A DNA stretch of 53,617 nt from Planctomycetaceae bacterium (GTDB lineage Bacteria > Planctomycetota > Planctomycetia > Planctomycetales > Planctomycetaceae). Under the pieces are notes generated by a model that was not told the DNA's origin, made no database searches, and saw only the letters and a list, made by a program, of their open reading frames with translations. The stretch covers positions 1 to 53,617 of the forward strand of contig JAGQPY010000004.1 of NCBI GenBank assembly GCA_020426485.1, in the 5' to 3' direction. A program made the position numbers and the translations under genes. Numbering within the stretch: the first letter of the stretch is position 1; every line of letters starts with the position of its first letter. Positions 1-53,617 of this stretch are shown here, in pieces.

Positions 1-72
1 AACTCTACGTATGCCAAGACCGGCGGTACTCCGGGTCGTGAAGCAAGCAGCACCTCTCCATCGCGTCAGTAA
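1..72 (+). CDS. C-terminal tail of an upstream gene (partial)
   Basis: Reading frame 1 is open from the window edge to a TAA at 70-72 and encodes 23 residues rich in Ser, Thr, Gly and Arg. A low-complexity tail like this is common at the end of planctomycete envelope proteins, and the position just before lpxC would suit another envelope or lipid A gene. The stretch is too short to assign a family. The other two forward frames also close within about 90 bases, so even the frame is uncertain. Confidence 0.25.
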   Translation, partial: NSTYAKTGGTPGREASSTSPSRQ

Positions 73-441
73 AGGAACTGGTTTCTGACCCTTGGTTCCT
101 CAGGACAGTCTGCGATTCCCGAAAAGATGCATCCGGCAGTGATCGTCGTGTTCTGCGACGGTCAACTGCCGGTTTGCCGTGTGTCAGTGGCCAACGGAAA
201 AGTCCTGAGAGGCTATCTGAAAAAGGGGGCTGACCCTCTCCAGGCAGCGGCCCACCAAACGTTCAGCCCCCTTTTCAGACAGCCTTCAGCTGATGGAAGA
301 TTCGGACGGAATACGAATCATGGCTTCGTGCCTGCCTGAACTCACCTGTCATCCACAGCCGATCCGGGCCGAGGTGCGGCGAGGTTCATTGAATGGTATG
401 GCCGGGCTGTGCAATGAAAGTTTCTCTTGGGGCAATAGAGA
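73..441. other. Intergenic region before lpxC
   Basis: No convincing gene was found in these 369 bases. The only clear structure is the long imperfect inverted repeat at 211-284, listed separately. Short open frames here have no recognisable domain and no good ribosome binding site. Confidence 0.5.
211..284. terminator. Long imperfect hairpin upstream of lpxC
   Basis: The arms at 211-233 and 261-284 are complementary over about 23 bases, with one mismatch and one bulged A, and enclose a loop of about 27 bases. The core is a purine tract pairing with a pyrimidine tract. It could end transcription of the upstream gene or be an intergenic palindromic element. A U-tract directly after the stem is lacking, so the terminator role is inferred. 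Confidence 0.4.
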
Positions 442-1368
442 ATGGCGATCGGCGAAGAACAGTGCACGCTGGTGATGCATCCAGCGGTCAGAAAGCAGAA
501 CACCATCCGGCGGGAGGCTTGTCTGACCGGTGTCAGCTTGTTTCACGGGTTTGAATCACGCGTGCGACTTTTGCCGGCAGGCGCTGGGCACGGAATCGTC
601 TTTCGGCGCGTCGATGTTCGGGAAAAGCCGGAGATGCCGGCCCGCTGTCATTATCTGGCAAAGGAACCTCGGCGAACGGTTCTGCAGTCGGTGACGGGTG
701 TTCGGGTGGAAACCGTCGAACATCTGATGGCGGCACTGGCCGGACTGCAAGTCGACAACTGCATTGTTGAGATTGACGCTCCGGAAGTACCTTCATTCGA
801 CGGTTCCAGTCGGGCATTCTGTGATGCGATCCTGGAGGCAGGCATTGAAGCTCAGGACGCTGACTGTCCCATGCATTGCGTCAGTGAAGTTCTGGCGGTA
901 CAGAGTTCTGATCGGCGTCAGTCTCTGGTGGCTCGTCCTTATATCTTCCGCTGCCTGTCCGTCACCTATCATCTGGATTATGGTCGGCGTGCCGTTCTGC
1001 CGCCACAGTCATTGTCGGTGGAGATTTCTCCGGAATACTTCTACGAACATTTGGCGGCTGCTCGAACATTTGTGCTGGAAAGCGAAATCAAAGCTCTTCG
1101 GCAAATGGGATTCGGAAAGCATTTGACTACGAAAGACATCGTTGTTGTGGGAGAAAACGGGATTCTGGACAACCAACTCCGGTGGTCCGACGAAGGTGTT
1201 CGCCACAAAATTCTGGATTGTGTTGGTGATCTGGCTTTGTGCGGTCGTCAGATTTGTGGACATATCACGGCCTGTCGAAGCGGTCACCATCTGAATCATG
1301 AACTGGCGGGACTGTTTTCTTCGGGAGTTCGAAACCGGGATTCCGCGAATGCACAGTATGCTGCTTAA
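442..1368 (+). CDS. lpxC: UDP-3-O-acyl-N-acetylglucosamine deacetylase LpxC
   Basis: LpxC is the zinc deacetylase that catalyses the committed step of lipid A synthesis in the cytoplasm. The 308-residue protein carries the family signatures: VEHLMAALAGL around residues 92-102 (E93 and zinc ligand H94), PEVPSFDGSS at 114-123, and RHKILDCVGD at 254-263 (H255 and D259 match the remaining zinc ligands of the E. coli enzyme). GHHLNHEL follows at 281-288 and contains the conserved catalytic histidine. Its length fits a stand-alone LpxC; some related organisms have an LpxC-FabZ fusion, which is not seen here. The ATG at 442 lies 9 bases after a GGGG. A start at 475 would also retain the whole domain. 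lpxA follows after 277 bases on the same strand. Confidence 0.93.
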   Translation: MAIGEEQCTLVMHPAVRKQNTIRREACLTGVSLFHGFESRVRLLPAGAGHGIVFRRVDVREKPEMPARCHYLAKEPRRTVLQSVTGVRVETVEHLMAALAGLQVDNCIVEIDAPEVPSFDGSSRAFCDAILEAGIEAQDADCPMHCVSEVLAVQSSDRRQSLVARPYIFRCLSVTYHLDYGRRAVLPPQSLSVEISPEYFYEHLAAARTFVLESEIKALRQMGFGKHLTTKDIVVVGENGILDNQLRWSDEGVRHKILDCVGDLALCGRQICGHITACRSGHHLNHELAGLFSSGVRNRDSANAQYAA

Positions 1369-1645
1369 TCAAGGAATGAGGGTTAAGCGGTCGATGAATG
1401 GTGTAAGGTTCTGGTCGTTTCTCTGGTTCTTTGCCGGTAAACAGGGCATTCAGCAGGGCTCACCACCCAATGTGGTGGAAACTGTTTGATACCCTGGGCG
1501 AAGCACAGTCTTCGTCGGTCGGCGATAAGTGCCACAGTGAAAGGCCGAATTGCGAAAGATGCGAGAAGTACTGCCGACTCTCACCAGACTTCTCAGTTGA
1601 TTGAACGGATTCTCTCTCTCCCAGCTTCCTGATCAGGATGATCAT
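1369..1645. other. Spacer between lpxC and lpxA
   Basis: These 277 bases contain no supported gene. A longer reading of lpxA from a TTG at 1601 is possible but would add residues unlike the family, so the stretch is treated as non-coding. Confidence 0.5.
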
Positions 1646-2497
1646 ATGGAACCTCAGATCTCTCCATTATCACAGGTCTCTCCTTCGGCTCAGCTGGGAA
1701 AAGGTGTCAACATCGGGCCTTTCTGCGTGGTGGGACCTGAGGTTCAGATTGGTGACTTTACGGAGTTGAAAAGTCACGTGGTTCTGGAAGGCCGCACAAC
1801 GATCGGTTGCCACAACAAGCTCTATCCTGGTTGTGTGATTGGCGGCGAACCTCAGGACGTCAGTTATCAGGAATCCAGCACTGAAGTGTTGATTGGTGAC
1901 CACAACCTGTTTCGTGAAGGTGTCACCGTCAACCGAGGGGCCGAAAAGGAAGACGGTGTCACTCGCATCGGCAATCGCAACATGTTTATGGCAAACAGCC
2001 ATATTGCTCACAACTGCCGGATCTTCGACGATGTGATTCTGGTCAATGGTGTCCTGCTGGGCGGACACGTCCACGTCCATGACCGAGCCATCGTTTCCGG
2101 AAACACGGTCGTACATCATTTTTCCACCATCGGACGCCTGAGTTTCGTGAGTGGCGGTTGCCGTGTTCCTCATGACATCCCCCCGTTCATGCTGGCCGCC
2201 GGAAGTGATAATCCCACTCTGAAAACCATCAACATCGTGGGAATGCGACGTGCAGGAATTTCCGACAAGTCCATCGACCTCGTGAAGACCGCATTTCGAA
2301 TGCTGTACCGCAAGCGAACATCGCTGGAGGAAGTTCGACAGCATTTTGAAGAAACGCTCGACGGGATTATTCCTCTGGAGCTTTCACAGCTTCTGAATTT
2401 CATCGAACAGCAGCGCGCCGGAAAGCTGGGGCGAGCACGCGAAGCCGTTCGAAATCAGGAACATCAGGCAGAATCGGAAAAGCGAAAAGCAGCATGA
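1646..2497 (+). CDS. lpxA: UDP-N-acetylglucosamine O-acyltransferase LpxA
   Basis: LpxA is the cytoplasmic left-handed beta-helix enzyme that transfers a 3-hydroxyacyl chain from acyl carrier protein to the 3-position of a UDP-sugar at the start of lipid A synthesis. Starting at ATG 1646 it has 283 residues. It shows hexapeptide-repeat character from about residue 10 and the catalytic region ANSHIAHNC, where H119 and H122 align with H122 and H125 of E. coli LpxA. It also has GGHVHVHDRAIVSGNTVVHH and the C-terminal helical segment beginning near INIVGMRRAGIS. An upstream TTG at 1601 would add 15 non-conserved residues and is not preferred. The next gene overlaps the stop by 4 bases, indicating translational coupling. 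The possible 3-amino substrate is discussed with that neighbour. Confidence 0.94.
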   Translation: MEPQISPLSQVSPSAQLGKGVNIGPFCVVGPEVQIGDFTELKSHVVLEGRTTIGCHNKLYPGCVIGGEPQDVSYQESSTEVLIGDHNLFREGVTVNRGAEKEDGVTRIGNRNMFMANSHIAHNCRIFDDVILVNGVLLGGHVHVHDRAIVSGNTVVHHFSTIGRLSFVSGGCRVPHDIPPFMLAAGSDNPTLKTINIVGMRRAGISDKSIDLVKTAFRMLYRKRTSLEEVRQHFEETLDGIIPLELSQLLNFIEQQRAGKLGRAREAVRNQEHQAESEKRKAA

Positions 2498-3540
2498 CAA
2501 AGCTCAGAATGGCAGTCGTTGGAGTCGGTTCGCTGGGGCAGCACCACGCCGCGAAACTGTCTGCTTTTGAAGATGTGGATCTGGTGGGCGTTGTCGATCC
2601 CGGTGAGTCTCAGGGGCGAACGGTCGCTGAGCGTGTCGGTACGGACTGGTTCCGTGATGTCGACAGTCTGCCGGCGGATATCCATGCTGTTGTTGTGGCC
2701 ACTCCCACTCGATTTCATCTGGACGCGGCGACTCACTTTCTCACACAAGGCATTCCCACGTTTGTCGAAAAGCCACTGGCGTCAACCCTGTCGGATGCTG
2801 AGAAGCTGGTTCGTCTGGCGGATCGCCACAACTGTATTCTGCAGGTGGGACACATCGAACGGTTTAACCCGGCGTTTGATGCTGCACGAGAACTGTGTGG
2901 AACACCACTGTACATTCGCTGCCAGCGAGTCAGTCCGTACACGTTCCGTTCGACCGATATCGGCGTCGTGCATGATCTGATGATTCACGACATCGACCTG
3001 GTACTGGACCTGACCGGACAGATGCCGACATCGGTGGAAGCTTTCGGTGCAGTGGGCATCGGTCCGCACGAAGACATGGCGGTCGCTCGACTGAAAATGC
3101 CTTCCGGAACATTCGTGGACATCACTTCCAGTCGAATGTGTCCCGCCGCAGAGCGCACGATGGTGATCTGGGGAACGGAAGGCTGTGTGGAAGTGGACCT
3201 GCAAAGTCGACAGGTGCATCACTGGGCACCGAAAGGTCAGTTCGCGTCCAATCCTCAATTGGTTCACGCTCTGATCGCAGCCACGTCGGACCCGCGAACT
3301 CTGAAAGATCGCGTCTTCGGCGAGTGGATCGAAGTGCAGACAATCACGGCTTCCAGCGATGATGCTATGAGCCTTGAGTTGCGAGACTTCATCGATTCAG
3401 TCCGCAGCGAAGGATCGCCTCGTGTCTCCGGACGTGAAGGCGTTGCTGCCATGCAGGTCGCCGAACAGGTGCTGAGTTCTCTACGGCTATGGTCCTACCA
3501 GACCTCCGCACTTGCCGCTCAGACCAAACGAGCGGCCTGA
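2494..3540 (+). CDS. Gfo/Idh/MocA-family NAD(P)-dependent oxidoreductase, possibly GnnA-like
   Basis: The 348-residue protein has an N-terminal Rossmann fold (VGVGSLGQHH, residues 9-18), the family motif VEKPLAS at 91-97, VGHIERFNPAF at 118-128 and a HDID catalytic-type motif near 165-168. It is translationally coupled to lpxA by an ATGA overlap. In some Gram-negative bacteria an oxidoreductase of this family, GnnA, oxidises the 3-hydroxyl of UDP-GlcNAc so that the aminotransferase GnnB can make UDP-GlcNAc3N for LpxA. The genomic position suggests this role or another modification of the lipid A sugar. No GnnB-type aminotransferase is present in the window, so the substrate is inferred. The family assignment itself is secure. 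Confidence 0.88.
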   Translation: MTKLRMAVVGVGSLGQHHAAKLSAFEDVDLVGVVDPGESQGRTVAERVGTDWFRDVDSLPADIHAVVVATPTRFHLDAATHFLTQGIPTFVEKPLASTLSDAEKLVRLADRHNCILQVGHIERFNPAFDAARELCGTPLYIRCQRVSPYTFRSTDIGVVHDLMIHDIDLVLDLTGQMPTSVEAFGAVGIGPHEDMAVARLKMPSGTFVDITSSRMCPAAERTMVIWGTEGCVEVDLQSRQVHHWAPKGQFASNPQLVHALIAATSDPRTLKDRVFGEWIEVQTITASSDDAMSLELRDFIDSVRSEGSPRVSGREGVAAMQVAEQVLSSLRLWSYQTSALAAQTKRAA

Positions 3541-3740
3541 CAGGGATTCCGCCCAGCGCGCGACGCGAGTTGAGAGCAGGAAGGCGAAGAGCGAAGAAAT
3601 CGCTTCTGTGATTCCCTTCCGACGGGGGAAGGCAGGGATTCCTGCCGCGCAACGATTCTGTTTCCCGCCCGAGAGCAACCCAAACGGGAACGGTCGGTGA
3701 GGGGACGCCGAACTGCGGGAAGAGGCGGGCCAGCTGAGAA

Positions 3741-3825
3741 GAGATTCTGATCGTTGAACCCGATGCCGGAGGCGAGGTTGATCACAGCCCGGACGGGCCT
3801 CGCCTGCGGCATCGGGTTCAACAAC
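3741..3825 (-). repeat. Dispersed palindromic repeat, family G, copy 1
   Basis: The arms at 3753-3777 and 3798-3822 are complementary over about 24 bases (core GTTGAACCCGATGCCG) around a 20-base loop. The reverse complement matches 34051-34137 over a conserved stretch of about 45 bases containing ATCAACCTCGCCT and CGGCATCGGGTT. A shorter match lies at 33198-33226. This identifies a dispersed non-coding repeat family and makes a simple terminator less likely, although the palindrome could also stop converging transcripts. Confidence 0.75.
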
Positions 3826-3899
3826 TCATTCTCCCTGCCCGAAAAAGCTGGCACCACTGCACGATCTGTTTCGAACGTCAGCGTTTCCGCAGGAAAAGC

Positions 3900-3988
3900 A
3901 ACGTAGCAGAAGTCGTGAGGAACGTAGCAGAAGTCGTAAGACGACTGAGGGTATGGCCCAGCTTCCGACGCTCACGAATTCGGCTACG
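3900..3988. repeat. 21-base tandem repeat with inverted partner
   Basis: Two adjacent units (3900-3920 and 3921-3941) share AACGTAGCAGAAGTCGT. A third, diverged unit lies in inverted orientation at 3970-3988 and contains CACGAATTCGGCTACG. Together they can form a long imperfect stem. The block lies inside the spacer portion of the family F/G composite module and is absent from the other two copies. Confidence 0.6.
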
Positions 3989-4020
3989 AAATCTCATCAC
4001 AGCGTTGGGCACTGCGCTTA

Positions 4021-5595
4021 TCAGGCAGGCTTCGCTCCCGGCTGACCGTTTTCAATCACGAAGGCCGCGGGAGTTTCCAGAGGCGAACCGGGGCGGTCGA
4101 CATATGGAGTCACGCGAAAGTACGACGTCCACTGTTGGGGAGTGACTTTACAGGAAACATAACCTCGATTGCTGTTGTACCAGCGAACGAAGTCATTCCG
4201 GCGAGCCGCTCTTTCGTATTCGGGGATGACGTTTCCTCCGTTGCCACCGGATGTCATCGAAGTGCCAACCAGTTCTGTTCCCACCACCGGCGACTTCGGA
4301 TCCCGGAAGTTCAGTTGCAGATCGTTGACCCAGTTCAGATGAATGTCGCCGGTCAAAACCACCGGATTCGGAATCTGACGTTCATGAAAGAAGTTCAGTA
4401 GTCGGCGACGGCTGACATCGTAACCGGGCCACTGGTCCATGCTGTATCGCTGCTCGTCGCCTTCGCCTCTGTTCAGCGGAGCCATCATGACCTGCTGGGC
4501 GAGCACATTCCATGTGGCCTGAGACTTCAGCAGGCCCGACATCAGCCAGCCTTCCTGACGTGCTCCCAGCATCGTTGCTCCTGGGTCAAAAACCTTGCCT
4601 TCCATTGGCTTCTGATGATCACCATTTGGCTGGTCCGTGCGATACTGCCGAGTATCCAGGACATGAAACTCCGCCAGACGACCGTACGAGCAGCGACGGA
4701 ATAACTGCATATCCGGCCCCCGCGGGAAAGACCGACGACGCAGCGGCATGAATTCATAATAGGCCTGATAGGCGTTCATTCGGCGAGCGAGGAATTCTTC
4801 CGGGGAGACGCCCTCCTCTTCTGACACGAGACTGGCGTAGTTGTTGTCGAATTCGTGATCGTCCCATGTGACCAGCCATGGAAACAGCCGGTGGGTGTCC
4901 TGCAAAGTCAGATCCAGTCGATACTGAGCATACCGCGTTCGGTAATCGTTCAGGCTGACGATCTCGTTTCCAATATGCTTTCGAGGCCCTCGATCCGTTC
5001 CGCCGTATTCGTAGATGTAGTCTCCCAGATGAATGACCAGATCCAGATCCTCCTGCTGCATGTGCGGATAGCCGTTGAAGTATCCGTATTCGTAATGCTG
5101 GCAGGATGTGAACGCAAACCGTACCTGTTCCGGGGCGGAATCAGCAGCAGGCGCTGTTCGTGTCCGGCCAACCGGACTGGTTTCGGTTCCAGCGTGAAAG
5201 CGATAGAAATACCACCGGTGCGGATCCAGACCGTCGGCTTCAACGTGCACGGAATGCCCCAGTTGAGGCATCGCCAGTGCAGTGCCCCGGCATACCGGTT
5301 GAGCAAACGACTCATCGGCCGCAACTTCCCAGGTGACATTAACCGGCCGATCCGGCATCCCGCCGCCATCCAGAGGTTGTGGTGCCAGCCGAGTCCAGAG
5401 CACAACACTGTTCGGCTCCGGATCCCCTGAAGCCACGCCCAGCGTAAACGGGTAACCGCTGAACGACGGCGACTGGACGACCGGTTGATCGGCTCGCAAA
5501 GCAATCGATGGAATGGCCGACACCGCGGCGACGTATTTCAGAAACCTGCGACGTTCGACTCCGTATCGACGACCGGACAGAATTGTGCGGGCCAT
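4021..5595 (-). CDS. phoD: PhoD-type alkaline phosphatase/phosphodiesterase, Tat-exported
   Basis: PhoD-family enzymes are secreted metal-dependent phosphomono- and diesterases that release phosphate from organic esters. The protein has a twin-arginine signal (ERRRFLKYVAA, then a hydrophobic stretch and AxA-like region), a PhoD N-terminal beta domain (TLGVASGDPEPNSVVLWTRL) and a metallophosphatase core. Core motifs are VIHLGDYIYEYG, VTWDDHEFDNNY and VVLTGDIHLNWVNDL, which hold the metal-binding Asp, His and Asn residues. ATG 5595 is preferred because AAGGAGA lies 6 bases upstream. An ATG at 5613 would place this ribosome site inside the gene. It is monocistronic here. An 18-base direct repeat lies 45 bases upstream and might be a regulator site. 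Confidence 0.92.
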   Translation of the reverse strand: MARTILSGRRYGVERRRFLKYVAAVSAIPSIALRADQPVVQSPSFSGYPFTLGVASGDPEPNSVVLWTRLAPQPLDGGGMPDRPVNVTWEVAADESFAQPVCRGTALAMPQLGHSVHVEADGLDPHRWYFYRFHAGTETSPVGRTRTAPAADSAPEQVRFAFTSCQHYEYGYFNGYPHMQQEDLDLVIHLGDYIYEYGGTDRGPRKHIGNEIVSLNDYRTRYAQYRLDLTLQDTHRLFPWLVTWDDHEFDNNYASLVSEEEGVSPEEFLARRMNAYQAYYEFMPLRRRSFPRGPDMQLFRRCSYGRLAEFHVLDTRQYRTDQPNGDHQKPMEGKVFDPGATMLGARQEGWLMSGLLKSQATWNVLAQQVMMAPLNRGEGDEQRYSMDQWPGYDVSRRRLLNFFHERQIPNPVVLTGDIHLNWVNDLQLNFRDPKSPVVGTELVGTSMTSGGNGGNVIPEYERAARRNDFVRWYNSNRGYVSCKVTPQQWTSYFRVTPYVDRPGSPLETPAAFVIENGQPGAKPA

Positions 5596-5613
5596 AAACG
5601 GTCTCCTTGACAT

Positions 5614-6336
5614 CAGATGGATAAAACGAAAAACACTTCTTGGTCGAACAGTATCTGTTGGTCGAACAGTATTTGCAGAACAGGCGGGATGATTCAGGCC
5701 GGGGTAAAAGACTTTGCGGTCACGTCGATGACGCCTGATCCACGGTTGAGCCGCCCTGCCACCGTGAGAACACTCTGATGACGCGAACCGGAAGCAGACG
5801 TGTCATGCCCGTCCTCGCTGGAGGCGACTGGCTGCAGGCGCCGCTGATGGGCTGCGGACGCGATTGTTACCGATCGGCAGGTGTGTTCGAGAGTCATCGG
5901 GGCCGGTCATCAATGACTTTGCCTGCGGAACAGATGGTATTTTATTCCTCGCCCGCAGGTTCAGGAAACAATGGGTTGACAGTGACGAGTGATGGGATAA
6001 GGTGTCGTGGTTTCGCACGAAAACGGACTATTTCACTGCGTTTTATCGAATCATGAAGGATTGTCCAGACGCCGCTTCAGGCTTGCGCGGGCACGGGTTG
6101 CTGTGCATCAGGAAAAGCGTGTTCAGACCTAACTGGACCAATCTTCAATGGTTTTGGTCGAATTGTTGACGTAGCCGCCCTGAAGACCATAAAGTGCTCC
6201 GCTGCCCGGCATGGAGTCATACCGGACAAGCAAGAAGTCACCATCATAACGACGTCCTGCCGCAGGCGGGACACGTACAGTTTGTCGGCACGGTTTGCCG
6301 ACCAGTATCCGCACGACAATTGATTGAGGCTGTTTA
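5614..6336. other. Intergenic region between phoD and the STAS gene
   Basis: These 723 bases separate two divergent genes and contain no supported gene. Visible elements are a tandem direct repeat at 5640-5675 and a promoter-like TTGACA at 5976-5981. That hexamer is followed 16 bases later by TAAGGT, only a weak -10 match. Confidence 0.5.
5640..5675. promoter_or_regulatory. 18-base tandem direct repeat upstream of phoD
   Basis: Two 18-base copies sharing TTGGTCGAACAGTAT lie head to tail at 5640-5657 and 5658-5675 and differ at one position. They sit 45-80 bases before the phoD start, where an activator or repressor would bind. PhoB sites are direct repeats, but with an 11-base period, so this is not a classical Pho box. 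The regulatory role is inferred from position only. Confidence 0.4.
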
Positions 6337-6687
6337 ATGGCAGATCAGCGAATTGATATTGAAGAAGTTGGCGCAGTAACCGTCGCGCGGTTCCTTGACA
6401 AAAAGATTCTCGACGAAGCAAACATTGACAAGATCGGTCAGGAACTTTTCGGGCTGGTGGACACCGACGGTCGCAAGAAGATCGTGCTGGACTTTTCACT
6501 GGTCGAGTACCTGTCCAGTGCGGCTTTGGGCAAACTGATCACGATGCACAAAAAAGTCACCGCGGCTGGCGGGAAGTGTGTGCTTTGCAATATCCAGAAA
6601 GACATTCTGGACGTCTTCAAGATCACACAGCTTCACAAGGTGCTTTCTCTGTGTACTGATCTGGATGACGCACTGTCAAAGTTCTGA
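6337..6687 (+). CDS. STAS-domain anti-sigma factor antagonist
   Basis: The 116-residue protein is a single STAS domain of the SpoIIAA/RsbV type. Such proteins bind an anti-sigma kinase and are switched off by phosphorylation of a conserved serine. The signature segment VEYLSSAALGKL lies at residues 56-67, and S61 corresponds to the phosphorylated serine of SpoIIAA. GAGG lies 7 bases before the ATG, a good ribosome site. The RsbW-like kinase gene follows 287 bases downstream on the same strand and is the likely partner. No PP2C phosphatase or target sigma factor is adjacent. Confidence 0.9.
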   Translation: MADQRIDIEEVGAVTVARFLDKKILDEANIDKIGQELFGLVDTDGRKKIVLDFSLVEYLSSAALGKLITMHKKVTAAGGKCVLCNIQKDILDVFKITQLHKVLSLCTDLDDALSKF

Positions 6688-6974
6688 ACATTCGTGAATT
6701 CCAGTGGTCTTTCCTCGCGAAGATCGCTGGATGGACAGACATGGACGTCCGTCACACTGCCGCAAATCATCGTTGTGGCAGCCGATGGGTCTTTTTGACC
6801 TCAAAGATCCTCCGGGTCAGTCGTTCTGGCCGAGCCGGGGAATTGGTTTGAGCGGTTCACGGCCGGACACGTTCATCCCAAGCTCAAAATGTCGTTACCT
6901 GTCTTGTGGGTCTCAGTTGCTTCAGCAGCTCGACGACCTTTTGCTTCCACGACTGACAACCGGACTGGTTTGAT

Positions 6975-7415
6975 ATGTCGGCAGCGTCTCAGCTCAATTT
7001 GCAGATCCCCAGCGACACGACCGCTGGCCTGGCAGCCCAGGAACAGATTATTTCGCTGATGGAAAAGCATGATTACAGCATGAGAGACATCTTTGCCATG
7101 AGGCTCTGCCTGGAAGAGGGGATCACCAACGCAATCAAGCACGGAAACAAGTTTTCCGATGACAAAAAAGTTGCCATCAATGCATCCGTCAGCGACGAAC
7201 GACTGAGGGTAGAAGTGCAGGACGAAGGAGAAGGGTTCGTCCCGGAAGATGTTCCGGACCCAACCGCCGAAGACTTTATCGAACGCCCCTGCGGTCGGGG
7301 ATTGATGCTGATGCGGGCCTACCTGAATCACTTCGAGTACGCCAACGGCGGTCGAATGTTGATCATGGAAAGAGAACGAAACTCCGAACTGCCCATTCTT
7401 GACGACGACGATTAA
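6975..7415 (+). CDS. RsbW/SpoIIAB-like anti-sigma serine kinase (HATPase)
   Basis: The 146-residue protein is a compact GHKL ATPase domain. The N box is EEGITNAIKHGN, the G1 box VQDEGEGFVPEDVPDP, and the G2-like segment CGRGLMLMRAYL. Such kinases hold a sigma factor or another output protein and phosphorylate a STAS antagonist. The STAS gene at 6337-6687 is the obvious partner. The 287-base gap between them holds no gene. The target is unknown; in many non-Firmicutes these kinases control outputs other than sigma factors. Confidence 0.88.
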   Translation: MSAASQLNLQIPSDTTAGLAAQEQIISLMEKHDYSMRDIFAMRLCLEEGITNAIKHGNKFSDDKKVAINASVSDERLRVEVQDEGEGFVPEDVPDPTAEDFIERPCGRGLMLMRAYLNHFEYANGGRMLIMERERNSELPILDDDD

Positions 7416-7883
7416 GCACGGCTGGCAGCACCGGGACTGGCTTCCGCAGCGGAACAGAACATCTGTGAAATCGCTTTCGGGAAGCTGTTGATGTCCTGGT
7501 TTTTCAGAAACCCGCGACATTCTTGGTTTGTGCCGGTGTATCCTTCGATTCGCGCACCCGCCAGGTGGTTCCTCCGGTCTCATCTCAAAGCGGTCTGAGA
7601 CCCTGAATTTGGAAACACTGCTGGCTTTGCCGGTGTTTTCGGATGCAGTTCGTTTCCTGAAGTGAGTCCGGACAGGAGTGGGCCAGACAATTGCTTTACT
7701 GCTCACCTGACGGGCGTTGTGCTGTTCGTTGCTCGTCTTCACTGCAATCGCTTTGCCCGGAATGACTGGTCCGGTCGACGGGAACTCGCGAATTGTTCGG
7801 GGAACCGCGTGGCCGCCAGTTTTTCTGCAAAAAACAGGCGCTATAATGCCGCCACATTTGATGGACAGAATTGGAACCCCCTG
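7416..7883. other. Intergenic region before aspS
   Basis: No gene is supported in these bases. A perfect TATAAT is present at 7842-7847. The remaining short open frames lack a domain and a ribosome site. Confidence 0.5.
7842..7847 (+). promoter_or_regulatory. Putative -10 element of the aspS promoter
   Basis: TATAAT matches the housekeeping -10 consensus exactly and lies 143 bases before the aspS GTG. The sequence 17 bases upstream is T-rich but a poor -35 match. A transcript starting near 7854 would carry the palindromic element at 7884-7963 in its leader. Confidence 0.4.
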
Positions 7884-7963
7884 ACAAAACCGGGACAGGC
7901 TCCTGCAACGGGGCTGAAGCCCTGTGAAACACCAGTCGGGAAAGGTGGCTGTCCCGGTTTTGT
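7884..7963 (+). repeat. Dispersed palindromic repeat, family F, copy A (aspS leader)
   Basis: The arms 7884-7898 and 7949-7963 pair perfectly over 15 bases (ACAAAACCGGGACAG and its complement) around a 50-base interior with a smaller GGGGCTGAAGCCC hairpin. The reverse complements of 32994-33075 and 33861-33940 align to it over nearly the whole length, sharing GTGAAA, GTCGGGAA-like and TCCCGGTT segments. It lies between the likely aspS promoter and start codon, so it would be transcribed as the leader. Confidence 0.75.
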
Positions 7964-7989
7964 TCTCTATTGATTTTCGGAATCAGACC

Positions 7990-9765
7990 GTGCTTCGAAC
8001 TCACAACTGTGGCGAACTTCGCCGTTCTCACGAAGGTCAGACCGTCACTTTGTCCGGTTGGGTCAACAGCTACCGGGAGCAGGGTAAGGAACTGGTATTC
8101 GTGGATATGCGGGATCGCTGGGGGAAAACTCAGGCGGTCTTCAACACCGACGACGACAGTGAGATCGATGCTCGCGCGCGGAAGCTTCGGCGCGAGGATG
8201 TCATTCAGGTGGTGGGCGAAGTTCGGTACCGTGGTGACGGCCTGGTGAATTCCAAACTCGCCACCGGAGAAATCGAAATTCGGGTTCGGGAGCTGACCGT
8301 GTTCAGCGTCAGCAAGACGCCTCCGTTTGAGGTTGAGGGAACGGATCTGCCCAACGAAGAACTTCGCCTGAAGCACCGTTTTCTGGATCTTCGTCGAGCC
8401 CCCCTGCAGAAGAATATTCTGCTGCGGCATCAACTCACACAGGCAGTTCGGTCGTACTTCAACGACCGTGAGTTTCTGGAAATCGAAACTCCGATCCTTG
8501 GCCGCAGTACTCCCGAAGGTGCCCGCGACTATCTGGTTCCCAGTCGTGTGCATCCTGGTGCGTTTTATGCACTGCCACAGTCGCCTCAGATTTACAAACA
8601 GATTCTGATGGTTTCCGGTTTCGACCGCTACTATCAGATTGCCCGCTGTTTTCGCGATGAAGATCTGCGCGCCGATCGGCAGCCGGAATTCACTCAGATT
8701 GACGTCGAAATGGCGTTTGTCCGTCGCGACGACATTCTGGAGATGATCGATGGGCTGGTCGCTTATGTTCTGAAGGCTGTCAAGGGGATGGAGCTGACAA
8801 CTCCACTGCCGCGATATACATATGCAGATGTTATGGAACGCTACGGCAGCGACAAACCGGACCTGCGTTTCGGCATGGAACTGATTGACATCGGCGACAT
8901 CGGAGCTGCCAGCGAATTCGGTGTGTTCAAGTCCGTCGTGGAATCCGGCGGGCGCGTGCGTGGAATCAACGTTAAGGGTGGATCCGAAAAGTACAGCCGT
9001 CGACTGCTGGACAAGGATCTGAAGGACTTTGTCGGTGAATATGGTGCTCGCGGGCTGGCCTACATGAAGGTTGCCGGGGGGAAGCTGGAAAGCACGATTG
9101 CAAAATTCTTCAGCGACGATCAGCAGCAGGAAATCATTCGCCGCATGGATGGTGAAGAAGGAGATTTGCTGCTGTTTGTGGCAGACGCGCCCAAGGTTAC
9201 ATCCAATGCACTGTCCGCCCTTAGAAATCGAATTGCCAGGGAGCAGCAGCTCTATAATCCCACCGATTTCTGTGCATTGTGGGTGGTTGATTTTCCGCTG
9301 GTTACCTGGAACGAAGAAGAAAAGCGTTACGACGCGGAGCATCATCCCTTTTGCGAACCCAATCAGGAAGACGCCGAGTTTCTGGATTCGGACCCCGGTC
9401 GCGTCCGAGCGGATTCTTATGACCTTGTTATCAATGGCTATGAGGCCGCCAGCGGAAGCGTGCGTATTCATGATTCGAAAATTCAGCAGAAGATTTTTGA
9501 CATGCTGAATATCAAAGAAGAAGAAGCGGAAATTCGTTTCGGCTTTCTGCTGGAAGCGCTGCGCTACGGAGCACCGCCGCACGCAGGCATCGCACTGGGA
9601 CTGGACCGCTGGGTCATGCTGCTGGCAGGTAACGACAACATTCGAGAAGTTGTGGCATTCCCCAAGACGCAGAAAGCCTCGGACCTGCTGACGGGAGCCC
9701 CCGCCGCTGTCGACCCGCATCAGCTTCGCGACCTGCGAATTCAGGTTGAAGAGCTGGAAGACTGA
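7990..9765 (+). CDS. aspS: Aspartate--tRNA ligase
   Basis: AspRS charges tRNA with aspartate in the cytoplasm. The protein has an N-terminal OB-fold anticodon-binding domain, class II motif 1 around [20 protein letters not shown], motif 2 [18 protein letters not shown] and motif 3 [16 protein letters not shown] insert lies between, the normal bacterial layout. From GTG 7990 it has 591 residues and starts with LRTHNCGEL, the usual AspRS N terminus. An in-frame start at 7924 would fall inside the repeat element and add non-conserved residues, so it is rejected. Whether it also charges tRNA-Asn cannot be judged here; no gatCAB genes are in the window. Confidence 0.96.
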
Positions 9766-9935
9766 CATCTGCGAAACTGCAGACGTGACGTTGAATGGAT
9801 GTTCGTCTGTCGTTGTTCGCGTGAACGTGTTTCCGTTCAGAGGAACGGAGCCCGACTGAACTGACAAGGCAATGGCTGCACTCAGAATCGCGTCCGTGAT
9901 GTGCAGTCATGCGTCACTGAATCATGGAAGGCGTC

Positions 9936-12383
9936 ATGACGGAACAGCTGACAGAAGCTCAACAGGCTGCCGTTGAACATTTTGAGGGCCCGCTGATGGT
10001 CCTTGCGGGGCCCGGTTCGGGCAAAACGCGAGTGATCACGCACCGCATCGCGCGGCTGTTACAGCGTGGTGTTCGGCCGGATGAAATTCTGGCGATGACG
10101 TTCACCAATAAAGCGGCCCGCGAGATGGCCGAACGTGTTGATCGACTGCTGGGAGGCGTTCGCATCAATGTCAGCACGTTCCATCGATTCTGTTCACGCC
10201 TGCTCCGCTGCTATCCTCAGGAAGTTGGTCTGCAGAACAACTTCACCATTCTTGATTCATCTGATCAGACTCAGCTGGTCAAACGAATCATGCAGGACAT
10301 CGGCCTGAGCAGTTCCGCCCACGATCCGCAGCGAGTGTTGAATCGGATCAGTCGATGTCGCAATCATCTCGTGACGCCAGAGCAGTTTGAACGACAGCAC
10401 GAAGAACGACCGGGCGATCCTGTTGATACAGTGGTTTACCACGTCTTTCGTCTCTACGAAGAAGCCCTGCTGGCTCAGAACAGTGTCGATTTTGACGCAC
10501 TGCTGCTGCATGTCGTTCATATGCTTTCGGCCAATGATCCACTGCGGGAGTTTCTCGACACACAGTTCCGTTTCATTCTGGTGGACGAGTATCAGGACAC
10601 GAATCTGGCTCAGTATCAGATTGTGGCCGCTTTGTCTCAACAGTTTCCAAATCTGTGTACGACGGGTGATCCGGATCAGTCGATCTATGGCTGGCGAGGC
10701 GCGCGGCCGGAGAATCTTGTTCAGTTCGAGCAGGACTTCCCGGGAACCACCATCGTTTCGTTGGATCAGAACTTCCGCAGCACCGGTGCGATCGTGCGAT
10801 GTGCGGACAGACTGATTTCTCATAATCCGCGACGACATCGAAATCGACTCACAACGGATAACCCGGAAGGTGATCCGGTGCGGATTCGTGTCTACGAAAA
10901 CGCAGAAGCGGAAGCTGACGGCATCGCAGCCGAGATCGCTCGCCGCGTGCGCGAGGAAGGTCATCGATACAGCGATTTCGCTGTCTTCTATCGGATCAAC
11001 GCACTATCGCGACCTGTGGAAACTGCTCTTTCGCGCCATGAAATCCCCTTTCAGGTGGCGGCCGGGTTTTCGTTTTACGAACGGGCGGAAATCCGTGATT
11101 TGCTGGGCTATCTGAGACTGATTGAAAATCCGGCGGACGACATCGCCTTTCTGAGAATTGTTAATCGGCCTGCTCGAGGGATCGGTGATCGTACTGTCGC
11201 TCAGTTGCGAGACTTTGCCACGAAGGAAGGGATCTCGTTACTGAAAGCATGTGAAAGGTCCAGAAGTGTCCCCGGACTCAGCAGCCGCAGTCACAAACCA
11301 CTGAAGTCCTTCGTGGACCTGATTCATCGTCTTCACGAAGAGGCGGCTGGCGGACATGTCGCTGAGCTGATTCAGAAGCTGATCGCCGAAATCAACTACC
11401 TGGCCCTGTGGAAAGACGAAAATGATGAAGTCGATCAGGACCGTCAGGCCAACGTACATGAACTTGTGAATGCCGCTCGAATTTATGAAACAGCCCACGA
11501 CACTCCGGACAATTCTCCTTCACTGCAGGGGTTTCTGGAGCTGGCGACTCTGACCAGCGAAGCTGACAGCATCGACAACACAAAAGGAGCGGTTACGCTG
11601 ATGACGATGCACGCCGCCAAGGGGCTGGAGTTTCCTGTCGTCTTTATTGTGGGCGTCGAAAGCGGACTGGTGCCGCATGAGCGGGCCGTGCGCAATGGTG
11701 ATCCGGCCAGTTTTCAGGAAGAGCGACGTCTGTTGTACGTCGGGATCACTCGAGCCATGCGTGAACTCAATCTGACTCAGACACGTATTCGTGATTTTCG
11801 AGGGCTGCGTCGCAGTACAATTTCCAGTCCGTTTCTTTCTGAAATTGAAGCTGATTTTGTTAATGAAGACGAGTCGGAATTTCAGTGGCGGTCATCGGAA
11901 TCATCTGTGAATCAACATTTTCTGAAAGCCAAACGTCGCTACGAAGCGGCCCAGCAAATGCCACGGCGACCGCTGATCCTTTCGGCCGCTGACCTTGAAC
12001 GACGTCTGACAGAAATGTCAGGTGCCGGCTCTTCCGACTCCGACAACGGTGCAACCGAATCTCCGGCCGACAAAACGTTGGCGGCAAACTCCGACAACTC
12101 TGCAGAAACGGACGACGATCCCATCACCGATGACTCTCGACACGTTGTCCGGTCCGTGATGGATTCTGTTGCGCGGCTGAGTGATTCCACGGAGGCGGAA
12201 GCAACCGAACGATTTTCACCCGGCATGAAGGTTCGGCACCCGAGATTTGGCAGAGGCATCGTGGTGGCGGCATCGGGTTCCTCCAGTCGAGCGACCGTCA
12301 CCGTGCTGTTTGAAATCGACGATCGAGAAGAAACATTTGTTGCCGACCGATGTCCCCTTCAGCCTCTTGGCCCTCAACCCTGA
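9936..12383 (+). CDS. UvrD/PcrA-family 3'-5' DNA helicase
   Basis: This superfamily 1 helicase acts in DNA repair and in clearing replication forks. All motifs are visible: I AGPGSGKTRV, Ia TFTNKAAREM, II ILVDEYQDTN, III GDPDQSIYGWRGARP, IV LDQNFRS, V TMHAAKGLEFPVVF and VI EERRLLYVGITRAM. The C-terminal 50 residues (GMKVRHPRFGRGIV onward) form the Tudor-like domain typical of PcrA/UvrD that contacts RNA polymerase. A Ser/Asp-rich linker of about 100 residues precedes it. ATG 9936 is preferred because GGAAGG lies just upstream; an ATG at 9924 is possible. PcrA-like and UvrD-like naming cannot be separated by eye. Confidence 0.93.
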   Translation: MTEQLTEAQQAAVEHFEGPLMVLAGPGSGKTRVITHRIARLLQRGVRPDEILAMTFTNKAAREMAERVDRLLGGVRINVSTFHRFCSRLLRCYPQEVGLQNNFTILDSSDQTQLVKRIMQDIGLSSSAHDPQRVLNRISRCRNHLVTPEQFERQHEERPGDPVDTVVYHVFRLYEEALLAQNSVDFDALLLHVVHMLSANDPLREFLDTQFRFILVDEYQDTNLAQYQIVAALSQQFPNLCTTGDPDQSIYGWRGARPENLVQFEQDFPGTTIVSLDQNFRSTGAIVRCADRLISHNPRRHRNRLTTDNPEGDPVRIRVYENAEAEADGIAAEIARRVREEGHRYSDFAVFYRINALSRPVETALSRHEIPFQVAAGFSFYERAEIRDLLGYLRLIENPADDIAFLRIVNRPARGIGDRTVAQLRDFATKEGISLLKACERSRSVPGLSSRSHKPLKSFVDLIHRLHEEAAGGHVAELIQKLIAEINYLALWKDENDEVDQDRQANVHELVNAARIYETAHDTPDNSPSLQGFLELATLTSEADSIDNTKGAVTLMTMHAAKGLEFPVVFIVGVESGLVPHERAVRNGDPASFQEERRLLYVGITRAMRELNLTQTRIRDFRGLRRSTISSPFLSEIEADFVNEDESEFQWRSSESSVNQHFLKAKRRYEAAQQMPRRPLILSAADLERRLTEMSGAGSSDSDNGATESPADKTLAANSDNSAETDDDPITDDSRHVVRSVMDSVARLSDSTEAEATERFSPGMKVRHPRFGRGIVVAASGSSSRATVTVLFEIDDREETFVADRCPLQPLGPQP

Positions 12384-12403
12384 ATTTCTGACAGCGCAGA
12401 GCC

Positions 12404-12883
12404 ATGCAGATCATCTTTCAATGTCCGGTTTGCCAGAAGCGGTCTCTGAGCCGCCCGGAGCCACCTGCCTCTGCAATTCACTGCAGTCACTGTGACTGGT
12501 CGCGGGATGAAGGCAGCCTGGATTTCGAAGGCGACTACTGCAATCGCTGCCGTGTCTGTGGATGCACGGATCTGTGGCGTCAGAAAGACTTTCCTCCCGG
12601 ACTGGGGCTGATGTTTGTGGCCACCGGCGCGACGTTCAGCACGCTGGCGTGGGCATGGCATCGCCCAACGCTGGCGCTGGGGATTTTGATGGCTTTCGCA
12701 TTGGTGGATCTGTTGTTGTATACGTTTATGCCGGACATGTTGGTTTGTTATCGCTGTCGAGCCCGACATCGTCGCACTTCGCTGAACGAAGATCATCCCA
12801 CCTTTGACCTGGAACTGAGTGAACGTTACGTTCAGATGAAGAAGCGTCAGGATGATGCCGAGTCACGTCGCGGATCGGCTTAA
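12404..12883 (+). CDS. Zinc-ribbon membrane protein of unknown function
   Basis: The 159-residue protein begins with a zinc-ribbon-like segment (CPVC, then CSHC) and a second cysteine cluster (CNRCRVCGC). Two predicted membrane helices follow (about residues 66-83 and 88-108). The C-terminal part holds another CYRC pair and a charged tail. It is probably an inner-membrane protein with cytoplasmic zinc ribbons. It lies 20 bases after the helicase gene and is likely cotranscribed with it. No named family is recognised. Gene reality is supported by length, spacing and clean membrane and cysteine patterns. Confidence 0.75.
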   Translation: MQIIFQCPVCQKRSLSRPEPPASAIHCSHCDWSRDEGSLDFEGDYCNRCRVCGCTDLWRQKDFPPGLGLMFVATGATFSTLAWAWHRPTLALGILMAFALVDLLLYTFMPDMLVCYRCRARHRRTSLNEDHPTFDLELSERYVQMKKRQDDAESRRGSA

Positions 12884-12930
12884 TCGGCGATCCGGTGTGA
12901 CCCGTTTCAGGTCAGAACCATTCGTACAGA

Positions 12931-15900
12931 TTGGAACAATCAGCCAAAGGTCGGGAGTGCAGCAGTTTGGAGGACATCGGACGACAACTTGCCGAAGATC
13001 TTGATGACCTTCTCGAAGGCGAGCTGCGCGTCGACGACGTGACAACGGCGATTTACGCCACAGACGCCAGTCTGTACGAAGTCCGGCCGCTTGCTGTTGC
13101 CTTTCCTCGAAACGCCGGAGACGTTGCGACTCTGGCGGCCTATTGCTCCGACAATCAGATTCCCCTGATTCCTCGCGGTGCCGGGACGGGACTGGCCGGC
13201 GGCTGTCTTGGCTCGGGTGTTGTGGTTGATTTTTCACGGCACATGAATCGAGTCATTCGAACGGGACCGGAAACGGTTCGCGTTCAGCCAGGCATCACGC
13301 TTCACCAGCTGAACGAATATCTGCGACCGCACGGGCGATACTTCGCGCCGGATCCATCGGCCGCTCTGGTTACAACCATCGGCGGCATGATCGGTGTCGA
13401 CGCGGCGGGATCGCATGCCTTTCGAATTGGTTCCACTCGCGACCACGTCGACAGTCTGCAGTGTGTGGTGATGGGCGGTCAGATTCTGGAACTCGGGCAA
13501 CTGTCAGCTCAGCGACTGTATTCCATCCATCAACCTGTGATGGGCCTGCCCGAAATGGAAACCGAGTCGCGTCGGTTTCAGATTCTGCCGCCCGTCCGCA
13601 ATGAAACACTGAAACTGACATCACTGACACCGGCCACTCGGCTGATGGATATCACGGAAAGGCTCTCCGCTCTTCTTGAACAGGCCGCGGAGACCATCAG
13701 AGAACATCAGCCGCCATTGCTGCGAAACAGTTGCGGCTACATGCTTCGAGGTGTTCTGCAGAAGGATCGGCTGAACCTGCCGCGACTGCTGACGGGTTCC
13801 GAAGGAACTTTGGGACTGGTGACGGAAGCCACGCTGCACACGATGCCGCTGGAACAGAATCACGGAATGATGGTGCTGATGTTCGGCAGCATGGATGCGG
13901 CACTCAAGGCCATGCAGCTGCTGCTGATTCTGGAACCCAGTGCGTGCGATCTGATGGATCGTCGACTGTTAAGTCTGGGACGAGACTCGGACAAACGGTT
14001 TCTGGATGTCATTGATCGGGATGCGGAAGCAGGACTGTTTCTCGAATTTCCCGGCAGTTCCCGCAGCGAGGTCGAACGTCGGCTGAACAGTGCGGAAATC
14101 CTGCTGAGGTCGACAGAGCTGAGCTACCTGATCACGCGACGTACGTCGGAAAGCAGCGAAGTTGAGCTGTTGTGGAAACTACCGGCTCGAGTTGTTTCGC
14201 TGCTGGCCGGTTTAAAAGGCTCATCCCGTCCGCTGCCGTTTGTGGAAGATGTTGCCGTGCCTCCTGAAAGCATTTCGTCGTTTCTGACGCTGGCACAGAA
14301 GACGTTTCAGAAACACGAAGTGACGGCTACTCTGTATGCACATGCGGCCTCGGGACAGCTTCATCTGAGACCGATGATTGATCTGTCCCGCGAAAAGGAT
14401 GTGGCACGATTGGAGGAAATTGCGAGAGAGCTTTACCGACACGTCAAATCGGTGGGCGGCACAATCAGCGGCGAACATGGGGACGGATTTTCACGAACAG
14501 CCTTCATCCGGTCGCAGTACGGTCCGCTGTACCGAACGTTTCAGCAGGTCAAGGATATCTTTGACCCGCAGCATCTGCTTAACCCGGACAAGATCATCAG
14601 CAACGACGGACAACTGACGATTCGTCATCTGAGAAAGATTCGGCCGGCCGCAGCAGGCGACAATTCTTCAGCCTCCGCGCCACTGTTGCCGATTGTGCAG
14701 CTAAACTGGTCCACTGATCAGGCCATGGAAGCAGCGTCCCGATGCAACGGCTGCGGAACCTGTCGCACAACGTCTGATCAGGGACGCATGTGCCCGTTTT
14801 TTCACGACGAGTCTGCCGAAGAAAACTCGCCGCGCAGCAAGGCAAATCTGGTTCGTCGATTTCTCAGCGGCGAAGACCCTGCCGAAACACTAGCCAGTGA
14901 AGACGTGCGACAGGTTGTGGAAAGCTGTTTTAACTGCAAGCAGTGTCAGCTGGAATGTCCTTCCGAAGTTGACATTCCGCATCTGGTGCTGGAAGCCAGG
15001 GCCGGCTACGTGGCAGCCTTTGGGCTCAGTCAGACCGACAGCCTGTTATCACGCTTTCACACGTACGCTCGCTTTGCATCACGGTTCACCATGATGGCAA
15101 ATCGAATTCTGCGACATACGGTCTTTCGCAGTCTGCTGCAGAAGACGGTGGGCATTGCTGAACAGCGACGTCTTCCGCTGTTCTCATCGCGGCCGTTTCT
15201 GAAATCTCCGCGAGTCCTGTCCAGCCACAATGTGACCGACCCAACGTCTCCAACACCAACCGTCATCTACTTTGTGGATTACTTTGCAAATCACCACGAT
15301 CCTCAGCTTGCGGAAGCCTTCGTCCGAATCCTGCAGCACAACGGCTTTCGAGTGGTCATTCCGCAGCAGCAGACAGTCTCCGGTATGGGGATGGTTTCCG
15401 TCGGTGATCTTTCCGGTGCCCGAGAAGTGGCCGAAGCAAATCTGAGTGTGCTGAGCGAAGCCGCGCGGGACGGGTATCCCGTCATTTGCACCGAACCTTC
15501 AGCCGCACTGTGTCTGACACAGGAATACCCACTGCTGCTTAACAATCGGGACGCCGATGTTGTCGCGAAGCAGACGACCGACGCAGGTTCATTCCTGTGG
15601 AAGCTCCACATTGAAGGGCGGCTGAAGCTGGATTTTTCAGAGCTGAAGATTTCCGTGGCCTACCACACACCCTGCCACGTCAAAGCCCTGGGACCGGAGA
15701 CAGGACTCTGCAATCTGCTGGAACTGATTCCGAACCTGACCGTCATCCGTCTGGAAAAAGGCTGCAGCGGAATGGCGGGTACCTTTGGAATGGCGGCAGA
15801 ACATTTTCAGACGTCCATCTCCATCGGCCGACCATTGATGGAGACCTTGAACACGATTGATGTGCAGGCGGGAACCACGGATTGCAGCAGCTGCCGCATG

Positions 15901-16026
15901 CAGATGGAGCAGCAGTCCGACATCCCAACAGTGCATCCCGTCAAACTGCTGGCACTGGCGTATGGACTGATGCCGGAACTCGGAGCCTGTCTCACATCGC
16001 GTCCGGCAGGAAGGATCATGTCATGA
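12931..16026 (+). CDS. FAD-linked oxidase / Fe-S dehydrogenase fusion (D-lactate dehydrogenase-like)
   Basis: The 1031-residue protein joins a GlcD-like flavoprotein to a GlcF-like iron-sulphur part. The FAD-binding PCMH domain spans about residues 45-260 (PRGAGTGLAGG at 81-91, LLTGSEGTLGLVTEA). The FAD-oxidase C-terminal domain follows, with ISGEHGDGFSR and FDPQHLLNPDKI. Two ferredoxin clusters begin near residue 605 (CNGCGTC, distal C) and 666 (CFNCKQCQLECP). CCG-type cysteine motifs lie toward the end (YHTPCH, CSGMAG, DCSSCRMQ). Such proteins oxidise D-2-hydroxy acids such as D-lactate and pass electrons to the respiratory chain or another acceptor. The start is uncertain: TTG 12931 or TTG 12967. 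The MoaD-like gene overlaps its stop by 4 bases. Confidence 0.9.
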   Translation: MEQSAKGRECSSLEDIGRQLAEDLDDLLEGELRVDDVTTAIYATDASLYEVRPLAVAFPRNAGDVATLAAYCSDNQIPLIPRGAGTGLAGGCLGSGVVVDFSRHMNRVIRTGPETVRVQPGITLHQLNEYLRPHGRYFAPDPSAALVTTIGGMIGVDAAGSHAFRIGSTRDHVDSLQCVVMGGQILELGQLSAQRLYSIHQPVMGLPEMETESRRFQILPPVRNETLKLTSLTPATRLMDITERLSALLEQAAETIREHQPPLLRNSCGYMLRGVLQKDRLNLPRLLTGSEGTLGLVTEATLHTMPLEQNHGMMVLMFGSMDAALKAMQLLLILEPSACDLMDRRLLSLGRDSDKRFLDVIDRDAEAGLFLEFPGSSRSEVERRLNSAEILLRSTELSYLITRRTSESSEVELLWKLPARVVSLLAGLKGSSRPLPFVEDVAVPPESISSFLTLAQKTFQKHEVTATLYAHAASGQLHLRPMIDLSREKDVARLEEIARELYRHVKSVGGTISGEHGDGFSRTAFIRSQYGPLYRTFQQVKDIFDPQHLLNPDKIISNDGQLTIRHLRKIRPAAAGDNSSASAPLLPIVQLNWSTDQAMEAASRCNGCGTCRTTSDQGRMCPFFHDESAEENSPRSKANLVRRFLSGEDPAETLASEDVRQVVESCFNCKQCQLECPSEVDIPHLVLEARAGYVAAFGLSQTDSLLSRFHTYARFASRFTMMANRILRHTVFRSLLQKTVGIAEQRRLPLFSSRPFLKSPRVLSSHNVTDPTSPTPTVIYFVDYFANHHDPQLAEAFVRILQHNGFRVVIPQQQTVSGMGMVSVGDLSGAREVAEANLSVLSEAARDGYPVICTEPSAALCLTQEYPLLLNNRDADVVAKQTTDAGSFLWKLHIEGRLKLDFSELKISVAYHTPCHVKALGPETGLCNLLELIPNLTVIRLEKGCSGMAGTFGMAAEHFQTSISIGRPLMETLNTIDVQAGTTDCSSCRMQMEQQSDIPTVHPVKLLALAYGLMPELGACLTSRPAGRIMS

Positions 16027-16268
16027 GAATTCAGGTGCGACTTTTTGCCGCCGCCAGAGAAGCAGCCGGCACCGAATTTCTGGATGTGAACGCTTCGAGT
16101 GGTATCTGCGTCGCCGAACTTCGGACACAGATCGCGGAGCAATGTCCAGCACTGCAACCACAAAGCGCGCATCTGCTGGTGGCCGTCAACGATCGCTATG
16201 CAGCAGATTCGCAAATTCTGTCCGATGGCGATGCGGTTTGCTGTTTTCCTCCGGTCAGTGGTGGCTGA
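16023..16268 (+). CDS. MoaD/ThiS-like sulphur carrier protein
   Basis: The 81-residue protein starts MRIQVRLFAAAREAAGTE and ends FPPVSGG. The terminal Gly-Gly is the feature that becomes adenylated and thiocarboxylated in MoaD, the small subunit of molybdopterin synthase. Its ATG overlaps the stop of the dehydrogenase gene (ATGA), so translation is coupled. No MoaE, MoeB or other molybdenum cofactor gene is in the window. It could serve molybdopterin synthesis encoded elsewhere or a dedicated sulphur transfer linked to the dehydrogenase. Family assignment is strong; the specific partner is unknown. Confidence 0.85.
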   Translation: MRIQVRLFAAAREAAGTEFLDVNASSGICVAELRTQIAEQCPALQPQSAHLLVAVNDRYAADSQILSDGDAVCCFPPVSGG

Positions 16269-16276
16269 CAGGTTGT

Positions 16277-17314
16277 TTATCTGTCCGATGCGGCTGCGGT
16301 TTGTGTTTCCGGTTGACGTTCCGAAGTGTCTGCTGTGCGGCGTGTGAGCCAGTCGGCAACCCATGTGTCCACGAACAGTTGAGAGGCGTGGTACATCAGC
16401 ATTGGCAGAAGCGACAGCGGCATTCCCGTGGACTGCGAGACCAGAATTCCGATCGGAAGTGTCTTCTGGCTTCCGGCCATCACACAGGCACGACGATCGT
16501 CTTCGGAAAACCCGGCCGCACCACTTCCCCACCATGCCACGACCATGGCCGTAAGATGCATAAAAACACAACAGGCCCACGCGAAAGCAAACTCGCCGTG
16601 GCGGAGATTGTTGGAGACGTCATTTTCAGAAAATCGACGACCACCTCGAAACGCCGATACGAACACCAACAGCAGAATGATTGACTGAGCCGCAACACCC
16701 AGCAGCGGTTTTCGTTCGTCGGCGAACAACCGACCCTTCTGCCACAATCGCAGCGACTGTCCTCCGATGGCAGGAATCAGAGCGGCCAGCGTCAATGCCT
16801 GAACCATCGCACCGAACTCCAGTCCATCCGCCGGTCGAGCCGTGCCCAGCCATTGACTACCGGCCGCAAGCCATGCAGGAGTTATGACGAAACAAAGTCC
16901 ATTTGTGACCAAAGTCACAAGCAGTGATACGGCATCGTTCCCACCGGCTCGTCGAGTCCACACCGAAGCAGCGGCCATGGTGCAGGGAACACTTCCGACA
17001 ATCAGCAGGCCAACCATCATGTCGGGCGACTTCTGCAACAGCAACAGCGGCACACTTAACAGGGGAATGAACAGCTGGTTGACAACGCAGGAAAAAATGA
17101 CCGGCATAGGACGCTTCAGAGAGTCCAGAAGTCGCCTGCTGTCGAGAGTAAACGACATCAAAAACAGAATGGCCGCCGTACACCATGCGGCGGGAAGCTG
17201 CTTCAGGATCGGTTCAACGGTATCCCCGATCGGAGTCGGCCCAATGGAAAACCCCAACGGGATCAACAGCAGCAGACCAAATAAAAACCAGTGCCTTTTC
17301 ACAACCTGCATCAC
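16277..17314 (-). CDS. SBF-like (bile acid:sodium symporter family) membrane carrier
   Basis: The 345-residue protein is strongly hydrophobic with about nine to ten predicted membrane helices. It carries the conserved segment VGSVPCTMAAASVWTRRAGG followed by NDAVSLLVTLVTN, characteristic of the SBF-like group related to sodium-coupled bile acid and organic anion symporters. Substrates of bacterial members vary and cannot be read from the sequence. GTG 17314 and ATG 17311 are consecutive codons, and GGAAGGG lies about 12 bases upstream. It converges with the MoaD-like gene, leaving 8 bases between stops. Confidence 0.82.
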   Translation of the reverse strand: MMQVVKRHWFLFGLLLLIPLGFSIGPTPIGDTVEPILKQLPAAWCTAAILFLMSFTLDSRRLLDSLKRPMPVIFSCVVNQLFIPLLSVPLLLLQKSPDMMVGLLIVGSVPCTMAAASVWTRRAGGNDAVSLLVTLVTNGLCFVITPAWLAAGSQWLGTARPADGLEFGAMVQALTLAALIPAIGGQSLRLWQKGRLFADERKPLLGVAAQSIILLLVFVSAFRGGRRFSENDVSNNLRHGEFAFAWACCVFMHLTAMVVAWWGSGAAGFSEDDRRACVMAGSQKTLPIGILVSQSTGMPLSLLPMLMYHASQLFVDTWVADWLTRRTADTSERQPETQTAAASDR

Positions 17315-17588
17315 TTGCCGTCAATACCCTTCCCGGAAGACCTGCAGGTCATCCGGATGCTTTCTGCCTGCTGTGTCCCGGATTCAGAAACTCTGAAGAA
17401 TGAAAAATACGCCGCAGCGGAAGTTCCAACAGATTGATTACACACGTCAGATCGCGAGAATGTCCGGACGGATTCAGTGCCGGACGCGATATCCCAATTG
17501 CTGAAGCAGCAGCAAGACCGGCGTCCCGACTGCGTTCTGAAAACAAATCTTATCTGAATTTCCAGCCCACTTCATCAGACATTCTCAC

Positions 17589-18938
17589 GTGATCGAACTG
17601 CGACACATTGCTTTCGCAACGCGACTGCTCCATGGCATCAGCATGGGAACCTTCTTCCTTGCGTTGGCGGCATCGGTCAGTCTGCAGCATCCCGGTACAC
17701 CGCAGCTGATTTATGCAGCGTTGCTCGTCGGAATGGCCTGTCGCCTGAGTCTCGAACGGTGGCTTTGTCGAATGCTTTCCGTCAGGACGTTGTGGTACTT
17801 TTCAATCTGGACTTCAGCCGCCGTCATCACAGCGTTGCGAATAAACTCGCGTCCTGATGTTATGCTTGTCGCTGCGACGATGGCCGGATTGGCATTCTTC
17901 AGCGAGTGGTCTGCAATGACGGAGATGGTTCGGAATTCCGTCTGCGGCAGACATCGCTGGAAACTGCAAAGGCAGTTTCTTGCCGCAGTACCCGCCGGCG
18001 TCGTTTTGAGCGTGCTCTTGTGGTGGAGTCCCGTTTTCGCAGGCTGCTTTGTCGCTGTTCTGATGGCAGGCTCCACGTCGATCATGCTTGCCAAAACCAG
18101 TGCAGAGATCAGTGTCTCGGATTCGGGGCTTCCGGTTTTGGAACAGATGTCACTGCATGGGCACGAAGTGTCACAGGTGTCGGAAACCTTTGGAAGTGGT
18201 GGCTCCGAGTCAACACCGTTGACTGCTGCGGTTTCGGTCAGAAATTCCGTCCCGGAGGCACCAGCATCCGTGACGCCTGAAGGCGAATGTTGTGGTGGCA
18301 GTCGATCTGTTTTTCGCCCCACACGATTTGGACATGGCGTTGCTCTTGCGGCGATCGGCCACCTGTTAATCTGGATCTGCTTCGCCGACGTGATGTCTCT
18401 GGCAATCGGTTCGCTGAAACCAGGAGCAATGATCGGCCTGCTTGTGCCACCGCTGGGACTGCTGGCCGGTCAATGGCTCTGCTTTTCGTCCGCACCACGA
18501 ACGGGTTATGCTGTAGTATCACTTCCGTTTCTTGGGTTGGCAGCAGCGGGGTTGGCGGCCATTGCCTTTGTTCGGTGGGGAAGCATCCTGTTTTGGTGCC
18601 TTACCTTTCTGACCAGTGCTGGCCTGTCTGCAGGATCGATGGGTTTGAATACAATTGCCGGCGAACTGTTCACCGAATACAGAAATGCTCCTGTGCGAAC
18701 GCGGGTGCAATGGATGGGCTTATTCTCATCAGCCGTGGTGGTTATTGTTGGAGCACTGGTTCGACATCTGCCCCTTTCAGATTGGCAGCTGCTTCCGATG
18801 GAATGTTTGATCCCTGTCGCGGGTCTAATGCTGATTCGAACCATTCCGTCTCCGATTCGTTCAAGTGAAGGAACTGAAGACACCACCGCTGATGCAGATG
18901 ATGAGTTGCGAGATGTGATAGCAATCCTCAGGTCCTGA
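17589..18938 (+). CDS. Polytopic membrane protein of unknown function (MFS-like)
   Basis: The 449-residue protein has about eleven or twelve hydrophobic segments. They fall into two halves split by a hydrophilic Ser/Pro/Glu-rich loop of roughly 75 residues (about 170-245), a layout reminiscent of major facilitator transporters. The tail is acidic. No diagnostic MFS motif was seen, so the family is a guess. The start is a GTG with no clear ribosome site. The regulator gene at 18942 begins 3 bases after its stop, so the two are almost certainly cotranscribed. A sensor or transporter role linked to that regulator is inferred. Confidence 0.72.
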   Translation: MIELRHIAFATRLLHGISMGTFFLALAASVSLQHPGTPQLIYAALLVGMACRLSLERWLCRMLSVRTLWYFSIWTSAAVITALRINSRPDVMLVAATMAGLAFFSEWSAMTEMVRNSVCGRHRWKLQRQFLAAVPAGVVLSVLLWWSPVFAGCFVAVLMAGSTSIMLAKTSAEISVSDSGLPVLEQMSLHGHEVSQVSETFGSGGSESTPLTAAVSVRNSVPEAPASVTPEGECCGGSRSVFRPTRFGHGVALAAIGHLLIWICFADVMSLAIGSLKPGAMIGLLVPPLGLLAGQWLCFSSAPRTGYAVVSLPFLGLAAAGLAAIAFVRWGSILFWCLTFLTSAGLSAGSMGLNTIAGELFTEYRNAPVRTRVQWMGLFSSAVVVIVGALVRHLPLSDWQLLPMECLIPVAGLMLIRTIPSPIRSSEGTEDTTADADDELRDVIAILRS

Positions 18939-18941
18939 CCA

Positions 18942-20312
18942 ATGACAACGTCCCGCAGACGCAATTTACTTGACTCAGTGCTGACCGAAACGAATTCCGC
19001 CGTTTGTCTTCTTGATCCGGATGGTCGTGTCAGGTTTGTCAGCGCCGGCTTCACTGAGTGGACAGGGTGGGAAGCAAAGAATGTGGAGGGTCTGCTGTGC
19101 GACGCTGCGGTCAGCGACGAAGCATCGGCCGTCGAATGGCTTACCGCATCACTTGCTGTTCCGGCAGTCGCTGCAAATGGGAAGTCCGTATCCGTCCGGT
19201 CTCACATCCCCGGCAGCAGCGGCGCATTATTGACCTGTCGTCTGACCTATATCCCAATCATGGAACGCTCTGAGGTTCAGCGAATGCTGATCTTTGTGGA
19301 GCCGGACAGCCGATCTCGCGCCACTCCTGTGTCTGTTTCGCAACAGCTGCACGCCGAACTGACGGCCGTTCGACTGGAATTCCGCCGTCGCTTTTCTGCC
19401 GGATCGTATATCGGCCGCAACAATTCGGTTCGCCTGGCTCTGGAACAGGCAAATCTGTTGAAGGATTCCGCAACCGGGTACACCATTCTTGGCCCACCCG
19501 GCTGCGGAAGGCGACACCTTGCCAAGCTGATTCATGTTTCCGGAAGTCACTCCGATCGAAGCTGTGTGGCCATCGACTGCCGCCTGCTGACCACGAATCA
19601 ACTTATCCAGACGATGGACAGTCTGCGCATCGCTGCAGATGCTCCCGGACCTGGAGTTCACCGCACCACGGGGACGCTGATTCTGAACGATGCCGAACGA
19701 TGTCCTGTCGAAGTTCAGCAGTGGATCGTTGACAATATCCAAACGTGGTCTGGTCCGGTTCGACTGGCGGCCGTTTGTGAAACATCGATGGATGATGCGG
19801 AATCACAACCGTGGATCATCCCGGAATTCCGCGACTTGTTCGCGGCCGTCACGATCAGACTGCCTCCACTTCATTTGCGGGGAGATGATGTGCTCCTGCT
19901 GGCACAGCACTTCGTCAATGAATCTCGTCGCCTGGAGAAAACGTCCGCCGAAGGTATGTCTTCAGAAGTGACAGCACAGTTGCAGTTTTACCATTGGCCG
20001 GGCAACGTCAGAGAACTGCGTCAGGTGGTCTTTGCGGCCTGTCAGGCCTGTTTCCAAGAGCAGATTCAGACATTGGACCTGCCGTTCTCGTTCCGTACCG
20101 GGATGGACTCGCAACAGATGATGCAGCCGGCACTGCAGAATCCGCATTCTCTGGAGGATCTGATTTGCGAGTATGAAAAGTCCGTGCTTTCAAATACTCT
20201 GCTGGCCTGCCGGGGCAATAAGGCGGAAGCCGCCCGGCGGCTGGGACTGACCCGACCGAAACTCTACCGTCGACTGACAGCGCTGGGGCTGGAATCGGAG
20301 AGCGGGACATGA
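18942..20312 (+). CDS. Degenerate sigma-54-activator-like regulator (PAS-AAA-Fis HTH)
   Basis: The 456-residue protein begins with a PAS-like sensor domain (about 10-125). An AAA+ domain related to bacterial enhancer-binding proteins follows (about 160-380), then a Fis-type helix-turn-helix near the end (NKAEAARRLGLTRPKLYRRL). WPGNVRELRQ is well conserved. Key catalytic elements are altered: the Walker A region reads GPPGCGRRHLAK near residue 184 with Arg in place of Lys, the Walker B region reads LILNDAE in place of the usual DE, and the GAFTGA loop that contacts sigma-54 is missing. It therefore probably binds DNA without driving sigma-54 open-complex formation. It sits 3 bases after the membrane protein gene. 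Confidence 0.85.
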   Translation: MTTSRRRNLLDSVLTETNSAVCLLDPDGRVRFVSAGFTEWTGWEAKNVEGLLCDAAVSDEASAVEWLTASLAVPAVAANGKSVSVRSHIPGSSGALLTCRLTYIPIMERSEVQRMLIFVEPDSRSRATPVSVSQQLHAELTAVRLEFRRRFSAGSYIGRNNSVRLALEQANLLKDSATGYTILGPPGCGRRHLAKLIHVSGSHSDRSCVAIDCRLLTTNQLIQTMDSLRIAADAPGPGVHRTTGTLILNDAERCPVEVQQWIVDNIQTWSGPVRLAAVCETSMDDAESQPWIIPEFRDLFAAVTIRLPPLHLRGDDVLLLAQHFVNESRRLEKTSAEGMSSEVTAQLQFYHWPGNVRELRQVVFAACQACFQEQIQTLDLPFSFRTGMDSQQMMQPALQNPHSLEDLICEYEKSVLSNTLLACRGNKAEAARRLGLTRPKLYRRLTALGLESESGT

Positions 20313-20413
20313 GACATCGCTGTTTTCAGGCTCTGCCGTGAAGCCGGCGGGCAGAAGAAATCCGGTTTCCTGACTTATTCCGTTCGAAATCAGCCCTGCT
20401 CAGCAACGGCCTG

Positions 20414-21820
20414 CTAACCGATGATGGATTTGAAGGGTTCGCCTTCATTCTGATCCACGCGTTCAGGGCGACCTTTGTCGTAATAGACGACCTCACGATG
20501 ATTCAGGCCCAGCAGCCACATAATCGTGGCATGAATGTCGTGTACATACAACCGGTCTTCGATGGCATACAGCCCCAGTTCATCAGTGGCACCGATTGTA
20601 CGCCCACCGACAACTCCGCCACCCGCCATCCACATGGTAAAACCTGTCGGATTGTGGTCACGTCCATCACCTTTTTCGCTCATCGGCGTCCGACCGAATT
20701 CGCCACCCCAGACAACCAAAGTCGAATCCAGCAGTCCTCGACTTTTCAGATCACGCAGCAGCCCGGCCACACAACGGTCTGTCTGCTGACAAAGCAGTGT
20801 ATGGTTCTTTTCGATCGCGGAATGAGAATCCCAGCGGCTGCCGGCTCCATGGTATAACTGAATGAATCTCACACCACGTTCCACCAGTCGTCGAGCCAGC
20901 AGGCACTGTCGTCCGAACGTCGCAGTCACTTTATCGTCCATGCCGTACAACGACTGTGTCTCTTTTGTCTCCTGGTTCAGATCGACCGCTTCCGGAGCGG
21001 CAGCCTGCATGCGGAAGGCCAGTTCGTAGCCGGCAATTCTGGCTTCCAGTTCCGTCTGTTGAGGTCTGGCTTCGGCATGCTTCCGATTCAGAAAACTCAG
21101 CATGTCCAGTTTTCTGGACTGGCCGACAGCGTCTTCACCTTTGGGGCGCAGCAGATTTGAAATCGGATTTCCGGAAGTATTAAATGGCGTCCCCTGATAG
21201 ATGGCCGGCATGAAACCGGTTCCCCAGTTGCGAGGACCATTAACCACCTGAGCATTGGTGTCCTGCATCACGACAAACGCCGGAAGGTTTTCGTTTTCGC
21301 TTCCCAGACCGTAGGTCACCCAGGCACCAAGTGACGGGCGACCGGCAATCGGTGAACCCGTGTTCATGGAACTGACACCACCTGCATGATTGATCCCTTT
21401 GCTCCAGCAGGATCGAATCACGGCAATGTCGTCAACGCATTGTGCGGTGTGAGGAAGCCAGTCAGAAACCCAGGTTCCGCTTTGCCCATGCTGCCGCCAT
21501 TTGCGTTGATCGGCCAGCAGTGGAGAATTGACTTCTCCCATGGCGGTGACCGGTTTTTCGAAGGAGTCGGGCAAAGGCTGGCCCGCCAGTTTTCGCAGCA
21601 ACGGCTTGGGATCAAACAGATCCAGGTGACTTGGCCCGCCTTCCATAAACAGAAAGATCACGCTTTTCGCTTTGACACCCCGGTGAGCACTGCGTGCCGC
21701 GTTGGGGTTGGTTCCTGATGCGACGGCCGAGTTCTGCATCAACGCAGCCAGCGGCAAAGCACCAAATCCCATTCCGGCTGTGGTCAGGATTTCTCGACGT
21801 GTGGATGTGTGTTGCTGCAT
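20414..21820 (-). CDS. DUF1501 protein, Tat-exported
   Basis: The 468-residue protein has a twin-arginine signal (TSTRREILTTAGMGFGALPLAALM) and the DUF1501 fold, a distant relative of sulfatases and phosphatases. Family markers are VIFLFMEGGPSHLDLFDPKP near the start, VVWGGEFGRTPMSEKGDGRDHN and the closing DIHATIMWLLGLNH. DUF1501 genes are greatly expanded in planctomycetes and normally lie beside a PSD1 cytochrome gene. Here that gene ends 8 bases upstream, so both are cotranscribed. The reaction is unknown; a role in handling complex substrates in the periplasm is commonly suggested. Confidence 0.93.
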   Translation of the reverse strand: MQQHTSTRREILTTAGMGFGALPLAALMQNSAVASGTNPNAARSAHRGVKAKSVIFLFMEGGPSHLDLFDPKPLLRKLAGQPLPDSFEKPVTAMGEVNSPLLADQRKWRQHGQSGTWVSDWLPHTAQCVDDIAVIRSCWSKGINHAGGVSSMNTGSPIAGRPSLGAWVTYGLGSENENLPAFVVMQDTNAQVVNGPRNWGTGFMPAIYQGTPFNTSGNPISNLLRPKGEDAVGQSRKLDMLSFLNRKHAEARPQQTELEARIAGYELAFRMQAAAPEAVDLNQETKETQSLYGMDDKVTATFGRQCLLARRLVERGVRFIQLYHGAGSRWDSHSAIEKNHTLLCQQTDRCVAGLLRDLKSRGLLDSTLVVWGGEFGRTPMSEKGDGRDHNPTGFTMWMAGGGVVGGRTIGATDELGLYAIEDRLYVHDIHATIMWLLGLNHREVVYYDKGRPERVDQNEGEPFKSIIG

Positions 21821-21828
21821 GTCAGATC

Positions 21829-24800
21829 TCAGTCGACGTAAACAAATTCATTGGCGTTCATCAGAACATGACACAGGTCCGTGACGCTGCGGGCAAAGGC
21901 ACTGGAGGCTTCCTTGGCCGTCGGCATTACCAGATGATTCCCGTTTGCCGAGGCGTCAGCCACAGGATCTTCCGAATTGTCGAACGTCCAGAATGCTGCA
22001 GGAGCCAGTCTTTCGGGAGGACTCAGCTGACGATCAAAAAGTTCGTTGATGTCGCCGGCACTCAGACTTTTCGAGAACACCAGTACCTGATCAAGCTGCC
22101 CCTGCCATCGATGTCGTTTCTGATTGTGGCGACCTCCCAGCACGAAGGGGTGATCTCCTGCGATACCACTCGCTGAACGAAACGAAACGCTTGCTGTTTC
22201 GAATGCGTTTGCCTCCGAACCGAATGGCTGCAGGTAAAAGTCGGCTTTGCCCGTTCCATCATCATTGGCACTGACAGATACCGCAACAAGGTACGTTCGA
22301 TTCAGCTCCGGTCGCAGGTTGGAGGCCACGACTTCATATCCCTTGTCACTGACGACCTGCAGAATCAGATTGCGAGGCTTGTAGGCGGACTTCTCGCTGG
22401 TCACTCCCAGCGACCAGCCTCGATGATCATTGTTGTTGTCCCATTGAGAAATAATGGTCCTTACGGTTGCGTCCGGATACAGCGACTCAAGGCGAATCAG
22501 CGCAGCCACGGTAAAAGGTGAACCTGTCCCGCTCACTTTGGCGGAGGTGGACAGTGGAGAAAGATTGTCAGTATCTCCAACAGCAACCGCACTGTCCATA
22601 TGGTCAGGAAGTGCGGCAAAACGATCGCGAGATGAATCATCGTCTTCGAAATCATCCAACGCCGCCTTCATCATCTGAACGGCCATGTTCAGTTCGTCAC
22701 GCCCCGGACTGCGGCCGAACGCTGTCTGAAATGCGCCATCGGCAATCTTCGCCAGGTCATCGTCCGGGCAGATCTCCATCACTCGTTTCGCCAGCGATAC
22801 GGCACGGGCACGAACCCAGTCACCGTTCATCAGGTTCAGTGCCTGCACGGGAGTTGTTGTCGTGCTTCGCTTGGGGACGCTGTTCAAGCCGTCGACACCG
22901 TCCAGGGAACGGAGCAGAGGTTCGGGCTTGTTGCGATAAGCCTTCAGATAAAGTGATCGTCGCAGGCTGTTGTGATCGACTGATGGTCCCCCCGGTTCCG
23001 AAAGCAGTTCGCCGGACACCGACAGCATTGTGTCTCGAATCTGTTCCGCATTCAGGCGCCGGACCGTCGACCGCCAGCGAAGCTCTTCATGCGGGTCAAT
23101 CTTTGAGATCGCGTCAGCGTCGGGATGAAAGGACGACAGTTTCCACGTGGCGGAGTTCAGTATCTGACGATGCAGCCACTTGATGCTCCAGCCGTGGCGA
23201 ATGAATTCCGTGGTCAGCCAATCCAGCAGTTCCGGGTGACTGGGGCGGCCGCCAAGCGTTCCGAAGTCGCTTGCGGTATCCACAATCCCTCGTCCGAAGT
23301 GTTGCTGCCAGACGCGATTGACAATGACTCGTGCAGTCAGCGGGTTCTCCGGACTGGCAATCCAGTTCGCCAGTGCCGTGCGTTGTCCGGTTGACGATGG
23401 TGTCGGCTGGACATCGAATTCCGTCGCCCCCAGTATGGTGAATGCTCCCGCAGGAACGACCTTTCGTCGACGATCAGCAGCCACGTGAATCGGCTGAGGC
23501 GTTGGTCCAAGATCGGAAACAGTGATCGCCTGAGGCTGGGTTGGCGGAGCGGGTCCGGCCTGAGCGGCAATCTGCTTTTCCAGCTCGTCAATGCGAGCCT
23601 TGTCATCGTCCTTGTACTTCATACGACTGATGTCGAAATCGATCTGCCGATTCACAAGGTCTGCCAGCTGCTTTTCCAGAGGAACACGTTCACTTTCCGG
23701 TCGGGCCATAATCTCCTGAATGTCTTCCGGAAAACGTTCGGTGGCTCCCTTGGCGGCACGTGCAAGGTAGGGAGCCCGCAGCTTTTCCAGTTCCTGCCTC
23801 AGATCGGCGGCTCGCGACAACCATTCGTCATACGATTTCTGATATTTCTGACGATCCGCCAGGTCCGAGGCCGGCACATCATCGCGTGGAATCATCGTGC
23901 CGAAGCAGGCCTGCATTCGGTAATAGTCTTCCTGAAGAATGGGATCAAACTTGTGGTCGTGACAGCGAGCACAGCCGACGCCCATTCCCAGAAAAGCTTC
24001 GCCCGTAATATCCGTCACCTGATCAAGAATGTCCTGCCACTGAGTTCGAGCATCGCGCTGGTTGTATTCGTACAGGTAGGTTCGCAGAAATCCTGTGGCT
24101 ACCAGAGCGTCAGCTCTTTCCGGAGCAATTTCATCACCGGCAATCTGCTCCATCACGAACCGGTCGAACGGCTTGTCATCGTTGAAGGAGTTGACTACGT
24201 AATCCCGATATCTCCAGGCCGCCGGTCGATAATCATCCGCGCGGAAACCATCGGATTCGGCGTAGCGAACAACGTCCAGCCAGTACCTTCCCCAATGTTC
24301 ACCGTATCGAAAATCCGCAAGCAATGTGTCGACAAGTCGCGACCACCGATCACTGTCTGAACTCTGCAGGAACTCAGCCGCTTCTTCCGGCGAGGCAGGG
24401 AGACCAATCAAATCGAAATAAAGCCGCCGAACAAGTTCACGGTCCGTCGCCGCTGCCGCAGGCCTGATACCGGCAGCCTCCCATCGAGCAGCAATGAACC
24501 GATCGATCTCATTGACGGCCCACCCTGCCCCGGCATTCGGAGGTTGAACGGCGTGCAGCGGCTGCAGACTCCAGAAACCACGTTCCTCATCAGAGAACAC
24601 TCGCCCTGTCAGTCGCACCGACGCACCGTCGACCGTTGGCCAAACCGCGCCATCGTCGATCCACCTCTGCAGAACGGCAATCTGCTGCTCCGACAATGGC
24701 TTGTCCGGAGGCATCTCAAACGATTCATACCGTACAGCCTCCATCAACAGATCTGCGTCATTCGGGTCATCGGAAATCGCAGGTCCGGATTCGCCTCCCT

Positions 24801-25056
24801 TGAACAACGCTTCGCGAGAATCCAGACGCAGACCACCCTTCTGTTGGTTTTCCCCGTGGCACTTGATGCAATGAGCATGCAGCAACGGGCGCACATGTTG
24901 TTCAAAGAACTGAAGCGAGGCCGGATCAGGTTTGCCGACATCGCCCTCTTCAGCAAACGCCGACGAAAATGAAAACGCTGAGGCAACCACCAAAACAGTG
25001 AGACTGAAGCGCCGCGACAAGGTGAAAAAAATGAAGGGCATGGTCATGGTCTTCAT
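21829..25056 (-). CDS. PSD1 and planctomycete cytochrome c domain protein with LamG insert
   Basis: The large secreted protein starts with a signal peptide and a planctomycete cytochrome c domain containing one CxxCH haem site (CIKCH) and the typical segment MPPDKPLSEQQIAVLQRWIDDGA. DUF1549 follows, including DLIGLPASPEEAAEFL and a CARCHDHKFDPI motif. DUF1553 follows with VNRVWQQHFGRGIV and RPSHPELLDWL. A concanavalin/LamG-like carbohydrate-binding segment of about 200 residues comes next. The family's usual C-terminal piece (DLCHVLMNANEFVYVD) comes only after it, so the LamG domain appears inserted in the DUF1553 module. ATG 25056 was chosen over GTG 25083. It is the upstream partner of the DUF1501 gene. 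Confidence 0.93.
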   Translation of the reverse strand: MKTMTMPFIFFTLSRRFSLTVLVVASAFSFSSAFAEEGDVGKPDPASLQFFEQHVRPLLHAHCIKCHGENQQKGGLRLDSREALFKGGESGPAISDDPNDADLLMEAVRYESFEMPPDKPLSEQQIAVLQRWIDDGAVWPTVDGASVRLTGRVFSDEERGFWSLQPLHAVQPPNAGAGWAVNEIDRFIAARWEAAGIRPAAAATDRELVRRLYFDLIGLPASPEEAAEFLQSSDSDRWSRLVDTLLADFRYGEHWGRYWLDVVRYAESDGFRADDYRPAAWRYRDYVVNSFNDDKPFDRFVMEQIAGDEIAPERADALVATGFLRTYLYEYNQRDARTQWQDILDQVTDITGEAFLGMGVGCARCHDHKFDPILQEDYYRMQACFGTMIPRDDVPASDLADRQKYQKSYDEWLSRAADLRQELEKLRAPYLARAAKGATERFPEDIQEIMARPESERVPLEKQLADLVNRQIDFDISRMKYKDDDKARIDELEKQIAAQAGPAPPTQPQAITVSDLGPTPQPIHVAADRRRKVVPAGAFTILGATEFDVQPTPSSTGQRTALANWIASPENPLTARVIVNRVWQQHFGRGIVDTASDFGTLGGRPSHPELLDWLTTEFIRHGWSIKWLHRQILNSATWKLSSFHPDADAISKIDPHEELRWRSTVRRLNAEQIRDTMLSVSGELLSEPGGPSVDHNSLRRSLYLKAYRNKPEPLLRSLDGVDGLNSVPKRSTTTTPVQALNLMNGDWVRARAVSLAKRVMEICPDDDLAKIADGAFQTAFGRSPGRDELNMAVQMMKAALDDFEDDDSSRDRFAALPDHMDSAVAVGDTDNLSPLSTSAKVSGTGSPFTVAALIRLESLYPDATVRTIISQWDNNNDHRGWSLGVTSEKSAYKPRNLILQVVSDKGYEVVASNLRPELNRTYLVAVSVSANDDGTGKADFYLQPFGSEANAFETASVSFRSASGIAGDHPFVLGGRHNQKRHRWQGQLDQVLVFSKSLSAGDINELFDRQLSPPERLAPAAFWTFDNSEDPVADASANGNHLVMPTAKEASSAFARSVTDLCHVLMNANEFVYVD

Positions 25057-25083
25057 GGGTGGCTTGATCGGAAACGCGCACAC

Positions 25084-25605
25084 TGCAAACGTTGTTCGAA
25101 CCGAGACGCTCGAAAATCAAAGCGACACGTAAAGGCGGGATTCGACGTGCTGTGACATGAGTGCTCTGAGTCACAACACTCGCGAAGGAGGGCAGAATTC
25201 GATCATCCGCCAAATCAAAACGACCAGCAAATCAACGAATTCCTTGTCACAAATGCTACTCGATGTGCTTCCTGGAGTCATCCATAGAGTTGGACATCAC
25301 AGATCGCCCAAAAGATTTGTCCGAAAGTCGGGGATTTTCCGATCGCAGCGCATCAGCGGTGACGACACCACAGCCGCGCAGCAAAAACGCCCACCGCGCA
25401 TTAAGAAGGCCGAAGCACCCGCACTTCGGCCTCAAATCTTTCCCGTGAAGTCCTCCGCGACCGGAGTCGGAATTCACGGACTCGCCGGAATTCTGATCAC
25501 TCCCACGGTCACAGATCCCTGACCGAATCCTGAACGAGGCAAACAGCCTGCGGAAAACGGCCAACAGACGCGGGAACCGGAGATCGACCGCCCGGGGCAG
25601 CAAAC
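25084..25605. other. Intergenic region after the DsbD-like gene
   Basis: These 520 bases lie between two minus-strand genes and show no supported gene. The only structure noted is the hairpin at 25407-25432. The promoter of the PSD1 gene is expected here but no clear hexamers were seen. Confidence 0.5.
25407..25432 (-). terminator. Hairpin downstream of the DsbD-like gene
   Basis: A perfect 9-base stem (AGGCCGAAG and its complement) encloses 8 bases. On the minus strand it is followed by TTCTTAA, a weak U-tract. It lies 175 bases beyond the stop of the DsbD-like gene and may terminate that transcript. Confidence 0.4.
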
Positions 25606-26340
25606 CTAATTTGCCTCAGCTGGCTGCTTTTCCTTGTCCGGCTTCGGCCACTTCTCGGCGTTGATTTTCCGAGGCTCAGTCCCTGCGGCGGCAAGCTTCA
25701 GAGGCCCCTTCATGACGATCAGATCCGGCGGAAGACACTCCTTTGAATTGCAGCCCTGAAAAGCCACATGGAACTCAACGTCCGCGACCTCTGCTGTCTC
25801 GTTGGGGTCGACTTCCAGCAGGCCATACAGCAGAACCTTTCCGTCGTAGACATGGTACGGCTCTTCGAAGCCATCCACCTTCAGTTCGTGAGCCTCCGGG
25901 TACTTAACCTTCAGCAGTTTCACTTTCTGTTCGGACTTCAGTTTCAGCTCGGTCGGCACCAGAAAATCAGGGTTGGCAGGATTTGCGTTGACATGCCACC
26001 CAAACCCAATCTGCAGTTCTACTGCAATGATCCACTTTCCACCTTTGGGCAGTGCATCGTACAGAGGATAAATCCTGACCTTCATCGGCTTGGCTTTGCT
26101 GTCGTTGGCAAAGCCGTTTGCGGGCGGATCTGCAGGAAGTACCGGCTTGAAAACAGTGTGACTCTGCTGTTCACCCTGAGTCTCCGACTCCTGAGCCATC
26201 GCTCCGGAAAAGATCAATACGAAAGCCAATGCCCACGTAACAGTCCCCAACAACGCAGTTGTCCTGCATTGACGAAGAACAAAACTCAACTCAGTCGTTT
26301 GCGTCATTACCAGATTTCCATTCTGAACACGGTACCGCAT
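25606..26340 (-). CDS. Secreted DsbD-alpha-like (DsbC-corrector domain) protein
   Basis: The protein has a hydrophobic signal segment (GTVTWALAFVLIFSGAMAQ) and a domain resembling the N-terminal periplasmic domain of DsbD. Visible marks are IGFGWHVNANPANPDFLVPTEL and the cysteine pair in FQGCNSKECLPPD, which in DsbD relays electrons from the membrane to periplasmic thiol proteins. The DsbD membrane and thioredoxin domains are absent, so it must either partner with another protein or do something else. ATG 26340 has GGGGAAG 5 bases upstream. ATG 26307 would give a neater signal peptide, and a longer frame extends to 26448. A Lys/Pro/Glu-rich tail ends the protein. Confidence 0.8.
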   Translation of the reverse strand: MRYRVQNGNLVMTQTTELSFVLRQCRTTALLGTVTWALAFVLIFSGAMAQESETQGEQQSHTVFKPVLPADPPANGFANDSKAKPMKVRIYPLYDALPKGGKWIIAVELQIGFGWHVNANPANPDFLVPTELKLKSEQKVKLLKVKYPEAHELKVDGFEEPYHVYDGKVLLYGLLEVDPNETAEVADVEFHVAFQGCNSKECLPPDLIVMKGPLKLAAAGTEPRKINAEKWPKPDKEKQPAEAN

Positions 26341-27070
26341 ACGAACTTCCCCATTCGTCTCGCCCGATAAACCGCGTTCTGAAACAAGCCCGAAGTGTCT
26401 GATGAATCCCAGCGACCTCAGAGACGATTCTAACGCATTTTCCGCCAAACACCTAGTCCGACCAATGAATTGATCGATTCAGCGTCGCCGTGTTCTCCAT
26501 CATTCGCCAGCACCCGCTGTGCGGCTACTGAAAAACTCGTGCCAACTGCCGCCGAATGAGAGTGCTCATTCGCAATAGAGTCCTCATTTGGCTCAGACTT
26601 CCCCAAGTTCCCGTTTGCCTGCGTTTTTTTCGGCGCCTTCTGCCTTCGAATTCCCATCAATCGAGCCCTCACGGTCCGGCCCTGCAAGCGTGGAAGTTGA
26701 GACGAACAGAGCGGTCGAATCACCTCAAACGATCAAACCGATCGTCGGAATCTGTCAACCCGGTGCGACCTTAAGGCCGATGACTTCTGCAGAAGAAACT
26801 CCGGCATTCGCGCGCCATGAAAAAATGGAAGTTTTGCGGCGACTGTGACATCTCGGGGCTTCAAACTTCCAGCGAGTTGTCGCGGTCGATCGGTGGGCTT
26901 CCCCACAAGGTCGCTGTCGAACTCGCAGACTCTCAAAGTGCATTTGCCGTCGAACGCGATGGCGACCGATCGGTCCGGTCCCTTCACGAGACGGAACGTT
27001 GTGAGCGGAAAGTGGCGGCATTCTCGCCACACAACCACAACAGCATGTGTTCGCAGTGAACCAGTTACGG
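26341..27070. other. Divergent intergenic region
   Basis: The 730 bases between the DsbD-like gene and the HlyD-like gene contain several overlapping open frames on both strands. None has recognisable motifs or a ribosome site. Promoters for both flanking genes should lie here, but no confident hexamers were identified. Confidence 0.45.
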
Positions 27071-28693
27071 ATGACGGATACGCCGGAGGCTTCAGAGACC
27101 ATGAATCGAACACCGGGAACACAACTCTTTGATTTACTGCCTCCTGGCTACCGAGTTGACCGCCGTTTTGGTGCTGTGTACGAAACCACGCCCAGCCGAG
27201 CCGATGACCTGACGCTGATCCGCGGCATCGAAACCAGGGAAGCCAACCTGTTGAATCGCATGGGGGTCTATTTCGTCCCTCAGATCGCACTCTGGGAAAA
27301 CCAGCAGCTTTGCGCATTCTCGGAAGAGCTTGGGATGCGGTTTTCTGCTCTGGTGGATGAGCAGTGGGTCGAACAGGCTCGCATGCTGTGTTTTCCACGT
27401 CCGGCGGAGCCCGTCCGAGAGTCTCGTCACCTGCCGGCCTCCTTCGTGCGAACGCTGACTCTTCTTGTTTGCTCATTGATGATCGGGTGTCTGTTTGTTT
27501 ACTGGTTGTCACTGCGGGCCAACCAGCCTTTCCGTGGAATTCTGTCGGCCGAAATTACGGCCATCAAAGTTCCGGCGGACTCTCGATTAGTGTGCACACA
27601 TGTTCGAGCGGGCGACGAGGTTTTCTACGGAGACAAACTTCTGACACTGGAAAAAACCGAGCATCTGGCGTTGATTCGACGTGAAGAGGAACATGTGCGA
27701 GACCTTGGCCGACGTCTTCAGCAGGCAGAGGCTCAGGCATCACTGGATCTGGAGTGGCGCACGCGCGAGGTGGAACGAGAGCTGACGGACGTCCGCGCGC
27801 GGGCTGAATTGATCCAGCGAATCAGCGGCCGACAGTCGGACGGGGTTCGTTCCGCTGCTCTGGGCTTCGTTCCCGAATTGGTTCCGGGCACGCAAAAGAG
27901 CGACCTGAATACGCTTCTCGTTTCGCGAGCCATCTCGGTACCCGTGCATACCCCTTCGCGCCCGAATTCGCTGTTATTTCTGAGCGGTGCCAGTGGTGAG
28001 AGTTCCACAGGCTTTTATCAGCCGCAGGTGTTGCACATCGAGCAGCCTGCACCGACTCCGCAAGTGACGGCTAGCGTTCCTGCCCCGCAGACTTCTCCCG
28101 CGGTCAGCGGAGTTCGCGAGTTCACATTCAAGCCGGCATCAGAGGCTGCGGAATCCACGTCCGCTCTGGAAGTGGAAGCTCGCGGAATTGAGCTGAGACT
28201 TCAGCGACTGGAGGAACTCCAGCGAGATCTGCCGCAACAGGTTCGGAGAGCAGCGGGAGTTGAGAACATCCGATTGCAGCATGAAGAAGCAGTTCAGAAT
28301 CTGGAAAAGATGAAGGAACTCAGCCGTGACATTGCTGTCGTCTGCCCTGCACATGGAAAGGTCGGTCAGGTCCGTTACAAGACCGGCGATACGATGCAGG
28401 CCGGAGAAATCCTTGCGAAGATTCTGCACACGGACCGACGATTCGTGCTGGTCAGCGTGCCAACACATCGGGTGAACGAGATTGAACCCGGGACGGTGTT
28501 GGACCTGACGTTTCCGGGAAGTCAAAAGTGCCAGGGACGAGTGGTCAACCTGCCTATGCTGGCAGAAACCTCCATTCCCGGCGGCCAGACCCTGGCTTCT
28601 GTTCGAGTCGAACCGTTGGGAAAACTGTGGCCGGAAATTCCGATCGGAAGTCAGATCGATGCCACAATCCACTACGAACGCACGAAACTCTGA
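27071..28693 (+). CDS. HlyD-family adaptor with N-terminal helix-hairpin-helix-like domain
   Basis: About 540 residues. The N-terminal cytoplasmic part contains DDLTLIRGIETREANLLNRM, which resembles the helix-hairpin-helix motif seen in many planctomycete proteins. One membrane helix follows (FVRTLTLLVCSLMIGCLFVY). Next come the first half of a lipoyl-like domain (IKVPADSRLVCTHVRAGDEV), two coiled-coil helices split by a long Pro/Ser/Thr-rich insert, the second lipoyl half (VVCPAHGKVGQVRYKTGDTM) and a beta-barrel region. This is the layout of membrane fusion proteins that link inner-membrane exporters to the periplasm. No ABC or RND partner is adjacent. Starts at GTG 27047, ATG 27071 and ATG 27101 are possible. 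Confidence 0.82.
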   Translation: MTDTPEASETMNRTPGTQLFDLLPPGYRVDRRFGAVYETTPSRADDLTLIRGIETREANLLNRMGVYFVPQIALWENQQLCAFSEELGMRFSALVDEQWVEQARMLCFPRPAEPVRESRHLPASFVRTLTLLVCSLMIGCLFVYWLSLRANQPFRGILSAEITAIKVPADSRLVCTHVRAGDEVFYGDKLLTLEKTEHLALIRREEEHVRDLGRRLQQAEAQASLDLEWRTREVERELTDVRARAELIQRISGRQSDGVRSAALGFVPELVPGTQKSDLNTLLVSRAISVPVHTPSRPNSLLFLSGASGESSTGFYQPQVLHIEQPAPTPQVTASVPAPQTSPAVSGVREFTFKPASEAAESTSALEVEARGIELRLQRLEELQRDLPQQVRRAAGVENIRLQHEEAVQNLEKMKELSRDIAVVCPAHGKVGQVRYKTGDTMQAGEILAKILHTDRRFVLVSVPTHRVNEIEPGTVLDLTFPGSQKCQGRVVNLPMLAETSIPGGQTLASVRVEPLGKLWPEIPIGSQIDATIHYERTKL

Positions 28694-28735
28694 TGCTCCC
28701 TGAGGCGGCCGTCGTTCGAAAAATGAATGACGCGG

Positions 28736-29542
28736 TCAGCCTTCGGCCACAGCCTTCATTTTCTCAAGCCCGATTCGCGCGACTTCCAGGGGATCCTGTT
28801 CCCACAGGTCCGGCCGAAACAGCTCCAGCGAGAGAAATCCCTGATAACCAATCTGTCGCAGCAGATCGCAGTATCTTCGCAGATCAATTGCACCATCGCC
28901 GGGCATCACTCGGTCCGGATCGCGCTGAGTCGAAGGCGCAGGTTCTGCCGGTGCATCGTTGAAGTGTGATACCGCCACCTGCTCTGCGCTGAGCTTCGCA
29001 ATCGACTCCACACCGCCGCCTCCGACGTAGCAATGAAATGGGTCCAGGACCAGACAGGCGGCCGGATGAGCACTGCCCACGATAATGTCAATCGCTGCGT
29101 CGATCGTTCGGATGTCCTGAACAAAGCCAAGGTATTCGAAAGCCGGACGAACTCCGAAGCTCGCTCCCAATTCCAGCAATTCGTGGTAATGCTTCTTTCC
29201 AAGCTCACGATCAGCCTGCCCATGTGGAGGCCCCGCAACGGTAAACGGTGCCCCGACTTCGGCGGCCTGTTCGAGCTTCCGACGGGCAGTTTCCATGGCC
29301 TGCGTATGTGGTTCACCGGCTGGCTGAAACCAATCTTTCATATGAATGGTGGTGGGAACTTTCAGTCCATTGTCGTTCAGGGCCTTGCGAACGTCCGCCA
29401 GTTGACCGCCGTCCTGAACGTGAGCATCCAGATCGTCGTGCCACAGCTCGATTCCGGCATATCCCGCCTTGCCAGCGGTCTCAATTTTTTGCAGAAGCGG
29501 AGTCGTCTTGATCGTGCTGGAATTCAGACTGTACTGAAACAT
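28736..29542 (-). CDS. Sugar phosphate isomerase/epimerase-type TIM barrel
   Basis: The 268-residue protein belongs to the AP-endonuclease-2/xylose-isomerase-like superfamily of metal-dependent sugar isomerases. Visible marks are the N-terminal barrel strand GKAGYAGIELW, the metal-site segments FEYLGF, LVLDPFHCYVGGG and VSHFNDAP, and the closing GFLSLELF, which supplies a metal-binding Glu. Substrates in this family include inosose, keto-sugars and hydroxypyruvate and cannot be chosen here. It converges with the HlyD-like gene, leaving 42 bases, and has no obvious operon partner. Confidence 0.88.
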   Translation of the reverse strand: MFQYSLNSSTIKTTPLLQKIETAGKAGYAGIELWHDDLDAHVQDGGQLADVRKALNDNGLKVPTTIHMKDWFQPAGEPHTQAMETARRKLEQAAEVGAPFTVAGPPHGQADRELGKKHYHELLELGASFGVRPAFEYLGFVQDIRTIDAAIDIIVGSAHPAACLVLDPFHCYVGGGGVESIAKLSAEQVAVSHFNDAPAEPAPSTQRDPDRVMPGDGAIDLRRYCDLLRQIGYQGFLSLELFRPDLWEQDPLEVARIGLEKMKAVAEG

Positions 29543-30130
29543 CGTGAGGACCTGACTGAGGAAAAGAACTTCAAGATTCGTGGGTTGGCGATGTTAACCA
29601 CACGACCCCCAGTCTTCCACCCCGCGCGGCGGCGGGAGAAATCAGCCATGAATCGGTCATTCGGCACTTGTGGCGTCGCGAATCGGCAGAATTGGCGGAT
29701 CAATCCGAGAGAAGGACTGGGCAGCCTTCGCCACCACACAATCGGTGTATTCGTCACCGTGCAAAAAGACAGAAATGTTTATCTAACCGGCACGACATGA
29801 CCGATGACAAATCTGAGTTTTCAGTTGCGCGAGTTCTGCGGGACCCGACATCTGACAACATCTGATGGCCAGCACGAAGCTGCAGACATTTCGCCCCGAA
29901 ACGGGCAAAGCAGAAGCGATTCGTGAACTTTAGCCGGACAACGGATAGGGCGGAGGCGACCGGGAGTGGTGCTCCGACCTTTTGACAGGCTCATGCTGAA
30001 CGACAACATCGCCGGCATGAGACATCATAACACCGGTCGTTGAGGTCCAGAATCTTCTGGAAATGCCGTCCGAAACAGCTTTGTGCGGTTTCCATACGGT
30101 CTGAAACGCCAGCTCAGGAGGAGAGCTTTC
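29543..30130. other. Intergenic region between divergent genes
   Basis: These 588 bases have no supported gene. A strong AGGAGGA ribosome site at its right end serves the BON-domain gene. No clear repeat or promoter hexamer was seen. Confidence 0.5.
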
Positions 30131-31417
30131 ATGCGAAAGTACGGAAAATGGTTGCTCGTGCTGGGCGTCCTGGCAGCTAATCCTGCCTGGGTTCGCGCAG
30201 ACGGGTTTCTTCAGGGCCTGCGAAATAATGCAGCCGCGAAGACAAGCACAAAGCAGGAAAATCAGCAGCTGGCTGAGGAGATCAAATCAGCGCTGCAGCA
30301 GGCTCGACTGAACGCCTATGACGTTCAGATCGAAGTCCAGAACGGAGTTGTCCGTCTGGAGGGCAAGGTTCGCGACGTGACTCATCGAGCACTGGCCACA
30401 CAGCAGTGCTTTCGAGTGCCGGGTGTGCGAGACGTGCAGAACAATCTGAAGTTTGTTCCGGGCGGACCGATTCAGCAGACGTCAGCCACCACTGTCGGCG
30501 ATGTTCGACAGGCGGCCTGGTCGTCAGCCGAAGAAGCCGATCAAGTTCAGCAGGTTCACTTCCAGAAGCCAGGTAAGCGAACCGAGCAGAAGTCAAACAC
30601 TCAGACCCGAGTGATGACTCAGCGTCCGGTTCAGCAGCAGCCCACAAAGCCACTGGATGTGACTCAGACCAGCGGCGTCAAGGTTCCGGAACCACCGGCT
30701 ATTCCACCGGCTATTCCACTGGCCGTGGAGAAGACGGTCGAAGTTCCGGCTCTGACGCCACCTGAGATCTCCTTCGACACGAAGCAGAAGCCGATCGCAA
30801 CTCCGGAACCACCAAAACAGTGGCCAACTCCCAAGGCTGGTCCAAGCAATCAGCAGGTTGCAGAAAACATTGGTCAGTCTCTGGCACAGTTGGGACTTCA
30901 GGGTTACGACATCGAAATTCGCTACGAAGACGGTGTCGCTCTGCTGGCAGGCGAAGTTGGTTCTGTAGAACAGATTCAGGCGGCCTGTGCGGCGACGTCT
31001 CGGGTGCCTCATGTGCAGAACGTTCAGAACAATCTGCGACTGATCGCACCGATTGCTCAGACAAGTTTTGCACCGAACATGGGCCGAGTTGCACCGGCAT
31101 CGATGACTGCGATGGCGGCTCCCGGAATCGCGGCAACACCGGTTTCCATCGGTGGAGCAGGACACTTCAGCAATCCGCATCTTCCGTCACATGCATGGCC
31201 GGCGTATGCTCAGTATCCGAACTCAGCGGCCATTCAGTACCCAACACAGTACAGTGCCAGTGCGTGGCCTTACATTGGTCCGTTCTATCCGTATCCTCAG
31301 GTGCCACTGGGATGGCGGGAAGTCAGTCTGCAATGGGACGACGGGTTCTGGCAGCTGGACTTCGAAAAGAAGCATGATGCCTGGTACTGGTTGTTTGCTC
31401 CCAAAAACTGGCACTAG
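30131..31417 (+). CDS. Secreted protein with two BON domains
   Basis: Starting at ATG 30131, 8 bases after AGGAGGA, the 428-residue protein has a signal peptide (KYGKWLLVLGVLAANPAWVRA). Two BON domains follow at about residues 45-110 and 245-310; both end in a DVQNNLKF / NVQNNLRL strand. Between them lies a Pro/Gln/Thr-rich linker with a repeated PPAIP. The C-terminal region is rich in Tyr, Pro and Ala and ends with an aromatic WxxDFEKKHDAWYWLF segment. BON domains bind membranes or other envelope components, so a periplasmic or cell-surface structural role is likely. An upstream in-frame GTG at 30083 lacks a ribosome site. A strong terminator follows. Confidence 0.88.
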   Translation: MRKYGKWLLVLGVLAANPAWVRADGFLQGLRNNAAAKTSTKQENQQLAEEIKSALQQARLNAYDVQIEVQNGVVRLEGKVRDVTHRALATQQCFRVPGVRDVQNNLKFVPGGPIQQTSATTVGDVRQAAWSSAEEADQVQQVHFQKPGKRTEQKSNTQTRVMTQRPVQQQPTKPLDVTQTSGVKVPEPPAIPPAIPLAVEKTVEVPALTPPEISFDTKQKPIATPEPPKQWPTPKAGPSNQQVAENIGQSLAQLGLQGYDIEIRYEDGVALLAGEVGSVEQIQAACAATSRVPHVQNVQNNLRLIAPIAQTSFAPNMGRVAPASMTAMAAPGIAATPVSIGGAGHFSNPHLPSHAWPAYAQYPNSAAIQYPTQYSASAWPYIGPFYPYPQVPLGWREVSLQWDDGFWQLDFEKKHDAWYWLFAPKNWH

Positions 31418-31470
31418 GCCAGAGTCCTCTGGATTCATCCAGCAGGTGCCATGGACGTGAAGTTAACAAG

Positions 31471-31508
31471 CGGCGTTTCGAAGATCACTCTCTTCGAAAC
31501 GCCGTTTT
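31471..31508 (+). terminator. Rho-independent terminator of the BON-domain gene
   Basis: A perfect 14-base stem (CGGCGTTTCGAAGA at 31471-31484, complement at 31491-31504) with a 6-base loop is followed by TTTTCC. It lies 53 bases after the stop codon. Confidence 0.9.
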
Positions 31509-31665
31509 CCGTTCAGGACGCGCAACGGAACGTTTGGATTGCGACGCATGAGCCCTGTTGTTCGCCTGGCGAAGCCGCGGAGGGTCGCTAAATGATTTCC
31601 ATCCAGGAAATCATTGGCCGGGAAGGCGTCCGGTGTTGTGGATGGTGTGACGAGTGGCGGTGTTG

Positions 31666-31707
31666 GAGTCGCACCTTCCCCGAGTCGCACCTTCCCCGAG
31701 TCGAACC
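31666..31707. repeat. 16-base tandem repeat
   Basis: Two identical units of GAGTCGCACCTTCCCC (31666-31681 and 31682-31697) are followed by a partial third (31698-31707). Nothing nearby suggests a function. Confidence 0.6.
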
Positions 31708-32056
31708 GGCCGCTGACGCGTTCCGGCATATTCGGAAACTGATTTTCGGACGACTCCTTAACAAACGCGTTTCCCGGCCAGCTGTCACCTGGCGGGAAAT
31801 AAAGCATCGTTTTTGCAGCTAATTTCGGCGACAGGACTGCGATCGCGGCGGAATTTCTGTCCGGCAGAATCGGAACCACCGATTGCTTCGTCAAAATCGA
31901 AATATTTTCACAAGTTACCCAATCGGAATGATCGATACACAGAAAGACGGACACTGCGTTTTGTCGGAGTGTACTTGTATGGCGGTGCTGAGTTCACCGC
32001 AGTCGAGAAGACCTTCCTCGGGCCACGGCCCTTTGTTAATGCCAGGGATGGAAACA

Positions 32057-32641
32057 ATGCAGACGTTTGGCAGGCATCTTCGAAGATGGGGTGTGCTAAC
32101 GGCGATCTGCCTGATGACCTTCGTCAACAGTGGGTGTACACTCACTGGAGGGTTCATCGGAGTGATCTACGAGTACATGGTTTTCTGGAAGACACTTCCA
32201 GTGATGCCCATCAGTGCGTACCAGACACAACGCATTGAAGATCAGCTCTGGGAAGACGAGCGCTACAATCGCGTTCCGGTCCTGGATCCGATCGAAGGCG
32301 AGAACGCTCCGATCTTCTGCGTCGATCCACCTAGCGACGACCAGGTCATGCGGGCTCTGCCGGATGATGTTTCCGGAGGCATTGCTTTCCTTCAGGAAAC
32401 TCAACGCAACAACGTGCGGATTGTTGTCGAACCGATCGTCGATCGACTGGATGAATGCAAAGTCTATCCACTGGTCGGTCCGGCTCGACTGCACCATTGC
32501 CACTACAAGTGCACGGTCTACTACGACAAGACCATTCGATCCTATTGGCCGATTCCGTTCACTCACGTGGACCAGACAGAAGAAGTGGTCTACATCGACA
32601 AAGACCACCTGATCCGCTGTGCCGGACCTTCAACATACTGA
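32057..32641 (+). CDS. Probable lipoprotein of unknown function
   Basis: The 194-residue protein starts with basic residues and a hydrophobic stretch ending FVNSGC, a lipobox-like site (the -3 residue Asn is atypical). It then continues with a mixed soluble domain containing several Cys and His residues, including HHCHYKC. No known domain is recognised. The start ATG 32057 is preferred because AGGGATGG lies upstream; ATG 32048 is an alternative. A strong terminator follows at once, supporting a real single-gene unit. A planctomycete-specific envelope lipoprotein is the most likely identity. Confidence 0.72.
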   Translation: MQTFGRHLRRWGVLTAICLMTFVNSGCTLTGGFIGVIYEYMVFWKTLPVMPISAYQTQRIEDQLWEDERYNRVPVLDPIEGENAPIFCVDPPSDDQVMRALPDDVSGGIAFLQETQRNNVRIVVEPIVDRLDECKVYPLVGPARLHHCHYKCTVYYDKTIRSYWPIPFTHVDQTEEVVYIDKDHLIRCAGPSTY

Positions 32642-32668
32642 TCCGTCGGTTCAAATCGAAAAGCATGC

Positions 32669-32699
32669 AACGGCGACAGATTTCTGTCGCCGTTTTTTG
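32669..32699 (+). terminator. Rho-independent terminator of the lipoprotein gene
   Basis: A perfect 12-base stem (AACGGCGACAGA and its complement) with a TT loop is followed by a run of T. It lies 27 bases after the stop codon. Confidence 0.92.
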
Positions 32700-32843
32700 T
32701 TGCCGACAGAACAGACCGCTGCGAACAGAATGTGCGGACTCCATCGCTTCCTCGCGGACCATACACCGAAGGCAACCACTCAAGGTGGGGGCAGTTTTTA
32801 TTTCGACGCGATTGACGCGATCGACAGCGGGAATGTGAATGAG

Positions 32844-32880
32844 TTGGAGTGCGACGACTTGTCGCCGCTTTGGATTGAAA
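32844..32880 (+). repeat. Dispersed palindromic repeat, family H, copy 3
   Basis: The core GTGCGACGACTTGTCGCCGC matches the copies at 47427-47460 and 47709-47748 apart from one base that disrupts the palindrome. The flanks TTGGA and TTTGGATTGA are also shared. Confidence 0.65.
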
Positions 32881-32993
32881 ACACCGTCTGCGGTCGTGTG
32901 AGAAACGATCCGCAAAAATCCCCCCGAAGGCTGGTGGACGCCCGAATGAACTCGGAGCACGGTTCCGCGTTGATGATCCCATAAAACCCAAAA

Positions 32994-33075
32994 CACAACC
33001 GGGATAAGCGCTCTTCCTGAGACGCTTTTCACCGAGTTTCTGCCCCTTTACCGGAGACAGTCCTGGTTTTGTTGG
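32994..33075 (-). repeat. Dispersed palindromic repeat, family F, copy C
   Basis: Its reverse complement aligns along its length with copy A at 7884-7963 and copy B at 33861-33940. The outer arms (ACAACCGGGA and TCCTGGTTTTGTT) pair imperfectly. It is followed after about 120 bases by a family G fragment, the same order as at 33861-34137. Confidence 0.7.
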
Positions 33076-33197
33076 GACGCCTTCGAGCGGTCGGTCAAAT
33101 GGGGTGTGGGCAGTGTCCAACGTCGTGAGGGTTTTCGAACCAGTAAAGGGGTACCTTTGACCCGATGTCGCAGAGGCGGCCGTGCAGATTCGCGGTT

Positions 33198-33226
33198 GCT
33201 CGCCTGTGGCATGGGGGTTCAACGAA
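33198..33226 (+). repeat. Dispersed repeat, family G, partial copy 3
   Basis: TCGCCTGTGGCAT followed by GGGGTTCAACGA matches the right arm of the family G palindrome at 3798-3822 with few changes. The left arm is not recognisable. Confidence 0.5.
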
Positions 33227-33528
33227 GTAAACGCATCATGATGCGGCCCATGCCTGTTTCCACCATTTATCCCTTGCTGATGATTCGTTAGCCTGCCGTT
33301 GTATTCGTGCAGGAAAGCCATGCGGTCGCCGCGAAGCTGGAGGAAGGCAAAGCGACGTATCGACTCATAGTGGACAAGCCGACACAAGAATCCCACCGAT
33401 GTTCGTCCTGCCGAGACGATCATGACAGTGCACGGCAGAACGCGGCAATTGGTGTCCATTGGAATCTTCCGGCAAAATCTCCTATGGTGACCGGATCTAT
33501 CCACCGGCATTCAGGGAGACAGGACCCC

Positions 33529-33756
33529 ATGGCGAAGAATCAATCATGCTCAGATTGCGGGGAGCCGTTGAAGTTGTCAGAAGACAGATTCAGCGGCCGA
33601 TGCTTCAAGTGTCGAAATCAGCGCAACCGACGCGGCCGCAAGGTGAATCGTCCGACGCCTCAGAAGGCGAAGGCCAGTAAGCAGGATGATGCCCCGGAGA
33701 AACCGAATCCGCCCAAAGACCCGGACTGGTGGAAGCGTAAAGTCGGTCGGCAATGA
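33529..33756 (+). CDS. Small zinc-finger-like basic protein
   Basis: The 75-residue protein has a four-cysteine zinc finger in its first 30 residues (CSDC and CFKC). A very basic stretch follows (RNQRNRRGRKVNR), then a Lys/Pro/Asp-rich tail ending PDWWKRKVGRQ. The size and charge suggest nucleic acid binding. The ATG follows CAGGGAGACAGGA, an acceptable ribosome site. A longer frame back to a GTG at 33307 has no conserved character. No known family is recognised. It sits between two composite repeat modules, with no partner gene on the same strand nearby. Confidence 0.65.
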   Translation: MAKNQSCSDCGEPLKLSEDRFSGRCFKCRNQRNRRGRKVNRPTPQKAKASKQDDAPEKPNPPKDPDWWKRKVGRQ

Positions 33757-33860
33757 CAAGGCACGACGGATACCTGTGAACGTTCAGCAGACGTCCGGCC
33801 GCACGTTTTTTCCATGGCAGGAGGCAGCAACAGGAGCCGGCTGCGATTGAACGCGAACAG

Positions 33861-33940
33861 TAAAACCGGGACAAGCACCCTTCCCGACGGATATTTCACT
33901 GGGTTTCTTCTCCGTTGGGGGAACCAGTCCCGGTTGTGTC
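33861..33940 (-). repeat. Dispersed palindromic repeat, family F, copy B
   Basis: The reverse complement is closely similar to the aspS leader element, sharing CAACGG, GTGAAA, GTCGGGAA and GTCCCGGTTTT in the same order and spacing. The outer arms AAAACCGGGAC and GTCCCGGTTGT pair. Confidence 0.75.
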
Positions 33941-34050
33941 AGCAGTTCTGAGTGGGGACAGCCCAACGTGGTGCTGAATTTGAGCTGGAAAATGCTGGCG
34001 TTCGAAGCAGATCGTGCCTTTGCTTCAGTACTTATCAGCCCGGGAAAACC

Positions 34051-34137
34051 GTTTGTTTAACCGGTGGCCGAGAGGCCGGGCTTTTCCTGACTGCGATCAA
34101 CCTCGCCTTCGGCATCGGGTTAAACGATCTGAATCTC
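34051..34137 (+). repeat. Dispersed palindromic repeat, family G, copy 2
   Basis: It matches the reverse complement of 3741-3825, best over ATCAACCTCGCCTTCGGCAT and the following GGGTTAAACGATCTGAATCTC. The left arm is more diverged than in copy 1. Confidence 0.72.
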
Positions 34138-34162
34138 GGCACGGCGTTGGGGGCAGCGCCTG

Positions 34163-35440
34163 TCAGGAAGAGATGGCTTTATCGGCGATGTCGGTTCGGT
34201 TCCAGCCACCGTCCCATGAAATGCAGTTGACGGCTTCGTAGGCTCGCTGTTTGGCTTCGGCAATGGTGCTGCCCAGTGCCGTGACTCCCAGAACTCTGCC
34301 GCCATCGTTGACGACTTCGGAGTTTTTCAGGAGCGTTCCGGCGTGGAAGACCTTGGCGTCGGAAATTTCAGCCGCTTCTTCCAGTCCCGTGATCCTGAAG
34401 CCTTTGGAATAACTGCCGGGGTAGCCCTTTGAAGCCATCACGACGCAGACGGCAGGGCGTTCATCCCAGTCCAGTCCTTCCAGCTCTTCCAGACGACCGG
34501 AGGCCGCCAAAGACAACACCTGAGCCAGATCAGACTTTAATCGCATAAGCACCGGTTGAGCTTCGGGATCACCCAGGCGAACGTTGTATTCCAGAACCTT
34601 CGGTCCGGAATCTGTCAGCATCAGTCCGGCGTAGAGCACTCCGGAAAATGGATGTCCTTCCACTCGCATGGTGTGAACCGTAGGAATCAGAATTCGACGG
34701 ATGATTTCGTCCATGATTTCTTCGGAAACCAATGGCGCGGGGCTGTAGGCCCCCATGCCGCCGGTATTCGGTCCGCGGTCGCCGTCCTGAGCTCGCTTGT
34801 GGTCCTGCGACGTTTCCAGGGGGATAATTGTGTCACCGTCGACGATGGCCAGGATGCTGGCTTCCTGCCCGTCCAGGCAGTCTTCAATCACAACTTTACG
34901 CCCGGCCGCGCCGAACAGATCTTTGACCAGCATGTCATTGACCGCGGCTTTGGCTTCGGCATGATTGCGACAAACGTAAACGCCTTTGCCCGCCGCCAGC
35001 CCGTCGGCTTTGACAACCAGTGGCCCATCTTCCATGGAATCGATGTAGTGTGTCGCATCTTCAACGCGCGAGAAGCAGCGGAAGGCAGCGGTAGGGACGC
35101 CTGCCTTCTTCATGATTTCCTTGGAAAACGACTTGCTGCCTTCCAGACGAGCGGCTGATTTTGAGGGACCGAAGATCTTCAGTCCCTGCCGTTGAAACTC
35201 ATCCACAATGCCCGCCACCAGCGGCGCTTCCGGTCCCACGACCGTCAGGTCAATGCTGTTTTGTTTAGCAAAACTCAGCAGTCGTCCGATGTCATCGGAC
35301 GCAATCGGAACGTTTTCTGCATCGATGGCCGTTCCTGCATTTCCCGGTGCACAAAAGACTTTGCTGACGCCCTGAGACTGAGCCAGCTTCCAAACCAGCG
35401 CGTGTTCTCGCCCACCCTGACCAACCACCAGAATCTTCAT
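34163..35440 (-). CDS. purD: Phosphoribosylamine--glycine ligase
   Basis: PurD joins phosphoribosylamine and glycine with ATP in de novo purine synthesis. From ATG 35440 the protein has 425 residues, the usual length, and starts MKILVVGQGGREHALVWKL, the standard PurD N terminus. The ATP-grasp core is visible in PLVVKADGLAAGKGVYVC, DCLDGQEASILAIVDG and GMGAYSPAPLV, and the metal-site segment in LEYNVRLGDPEAQPVLMRL. GAAGG lies 10 bases before the ATG. A longer frame to 35566 adds non-conserved residues. The gene stands alone, without other purine genes. Confidence 0.97.
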   Translation of the reverse strand: MKILVVGQGGREHALVWKLAQSQGVSKVFCAPGNAGTAIDAENVPIASDDIGRLLSFAKQNSIDLTVVGPEAPLVAGIVDEFQRQGLKIFGPSKSAARLEGSKSFSKEIMKKAGVPTAAFRCFSRVEDATHYIDSMEDGPLVVKADGLAAGKGVYVCRNHAEAKAAVNDMLVKDLFGAAGRKVVIEDCLDGQEASILAIVDGDTIIPLETSQDHKRAQDGDRGPNTGGMGAYSPAPLVSEEIMDEIIRRILIPTVHTMRVEGHPFSGVLYAGLMLTDSGPKVLEYNVRLGDPEAQPVLMRLKSDLAQVLSLAASGRLEELEGLDWDERPAVCVVMASKGYPGSYSKGFRITGLEEAAEISDAKVFHAGTLLKNSEVVNDGGRVLGVTALGSTIAEAKQRAYEAVNCISWDGGWNRTDIADKAISS

Positions 35441-35780
35441 CGTTCCGAAACCTTCTTTGTCGTTTTCATTGTGGACGCCGACCGGATGCCGAAGCGGTAG
35501 ACCGTCAGAACTCCACGTTTTCATCAGTTTTCGCGTCGCAGGATACTGATCCCGGCGGGGTTTCAAAGTCAGGACGCGAAATGCTCAATTCAGATTTCGA
35601 GCCGGGTAATTTTCGGAATTTTCAATTCCTGCGGCACGATGCCCACAGGCCGCGAGCTTTCGAATACAAAGCACTCGCGCCATTGCACGCCGCGGTGGAC
35701 AGGTCAGGAAATGAAGAGCAAGTGCACCAGTGCCGGTGGGCAACGCAGTTAGGGGCACAGCGGAACGCCAAAATGCTCTG
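35441..35780. other. Intergenic region upstream of purD
   Basis: These 340 bases separate purD from the VWA gene, both on the minus strand. No gene, repeat or clear promoter was seen. Confidence 0.5.
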
Positions 35781-38366
35781 TCATGGCAGGCCGTGAATTT
35801 TGCGCAGGACCCATTCCGCCGTCAGCAGAGCGAAAAACAGCAGGAGAATCGACCAGTGATCCCACAGAGTTCGTTCCTGAACTGTCACCTCTGTCTGGTC
35901 TTTCGGTCTCAGCAGCTCCGGTAGTTCATCCAGCGTCCATGGTTCGAACACCCGTCCGCCGGACAACGTGGCAACCTGTTCCAGGAATGGTCGATTGCAG
36001 CTGATGTTGGCCAGTTCCGTGGACAGCTGTTTTTGCACAATCAGTTCCGAAGTCACTGGAGACTCCAGCCGGATTCGGGAGTTTTCAACATTCAGTCGTA
36101 CGCGATAACTTCCGGGTTTCAGCCGATGCAGCCGAGTCGTAAACCGCTCCGGAGCACCATCGACTGGCGTCAGCGGAAAAGACTGGGGTGAGAATGCACC
36201 GCTGCTTTTGGGGTCCGAATTCCGACTTTGGGGGCCGGGGGGCTCGTTGGAGGAACCATTGGCCGCATCATTCGGACTGTCTTCCATGGATTCCAGAATG
36301 ACCTCCGTTCGGGCATCCTTGAGCTGATCGGCAAGACCGGGATTCCAGCGGACGGCGACTTCCACAGATTCGCTGTCGTCGATGATCATGTCGGACAGCG
36401 TCAGCCGCACCTGATCATTGCCGGCCGCAGACTTGTTGCGAGCGGCCCAGCGAACCAGCTGTCCCCAGAACCGATGATGCCACGTGTCGCCCGCACGAAA
36501 TCGCCACCGCCAAGTGCTGTCGATTCCCATCCACACGACCTGACCGAAGCCATAATACTGATGAACGATGACTGCTCGGTCTGTCAGCTCGGCGGCGTCC
36601 AGTTGCAGATTCGCCCAGACGCTGGCTCCAGGAAGTGGCGTGGCGGAATAAGCCCACGGATGTCCCGGGAGTCCGGAAAAATCCGTCCCACCGGCTTCGC
36701 CCGGAGCCGACAGGCGAAACAGAGTCAGATCGGCAGCATCCGGCGTCGGATCCAGGCGGAACGCGGTTGGAGCCGCATCCGGATCGGACCGTCGATAGCG
36801 TTCGGCCAGTTGCTGCACAGGCTTCTCGACGGGCAGAAGACTTCTCAGAATCGGTGACTGATAAGTGTGAGGCATGTGGTCTTTGCCGGGAATGACCAGC
36901 AAAGTCAATCCATCAGTTTCGACGGCGTGTTCCAGAGCTTCCCAGACCGGTTCCGGAAGTCTTTCGGCCGCCACATCTCCCACAATGACAATGTCAGTCG
37001 ACGCCAGTTGTTCCTGAAAGACGTCCATTTCCGGAAGGTCGCGATTCAGGAAGGTGTTGTTCAGCAGATGCAGAAACGGCTGATCGAACAGCACCGTTGT
37101 CAATGCGACCCGCTTATCCCGCTCCAGCGCGCTGTTCAGATAACGGAATTCCCAGCGAGCATCACCTTCCAGCAGCATGACGTGTGACTTGTTATCCACG
37201 ACGGACACTGTGAATGTTCGGTCATTGTTGTCGTCGCGAAGTTCACCGGGCTGAGCTTCTGCCACGATGCGATATTCCTGATTGCCGACTTCCGCTGTCG
37301 GAATACCGAATTCCACATCAAAGTGGTCACCTGCCGCGTCCACCTCGCGCTGGTCAACCACTTCGCCGTTCCTGAACAACTGCACATTGACCCGGTCACC
37401 TGCGTAGCCCGATGACGAAATGGTGGCTCGCACCTGAGCAGTATCTTCCAGAAACACCGTCTGCGGAACTTCCAGTGAAGCCACCGACAGGTCGCGCGGA
37501 GTCAGCTGAGAACCAATCGGAATGCAGTAAACGGGAACTCCCAGACTTCCCAGTCGAGCCGCTTCTGATGTTACGTCGGCGGATGTCGTCTGACGTCCAT
37601 CACTCAGCAAAACAATTCCGCTGATGTTATTGCCGTCCGGTTCACTGATCGATTCTGTCAGCACACCGACAGCATCGGTTCCACCGGGGTTGATTTCTGT
37701 CAGATCAGAATTCAACACTTCACGCAGCTGATCGGGCAGAACCGGTGTCTGTTGCGTTCCGAAAACCCGCAGATCGACGGCCTGAACGTCACTCAACTGC
37801 TTCAGCAGATCGTGCGGACGAGCTTCCAACAGACGCCTCACGAATTCCATGCGAGACATCTTTGCCAGTTCCGTAAAAACACCCTGCATGTGTTGGCGAC
37901 GCAGTTCCGCGACAGCCGGACCGGAACCGACTTCGCCTTCAACCGCCGCTCCCCAGTCCGGTTGCTCACCCGCTTCCAGCGCTGCCGCCCACGAATCCAG
38001 CAGAGGAGCGACTTCGGTATTCCCCAGCATTCCCAACGCCTGAGCCCAGCGCAGCATTTCCACTGGCGAAGCGTGCCGGTCGGCTGTCTGCATACTTTCG
38101 GAAACGTCGATGGCAACCACTACGCGACTCGGCCGATCGGAATCCAGCCGGCGAGTCAGAACCGGTTGCAGAAATGCCAGCAGCAATACCAGCAAAACAA
38201 GAACTCGCAGCGCCAGCAGAATTCGCCCCACGGTCGGCGAAACCAGTCGAGCTTCATATCGGCGCAGGCGAATGAACAACGCCACGGCCAACAGCACCGC
38301 AGCGATGACACTGATGGTCCAGAACACCGACTGCGCGCCGGTGAACATCAGTCGCCATTGGTTCAT
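35781..38366 (-). CDS. VWA-domain membrane protein
   Basis: The 861-residue protein has two N-terminal membrane helices (about 15-32 and 48-68). A von Willebrand A domain follows, with the MIDAS motif AIDVSESM at 85-92 and VLLSDGRQT later. CARDB/Ig-like beta regions come next, then a segment resembling class I glutamine-amidotransferase-like folds (LLVIPGKDHMPHTYQSPILR) without an obvious catalytic triad. One C-terminal membrane helix follows (HWSILLLFFALLTAEWVL). Such proteins are common in planctomycetes beside MoxR ATPase and DUF58 genes, which act in metal insertion or protein maturation. Those partners are not in this window. The ABC-2 permease lies upstream on the same strand after 268 bases. 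Confidence 0.87.
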   Translation of the reverse strand: MNQWRLMFTGAQSVFWTISVIAAVLLAVALFIRLRRYEARLVSPTVGRILLALRVLVLLVLLLAFLQPVLTRRLDSDRPSRVVVAIDVSESMQTADRHASPVEMLRWAQALGMLGNTEVAPLLDSWAAALEAGEQPDWGAAVEGEVGSGPAVAELRRQHMQGVFTELAKMSRMEFVRRLLEARPHDLLKQLSDVQAVDLRVFGTQQTPVLPDQLREVLNSDLTEINPGGTDAVGVLTESISEPDGNNISGIVLLSDGRQTTSADVTSEAARLGSLGVPVYCIPIGSQLTPRDLSVASLEVPQTVFLEDTAQVRATISSSGYAGDRVNVQLFRNGEVVDQREVDAAGDHFDVEFGIPTAEVGNQEYRIVAEAQPGELRDDNNDRTFTVSVVDNKSHVMLLEGDARWEFRYLNSALERDKRVALTTVLFDQPFLHLLNNTFLNRDLPEMDVFQEQLASTDIVIVGDVAAERLPEPVWEALEHAVETDGLTLLVIPGKDHMPHTYQSPILRSLLPVEKPVQQLAERYRRSDPDAAPTAFRLDPTPDAADLTLFRLSAPGEAGGTDFSGLPGHPWAYSATPLPGASVWANLQLDAAELTDRAVIVHQYYGFGQVVWMGIDSTWRWRFRAGDTWHHRFWGQLVRWAARNKSAAGNDQVRLTLSDMIIDDSESVEVAVRWNPGLADQLKDARTEVILESMEDSPNDAANGSSNEPPGPQSRNSDPKSSGAFSPQSFPLTPVDGAPERFTTRLHRLKPGSYRVRLNVENSRIRLESPVTSELIVQKQLSTELANISCNRPFLEQVATLSGGRVFEPWTLDELPELLRPKDQTEVTVQERTLWDHWSILLLFFALLTAEWVLRKIHGLP

Positions 38367-38634
38367 GCAACAGACAATCCTGTTTCTTATTCCAGGCAGT
38401 CACGTGCGACATTCCGCATTCATCGACATCACGATGCGGTCAGATCGTCCACAGTCAGTCCAGACTCAACCCGGGCTTATCTTAGCCACACTCGTTCGAG
38501 AAAACATGCGGCAGCGGGATGGATGCGTTCCACAGACAGGAAATTGCTCGTCACTATTTGTTGACTCGAACCCGTCGGATTCCGTACACCTCACGGCTTC
38601 CGGAAAGCGTCATTCGAGGCGAAAACGCAACAGA

Positions 38635-39495
38635 TCAGGTGACATTGTGTTGACCCGGCCGATTGACCAGTGCTACCGCGACAGCCATGTACAGGATGGT
38701 GAAACCAAGCGTCACCAGCACACAGAGCAACATCGATGGCAGCGCTGCGGTTGACGGAAGCTGCCCGTCGTAAATCAGTCGTCGTAGTCCGGCGACGCCG
38801 TAGGTGAGCGGATTGATGCGAATGATCCACGACAGCCACCCAGTGCCATCCCCCGGAAAGAAGGCTCCTGAAACCAGCCACATTGGCATCAGGAAAATAC
38901 TCATAATGGCATGAAATCCCTGAGTCGATGACATCGGCCATGCGATCACAACTCCCAGAGCCGTCAGTTCAACGGCAATCAATCCCAGAAACGCCACGGC
39001 CAGAAGACCGCTGGTGAAACTGATCTCGATCTGCAGGCCCGGGCTGAGACCGACAAAGCTGAGCAGCGGAGCGACAAGCAGAAACACAACCGCCTGCATC
39101 ACCGCCATCCCTGCGCCGCCCAGCACTTTGCCCATCACGATGACCGAACGGGGAACCGGGGCCGCCAGTACTCCCTGCAGAAATCCTTCTCGCCGATCTT
39201 CGATGATCGAAATCGTAGAAAAGATGGCCGTGAACATCACAATCAGAACGGCGACACCAGGCAGAAAGTATTCCTGATATGTCAGCGGCCGTTCGAGCAC
39301 CGCGGCCCATTCTGGTGCCTTGAAGGAACCACCCAGCCCGGCCCCGAACAGAATCCAGAACACCACCGGCTGACCGATTGCACCCACAAGGCGAGTCGGC
39401 TGGCGCAGAAAGCGAATCAGTTCTCGCTTGGCCAGAGCCATTGTTCCGCCGAAAAACGCGTCAAAGCCTGAACCGGATTTCACAGCGGAATTCAT
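38635..39495 (-). CDS. ABC-2 type transporter permease
   Basis: About 286 residues with six predicted membrane helices. Typical ABC-2 features are ALAKRELIRFLRQPTRLVGA at the start, TAIFSTISIIEDRREGFLQGVLAAPVPR in the cytoplasmic coupling region and NPLTYGVAGLRRLIYDG near the end. These permeases work with a separate ATPase to export drugs, polysaccharides or lipids, or in c-type cytochrome or gliding systems. No ATPase gene is adjacent, so its partner is encoded elsewhere. ATG 39495 has GGAAAG 5 bases upstream and is preferred over GTG 39501. Confidence 0.88.
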   Translation of the reverse strand: MNSAVKSGSGFDAFFGGTMALAKRELIRFLRQPTRLVGAIGQPVVFWILFGAGLGGSFKAPEWAAVLERPLTYQEYFLPGVAVLIVMFTAIFSTISIIEDRREGFLQGVLAAPVPRSVIVMGKVLGGAGMAVMQAVVFLLVAPLLSFVGLSPGLQIEISFTSGLLAVAFLGLIAVELTALGVVIAWPMSSTQGFHAIMSIFLMPMWLVSGAFFPGDGTGWLSWIIRINPLTYGVAGLRRLIYDGQLPSTAALPSMLLCVLVTLGFTILYMAVAVALVNRPGQHNVT

Positions 39496-39501
39496 GGACA
39501 C

Positions 39502-39721
39502 TTTCCGAACGACATTTCCGTTGCAGTCGCAGGGCAGGCTCCCGCCTGCCTTCCTCTATCAACCAAAGATATTGGAAAATCAGTAGGTCCGACTTTGCCG
39601 AACGAATGGATCGAGTTGCAGCTGAAAAGCAGGCACTTGCCTGCCGATTGACTTTCGCCGAACGATTTTCACAGCGGCAGGCGGATGTCCGCTCTACGGC
39701 TGCACCGACAGCAGCGGCCCA
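39502..39721. repeat. Hairpin cluster between two minus-strand genes
   Basis: In 220 bases there are three short palindromes. GGCAGG pairs with CCTGCC at 39533-39550, GCAGGCA with TGCCTGC at 39629-39644, and an AGCGG/CCGCT stem lies near 39673-39695. A GTAGGTCCG-type repeat lies at 39583-39608. The density suggests accumulated small palindromic repeats and no gene. Confidence 0.55.
39583..39608 (+). repeat. Dispersed repeat, family K, copy 1
   Basis: GTAGGTCCGACTTTGCCGAA with the following CGAAT matches the reverse complement of 42082-42108, in which the two halves (TCCGGC and GCCGGA) form a clean palindrome. Confidence 0.55.
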
Positions 39722-40750
39722 TCAGTCGGCCACATCGATCATGGCCTTGATGACACCGGTTTCCGGTCTGGTCAGACGGTCGAAATCGCCAACGACATCG
39801 TCAAACGATGTTCGGTGAGTAATCCAGGGATCGGTGTTGATGGTGCCGTCTTCGATCAGCCCGATAATTCGAGTGAAATCAGGCGGCAACGCATTTCGGG
39901 AAGCCTTGAGCGTGATTTCGGCCTTGTGCAGGACCGGATGTACAAAGCTGATTTCCTGAGTTGTGATGCCCACGTAAACGAGTGAGCCGGTGTGAGCCAC
40001 GTAACCCAATGCGGCGGACATCGATTTGTTGCTGCCGGTTGCATCCGTCACCACGGAGTAACGGCTGCCTTCGGTGATGTCCATCATCTGAGTCATCTCA
40101 CTGCCGTCCCCCTTGAATTCAATTGTGTGATCAATGTTGTACGTGCGCCGACAGAAGTCCAAACGGTCCGGATTCATGTCCATGACGGTCACCGTGGCGC
40201 CTGTCAGTCGGGCAAATTCCAGAGTTGCCAGACCGATCGGCCCTGCTCCGATAATCAATGCATGTTCGCCCGGCTGCGGATTGCCTCGGTCGTTGGCGTG
40301 GCAGCCGATGGCCAGAGTTTCCACCAGTGCCAGTTGTTCCATGTTGAGCTTCTTTGACGGATGGAGTTTCTCCGCACGAATCAGAAAGCGATCGCACAGT
40401 CCCCCATCGACCATGACCCCAATGACGTTCAGTTTTTCGCAGCAGTTACCCGCTCCTTTGCGACACGGGTAACATTGGCCGCAGTTCATGTACGGTTCGA
40501 CACTGCAACGATCGCCTGGAACCACATTGGTGACACCATCGCCAACCGCCAGAACTTCAACTCCCAGTTCGTGACCGGGAATCCGCGGATAGCTGAAGAA
40601 TGGCATTTTGCCCAGATAACCGCTGATATCGGTGCCACAGATGCCCATACGGTGCGTTCGCACCAATGCCTGGCCTGGCCCGGGTTGGCCGGGATCAGGG
40701 ATCTCCACCTGTGCAAACTGCCGAGGCTCCGTCAGCTGAATCGCTTTCAT
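39722..40750 (-). CDS. Zinc-dependent alcohol dehydrogenase family protein
   Basis: A medium-chain dehydrogenase of about 342 residues from ATG 40750. The catalytic zinc region GICGTDISGY and the GHE motif in RIPGHELGVEV are present. The structural zinc lobe has four cysteines (CGQCYPCRKGAGNCC) and the NAD-binding fold reads IIGAGPIGLATLEFARL. The family covers sorbitol, threonine and other polyol dehydrogenases; the substrate cannot be chosen here. Upstream in-frame starts at 40768 and 40786 lack conservation, and GGAA lies close to ATG 40750. It is on the same strand as mdh but separated by about 160 bases and a terminator. Confidence 0.9.
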   Translation of the reverse strand: MKAIQLTEPRQFAQVEIPDPGQPGPGQALVRTHRMGICGTDISGYLGKMPFFSYPRIPGHELGVEVLAVGDGVTNVVPGDRCSVEPYMNCGQCYPCRKGAGNCCEKLNVIGVMVDGGLCDRFLIRAEKLHPSKKLNMEQLALVETLAIGCHANDRGNPQPGEHALIIGAGPIGLATLEFARLTGATVTVMDMNPDRLDFCRRTYNIDHTIEFKGDGSEMTQMMDITEGSRYSVVTDATGSNKSMSAALGYVAHTGSLVYVGITTQEISFVHPVLHKAEITLKASRNALPPDFTRIIGLIEDGTINTDPWITHRTSFDDVVGDFDRLTRPETGVIKAMIDVAD

Positions 40751-40861
40751 AGGTTCCGCACACTTCATCCAAGAACAAACGATCAATCAACGGTCATTTC
40801 TGCAACTCGCCGAACGAATTCTGCCAGTGACCATCCACCGATGAACATTGCGTCTTCGCGC

Positions 40862-40890
40862 AAAAAGACAGGGCCGAGAATGTCGGCCCT
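40862..40890 (-). terminator. Rho-independent terminator of mdh
   Basis: On the minus strand AGGGCCGA pairs with TCGGCCCT around a 5-base loop and is followed by GTCTTTTTG. It begins 18 bases after the mdh stop. Confidence 0.85.
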
Positions 40891-40908
40891 GCGGTAAGTC
40901 CGGAGAGA

Positions 40909-41901
40909 TCAGCCTTTCAGCAGATCCTTCACCGTATCGCGTTCTTCGCGAAGTTCGGCCACGGTGGCGGCGATCTTCGCCTGAGCGAATTCGTTATGCG
41001 ACAGCCCCTGAACGATTGACCACTTGTCGCCGTCTGAAGTCAGCGGGAAGCTGCTGATCAGTCCGGCGTCGACTCCATAGCTGCCGTCACTGCAAACGGC
41101 CGCACTGAATGTCACGCCGGCTGCCGTCGGATTGTGCATGGCTTTGACGTTGTCAATGATGGCGTTAGCGGCGGAAGCCGCACTGGAGGCACCGCGAGCT
41201 TCAATCACGGCTGCGCCTCGCTTCTGGACCGTGGTGATGAAATCGTTTTGCAGCCAGTTTTCATCTCCAATCACTTCAGCGGCGGGCTTGCCATCGATCT
41301 TCGCGTTGTAGAAGTCCGGATACTGAGTGGCGGAATGATTGCCCCAGATGGTCATGTTGGACACGGAGCAAACTGGTCGGCCGGACTTCTTCGCCAGCTG
41401 ACTGACCGCACGATTCTGGTCCAGCATGGTCATCGCGTACCAGCGATCGTTAGGCACGTTGGGAGCGTTGTTCATGGCAATCAGGCAATTGGTGTTGCAT
41501 GGATTGCCGATGACCAGCACCTTGACGTCTTTCGCCGCAGAATCGGAAATCGCCTTGCCCGTGCTGGTGAAAATCGGTCCGTTGATGCGAATCAGATCGC
41601 CTCGTTCCATGCCCTTGCCGCGAGGAACGCTGCCGACACACAGCACGTAGTTGCAGTCACCGAAGCCGTCGTTCAGATGATCGCTGTCCGCTTTGACAAC
41701 GCCCGCCAATGTTGGAAAGGCACAGTCGTCCAGTTCCATTTCCACACCGTTCAGTGCTCCCATGGCGGGCGGCACTTCTACCAGATGCAGAATGACGGGT
41801 TGATCGGCTCCAAAAACCTGACCGGATGCAATGCGGAAGATCAGCGCGTAACCAATTTGACCAGCAGCACCGGTCACAGCAACTCGAATGGGCGACTTCA
41901 T
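40909..41901 (-). CDS. mdh: Malate dehydrogenase (NAD-dependent)
   Basis: The 330-residue protein interconverts malate and oxaloacetate in the TCA cycle. It belongs to the cytosolic-type (type 2) malate dehydrogenases: [19 protein letters not shown] at the start, substrate-binding arginines in [34 protein letters not shown], and the catalytic His in [15 protein letters not shown]. Length matches the family. AAAGG lies 8 bases before the ATG. It is followed by its own terminator and so forms a single-gene unit. Confidence 0.96.
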
Positions 41902-42081
41902 GACATTAACCTTTCTGAGAAATGTGAACCCTGCACCCCGGTCGATTCCGCCCGAGCTGCGCTACTGTTTGTTTGATTGAGTGATTTGTCTAATTGAATG
42001 ATCTGGTTTGTGTTGGTGATCGGCTAAAAAAAATACGGCTTTCGACAGATTCCGTCTGGTCCGTTGATTGCCGAAACACCA

Positions 42082-42108
42082 ATTTGTCCGGCACAGCCGG
42101 ACCTACAA
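42082..42108 (-). repeat. Dispersed palindromic repeat, family K, copy 2
   Basis: TTGTCCGGCACAGCCGGACC contains the perfect arms GTCCGGC and GCCGGAC around CA. The minus-strand reading GTAGGTCCGGCTGTGCCGGA matches the copy at 39583-39608. Confidence 0.55.
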
Positions 42109-42183
42109 GTTGACGAAGCGACCAGCGGGAGCGTCTCGGCGCCTGTGACCGCCGATCTCAATCAACACTCCACGCCACCGGGT

Positions 42184-42200
42184 CAAGGGCGCTGCCCTTG
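42184..42200 (-). terminator. Hairpin directly after argG
   Basis: CAAGGGC and GCCCTTG form a perfect 7-base stem around GCT, touching the argG stop codon. No U-tract follows, so efficient termination is uncertain. Confidence 0.4.
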
Positions 42201-43418
42201 TTAGTAGCTGCGAGGTCGAACGGAACCTTGAACTCGATAGGGCAGTCCCATGATTCGCAGGAAGCCTTCCGCGTCCGTTTGGTTGTAGTCGCCACCTTTT
42301 TCCATGCTGGCGATTTCGGCATTGTACAGACTGTTGGGAGATGTCCGGCTGCTGACTCGAATATTGCCTTTGTATAACGTCAGCTTAACATCGCCCGTCA
42401 CGGGTTTCTGGGCCTCGCGAATAAACGCCAGCAATGCGTCCATCTTCGCACAGTACCAGTGACCGTAGTAAACCATCTCGGCCACGACCGGGCTGAGTTG
42501 ATCTCGCAGATGCGTCAGGTCGCGATCCATGGTCATTTGTTCGATCGCTCGATGAGCCGTATACAACAGCGTCATGCCGGGAGCTTCGTACACACCGCGA
42601 CTCTTCATGCCCACGAAGCGGTTTTCAATGATGTCAATGCGACCGACGCCGTTGCGTCCGCCGATGGTGTTCAGAGTCTCCACAATCTTTGCAGCGGAAA
42701 GTTTTTCGCCATTGACGGCCACCGGAATGCCGGCATCAAAGCTGATGGTCAGGGACTCTTCTTTATCCGGAGCTTGCTGAGGAGAAACCGTCATCCCGAA
42801 ATCAATGACAGTTTCTCCATCGACCGTTGGGTCTTCCAGATCACCCGCTTCGTAGCTGATGTGCAGACAGTTTTCGTCGCTGGAATACGGCTTGCTGGCA
42901 CTGGCTTTCACAGGAATATTTTTTTCAGCGCAGTAGTCCAGCATTTCCTTGCGGCCGGGAAACTTGCTGCGGAACTCTTCCATTCGCCACGGTGCAATAA
43001 TTCGCACCGTCGGGTCCAAAGCTTCGGCGGCCAGCTGAAACCGACACTGATCGTTGCCTTTGCCGGTGGCTCCATGAACAAATGCCACGGCACCGACTTC
43101 GCGAGCACGCTGCAGGCAGACCTTGGAAATCAACGGACGAGCGATTGAGGTGCCCAGCAGGTAAATGTTTTCGTATTTCGCCTGCCACTGGAGGGTGGGA
43201 AATGCGATTTCGCGGCACATTTCTTCACGAGCATCCACCAGCTCCGAAGACTTGGCCCCAATGTCCAGCGCCTTCTTCAGAATGGCGGCACGGTCTTCGC
43301 AGGGTTGCCCAAGTTCCACATACAAACAGTGGACATCGTAGCCTTTGTCCTGAAGCCAGCCCACCAGGACTGAGGTGTCCAAACCGCCGCTGTACGCCAG
43401 CACCACCGATTCTGCCAC
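42201..43418 (-). CDS. argG: Argininosuccinate synthase
   Basis: ArgG condenses citrulline and aspartate with ATP in arginine synthesis. From GTG 43418, with GGGAGAG 7 bases upstream, the protein has 405 residues, the usual length. It shows the PP-loop SVVLAYSGGLDTSVLVGWL at the start, then ENIYLLGTSIARPLISK, FVHGATGKGNDQCRFQL and the C-terminal helix region. An upstream TTG at 43442 would add eight non-conserved residues and include the ribosome site. No other arginine gene is adjacent. Confidence 0.97.
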   Translation of the reverse strand: MAESVVLAYSGGLDTSVLVGWLQDKGYDVHCLYVELGQPCEDRAAILKKALDIGAKSSELVDAREEMCREIAFPTLQWQAKYENIYLLGTSIARPLISKVCLQRAREVGAVAFVHGATGKGNDQCRFQLAAEALDPTVRIIAPWRMEEFRSKFPGRKEMLDYCAEKNIPVKASASKPYSSDENCLHISYEAGDLEDPTVDGETVIDFGMTVSPQQAPDKEESLTISFDAGIPVAVNGEKLSAAKIVETLNTIGGRNGVGRIDIIENRFVGMKSRGVYEAPGMTLLYTAHRAIEQMTMDRDLTHLRDQLSPVVAEMVYYGHWYCAKMDALLAFIREAQKPVTGDVKLTLYKGNIRVSSRTSPNSLYNAEIASMEKGGDYNQTDAEGFLRIMGLPYRVQGSVRPRSY

Positions 43419-43878
43419 GATTGATCTCTCCCGACCGTCCAAAAACTGTCACGCGTTTTGAAACCTGCACCGCACGGATGATCGGCCGAAGGATCACAAA
43501 CCTGTGACCACATTCCATCCGAAAAAAACGTGAGTTTGCGATCGGCAATCTTACAGGTCCATTGCAGCACTGCCACGCCAGGTCCGGGCGTTTTCAAAGG
43601 TTGGAACAGAATACCCGACCTCCGGATAATCGGCGTTTCGGGCGTATTTTTCCGATCACGAGGAGCGTTCGGAGATCCGGGGAGGGTTTTGCAACGAAGA
43701 CGTTCCCGATACGATGATGCTCGGCCCCGCGACGGATCGGTTGCTCTTTCGCGCTTATCGACCGTTTTGATTCATGCCGACCGCGTCGTCCGGATTTGGT
43801 CCTTTGCGCGGCTGAATGGATTTCCGATTCGGCAGTCCGAAGTTCCCAATCATTCACTATTGCGGCTGAGACAGCATT
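43419..43878. other. Divergent intergenic region between argG and the ECF sigma gene
   Basis: The 460 bases should hold promoters for both flanking genes. No gene, strong hexamer pair or repeat was recognised. An ARG-box-like operator for argG was looked for by eye and not found. Confidence 0.45.
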
Positions 43879-44511
43879 GTGACGCATTCTGACCGAGAGC
43901 GAGAATTGATTGATCGTGTCATCAACCGCGACACGGACGCGCTGGCGGAACTGTTTTCACAGCATCGGGATCGATTGTGGCGAATGGTCAATTTCCGAAT
44001 GGATCCTCGCCTGCACGGTCGCATCGATGCCGACGACGTGCTTCAGGAAGCGTGGCTGTCGATGGTCCAGCGCATAGACCACTTTCTGGCCGATGCGTCT
44101 CGGTCAATTTTCGTGTGGTTCCGCCTGATCACGAGCCAGACGCTGGTGGACATTCATCGCCGCCATCTGGGAACTCAAAAACGCAACGCGGCGATGGAGT
44201 TCTCCATCAACAAAGGCTGGAGTTCCGAATCCACATCATTCTCTCTTTCATTTCATCTGCTGGGGCATTTAACGTCGCCGACTCAGGCGGCTTTACGAGA
44301 AGAATTGTCGCAGCAGCTGAAAGCGGCACTGGCGTCCATGAATGAAATCGATCGCGAAGTACTGGCTCTGCGACACTTCGAACAGCTTTCCAATCGCGAA
44401 ACGGCTCAGATTCTGGGAATCAGCGACCAGGCGGCCAGTGATCGGTATATGCGGGCACTTGGACGGTTGAAAAACGTTCTGACGGCAATTCCCGGATTTT
44501 TGGATCGCTGA
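43879..44511 (+). CDS. ECF-type RNA polymerase sigma factor
   Basis: The 210-residue protein contains sigma region 2 (LAELFSQHRDRLWRMVNFRM followed by DADDVLQEAWLSMVQRI). After an unusually long linker of about 45 residues comes region 4 (MNEIDREVLALRHFEQLS followed by NRETAQILGISDQAASDRYM). There is no separate anti-sigma gene. In planctomycetes such sigma factors are often encoded beside a Ser/Thr kinase that may control them by phosphorylation. The kinase here starts 129 bases downstream on the same strand. The start is a GTG with only a weak ribosome site. Confidence 0.9.
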   Translation: MTHSDRERELIDRVINRDTDALAELFSQHRDRLWRMVNFRMDPRLHGRIDADDVLQEAWLSMVQRIDHFLADASRSIFVWFRLITSQTLVDIHRRHLGTQKRNAAMEFSINKGWSSESTSFSLSFHLLGHLTSPTQAALREELSQQLKAALASMNEIDREVLALRHFEQLSNRETAQILGISDQAASDRYMRALGRLKNVLTAIPGFLDR

Positions 44512-44640
44512 ACCGGATCGGCCGTGCGAGAATTCGTTATCAGATTCGCGGTCGCCAGCGCCATGAATGGCTTTCTCCTTTGACGTTTGGGGCCGTCTTC
44601 CGACCGATTCTCGTCACATTCCATCCGGCGATCCCATCCC

Positions 44641-45945
44641 ATGACTGGTGCTGCCGAAAACACAGAATTCGAACTGCAGGGCTTTCCGGTTCATCAGGAA
44701 GCCAGCGACCTTCGCGCACGGGAGCCGGTTGAGATTCTGGCGACTCAATTCGTGGAGGAAATCCGCAACGGCGGTTCGCCCAGCGTCGAACAATACGCTC
44801 GGCGGTATTCACGGCATGCCACCGTGATTCGCGAATCGTTCCCCGTGCTGCAGCTGCTCGAACAGGCCCGCATGCAGAACGAAGCCGCTTCGATTCGCCG
44901 CAACATGCCGGAGGCGTTTCCCTTCACGAAGCTTGGAAACTTCGAACTGCTCTGTGAACTCGGCCGAGGCGGCATGGGAGTCGTGTTTCAGGCGCGAGAC
45001 ATCTCTTCGAACCATATCGTCGCCGTGAAGTTGTTGCCCTGGCGAGTCGCCGTGGTTCCGGAATGGCAACGGCGTTTTGAAGAAGAAGCTCGCACAACGG
45101 CTCGACTGCGACACCGCAACATTGTGCCCGTGTTTCGGTTCGGACAGGAGCACGGTTACTGTTATTACGTAATGCAGTTTGTTAACGGCGTCGGATTGGA
45201 TGTGATCATCGAACGTCTGGGAGAAGTCGACGGCGTTCTCTATCAGGATGAAATCCGCCGGCAGGAAGAAAACAAGCCGGAAGGCTTCATTTCCAGCATG
45301 TCGCTTCCGGCTCTGCAGACACAACAGGACATCGATAAAGCCGTGGCGGACGTTCGCCGTCGCAAGCTGACCCGTAACTCGTGGAAAAGCTTCACCCAGA
45401 TCGCCATCCAGACGGCTCAGGCACTCCGGTACGCTCATTCACAGAAGATCCTGCATAACGACATCAAGCCCGCCAACCTGCTGCTGGACAGCGATGGGCG
45501 AGTCTGGGTGACGGACTTCGGGCTGTCGCAGCCTATTGAACCATCCAACGCTCAATCACCCGCTCGGCTGATGGGAACGTTGCGGTTTATGGCTCCCGAA
45601 CGCCTGTCCGGAAACCATGATGCCAGAAGTGACATCTATTCGTTCGGGATCACGCTTTACGAATTGCTGACGTTAAAGCCCGCATTTGAGGCTCGCAACG
45701 AAGACGAAATGCTTCACCAGGTGCTGAATGAAACACCGCTCAGCCCATGGCAGCGGAATCCCGACGTACCCCGGGGACTCGACACGATCGTGCAAAACTG
45801 CATCGCGAAGAATCCGGATGAACGTTACCCCACGGCCGATGAACTTCTGACGGATCTGCTGCGATTCAGCCGCGATGAACGTGTCAACAGTCTTCGCAGA
45901 TCCCGCTTCACGTCGTTCATCCATCGCGTCGGACGTCGCTCGTGA
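44641..45945 (+). CDS. Ser/Thr protein kinase
   Basis: The 434-residue protein has a 95-residue N-terminal extension typical of planctomycete kinases (QFVEEIRNGGSPSVEQYARR). A Hanks-type kinase domain follows: glycine loop LGRGGMGVVF (107-116), K130 in VAVKLL, catalytic loop LHNDIKPANLLL with D274 and N279, TDFGLSQ with D292, and RFMAPERLSG. The HRD arginine is Asn, so it is a non-RD kinase, which often lack activation-loop control. About 55 extra residues lie between the N lobe and the catalytic loop (about 190-245). No membrane helix or sensor domain follows, so it is probably cytoplasmic. The ECF sigma gene just upstream is the likely functional partner. Confidence 0.92.
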   Translation: MTGAAENTEFELQGFPVHQEASDLRAREPVEILATQFVEEIRNGGSPSVEQYARRYSRHATVIRESFPVLQLLEQARMQNEAASIRRNMPEAFPFTKLGNFELLCELGRGGMGVVFQARDISSNHIVAVKLLPWRVAVVPEWQRRFEEEARTTARLRHRNIVPVFRFGQEHGYCYYVMQFVNGVGLDVIIERLGEVDGVLYQDEIRRQEENKPEGFISSMSLPALQTQQDIDKAVADVRRRKLTRNSWKSFTQIAIQTAQALRYAHSQKILHNDIKPANLLLDSDGRVWVTDFGLSQPIEPSNAQSPARLMGTLRFMAPERLSGNHDARSDIYSFGITLYELLTLKPAFEARNEDEMLHQVLNETPLSPWQRNPDVPRGLDTIVQNCIAKNPDERYPTADELLTDLLRFSRDERVNSLRRSRFTSFIHRVGRRS

Positions 45946-46258
45946 CCACAGCTTCGCTGTTCTGTTGTCGGATGGCGACGCTGATGACCTGGACCTGGCT
46001 AAGCTCGATGCTTAACGCACCGAAACGTTTCCGCTGATTGTTCAGAAGCCGCCTGCATGTACTTCTTCAACTTCGCGATCGCCGATCGACCGGGCAGAAT
46101 GAACGCTTATTCGACTTGTGACACGCGTGTCTGGAGAATCTTCGCCATCAATCGGGTGTACGGGGCCATCAACGAAAAAGCCGATGAACCGGACAGCGAA
46201 TAGTCACTGCCTGCATTCATCGGCTTGAGTTTCGTCAGGTCTTTTCGCCGCACGAGGC
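45946..46258. other. Intergenic region between converging genes
   Basis: The 313 bases between the kinase and the Tyr/Gly-rich gene show no supported gene and no clear terminator. Confidence 0.5.
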
Positions 46259-47047
46259 CTATCGCACGACGGCGGAATAGGTTCGGGGGGCCTGAGGCGT
46301 GACGCCGTAGGAAACTCGGCGTACGGGCATGGTCTGTTGAGCGGAATTCAGATAGATCGGAGGATTCGCCGCACTTTGTGGTGGGAATTCATGATCACCG
46401 TGAACATCTCCAGACATCGGCGATGCCACATTCATGCTGGGTTGCCCCATCATCGGTGACGAGTACATGCCTGGATTCGTATAGACCGGAGCTGGTGCGA
46501 ACTGACTGTTGTAAACACCTCCGGAATACACGGACGGCGCCGGCAGCGCGGCGGTCGTGGGATAGGTTGTCGCTGGCATCATCGCGGTTGTCGGAGCAGC
46601 GTAGCCTCCATAAGCAACGGCAGATGTCGCCTGATACTGGTATTGTGTCTGATAGGTTGTCTGAGGCACATACTGCGTGACAGCACGGTAAGTTGTCACG
46701 GGAACCTGAACAGCCGTCAGCTGCGCCTGCGGGGCAACGGCTCCGGTACAGTTACAGCCCGGCGACATCGGAGCGACAGGAGCCACCGGATAGTTCATGG
46801 GCATCGCCTGGTAGCCGTAGCCATAAGACGGCATTCCATAGCCGTAACCGCCATAGCAGCCATTGCCACATCCATAACCGTAGCCTCCATAGCCGCCGTA
46901 TCCACAACAGCCACCACAGCCGTACAGGCCCAGCCAGGCGAACGGATCGAGCCACGGGATGTATGGAAGGCAACAGGCATTCGCCGGAGCTGCTGACAGC
47001 AGTGCCAGAGTCGCAGCAAAGATGGTTGACAGAACATTTCGTTTCAT
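46259..47047 (-). CDS. Secreted Tyr/Gly/Cys-rich surface protein
   Basis: The 262-residue protein has a signal peptide (LSTIFAATLALLSAAPANA). A cysteine-, glycine- and tyrosine-rich segment follows (about residues 43-80, built on GGYGYG and CGNGCYGG repeats). A Thr/Tyr/Gln segment with a TTYRAV / TTYQTQ pattern comes next, then a long Pro/Ala/Met-rich tail. Eleven cysteines in the first 100 residues suggest disulfide cross-linking. Similar composition is known from planctomycete cell-surface proteins. AAGGA lies 9 bases before the ATG. No enzymatic domain is present. Confidence 0.82.
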   Translation of the reverse strand: MKRNVLSTIFAATLALLSAAPANACCLPYIPWLDPFAWLGLYGCGGCCGYGGYGGYGYGCGNGCYGGYGYGMPSYGYGYQAMPMNYPVAPVAPMSPGCNCTGAVAPQAQLTAVQVPVTTYRAVTQYVPQTTYQTQYQYQATSAVAYGGYAAPTTAMMPATTYPTTAALPAPSVYSGGVYNSQFAPAPVYTNPGMYSSPMMGQPSMNVASPMSGDVHGDHEFPPQSAANPPIYLNSAQQTMPVRRVSYGVTPQAPRTYSAVVR

Positions 47048-47426
47048 GAGCCGGAATCCTTATGTCTGAACGATGTCGAACCTGTCCGTGGTCGCACCGA
47101 TATCAGCGTTCGACAAAGTGACGTATTCAGCAGATCGACTGTCAACGCCGACCCGCTTGACGCAGGGGACTGCTTTTCAAAGATTCCCTCAAGTCCGACT
47201 TTCCGCCGCACTCGAAAGCTCGCCGGGAGGAAAACGAACAAGCGATGGCAGACCGGCGAAATCAGCAATGTTGCTCGGTCGACAGGCAGATCGACGTCAC
47301 TCAATCGGCAATTTCCTGTCGCTAACGCCTTTCAAACAGCGGCAGATTTCTTCCGGATTCAGTCCAGTACGGATCAACGATGCTCAGCGAACGGCCACCA
47401 AACGTGCTGAACGGACAGCGCCGCCC

Positions 47427-47460
47427 TGGAGTGCGGCGACTTGTCGCCGCTTTCGATTTT
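47427..47460 (+). repeat. Dispersed palindromic repeat, family H, copy 1
   Basis: GCGGCGACTTGTCGCCGC is a near-perfect palindrome. The flanks TGGAGT and TTTCGATT are shared with the other copies. Confidence 0.7.
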
Positions 47461-47708
47461 TCTGAAAGATGATCGCCGAAGCGCGCCTGTTCATTTCCGG
47501 AAGCATTCCCAAAAATTCAGGAGGTAACGACTCTTCGTTGAATCAGGCGGTCGGCAGGATCGAAGGTCCCAAAGCCTGCCGCGGAATTGGTAAAACTTCG
47601 GTGCAACATCTGAGGCTGAATTCTTCAGAATTCCGAGCGATTCAGATTTCAGATTCATTCTCAGCTCAGTCAGTTCCTACCTGCCGTTTGCGGAAACTCG
47701 ACGTATTG

Positions 47709-47748
47709 AATCAATGCCAAAGCGGCGACAAGTCGCCGCACTCCAAAA
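47709..47748 (-). repeat. Dispersed palindromic repeat, family H, copy 2
   Basis: The reverse complement reads TTTTGGAGTGCGGCGACTTG then TCGCCGCTTTGG, identical to copy 1 across the core. It faces copy 1, so the two form terminal inverted repeats around 47461-47708. Confidence 0.7.
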
Positions 47749-47835
47749 GACAACCTGTCGCTGTCCAGTTAAGATCCGGGTGGACAAGTTCAACGTCCGG
47801 TCAACGTACCACCTTCACAGAAGTAAAAGCTGCCC

Positions 47836-49146
47836 ATGCCATCGGCTCCACAACACATACACCTTCTTGCCGCGCTGGTCATTGCCACAACCACGCCTGG
47901 CGACTGCAGTGCCGAAAACTGGCCCGGCTGGCGTGGCCCGCGCGGGGATGGAACTTCGCACGAAACGTCGGTGCCCGTTTCATGGGATGCAACCACCGGT
48001 GAGAACATTGCGTGGAAAGTACCGGTGCCGGGGCTGGGACATGCATCGCCTGTCGTTTGGAATGATCGCATCTTTCTGGCGACATGCCTGACCGACGATC
48101 AGGATCGACAACTACTCAGTTTTGATCGCCGAGACGGAAAACTGTTGTGGCAGAAATCTGTTGTGGTTGCCGAACTGGAAAAGAAGCACAACCTCAACAG
48201 CTACGCCTCGGGAACTCCAGCCACCGACGGCAACCACGTCTACGTCACGTTTCTGGTTCTTGATCCAGCCGATGAGCCGGACGACAAAGCGGAAAAGCCG
48301 AAGCCTCGAACTTCCGGTCAGATGCTGGTGGCGGCTTACGACTTTGAAGGCAATCAGTTATGGACTGCTTTTCCGGGTGCGTTCTCCAGTACTCATGGTT
48401 TCTGCAGTTCGCCGGTGATCTTTGAAGATCTGCTGATCATCAACGGCGACCACGATGGCGATTCTTATGTTACTGCGCTGGACCGCAGCACCGGAAAAGA
48501 AGTCTGGAAGGTTCCTCGCGAACACAAAACCCGCAGCTACTGTACACCGCTGATTCGGATGATTGACGGTCAGCAGCAACTGGTGATGTCCGGCAGCAAA
48601 CAGATCGTCAGTCTGGATCCTCGCACGGGAAAACAGATCTGGCACATCGAAGGCCCCACCGAACAGTTTGTGGCATCAATGGTGTTCGATGGTCGGCAGT
48701 TCTTCATGTCGGCCGGGTTCCCGACTCACCACGTCATGTGCATTCGCCCCACCGGTCAGGGAAACGTTACGGAAAGCCATGTTACCTGGCACAGCACTCA
48801 GGCCAAATGCTACGTCCCGTCTCCGGTTGTGGTCGGGCATCGACTGTTTGTGGCAGACGACCGCGGCACCGCCAATTGCTTTGACACCAGAACGGGCGAT
48901 CGAATCTGGCAGGATCGAATGGGCATGCACTACAGCGCTTCGCTGGTGACGGCCAATGATCTGATCTATTTTCTGGCGGACGACGGCATCACCAAAGTGG
49001 TGCGACCGGCCGACAAACTGGAAGTGGTCAGCCAGAATCCGCTGGGCGAATACGCCTATGCTTCTCCCGCGATCTCACAGGGACACATTTACATTCGTGG
49101 CGAACATCATCTGTTTGCCATTGGCCCGAATGAAGGCGCTCCATGA
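47836..49146 (+). CDS. PQQ-like beta-propeller secreted protein
   Basis: The 436-residue protein has an N-terminal signal region and begins its mature part with [17 protein letters not shown], a hallmark of the planctomycete PQQ-propeller group. WD-like PQQ repeats follow, such as [51 protein letters not shown] and [15 protein letters not shown]. These are binding scaffolds resembling BamB or alcohol dehydrogenase propellers, but the quinone-site residues cannot be verified. The SGNH gene overlaps its stop by 4 bases, so the pair is translationally coupled and probably acts together in the periplasm. Confidence 0.9.
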
Positions 49147-50486
49147 ACAGCATCAACATCGGCTGGCACCGTACCGCCACCATCGGCACCGTGCTCAGCC
49201 TTACACTTACCGTTGCTCTGTCGGCCGCCAACGTCAACGCTGCGCCATCGGAATCACCGCAGTATGAACCTGTTGCAGCGCAAATTCTAAAACCACGCGG
49301 TGGCCTGGCGAATACCTTTCACCGAATCAACGCTGGGAAGTCCGTGCGAGTCGCCTATCTTGGCGGTTCAATTACGGCTGCGGCGGGTTGGCGAGTCAAA
49401 TCGTTGGCGTGGCTGAAGGAACAGTTTCCGCAGTCGGAGTTCACGGAAATCCACGCGGCCATTGGAGGCACAGGCAGTGATCTGGGAGTCTACCGCCTTG
49501 GCCGAGACGTACTGGATCACAATCCTGATCTGTTGTTTGTCGAATTCGCCGTTAACGATGGCGGTGCTGCTCCGGAGAACATCTGGCGAGCGATGGAAGG
49601 TATCGTTCGCCAGACATGGTCGCGGTTTCCTCACACCGATATCTGTTTCGTCTACACATTTCGAGTTGGCTACGAGGAAGACCTGAACAAAGAACTTTGT
49701 CCTCGCGCAGCGTCCGCGATGGAAATGCTGGCCGATCACTATCAGATTCCGTCCGTCAACTTCGCGTTGCGAATCGTGCAACTGCAGCAGGAAGGAAAGC
49801 TGGTGTATCAGGCGGAAGCTCCGCCGTCAGATGGTCGCACGCAGTTTTCGAAGGATGGCGTGCATCCACTGGACGAAGGACACCAGATCTACACCAACGT
49901 TCTTGCCGGGGCCATTCTGCAAATGAAGACAGAACACAAGCCGGAGGCCGAACTTCACAGCTACGCCGATCGTCTGCAGAATTCGTTCATCAGCGATCAC
50001 TGGCAACAAGCGAAAATGGTACCGGTGTCCGCCGAAATGATGTCGTCTGAATGGAAACAACTGGCTGCTGATCACCCGCTGGCTCGATCGTTTTCCGGCC
50101 GCATGGGAACCCTCTGGGAAGCCAATTCACCCGGCAGTCGACTAACGTTTCGGTTTCGGGGATCAGCGGTCAAGCTCTATGACCTGCTGGGACCGGATGG
50201 AGGACAGGTGACCATCACCGTCGACGGCGAAACTCGCCCCAAGCCCGTTGCCCGATTCGACAGCTACTGCACCTACCACCGGATCGCCACTCTGAATCTT
50301 GCCAGCGGACTGAATGCGGACAGCGTTCACGAGGTGACGATCGAAATTCACCCGGACCAACCGGACCGACAATCAGTCGCTTTCCGCCTGCAAGACCCCG
50401 AAACAGAACTGAAGTCCCCCAAATACCAGGGCCATGCCGTGCGAGTGTCTCAAATCATGCTGCTGGGTGATTTGCTCACCGAGTAA
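49143..50486 (+). CDS. Secreted SGNH/GDSL-family hydrolase
   Basis: The 447-residue protein has a signal peptide ([18 protein letters not shown]) and an SGNH esterase fold. Block I is [14 protein letters not shown] with the nucleophilic Ser, block [13 protein letters not shown], block [12 protein letters not shown] with the Asn, and block [15 protein letters not shown] with the Asp and His. The C-terminal 150 residues form a beta-rich region typical of carbohydrate-esterase members. It probably removes acyl groups from polysaccharides or glycans. Its start codon overlaps the stop of the PQQ-propeller gene. Confidence 0.9.
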
Positions 50487-50585
50487 AGTTGAACGCCGCG
50501 GGCATGAAAACCATCGTTGAAATAATCTCCTGGCTGCTGAAAAAATGTCAGGTCATGGAGACCAACCAGGTTCTCGCGAAACTCC

Positions 50586-50603
50586 ACAGACAGGAATGTC
50601 TGT
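50586..50603. repeat. Short hairpin with GGAA loop
   Basis: ACAGACA and TGTCTGT form a perfect 7-base stem around GGAA between two converging genes. No U-tract follows. It may weakly terminate transcription or be a small palindromic repeat. Confidence 0.35.
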
Positions 50604-50732
50604 ACCACCTGACACGAATTGTCAGGATGCTGATGCTGCAACCTGCGGTGAAGGAGCGTGGCTGTTACCTGTGTATTTCAACGTCGCACATGACTGGCCC
50701 CGATCGTTCATGCAACTTCACGTCATTGTTGG

Positions 50733-51437
50733 CTAACGTTCGACTGCCTTGATTTCTTCGCGGCTTGGGAAGAAGACTTCACGGCAGCGGTCCAAGCCTG
50801 CCAATCTGTTTTGATAGTTCGATTCCGCGATTTTTAGATGAGCTTCTTTTTCCAGCACGGAGGCGAGGGGTTCACTCCCCTGGCGATTGAGTTCCCGGGC
50901 ACGTTCGAGCGACTTTCGAGAATAGTCGACCCAGGCTTTCATCGCGTCGACTTCGTCGGGGCCCTTGTCACAACCGGCGTCCCATCCACGCCGAAATAAA
51001 CTATAGAGTTCGTCGCGCGGCACGGTGACGCCAGCGAAATGCTGAGCCATTTTCTTCATGGCTTCGTACTGAGCATTAATCGCGACCAGATTCTTTTCGG
51101 CGACGATCAGTTGTTTCTCGCCCCATACGACTTTCAGTCGAGAAATCTCATACTCATTGCGAGAGACTGCATTTTGGGAAAGCAACGTCTCATTCTGTTT
51201 CGCAATTTGACGATCGCGATCCAACTCCGCTTTGATGCTGTCAACCTGAATCCGGGCCAGCATGCTTTGATAGCCATACGATCGACCATAATCAACATAC
51301 ATCATCACCGCAAGCTGACGGTCAGTGACCGGCGTCTGGTCATCGTTCGGCGGGGCTTCGTTCTGGGAGAATGCGGGCTGCGCTGGAAGTGACGCAATCA
51401 GGCTGAGAAGCAACGCTGACTTAACGATGTTGATCAT
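50733..51437 (-). CDS. Secreted coiled-coil protein of unknown function
   Basis: The 234-residue protein has a signal peptide (SALLLSLIASLPAQPAFSQ) followed by an almost wholly helical region. Heptad-like runs include QVDSIKAELDRDRQIAKQNE and, later, SLERARELNRQGSEPLASVL. The pattern resembles the helical hairpins of TolC-type or adaptor proteins, but no barrel or lipoyl part is present. AAAGG lies 10 bases before the ATG. No family is recognised; a periplasmic structural or accessory role is a guess. Confidence 0.72.
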   Translation of the reverse strand: MINIVKSALLLSLIASLPAQPAFSQNEAPPNDDQTPVTDRQLAVMMYVDYGRSYGYQSMLARIQVDSIKAELDRDRQIAKQNETLLSQNAVSRNEYEISRLKVVWGEKQLIVAEKNLVAINAQYEAMKKMAQHFAGVTVPRDELYSLFRRGWDAGCDKGPDEVDAMKAWVDYSRKSLERARELNRQGSEPLASVLEKEAHLKIAESNYQNRLAGLDRCREVFFPSREEIKAVER

Positions 51438-51542
51438 CTTGGATCGCCTTTTTCCTGACTAACTGTGAGCAAAAGGGCTGCCACGAACACTGCGGTGCCC
51501 GCGACATGACCGGACTTCATTTCTGATTCCTGCGGACTCGCT

Positions 51543-52340
51543 TCACTGACCAAACAGACGAACGACATTGCCACCACCATGGACATTGATCGTCTGGCCG
51601 CTCACCCATCCACCCGCAGGAGAGCAGAGCCACAGCATGGCGTTTGCAACGTCTTCGGGACGCCCCGGGCGGCCTGTCAGATTATCCGGATGACTCAAAC
51701 GTTCCTGCATTTCCGGAGACACGCCTGCATCGCCGTAGCCTGCCGTCACGACAGTGCCGATGAGAACCGAATTCACTCGCACCCGCTTGTTCAGCAGGTG
51801 GGCAAGGGAAACCATCATTTGGTTCAGCGCTGCTTTGGCTGTCGCGTACGGCAGAATGTCGTAGGCGGGCACCGCCGAAGAAAACGATCCTGAGTTCGTG
51901 ATCGACGCATTTGCTGACTTTTCCAGGTACGGCAAGCAGGCCATACTCATTCGATATGCGCTGATCGCATTCAGTTTGTACGACGACAGAAATTCCTCCT
52001 GAGGAATTGCGGCGGGGTTCTCCTGCCTGCCACCCCACCCGACATTGTTGACCAGGGTCGAAATCCCCCCAAATGCTTCGACAGTCTTCGCGACAACGGC
52101 GTCAATCGCATTTTGGTCCGTGACATCACAGGCCATTCCACGGCAATCATTGCCGGTGATGGCTGCAATTTCAGCGGCCGTCTTTCCGGCCATGTCGCCA
52201 TTCAAATCCGCAATCATGACCCTTGCCCCGGCACCACTCAGCGTTTTCGCAATGCCGGCTCCGATGTTCTGTGCACCACCGGTAATGATGACGTTGTGAC
52301 CGTCCATCCGAAATTCAGCAAATGCATCATAGGTAGCCAT
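51543..52340 (-). CDS. SDR-family oxidoreductase
   Basis: A classical short-chain dehydrogenase of 265 residues. The cofactor motif reads TGGAQNIGAGIA and the structural motif LVNNVGWGG. The catalytic Ser lies in ITNSGSFSS and the catalytic pair in PYATAKAALN (YxxxK). The start ATG 52340 has GAAGGG 7 bases upstream. It lies 42 bases after the HdhA-like gene on the same strand and the two are probably cotranscribed. The substrate is unknown. Confidence 0.92.
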   Translation of the reverse strand: MATYDAFAEFRMDGHNVIITGGAQNIGAGIAKTLSGAGARVMIADLNGDMAGKTAAEIAAITGNDCRGMACDVTDQNAIDAVVAKTVEAFGGISTLVNNVGWGGRQENPAAIPQEEFLSSYKLNAISAYRMSMACLPYLEKSANASITNSGSFSSAVPAYDILPYATAKAALNQMMVSLAHLLNKRVRVNSVLIGTVVTAGYGDAGVSPEMQERLSHPDNLTGRPGRPEDVANAMLWLCSPAGGWVSGQTINVHGGGNVVRLFGQ

Positions 52341-52382
52341 CAATCAGCCCTTCGAATCTGCAACGATTATCAATTGTTTGTA

Positions 52383-53150
52383 TCAGTCAAGTTCCTGAAG
52401 TCCACCACCTGAAACGGTCAGAATTTGTCCACTGATCCAGTTTGCAGCCGGAGAGCACAGAAAGAGAGCTGCATTCGCCATGTCATCGGGTGTGCCGAGG
52501 CGTTTCAAGGGAGTACGGGCAAGCATTTTCTGCTCGATTTCAGGGGTCAGAACTGTCGACAGAGCGTGCGTTCGCGTAGCGCCGGGTGCAATTGCGTTGA
52601 CACGGATGTTCTTCGGACCAAGATCGAATGCAATATTACGTGTCAGATGATTTACGGCAGCCTTTGATGAACCGTAAGAAGCCATGTTCAGATTCTTGTT
52701 CTCACCCGACATCGACGAAATATTCACGATCGCTCCCCCACCCGCCTGTTCCATATGGGGCGCTGCGAGCTGGCACAGCCGAAAAAGCGAAAAGAAGTTC
52801 AGCTCGTAAGCGAAACGCATGTCTGACATCGGCATATCGAAAGGCTTTGGTCCTCCACCGCCGGCGTTGTTAATCAGAATCGTGAGCTTTCCGAACTCCG
52901 CCACTGAGCTGTTGACGGCCGCTTCAAGATCACTTTCCTTCGTCACGTCGCACGGCACACTGATGGCTCGACCTCCAGAGTCTCTGATCGCCCTCGCCAC
53001 CGATTCTGCGGCCTGCGGATCGCGGTCCGTCACAGTTACAGCGGCACCCGCCGCAGCAAAAGTCTCGGCAATGCAGCGGCCGATTCCGGCACCTGCACCG
53101 GTAATCAGTGCCACGTCACCGTCCAGTCGAAAAAGCGATGGATCGTACAT
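52383..53150 (-). CDS. hdhA: SDR oxidoreductase closely resembling 7-alpha-hydroxysteroid dehydrogenase HdhA
   Basis: The 255-residue protein has the same length as E. coli HdhA and matches its remembered sequence over long stretches, for example NNAGGGGPKPFDMPM, NAALFLCSPAANWISGQILT and the ending VSGGGLQEL. The cofactor motif TGAGAGIG and the catalytic S146, Y159 and K163 fall at identical positions. HdhA oxidises the 7-alpha-hydroxyl of bile acids and related steroids with NAD. Whether this protein uses steroids or another cyclic alcohol is unknown. CAGGAG lies 9 bases before the ATG. It is the first gene of a probable two-gene SDR operon. Confidence 0.88.
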   Translation of the reverse strand: MYDPSLFRLDGDVALITGAGAGIGRCIAETFAAAGAAVTVTDRDPQAAESVARAIRDSGGRAISVPCDVTKESDLEAAVNSSVAEFGKLTILINNAGGGGPKPFDMPMSDMRFAYELNFFSLFRLCQLAAPHMEQAGGGAIVNISSMSGENKNLNMASYGSSKAAVNHLTRNIAFDLGPKNIRVNAIAPGATRTHALSTVLTPEIEQKMLARTPLKRLGTPDDMANAALFLCSPAANWISGQILTVSGGGLQELD

Positions 53151-53617
53151 TCGATCAGACTCCTGAACCTGTAACCGGCGGTAACGAATACAGTGTCGAG
53201 AATTCCGGTTGTATTCCGGTCACTGCGATGCGGCGACCTGATCCGGGATCACGGTCGCTCATTAAAGGGTATCTTTGAACGTCCGATGCAAAATGATAGC
53301 AGGACGCCGAAGAACGAAACACTCGCAGCTGGTTTGCCGGGGACGAAATCTGAACACCCTGACCTTTCACTGCTGACGTAACGCAGACTGCTGCCTACCG
53401 AAGATCTGCCAGGCATCGCGAATGCTTCAGGTGACGAGCTTCCTGCAGCCATCATCATCGTCGCAGGTACAGCCGCTTCGGTAAAGCTGGTCAGAAAACA
53501 GCCCTGCCTCGACTGAACTTTCGCCTGTACCTTTCCGCGTGCAGTCGCGGGAGACCTGCGGTCGGCATGAATTGGTTCGGTCAGGAGACCGGTCATAGCG
53601 AGCCGGGGGAAATCCGA
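53151..53617. other. Right-edge intergenic region
   Basis: The last 467 bases hold no supported gene. The promoter of the SDR pair should lie in the left part. Short open frames on both strands show no motif. Confidence 0.45.

Follow-up and report, generated by a model that had tools for sequence, protein, structure and literature searches.

The window analysed here, 53,617 nucleotides of a Planctomycetaceae bacterium (assembly GCA_020426485.1, contig JAGQPY010000004.1), contains two places at which a palindromic repeat (F), a short spacer and a second palindromic element (G) follow one another. G is very probably a non-autonomous MITE of the IS4 family that is moved in trans into hairpins, with the order F, spacer, G resulting from insertion beside F. 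The observations that carry this reading are the inverted ends of G, its target-site duplications, intact empty sites, and an insertion sequence with the same ends in Rubripirellula obstinata. In the proposed mechanism, an IS4-type transposase would bind the CAACGCCGTGAAG ends, excise G and join it to a symmetric, GC-rich 9-bp target. That target would often be the axis of a hairpin, namely the H repeat at gene ends, a J-type repeat or, in one case, F. F, spacer and G would come to lie together when G enters a hairpin standing beside F, and no composite would be copied. The copies in this genome were presumably moved in trans by a transposase of the class found in R. obstinata, the source copy being perhaps lost or unassembled by now. 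An unexplained composite repeat would then resolve into a nested structure with a target rule, and a specific transposase class would be tied to a large population of planctomycete MITEs, numbering hundreds of ends in the R. obstinata genome.

Ends and interiors of the G element

G is a gene-less element of about 120-310 bp, with inverted ends of about 18 bp (CAACGCCGTGAAGAGATT). In the window's own genome (6.3 Mb, a draft of 933 contigs that is 86% complete) the 20-mer CCCAACGCCGTGAAGAGATT occurs 138 times at up to three mismatches and in both orientations, as compared with no occurrence of the reversed pattern. The ends form convergent pairs, mostly 118-374 bp apart, and genome-wide alignments of G copies terminate in the inverted repeats. 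The interior adjoining most ends is either of the G type or of a second type, G2 (GTAGCCGAATTCG...), with other interiors in a minority. Shared ends around differing interiors are what non-autonomous elements would be expected to look like.

Bacterial MITEs have inverted ends of 15-30 bp and a length of roughly 70-300 bp, lack coding capacity and are moved in trans (PMC3733652). G is likewise short; its inverted ends measure 17-18 bp, the sequence enclosed by them yielded no transposase, and a target-site duplication, 9 bp long in three genomes, is present. It resembles Nezha, RUP, NEMIS and others in size, inverted ends and non-coding character, but has other ends and a host of another phylum, and its mobilisation in trans is something we infer.

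Three G copies lie in the window (Table 1). The target duplication of copy B is worn, GGGACAGCC and GGGGCAGCG matching at 7 of 9 positions, while none is recognisable in the flanks of copy C. The latter carries the interior of the second MITE type at approximately 3887-3989 (GTAGCCGAATTCG / GAACGTAGCAGAAGTCG repeats). Two GAACGTAGCAGAAGTCGTGAG-type units within 3887-3989 are part of this interior, and that type has the same ends as G.

Table 1. Coordinates of repeats, G copies and adjoining genes in the window.
Feature	Position	Strand	Basis or remark
F repeat, copy A	32989-33077	+	F profile, E = 1.8e-20
F repeat, copy B	33859-33949	+	F profile, E = 2.3e-25
F repeat without G	7876-7964	-	F profile and within-window alignment
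F repeat without G	7417-7504	-	F profile and within-window alignment
J half (third hairpin repeat), AAATGGGGTGTGGGCAGTG..., target of copy A	33098-33117	+	also found intact as GGGGTGTGGGCACTGCCCAC
G copy A, degenerate, left end CAACGTCGTGAGGGTTTT, palindrome 33152-33226	33118-33247 (end coordinate approximate)	+	
G copy B, 186-bp MITE	33964-34149	-	genome-wide alignments, inverted-end scan, coordinates
G copy B, left end CAACGTGGTGCTGAATTT, degenerate	33964-33981		inverted-end scan
G copy B, right end CAACGCCGTGCCGAGATT	34132-34149	-	inverted-end scan
Internal G palindrome of copy B, GTTTAACCCGATGCCG...	34052-34128	-	fold z = -4.0
Target duplication of copy B, left, GGGACAGCC	33955-33963		flank comparison
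Target duplication of copy B, right, GGGGCAGCG	34150-34158		flank comparison
H-like half TGACAGGCGCTGCCCC, starts at purD stop, interrupted by G copy B	34150-34165	-	
purD-like gene (named from its sequence as a phosphoribosylamine-glycine ligase)	34163-35566	-	ORF list
G copy C, 279 bp, with an intact right end at 3990-4007 and a degenerate left end	3729-4007	+	
G palindrome of copy C, inverted	3750-3825		
H-like half TGATAAGCGCAGTGCC, starts at phoD stop TGA, interrupted by G copy C	4008-4023	-	
phoD-like gene (named by reading the sequence)	4021-5613	-	ORF list
Intact H (empty site), at argG-like stop	42115-42203	-	
argG-like gene, ends TAA, opens intact H	42201-43442	-	

Target duplications and insertion sites

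A scan of GTDB genomes found G ends in R. obstinata (462 against 7 in the control) and in an uncultured Planctomycetaceae MAG (G060; 90 against 7). In 58 close relatives, drawn from the family or class, they are absent save for single matches at chance level, so that orthologous empty sites cannot be used. The flanks were compared by taking the element as CAACGCC...GGCGTTG and scanning duplication lengths of 7 to 12 bp, with re-paired (shuffled) flanks as control. Over 9 bp, flank identity was 0.80 compared with 0.39 for re-paired flanks in R. obstinata (z 9.4), 0.60 compared with 0.48 in the window's own genome (z 5.7, 0 of 1000) and 0.61 compared with 0.48 in the MAG (z 3.0). None of the lengths 7, 8, 10, 11 and 12 gave a comparable result in any of the three genomes. 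At the centre of the target, the two flanks agree as direct and not as inverted repeats. Target-site duplications, which the sequence-only reading had named as a trait to look for, are thus present for G. IS231A targets GGGN5CCC, which the G target may resemble; an 11-bp duplication of this form was ruled out here by the length scan in the three genomes, which gives 9 bp, the outer C and G being the element's own.

Direct evidence of insertion is provided by locus L114 (2070-2310), where a G element occupies the loop of an F hairpin and has one half of F on each side. The left flanks of G often read TRACAAGGGCTTCGCC and the right flanks GGCTTCGCCCTTGACCYGATGGCG. The empty site predicted from these, TGACAAGGGCTTCGCCCTTGACC, is found intact 75 times in the own genome at up to three mismatches, with no match in the control. 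An H half adjoins 61 of the 138 G ends (44%), as against about 1% of random positions per half. Thirteen ends fall in a second class of site, CTGAAAAAGGG, and 4 in a J-type hairpin, GGGGTGTGGGC. Copy A, too, is a degenerate element lying in half of a J-type hairpin, next to F. G prefers GC-rich symmetric sites (GGnnnnnCC), which it meets mostly at the axes of hairpin repeats. Outside the duplication, the target arms are more symmetric than random sites but no more so than re-paired arms; this is a consensus effect only and is not used as evidence.

The H repeat is anchored at stop codons

H is a dispersed repeat of about 88 nt, TRACAAGGGCTTCGCCCTTGACCCGATGGCGTGG...CGCTCCCGTTGGTCGC, seen in loci L153-L182, L264, L272, L280 and L286. 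A stop codon stands exactly before CAAGGGC in 34 of 49 H copies, the other two phases giving 0 and 1, and 23 of these 34 copies have at least 100 open codons upstream. When ten of the upstream frames were tested, six matched Pfam: DUF1501 (two), cyclophilin, HEAT repeats, PSD1 and pyridine nucleotide oxidoreductase. The anchoring also holds in the MAG. Because all three stop codons occur at H starts, the stop codon probably belongs to the gene and not to a fixed end of the element. Often, within about 5-30 bases past H, there is a second short palindrome, GTAGGTCCGGCTGTGCCGGAC, which resembles GTAG-tagged REP sequences (L153-L172).

In the window, the H-like half TGACAGGCGCTGCCCC opens with the TGA stop of the purD-like gene; this half is followed by G copy B and then by F. 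At the end of the phoD-like gene, the H-like half is followed by G copy C with its G2-type interior. MITEs with G-type ends also sit in H in the MAG, as in L264, where TAACAAGGGCTTCGCCC precedes and GGGCTTCGCCCTTGACCC follows the element. The anchoring of H at stop codons raises the question of how such a repeat is placed, and whether its interruption alters termination or mRNA stability of genes like purD and phoD.

An autonomous IS4-family relative carries the G ends

In R. obstinata, a 1.59-kb insertion sequence (L291, 774-2366) has CAACGCCGTGAAG ends on both sides of a gene for a 484-aa protein. The protein matches PF01609 (DDE_Tnp_1) at E = 4.5e-18 (66.2 bits, cut-off 23), and its best model by far is the NCBIfam IS4 model NF033592, at 109.5 bits against a curated cut-off of 115. 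Members of the IS4 family share the signature Y(2)R(3)E(6)K, and several are strongly target-specific (PMC2266710). The L291 motif YKKRWGIEIEFRGLK corresponds to Y(2)R(3)E(6)K and lies in the single 484-aa ORF; the ends, CAACGCC..GGCGTTG, begin with 5'-CA, and direct repeats of 9 bp, inside the range of about 8-13 bp expected for the family, flank the MITEs that have the same ends. L291 itself is a single copy and has no matching direct repeats at its own flanks. L296 (45% identity), L308 (38%) and L292 (31%) are relatives in which just one side has a matching end.

The window's contig contains no PF01797 or PF01609 match, which bears out the earlier remark that no transposase is nearby. Across the draft genome (933 contigs, 86% complete) a search for an autonomous copy found none. 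The six PF01609 matches, which are of the IS5, ISAs1, IS701 and another IS4 type, were considered as the source of G and rejected, their ends differing from those of G. On the strength of the shared ends, an IS4-family transposase like that of L291 is the likely source of G mobility. As a separate observation, another IS4-family element of the own genome (L188, 343-1882, G000:C134), with ends CCAATCCTGTTCGGCAC, lies within a palindrome, AATGAGCTGCGTCCC, and has direct repeats of about 10 bp. A motif resembling this palindrome, GGGGACGCAGCTCATT ... TGCGTCCCC, flanks a RAYT gene in L149.

L291 resembles the CA-ended IS4 subgroups (IS4Sa with ISRm22; IS4; IS231) in its DDE_Tnp_1 domain, YREK motif, single ORF, length of about 1.6 kb and ends opening with 5'-CA, and G shares with these subgroups direct repeats close to one helix turn in length. 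In contrast, CAACGCCGTGAAG is unlike the IS231 end consensus CAT...AA..TAA and does not fully agree with the -AATR of IS4, and the abundant form here is non-autonomous and planctomycetal. MIC231-type mobile insertion cassettes are a comparable system for G. ISRm22, an IS4-family element of Sinorhizobium meliloti, has all its copies exactly at the palindromy axis of a REP sequence (PMC1525189), and is the closest precedent for insertion of G at a hairpin axis. ISRm22 is autonomous, with about ten copies and 6-bp repeats, whereas the G MITE has some 140 ends and 9-bp repeats, and its main target H, unlike the REP target of ISRm22, is anchored at stop codons.

Folding and covariation of the G hairpin

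G could instead be a structured RNA family, or a hairpin that acts in cis in 3' UTRs, and have multiplied by duplication, with its inverted ends incidental. The 25-bp G hairpin has 8 two-sided changes compared with 2.8 in shuffles (1 of 500), its covariation is 0.094 compared with 0.078 in shuffles, and the copy B palindrome folds better than shuffled sequence (Table 1). In addition, same-group MITEs in another genome carry Rfam RF01687 motifs. However, the covariation is weak, with paired cells at 92% versus 91%, and arm-by-arm correction of DNA palindromes would give the like; in one copy, the fold of the outer 66 nt is not superior to that of shuffled sequence. Neither the window nor 20 loci of the own genome matched any Rfam model, and G occurs in both orientations and with target duplications. 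We therefore regard an RNA family, the option raised by the sequence-only reading, as unlikely.

The RF01687 motifs (Acido-Lenti-1 RNA) lie in MITEs of the MAG, about 320-350 bp long with G-type ends, each carrying one or two. The motif pairs are inverted and every match found is inside a MITE (L278 1248-1293 and 1398-1443; L262, L280, L323, L325, L260, L264). A broader reading would be that a planctomycete lineage of IS4-type MITEs invaded stop-codon-anchored hairpins genome-wide, rewriting the 3' ends of genes, and in one lineage carries copies of the Acido-Lenti-1 RNA motif. We put this forward tentatively, as a possibility that the present data leave on the doubtful side. If true, Rfam 'Acido-Lenti-1 RNA' would, at least in part, be the cargo of a mobile element.

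F and G are independent families

It had previously been proposed that F, spacer and G form a single unit, mobile or amplified, that was copied as a whole. The arrangement behind that proposal is real: F followed by a G-type element occurs twice on the plus strand, in like order, with similar spacing and within about 1 kb. The inverted third copy also stands, copy C matching copy B at E = 3e-21 in a search within the window, with a local alignment score of 140 that exceeds chance (no more than 35 for shuffled sequence). Copies A and B align locally with a score of 68, compared with at most 39 for shuffled sequence, at 65% identity over 110 bp, but this alignment is restricted to F and the bases just past it. 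The alignment of copies A and C is weak (score 49, shuffled 42), and copy A is strongly degenerate in its G portion. With no alignment to B past F and its immediate neighbourhood, and a weak one to C, copy A adds little to the evidence on G.

A genome-wide search with both modules returned matches of two main classes, F alone (query range approximately 8-95) and spacer and G alone (approximately 100-291), and no match covered both. Just 4 of the 116 G ends have an F copy no more than 150 bp away, and the one nested insertion, L114, where G is inside F, supplies two of these four counts. Two further F repeats in the window, overlooked previously, have no G (Table 1). F and G are independent families, which became neighbours where G inserted beside or within a hairpin repeat. 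Because no genome-wide match covers both and F is near so few G ends, the composite is an accident of neighbourhood, and its being one mobile or amplified unit is very improbable. Accordingly, the proposal of a non-autonomous mobile element holds for G, with its inverted ends, 9-bp duplications, empty sites and IS4 relative, and is abandoned for the composite.

Nor is the spacer a conserved part in its own right, as had been suggested. It consists of half of a target hairpin and the first bases of the terminal inverted repeat of G, and for this reason belongs with G and not with F; the sequence formerly given for it, GTGGGCAGTGTCCAACG, joins half of the J hairpin to CAACG, with which G begins.

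RAYT genes, integron sites and the F repeat

The remaining alternatives concern the machinery. G might be REPIN-like and moved by a genome-encoded RAYT (HUH tyrosine transposase). The genome does encode two PF01797 genes, so that the RAYT-like transposase envisaged earlier exists as a gene, and F looks REP-like and is present in other genera; F is, however, found around neither gene. Inverted ends with target duplications are a signature of DDE and not HUH transposition, and the G ends are carried by an IS4-type transposase, all of which makes movement by a RAYT hardly credible. Integron attC sites have core boxes of consensus RYYYAAC ... GTTRRRY, which the outermost seven bases, GCCCAAC ... 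GTTGGGC, resemble, but we attach next to no probability to G ends being attC-like recombination sites, as G is dispersed in both orientations and forms no cassette arrays, the outer CC/GG bases derive from the target, 9-bp target duplications are present, and identical ends flank a DDE transposase.

As for F itself, it is like REP sequences in being a short dispersed palindrome, with GGGACTGGCTCC/GGGACAGGCACC arms, that is also present in other genera of the family. Its arm has 88 matches in the own genome, as against 0 in the control, which agrees with a dispersed high-copy palindrome. Neither of the own-genome RAYT genes is flanked by F, and in three relatives the F arm motif is near only 2 of 24 RAYT loci. 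A further repeat of 27-36 bp, at 94-100% identity, was observed at 47427-47458, 47711-47746 and 32844-32878. The first two units are inverted and lie within 320 bp (47427-47746), and the third is near copy A.
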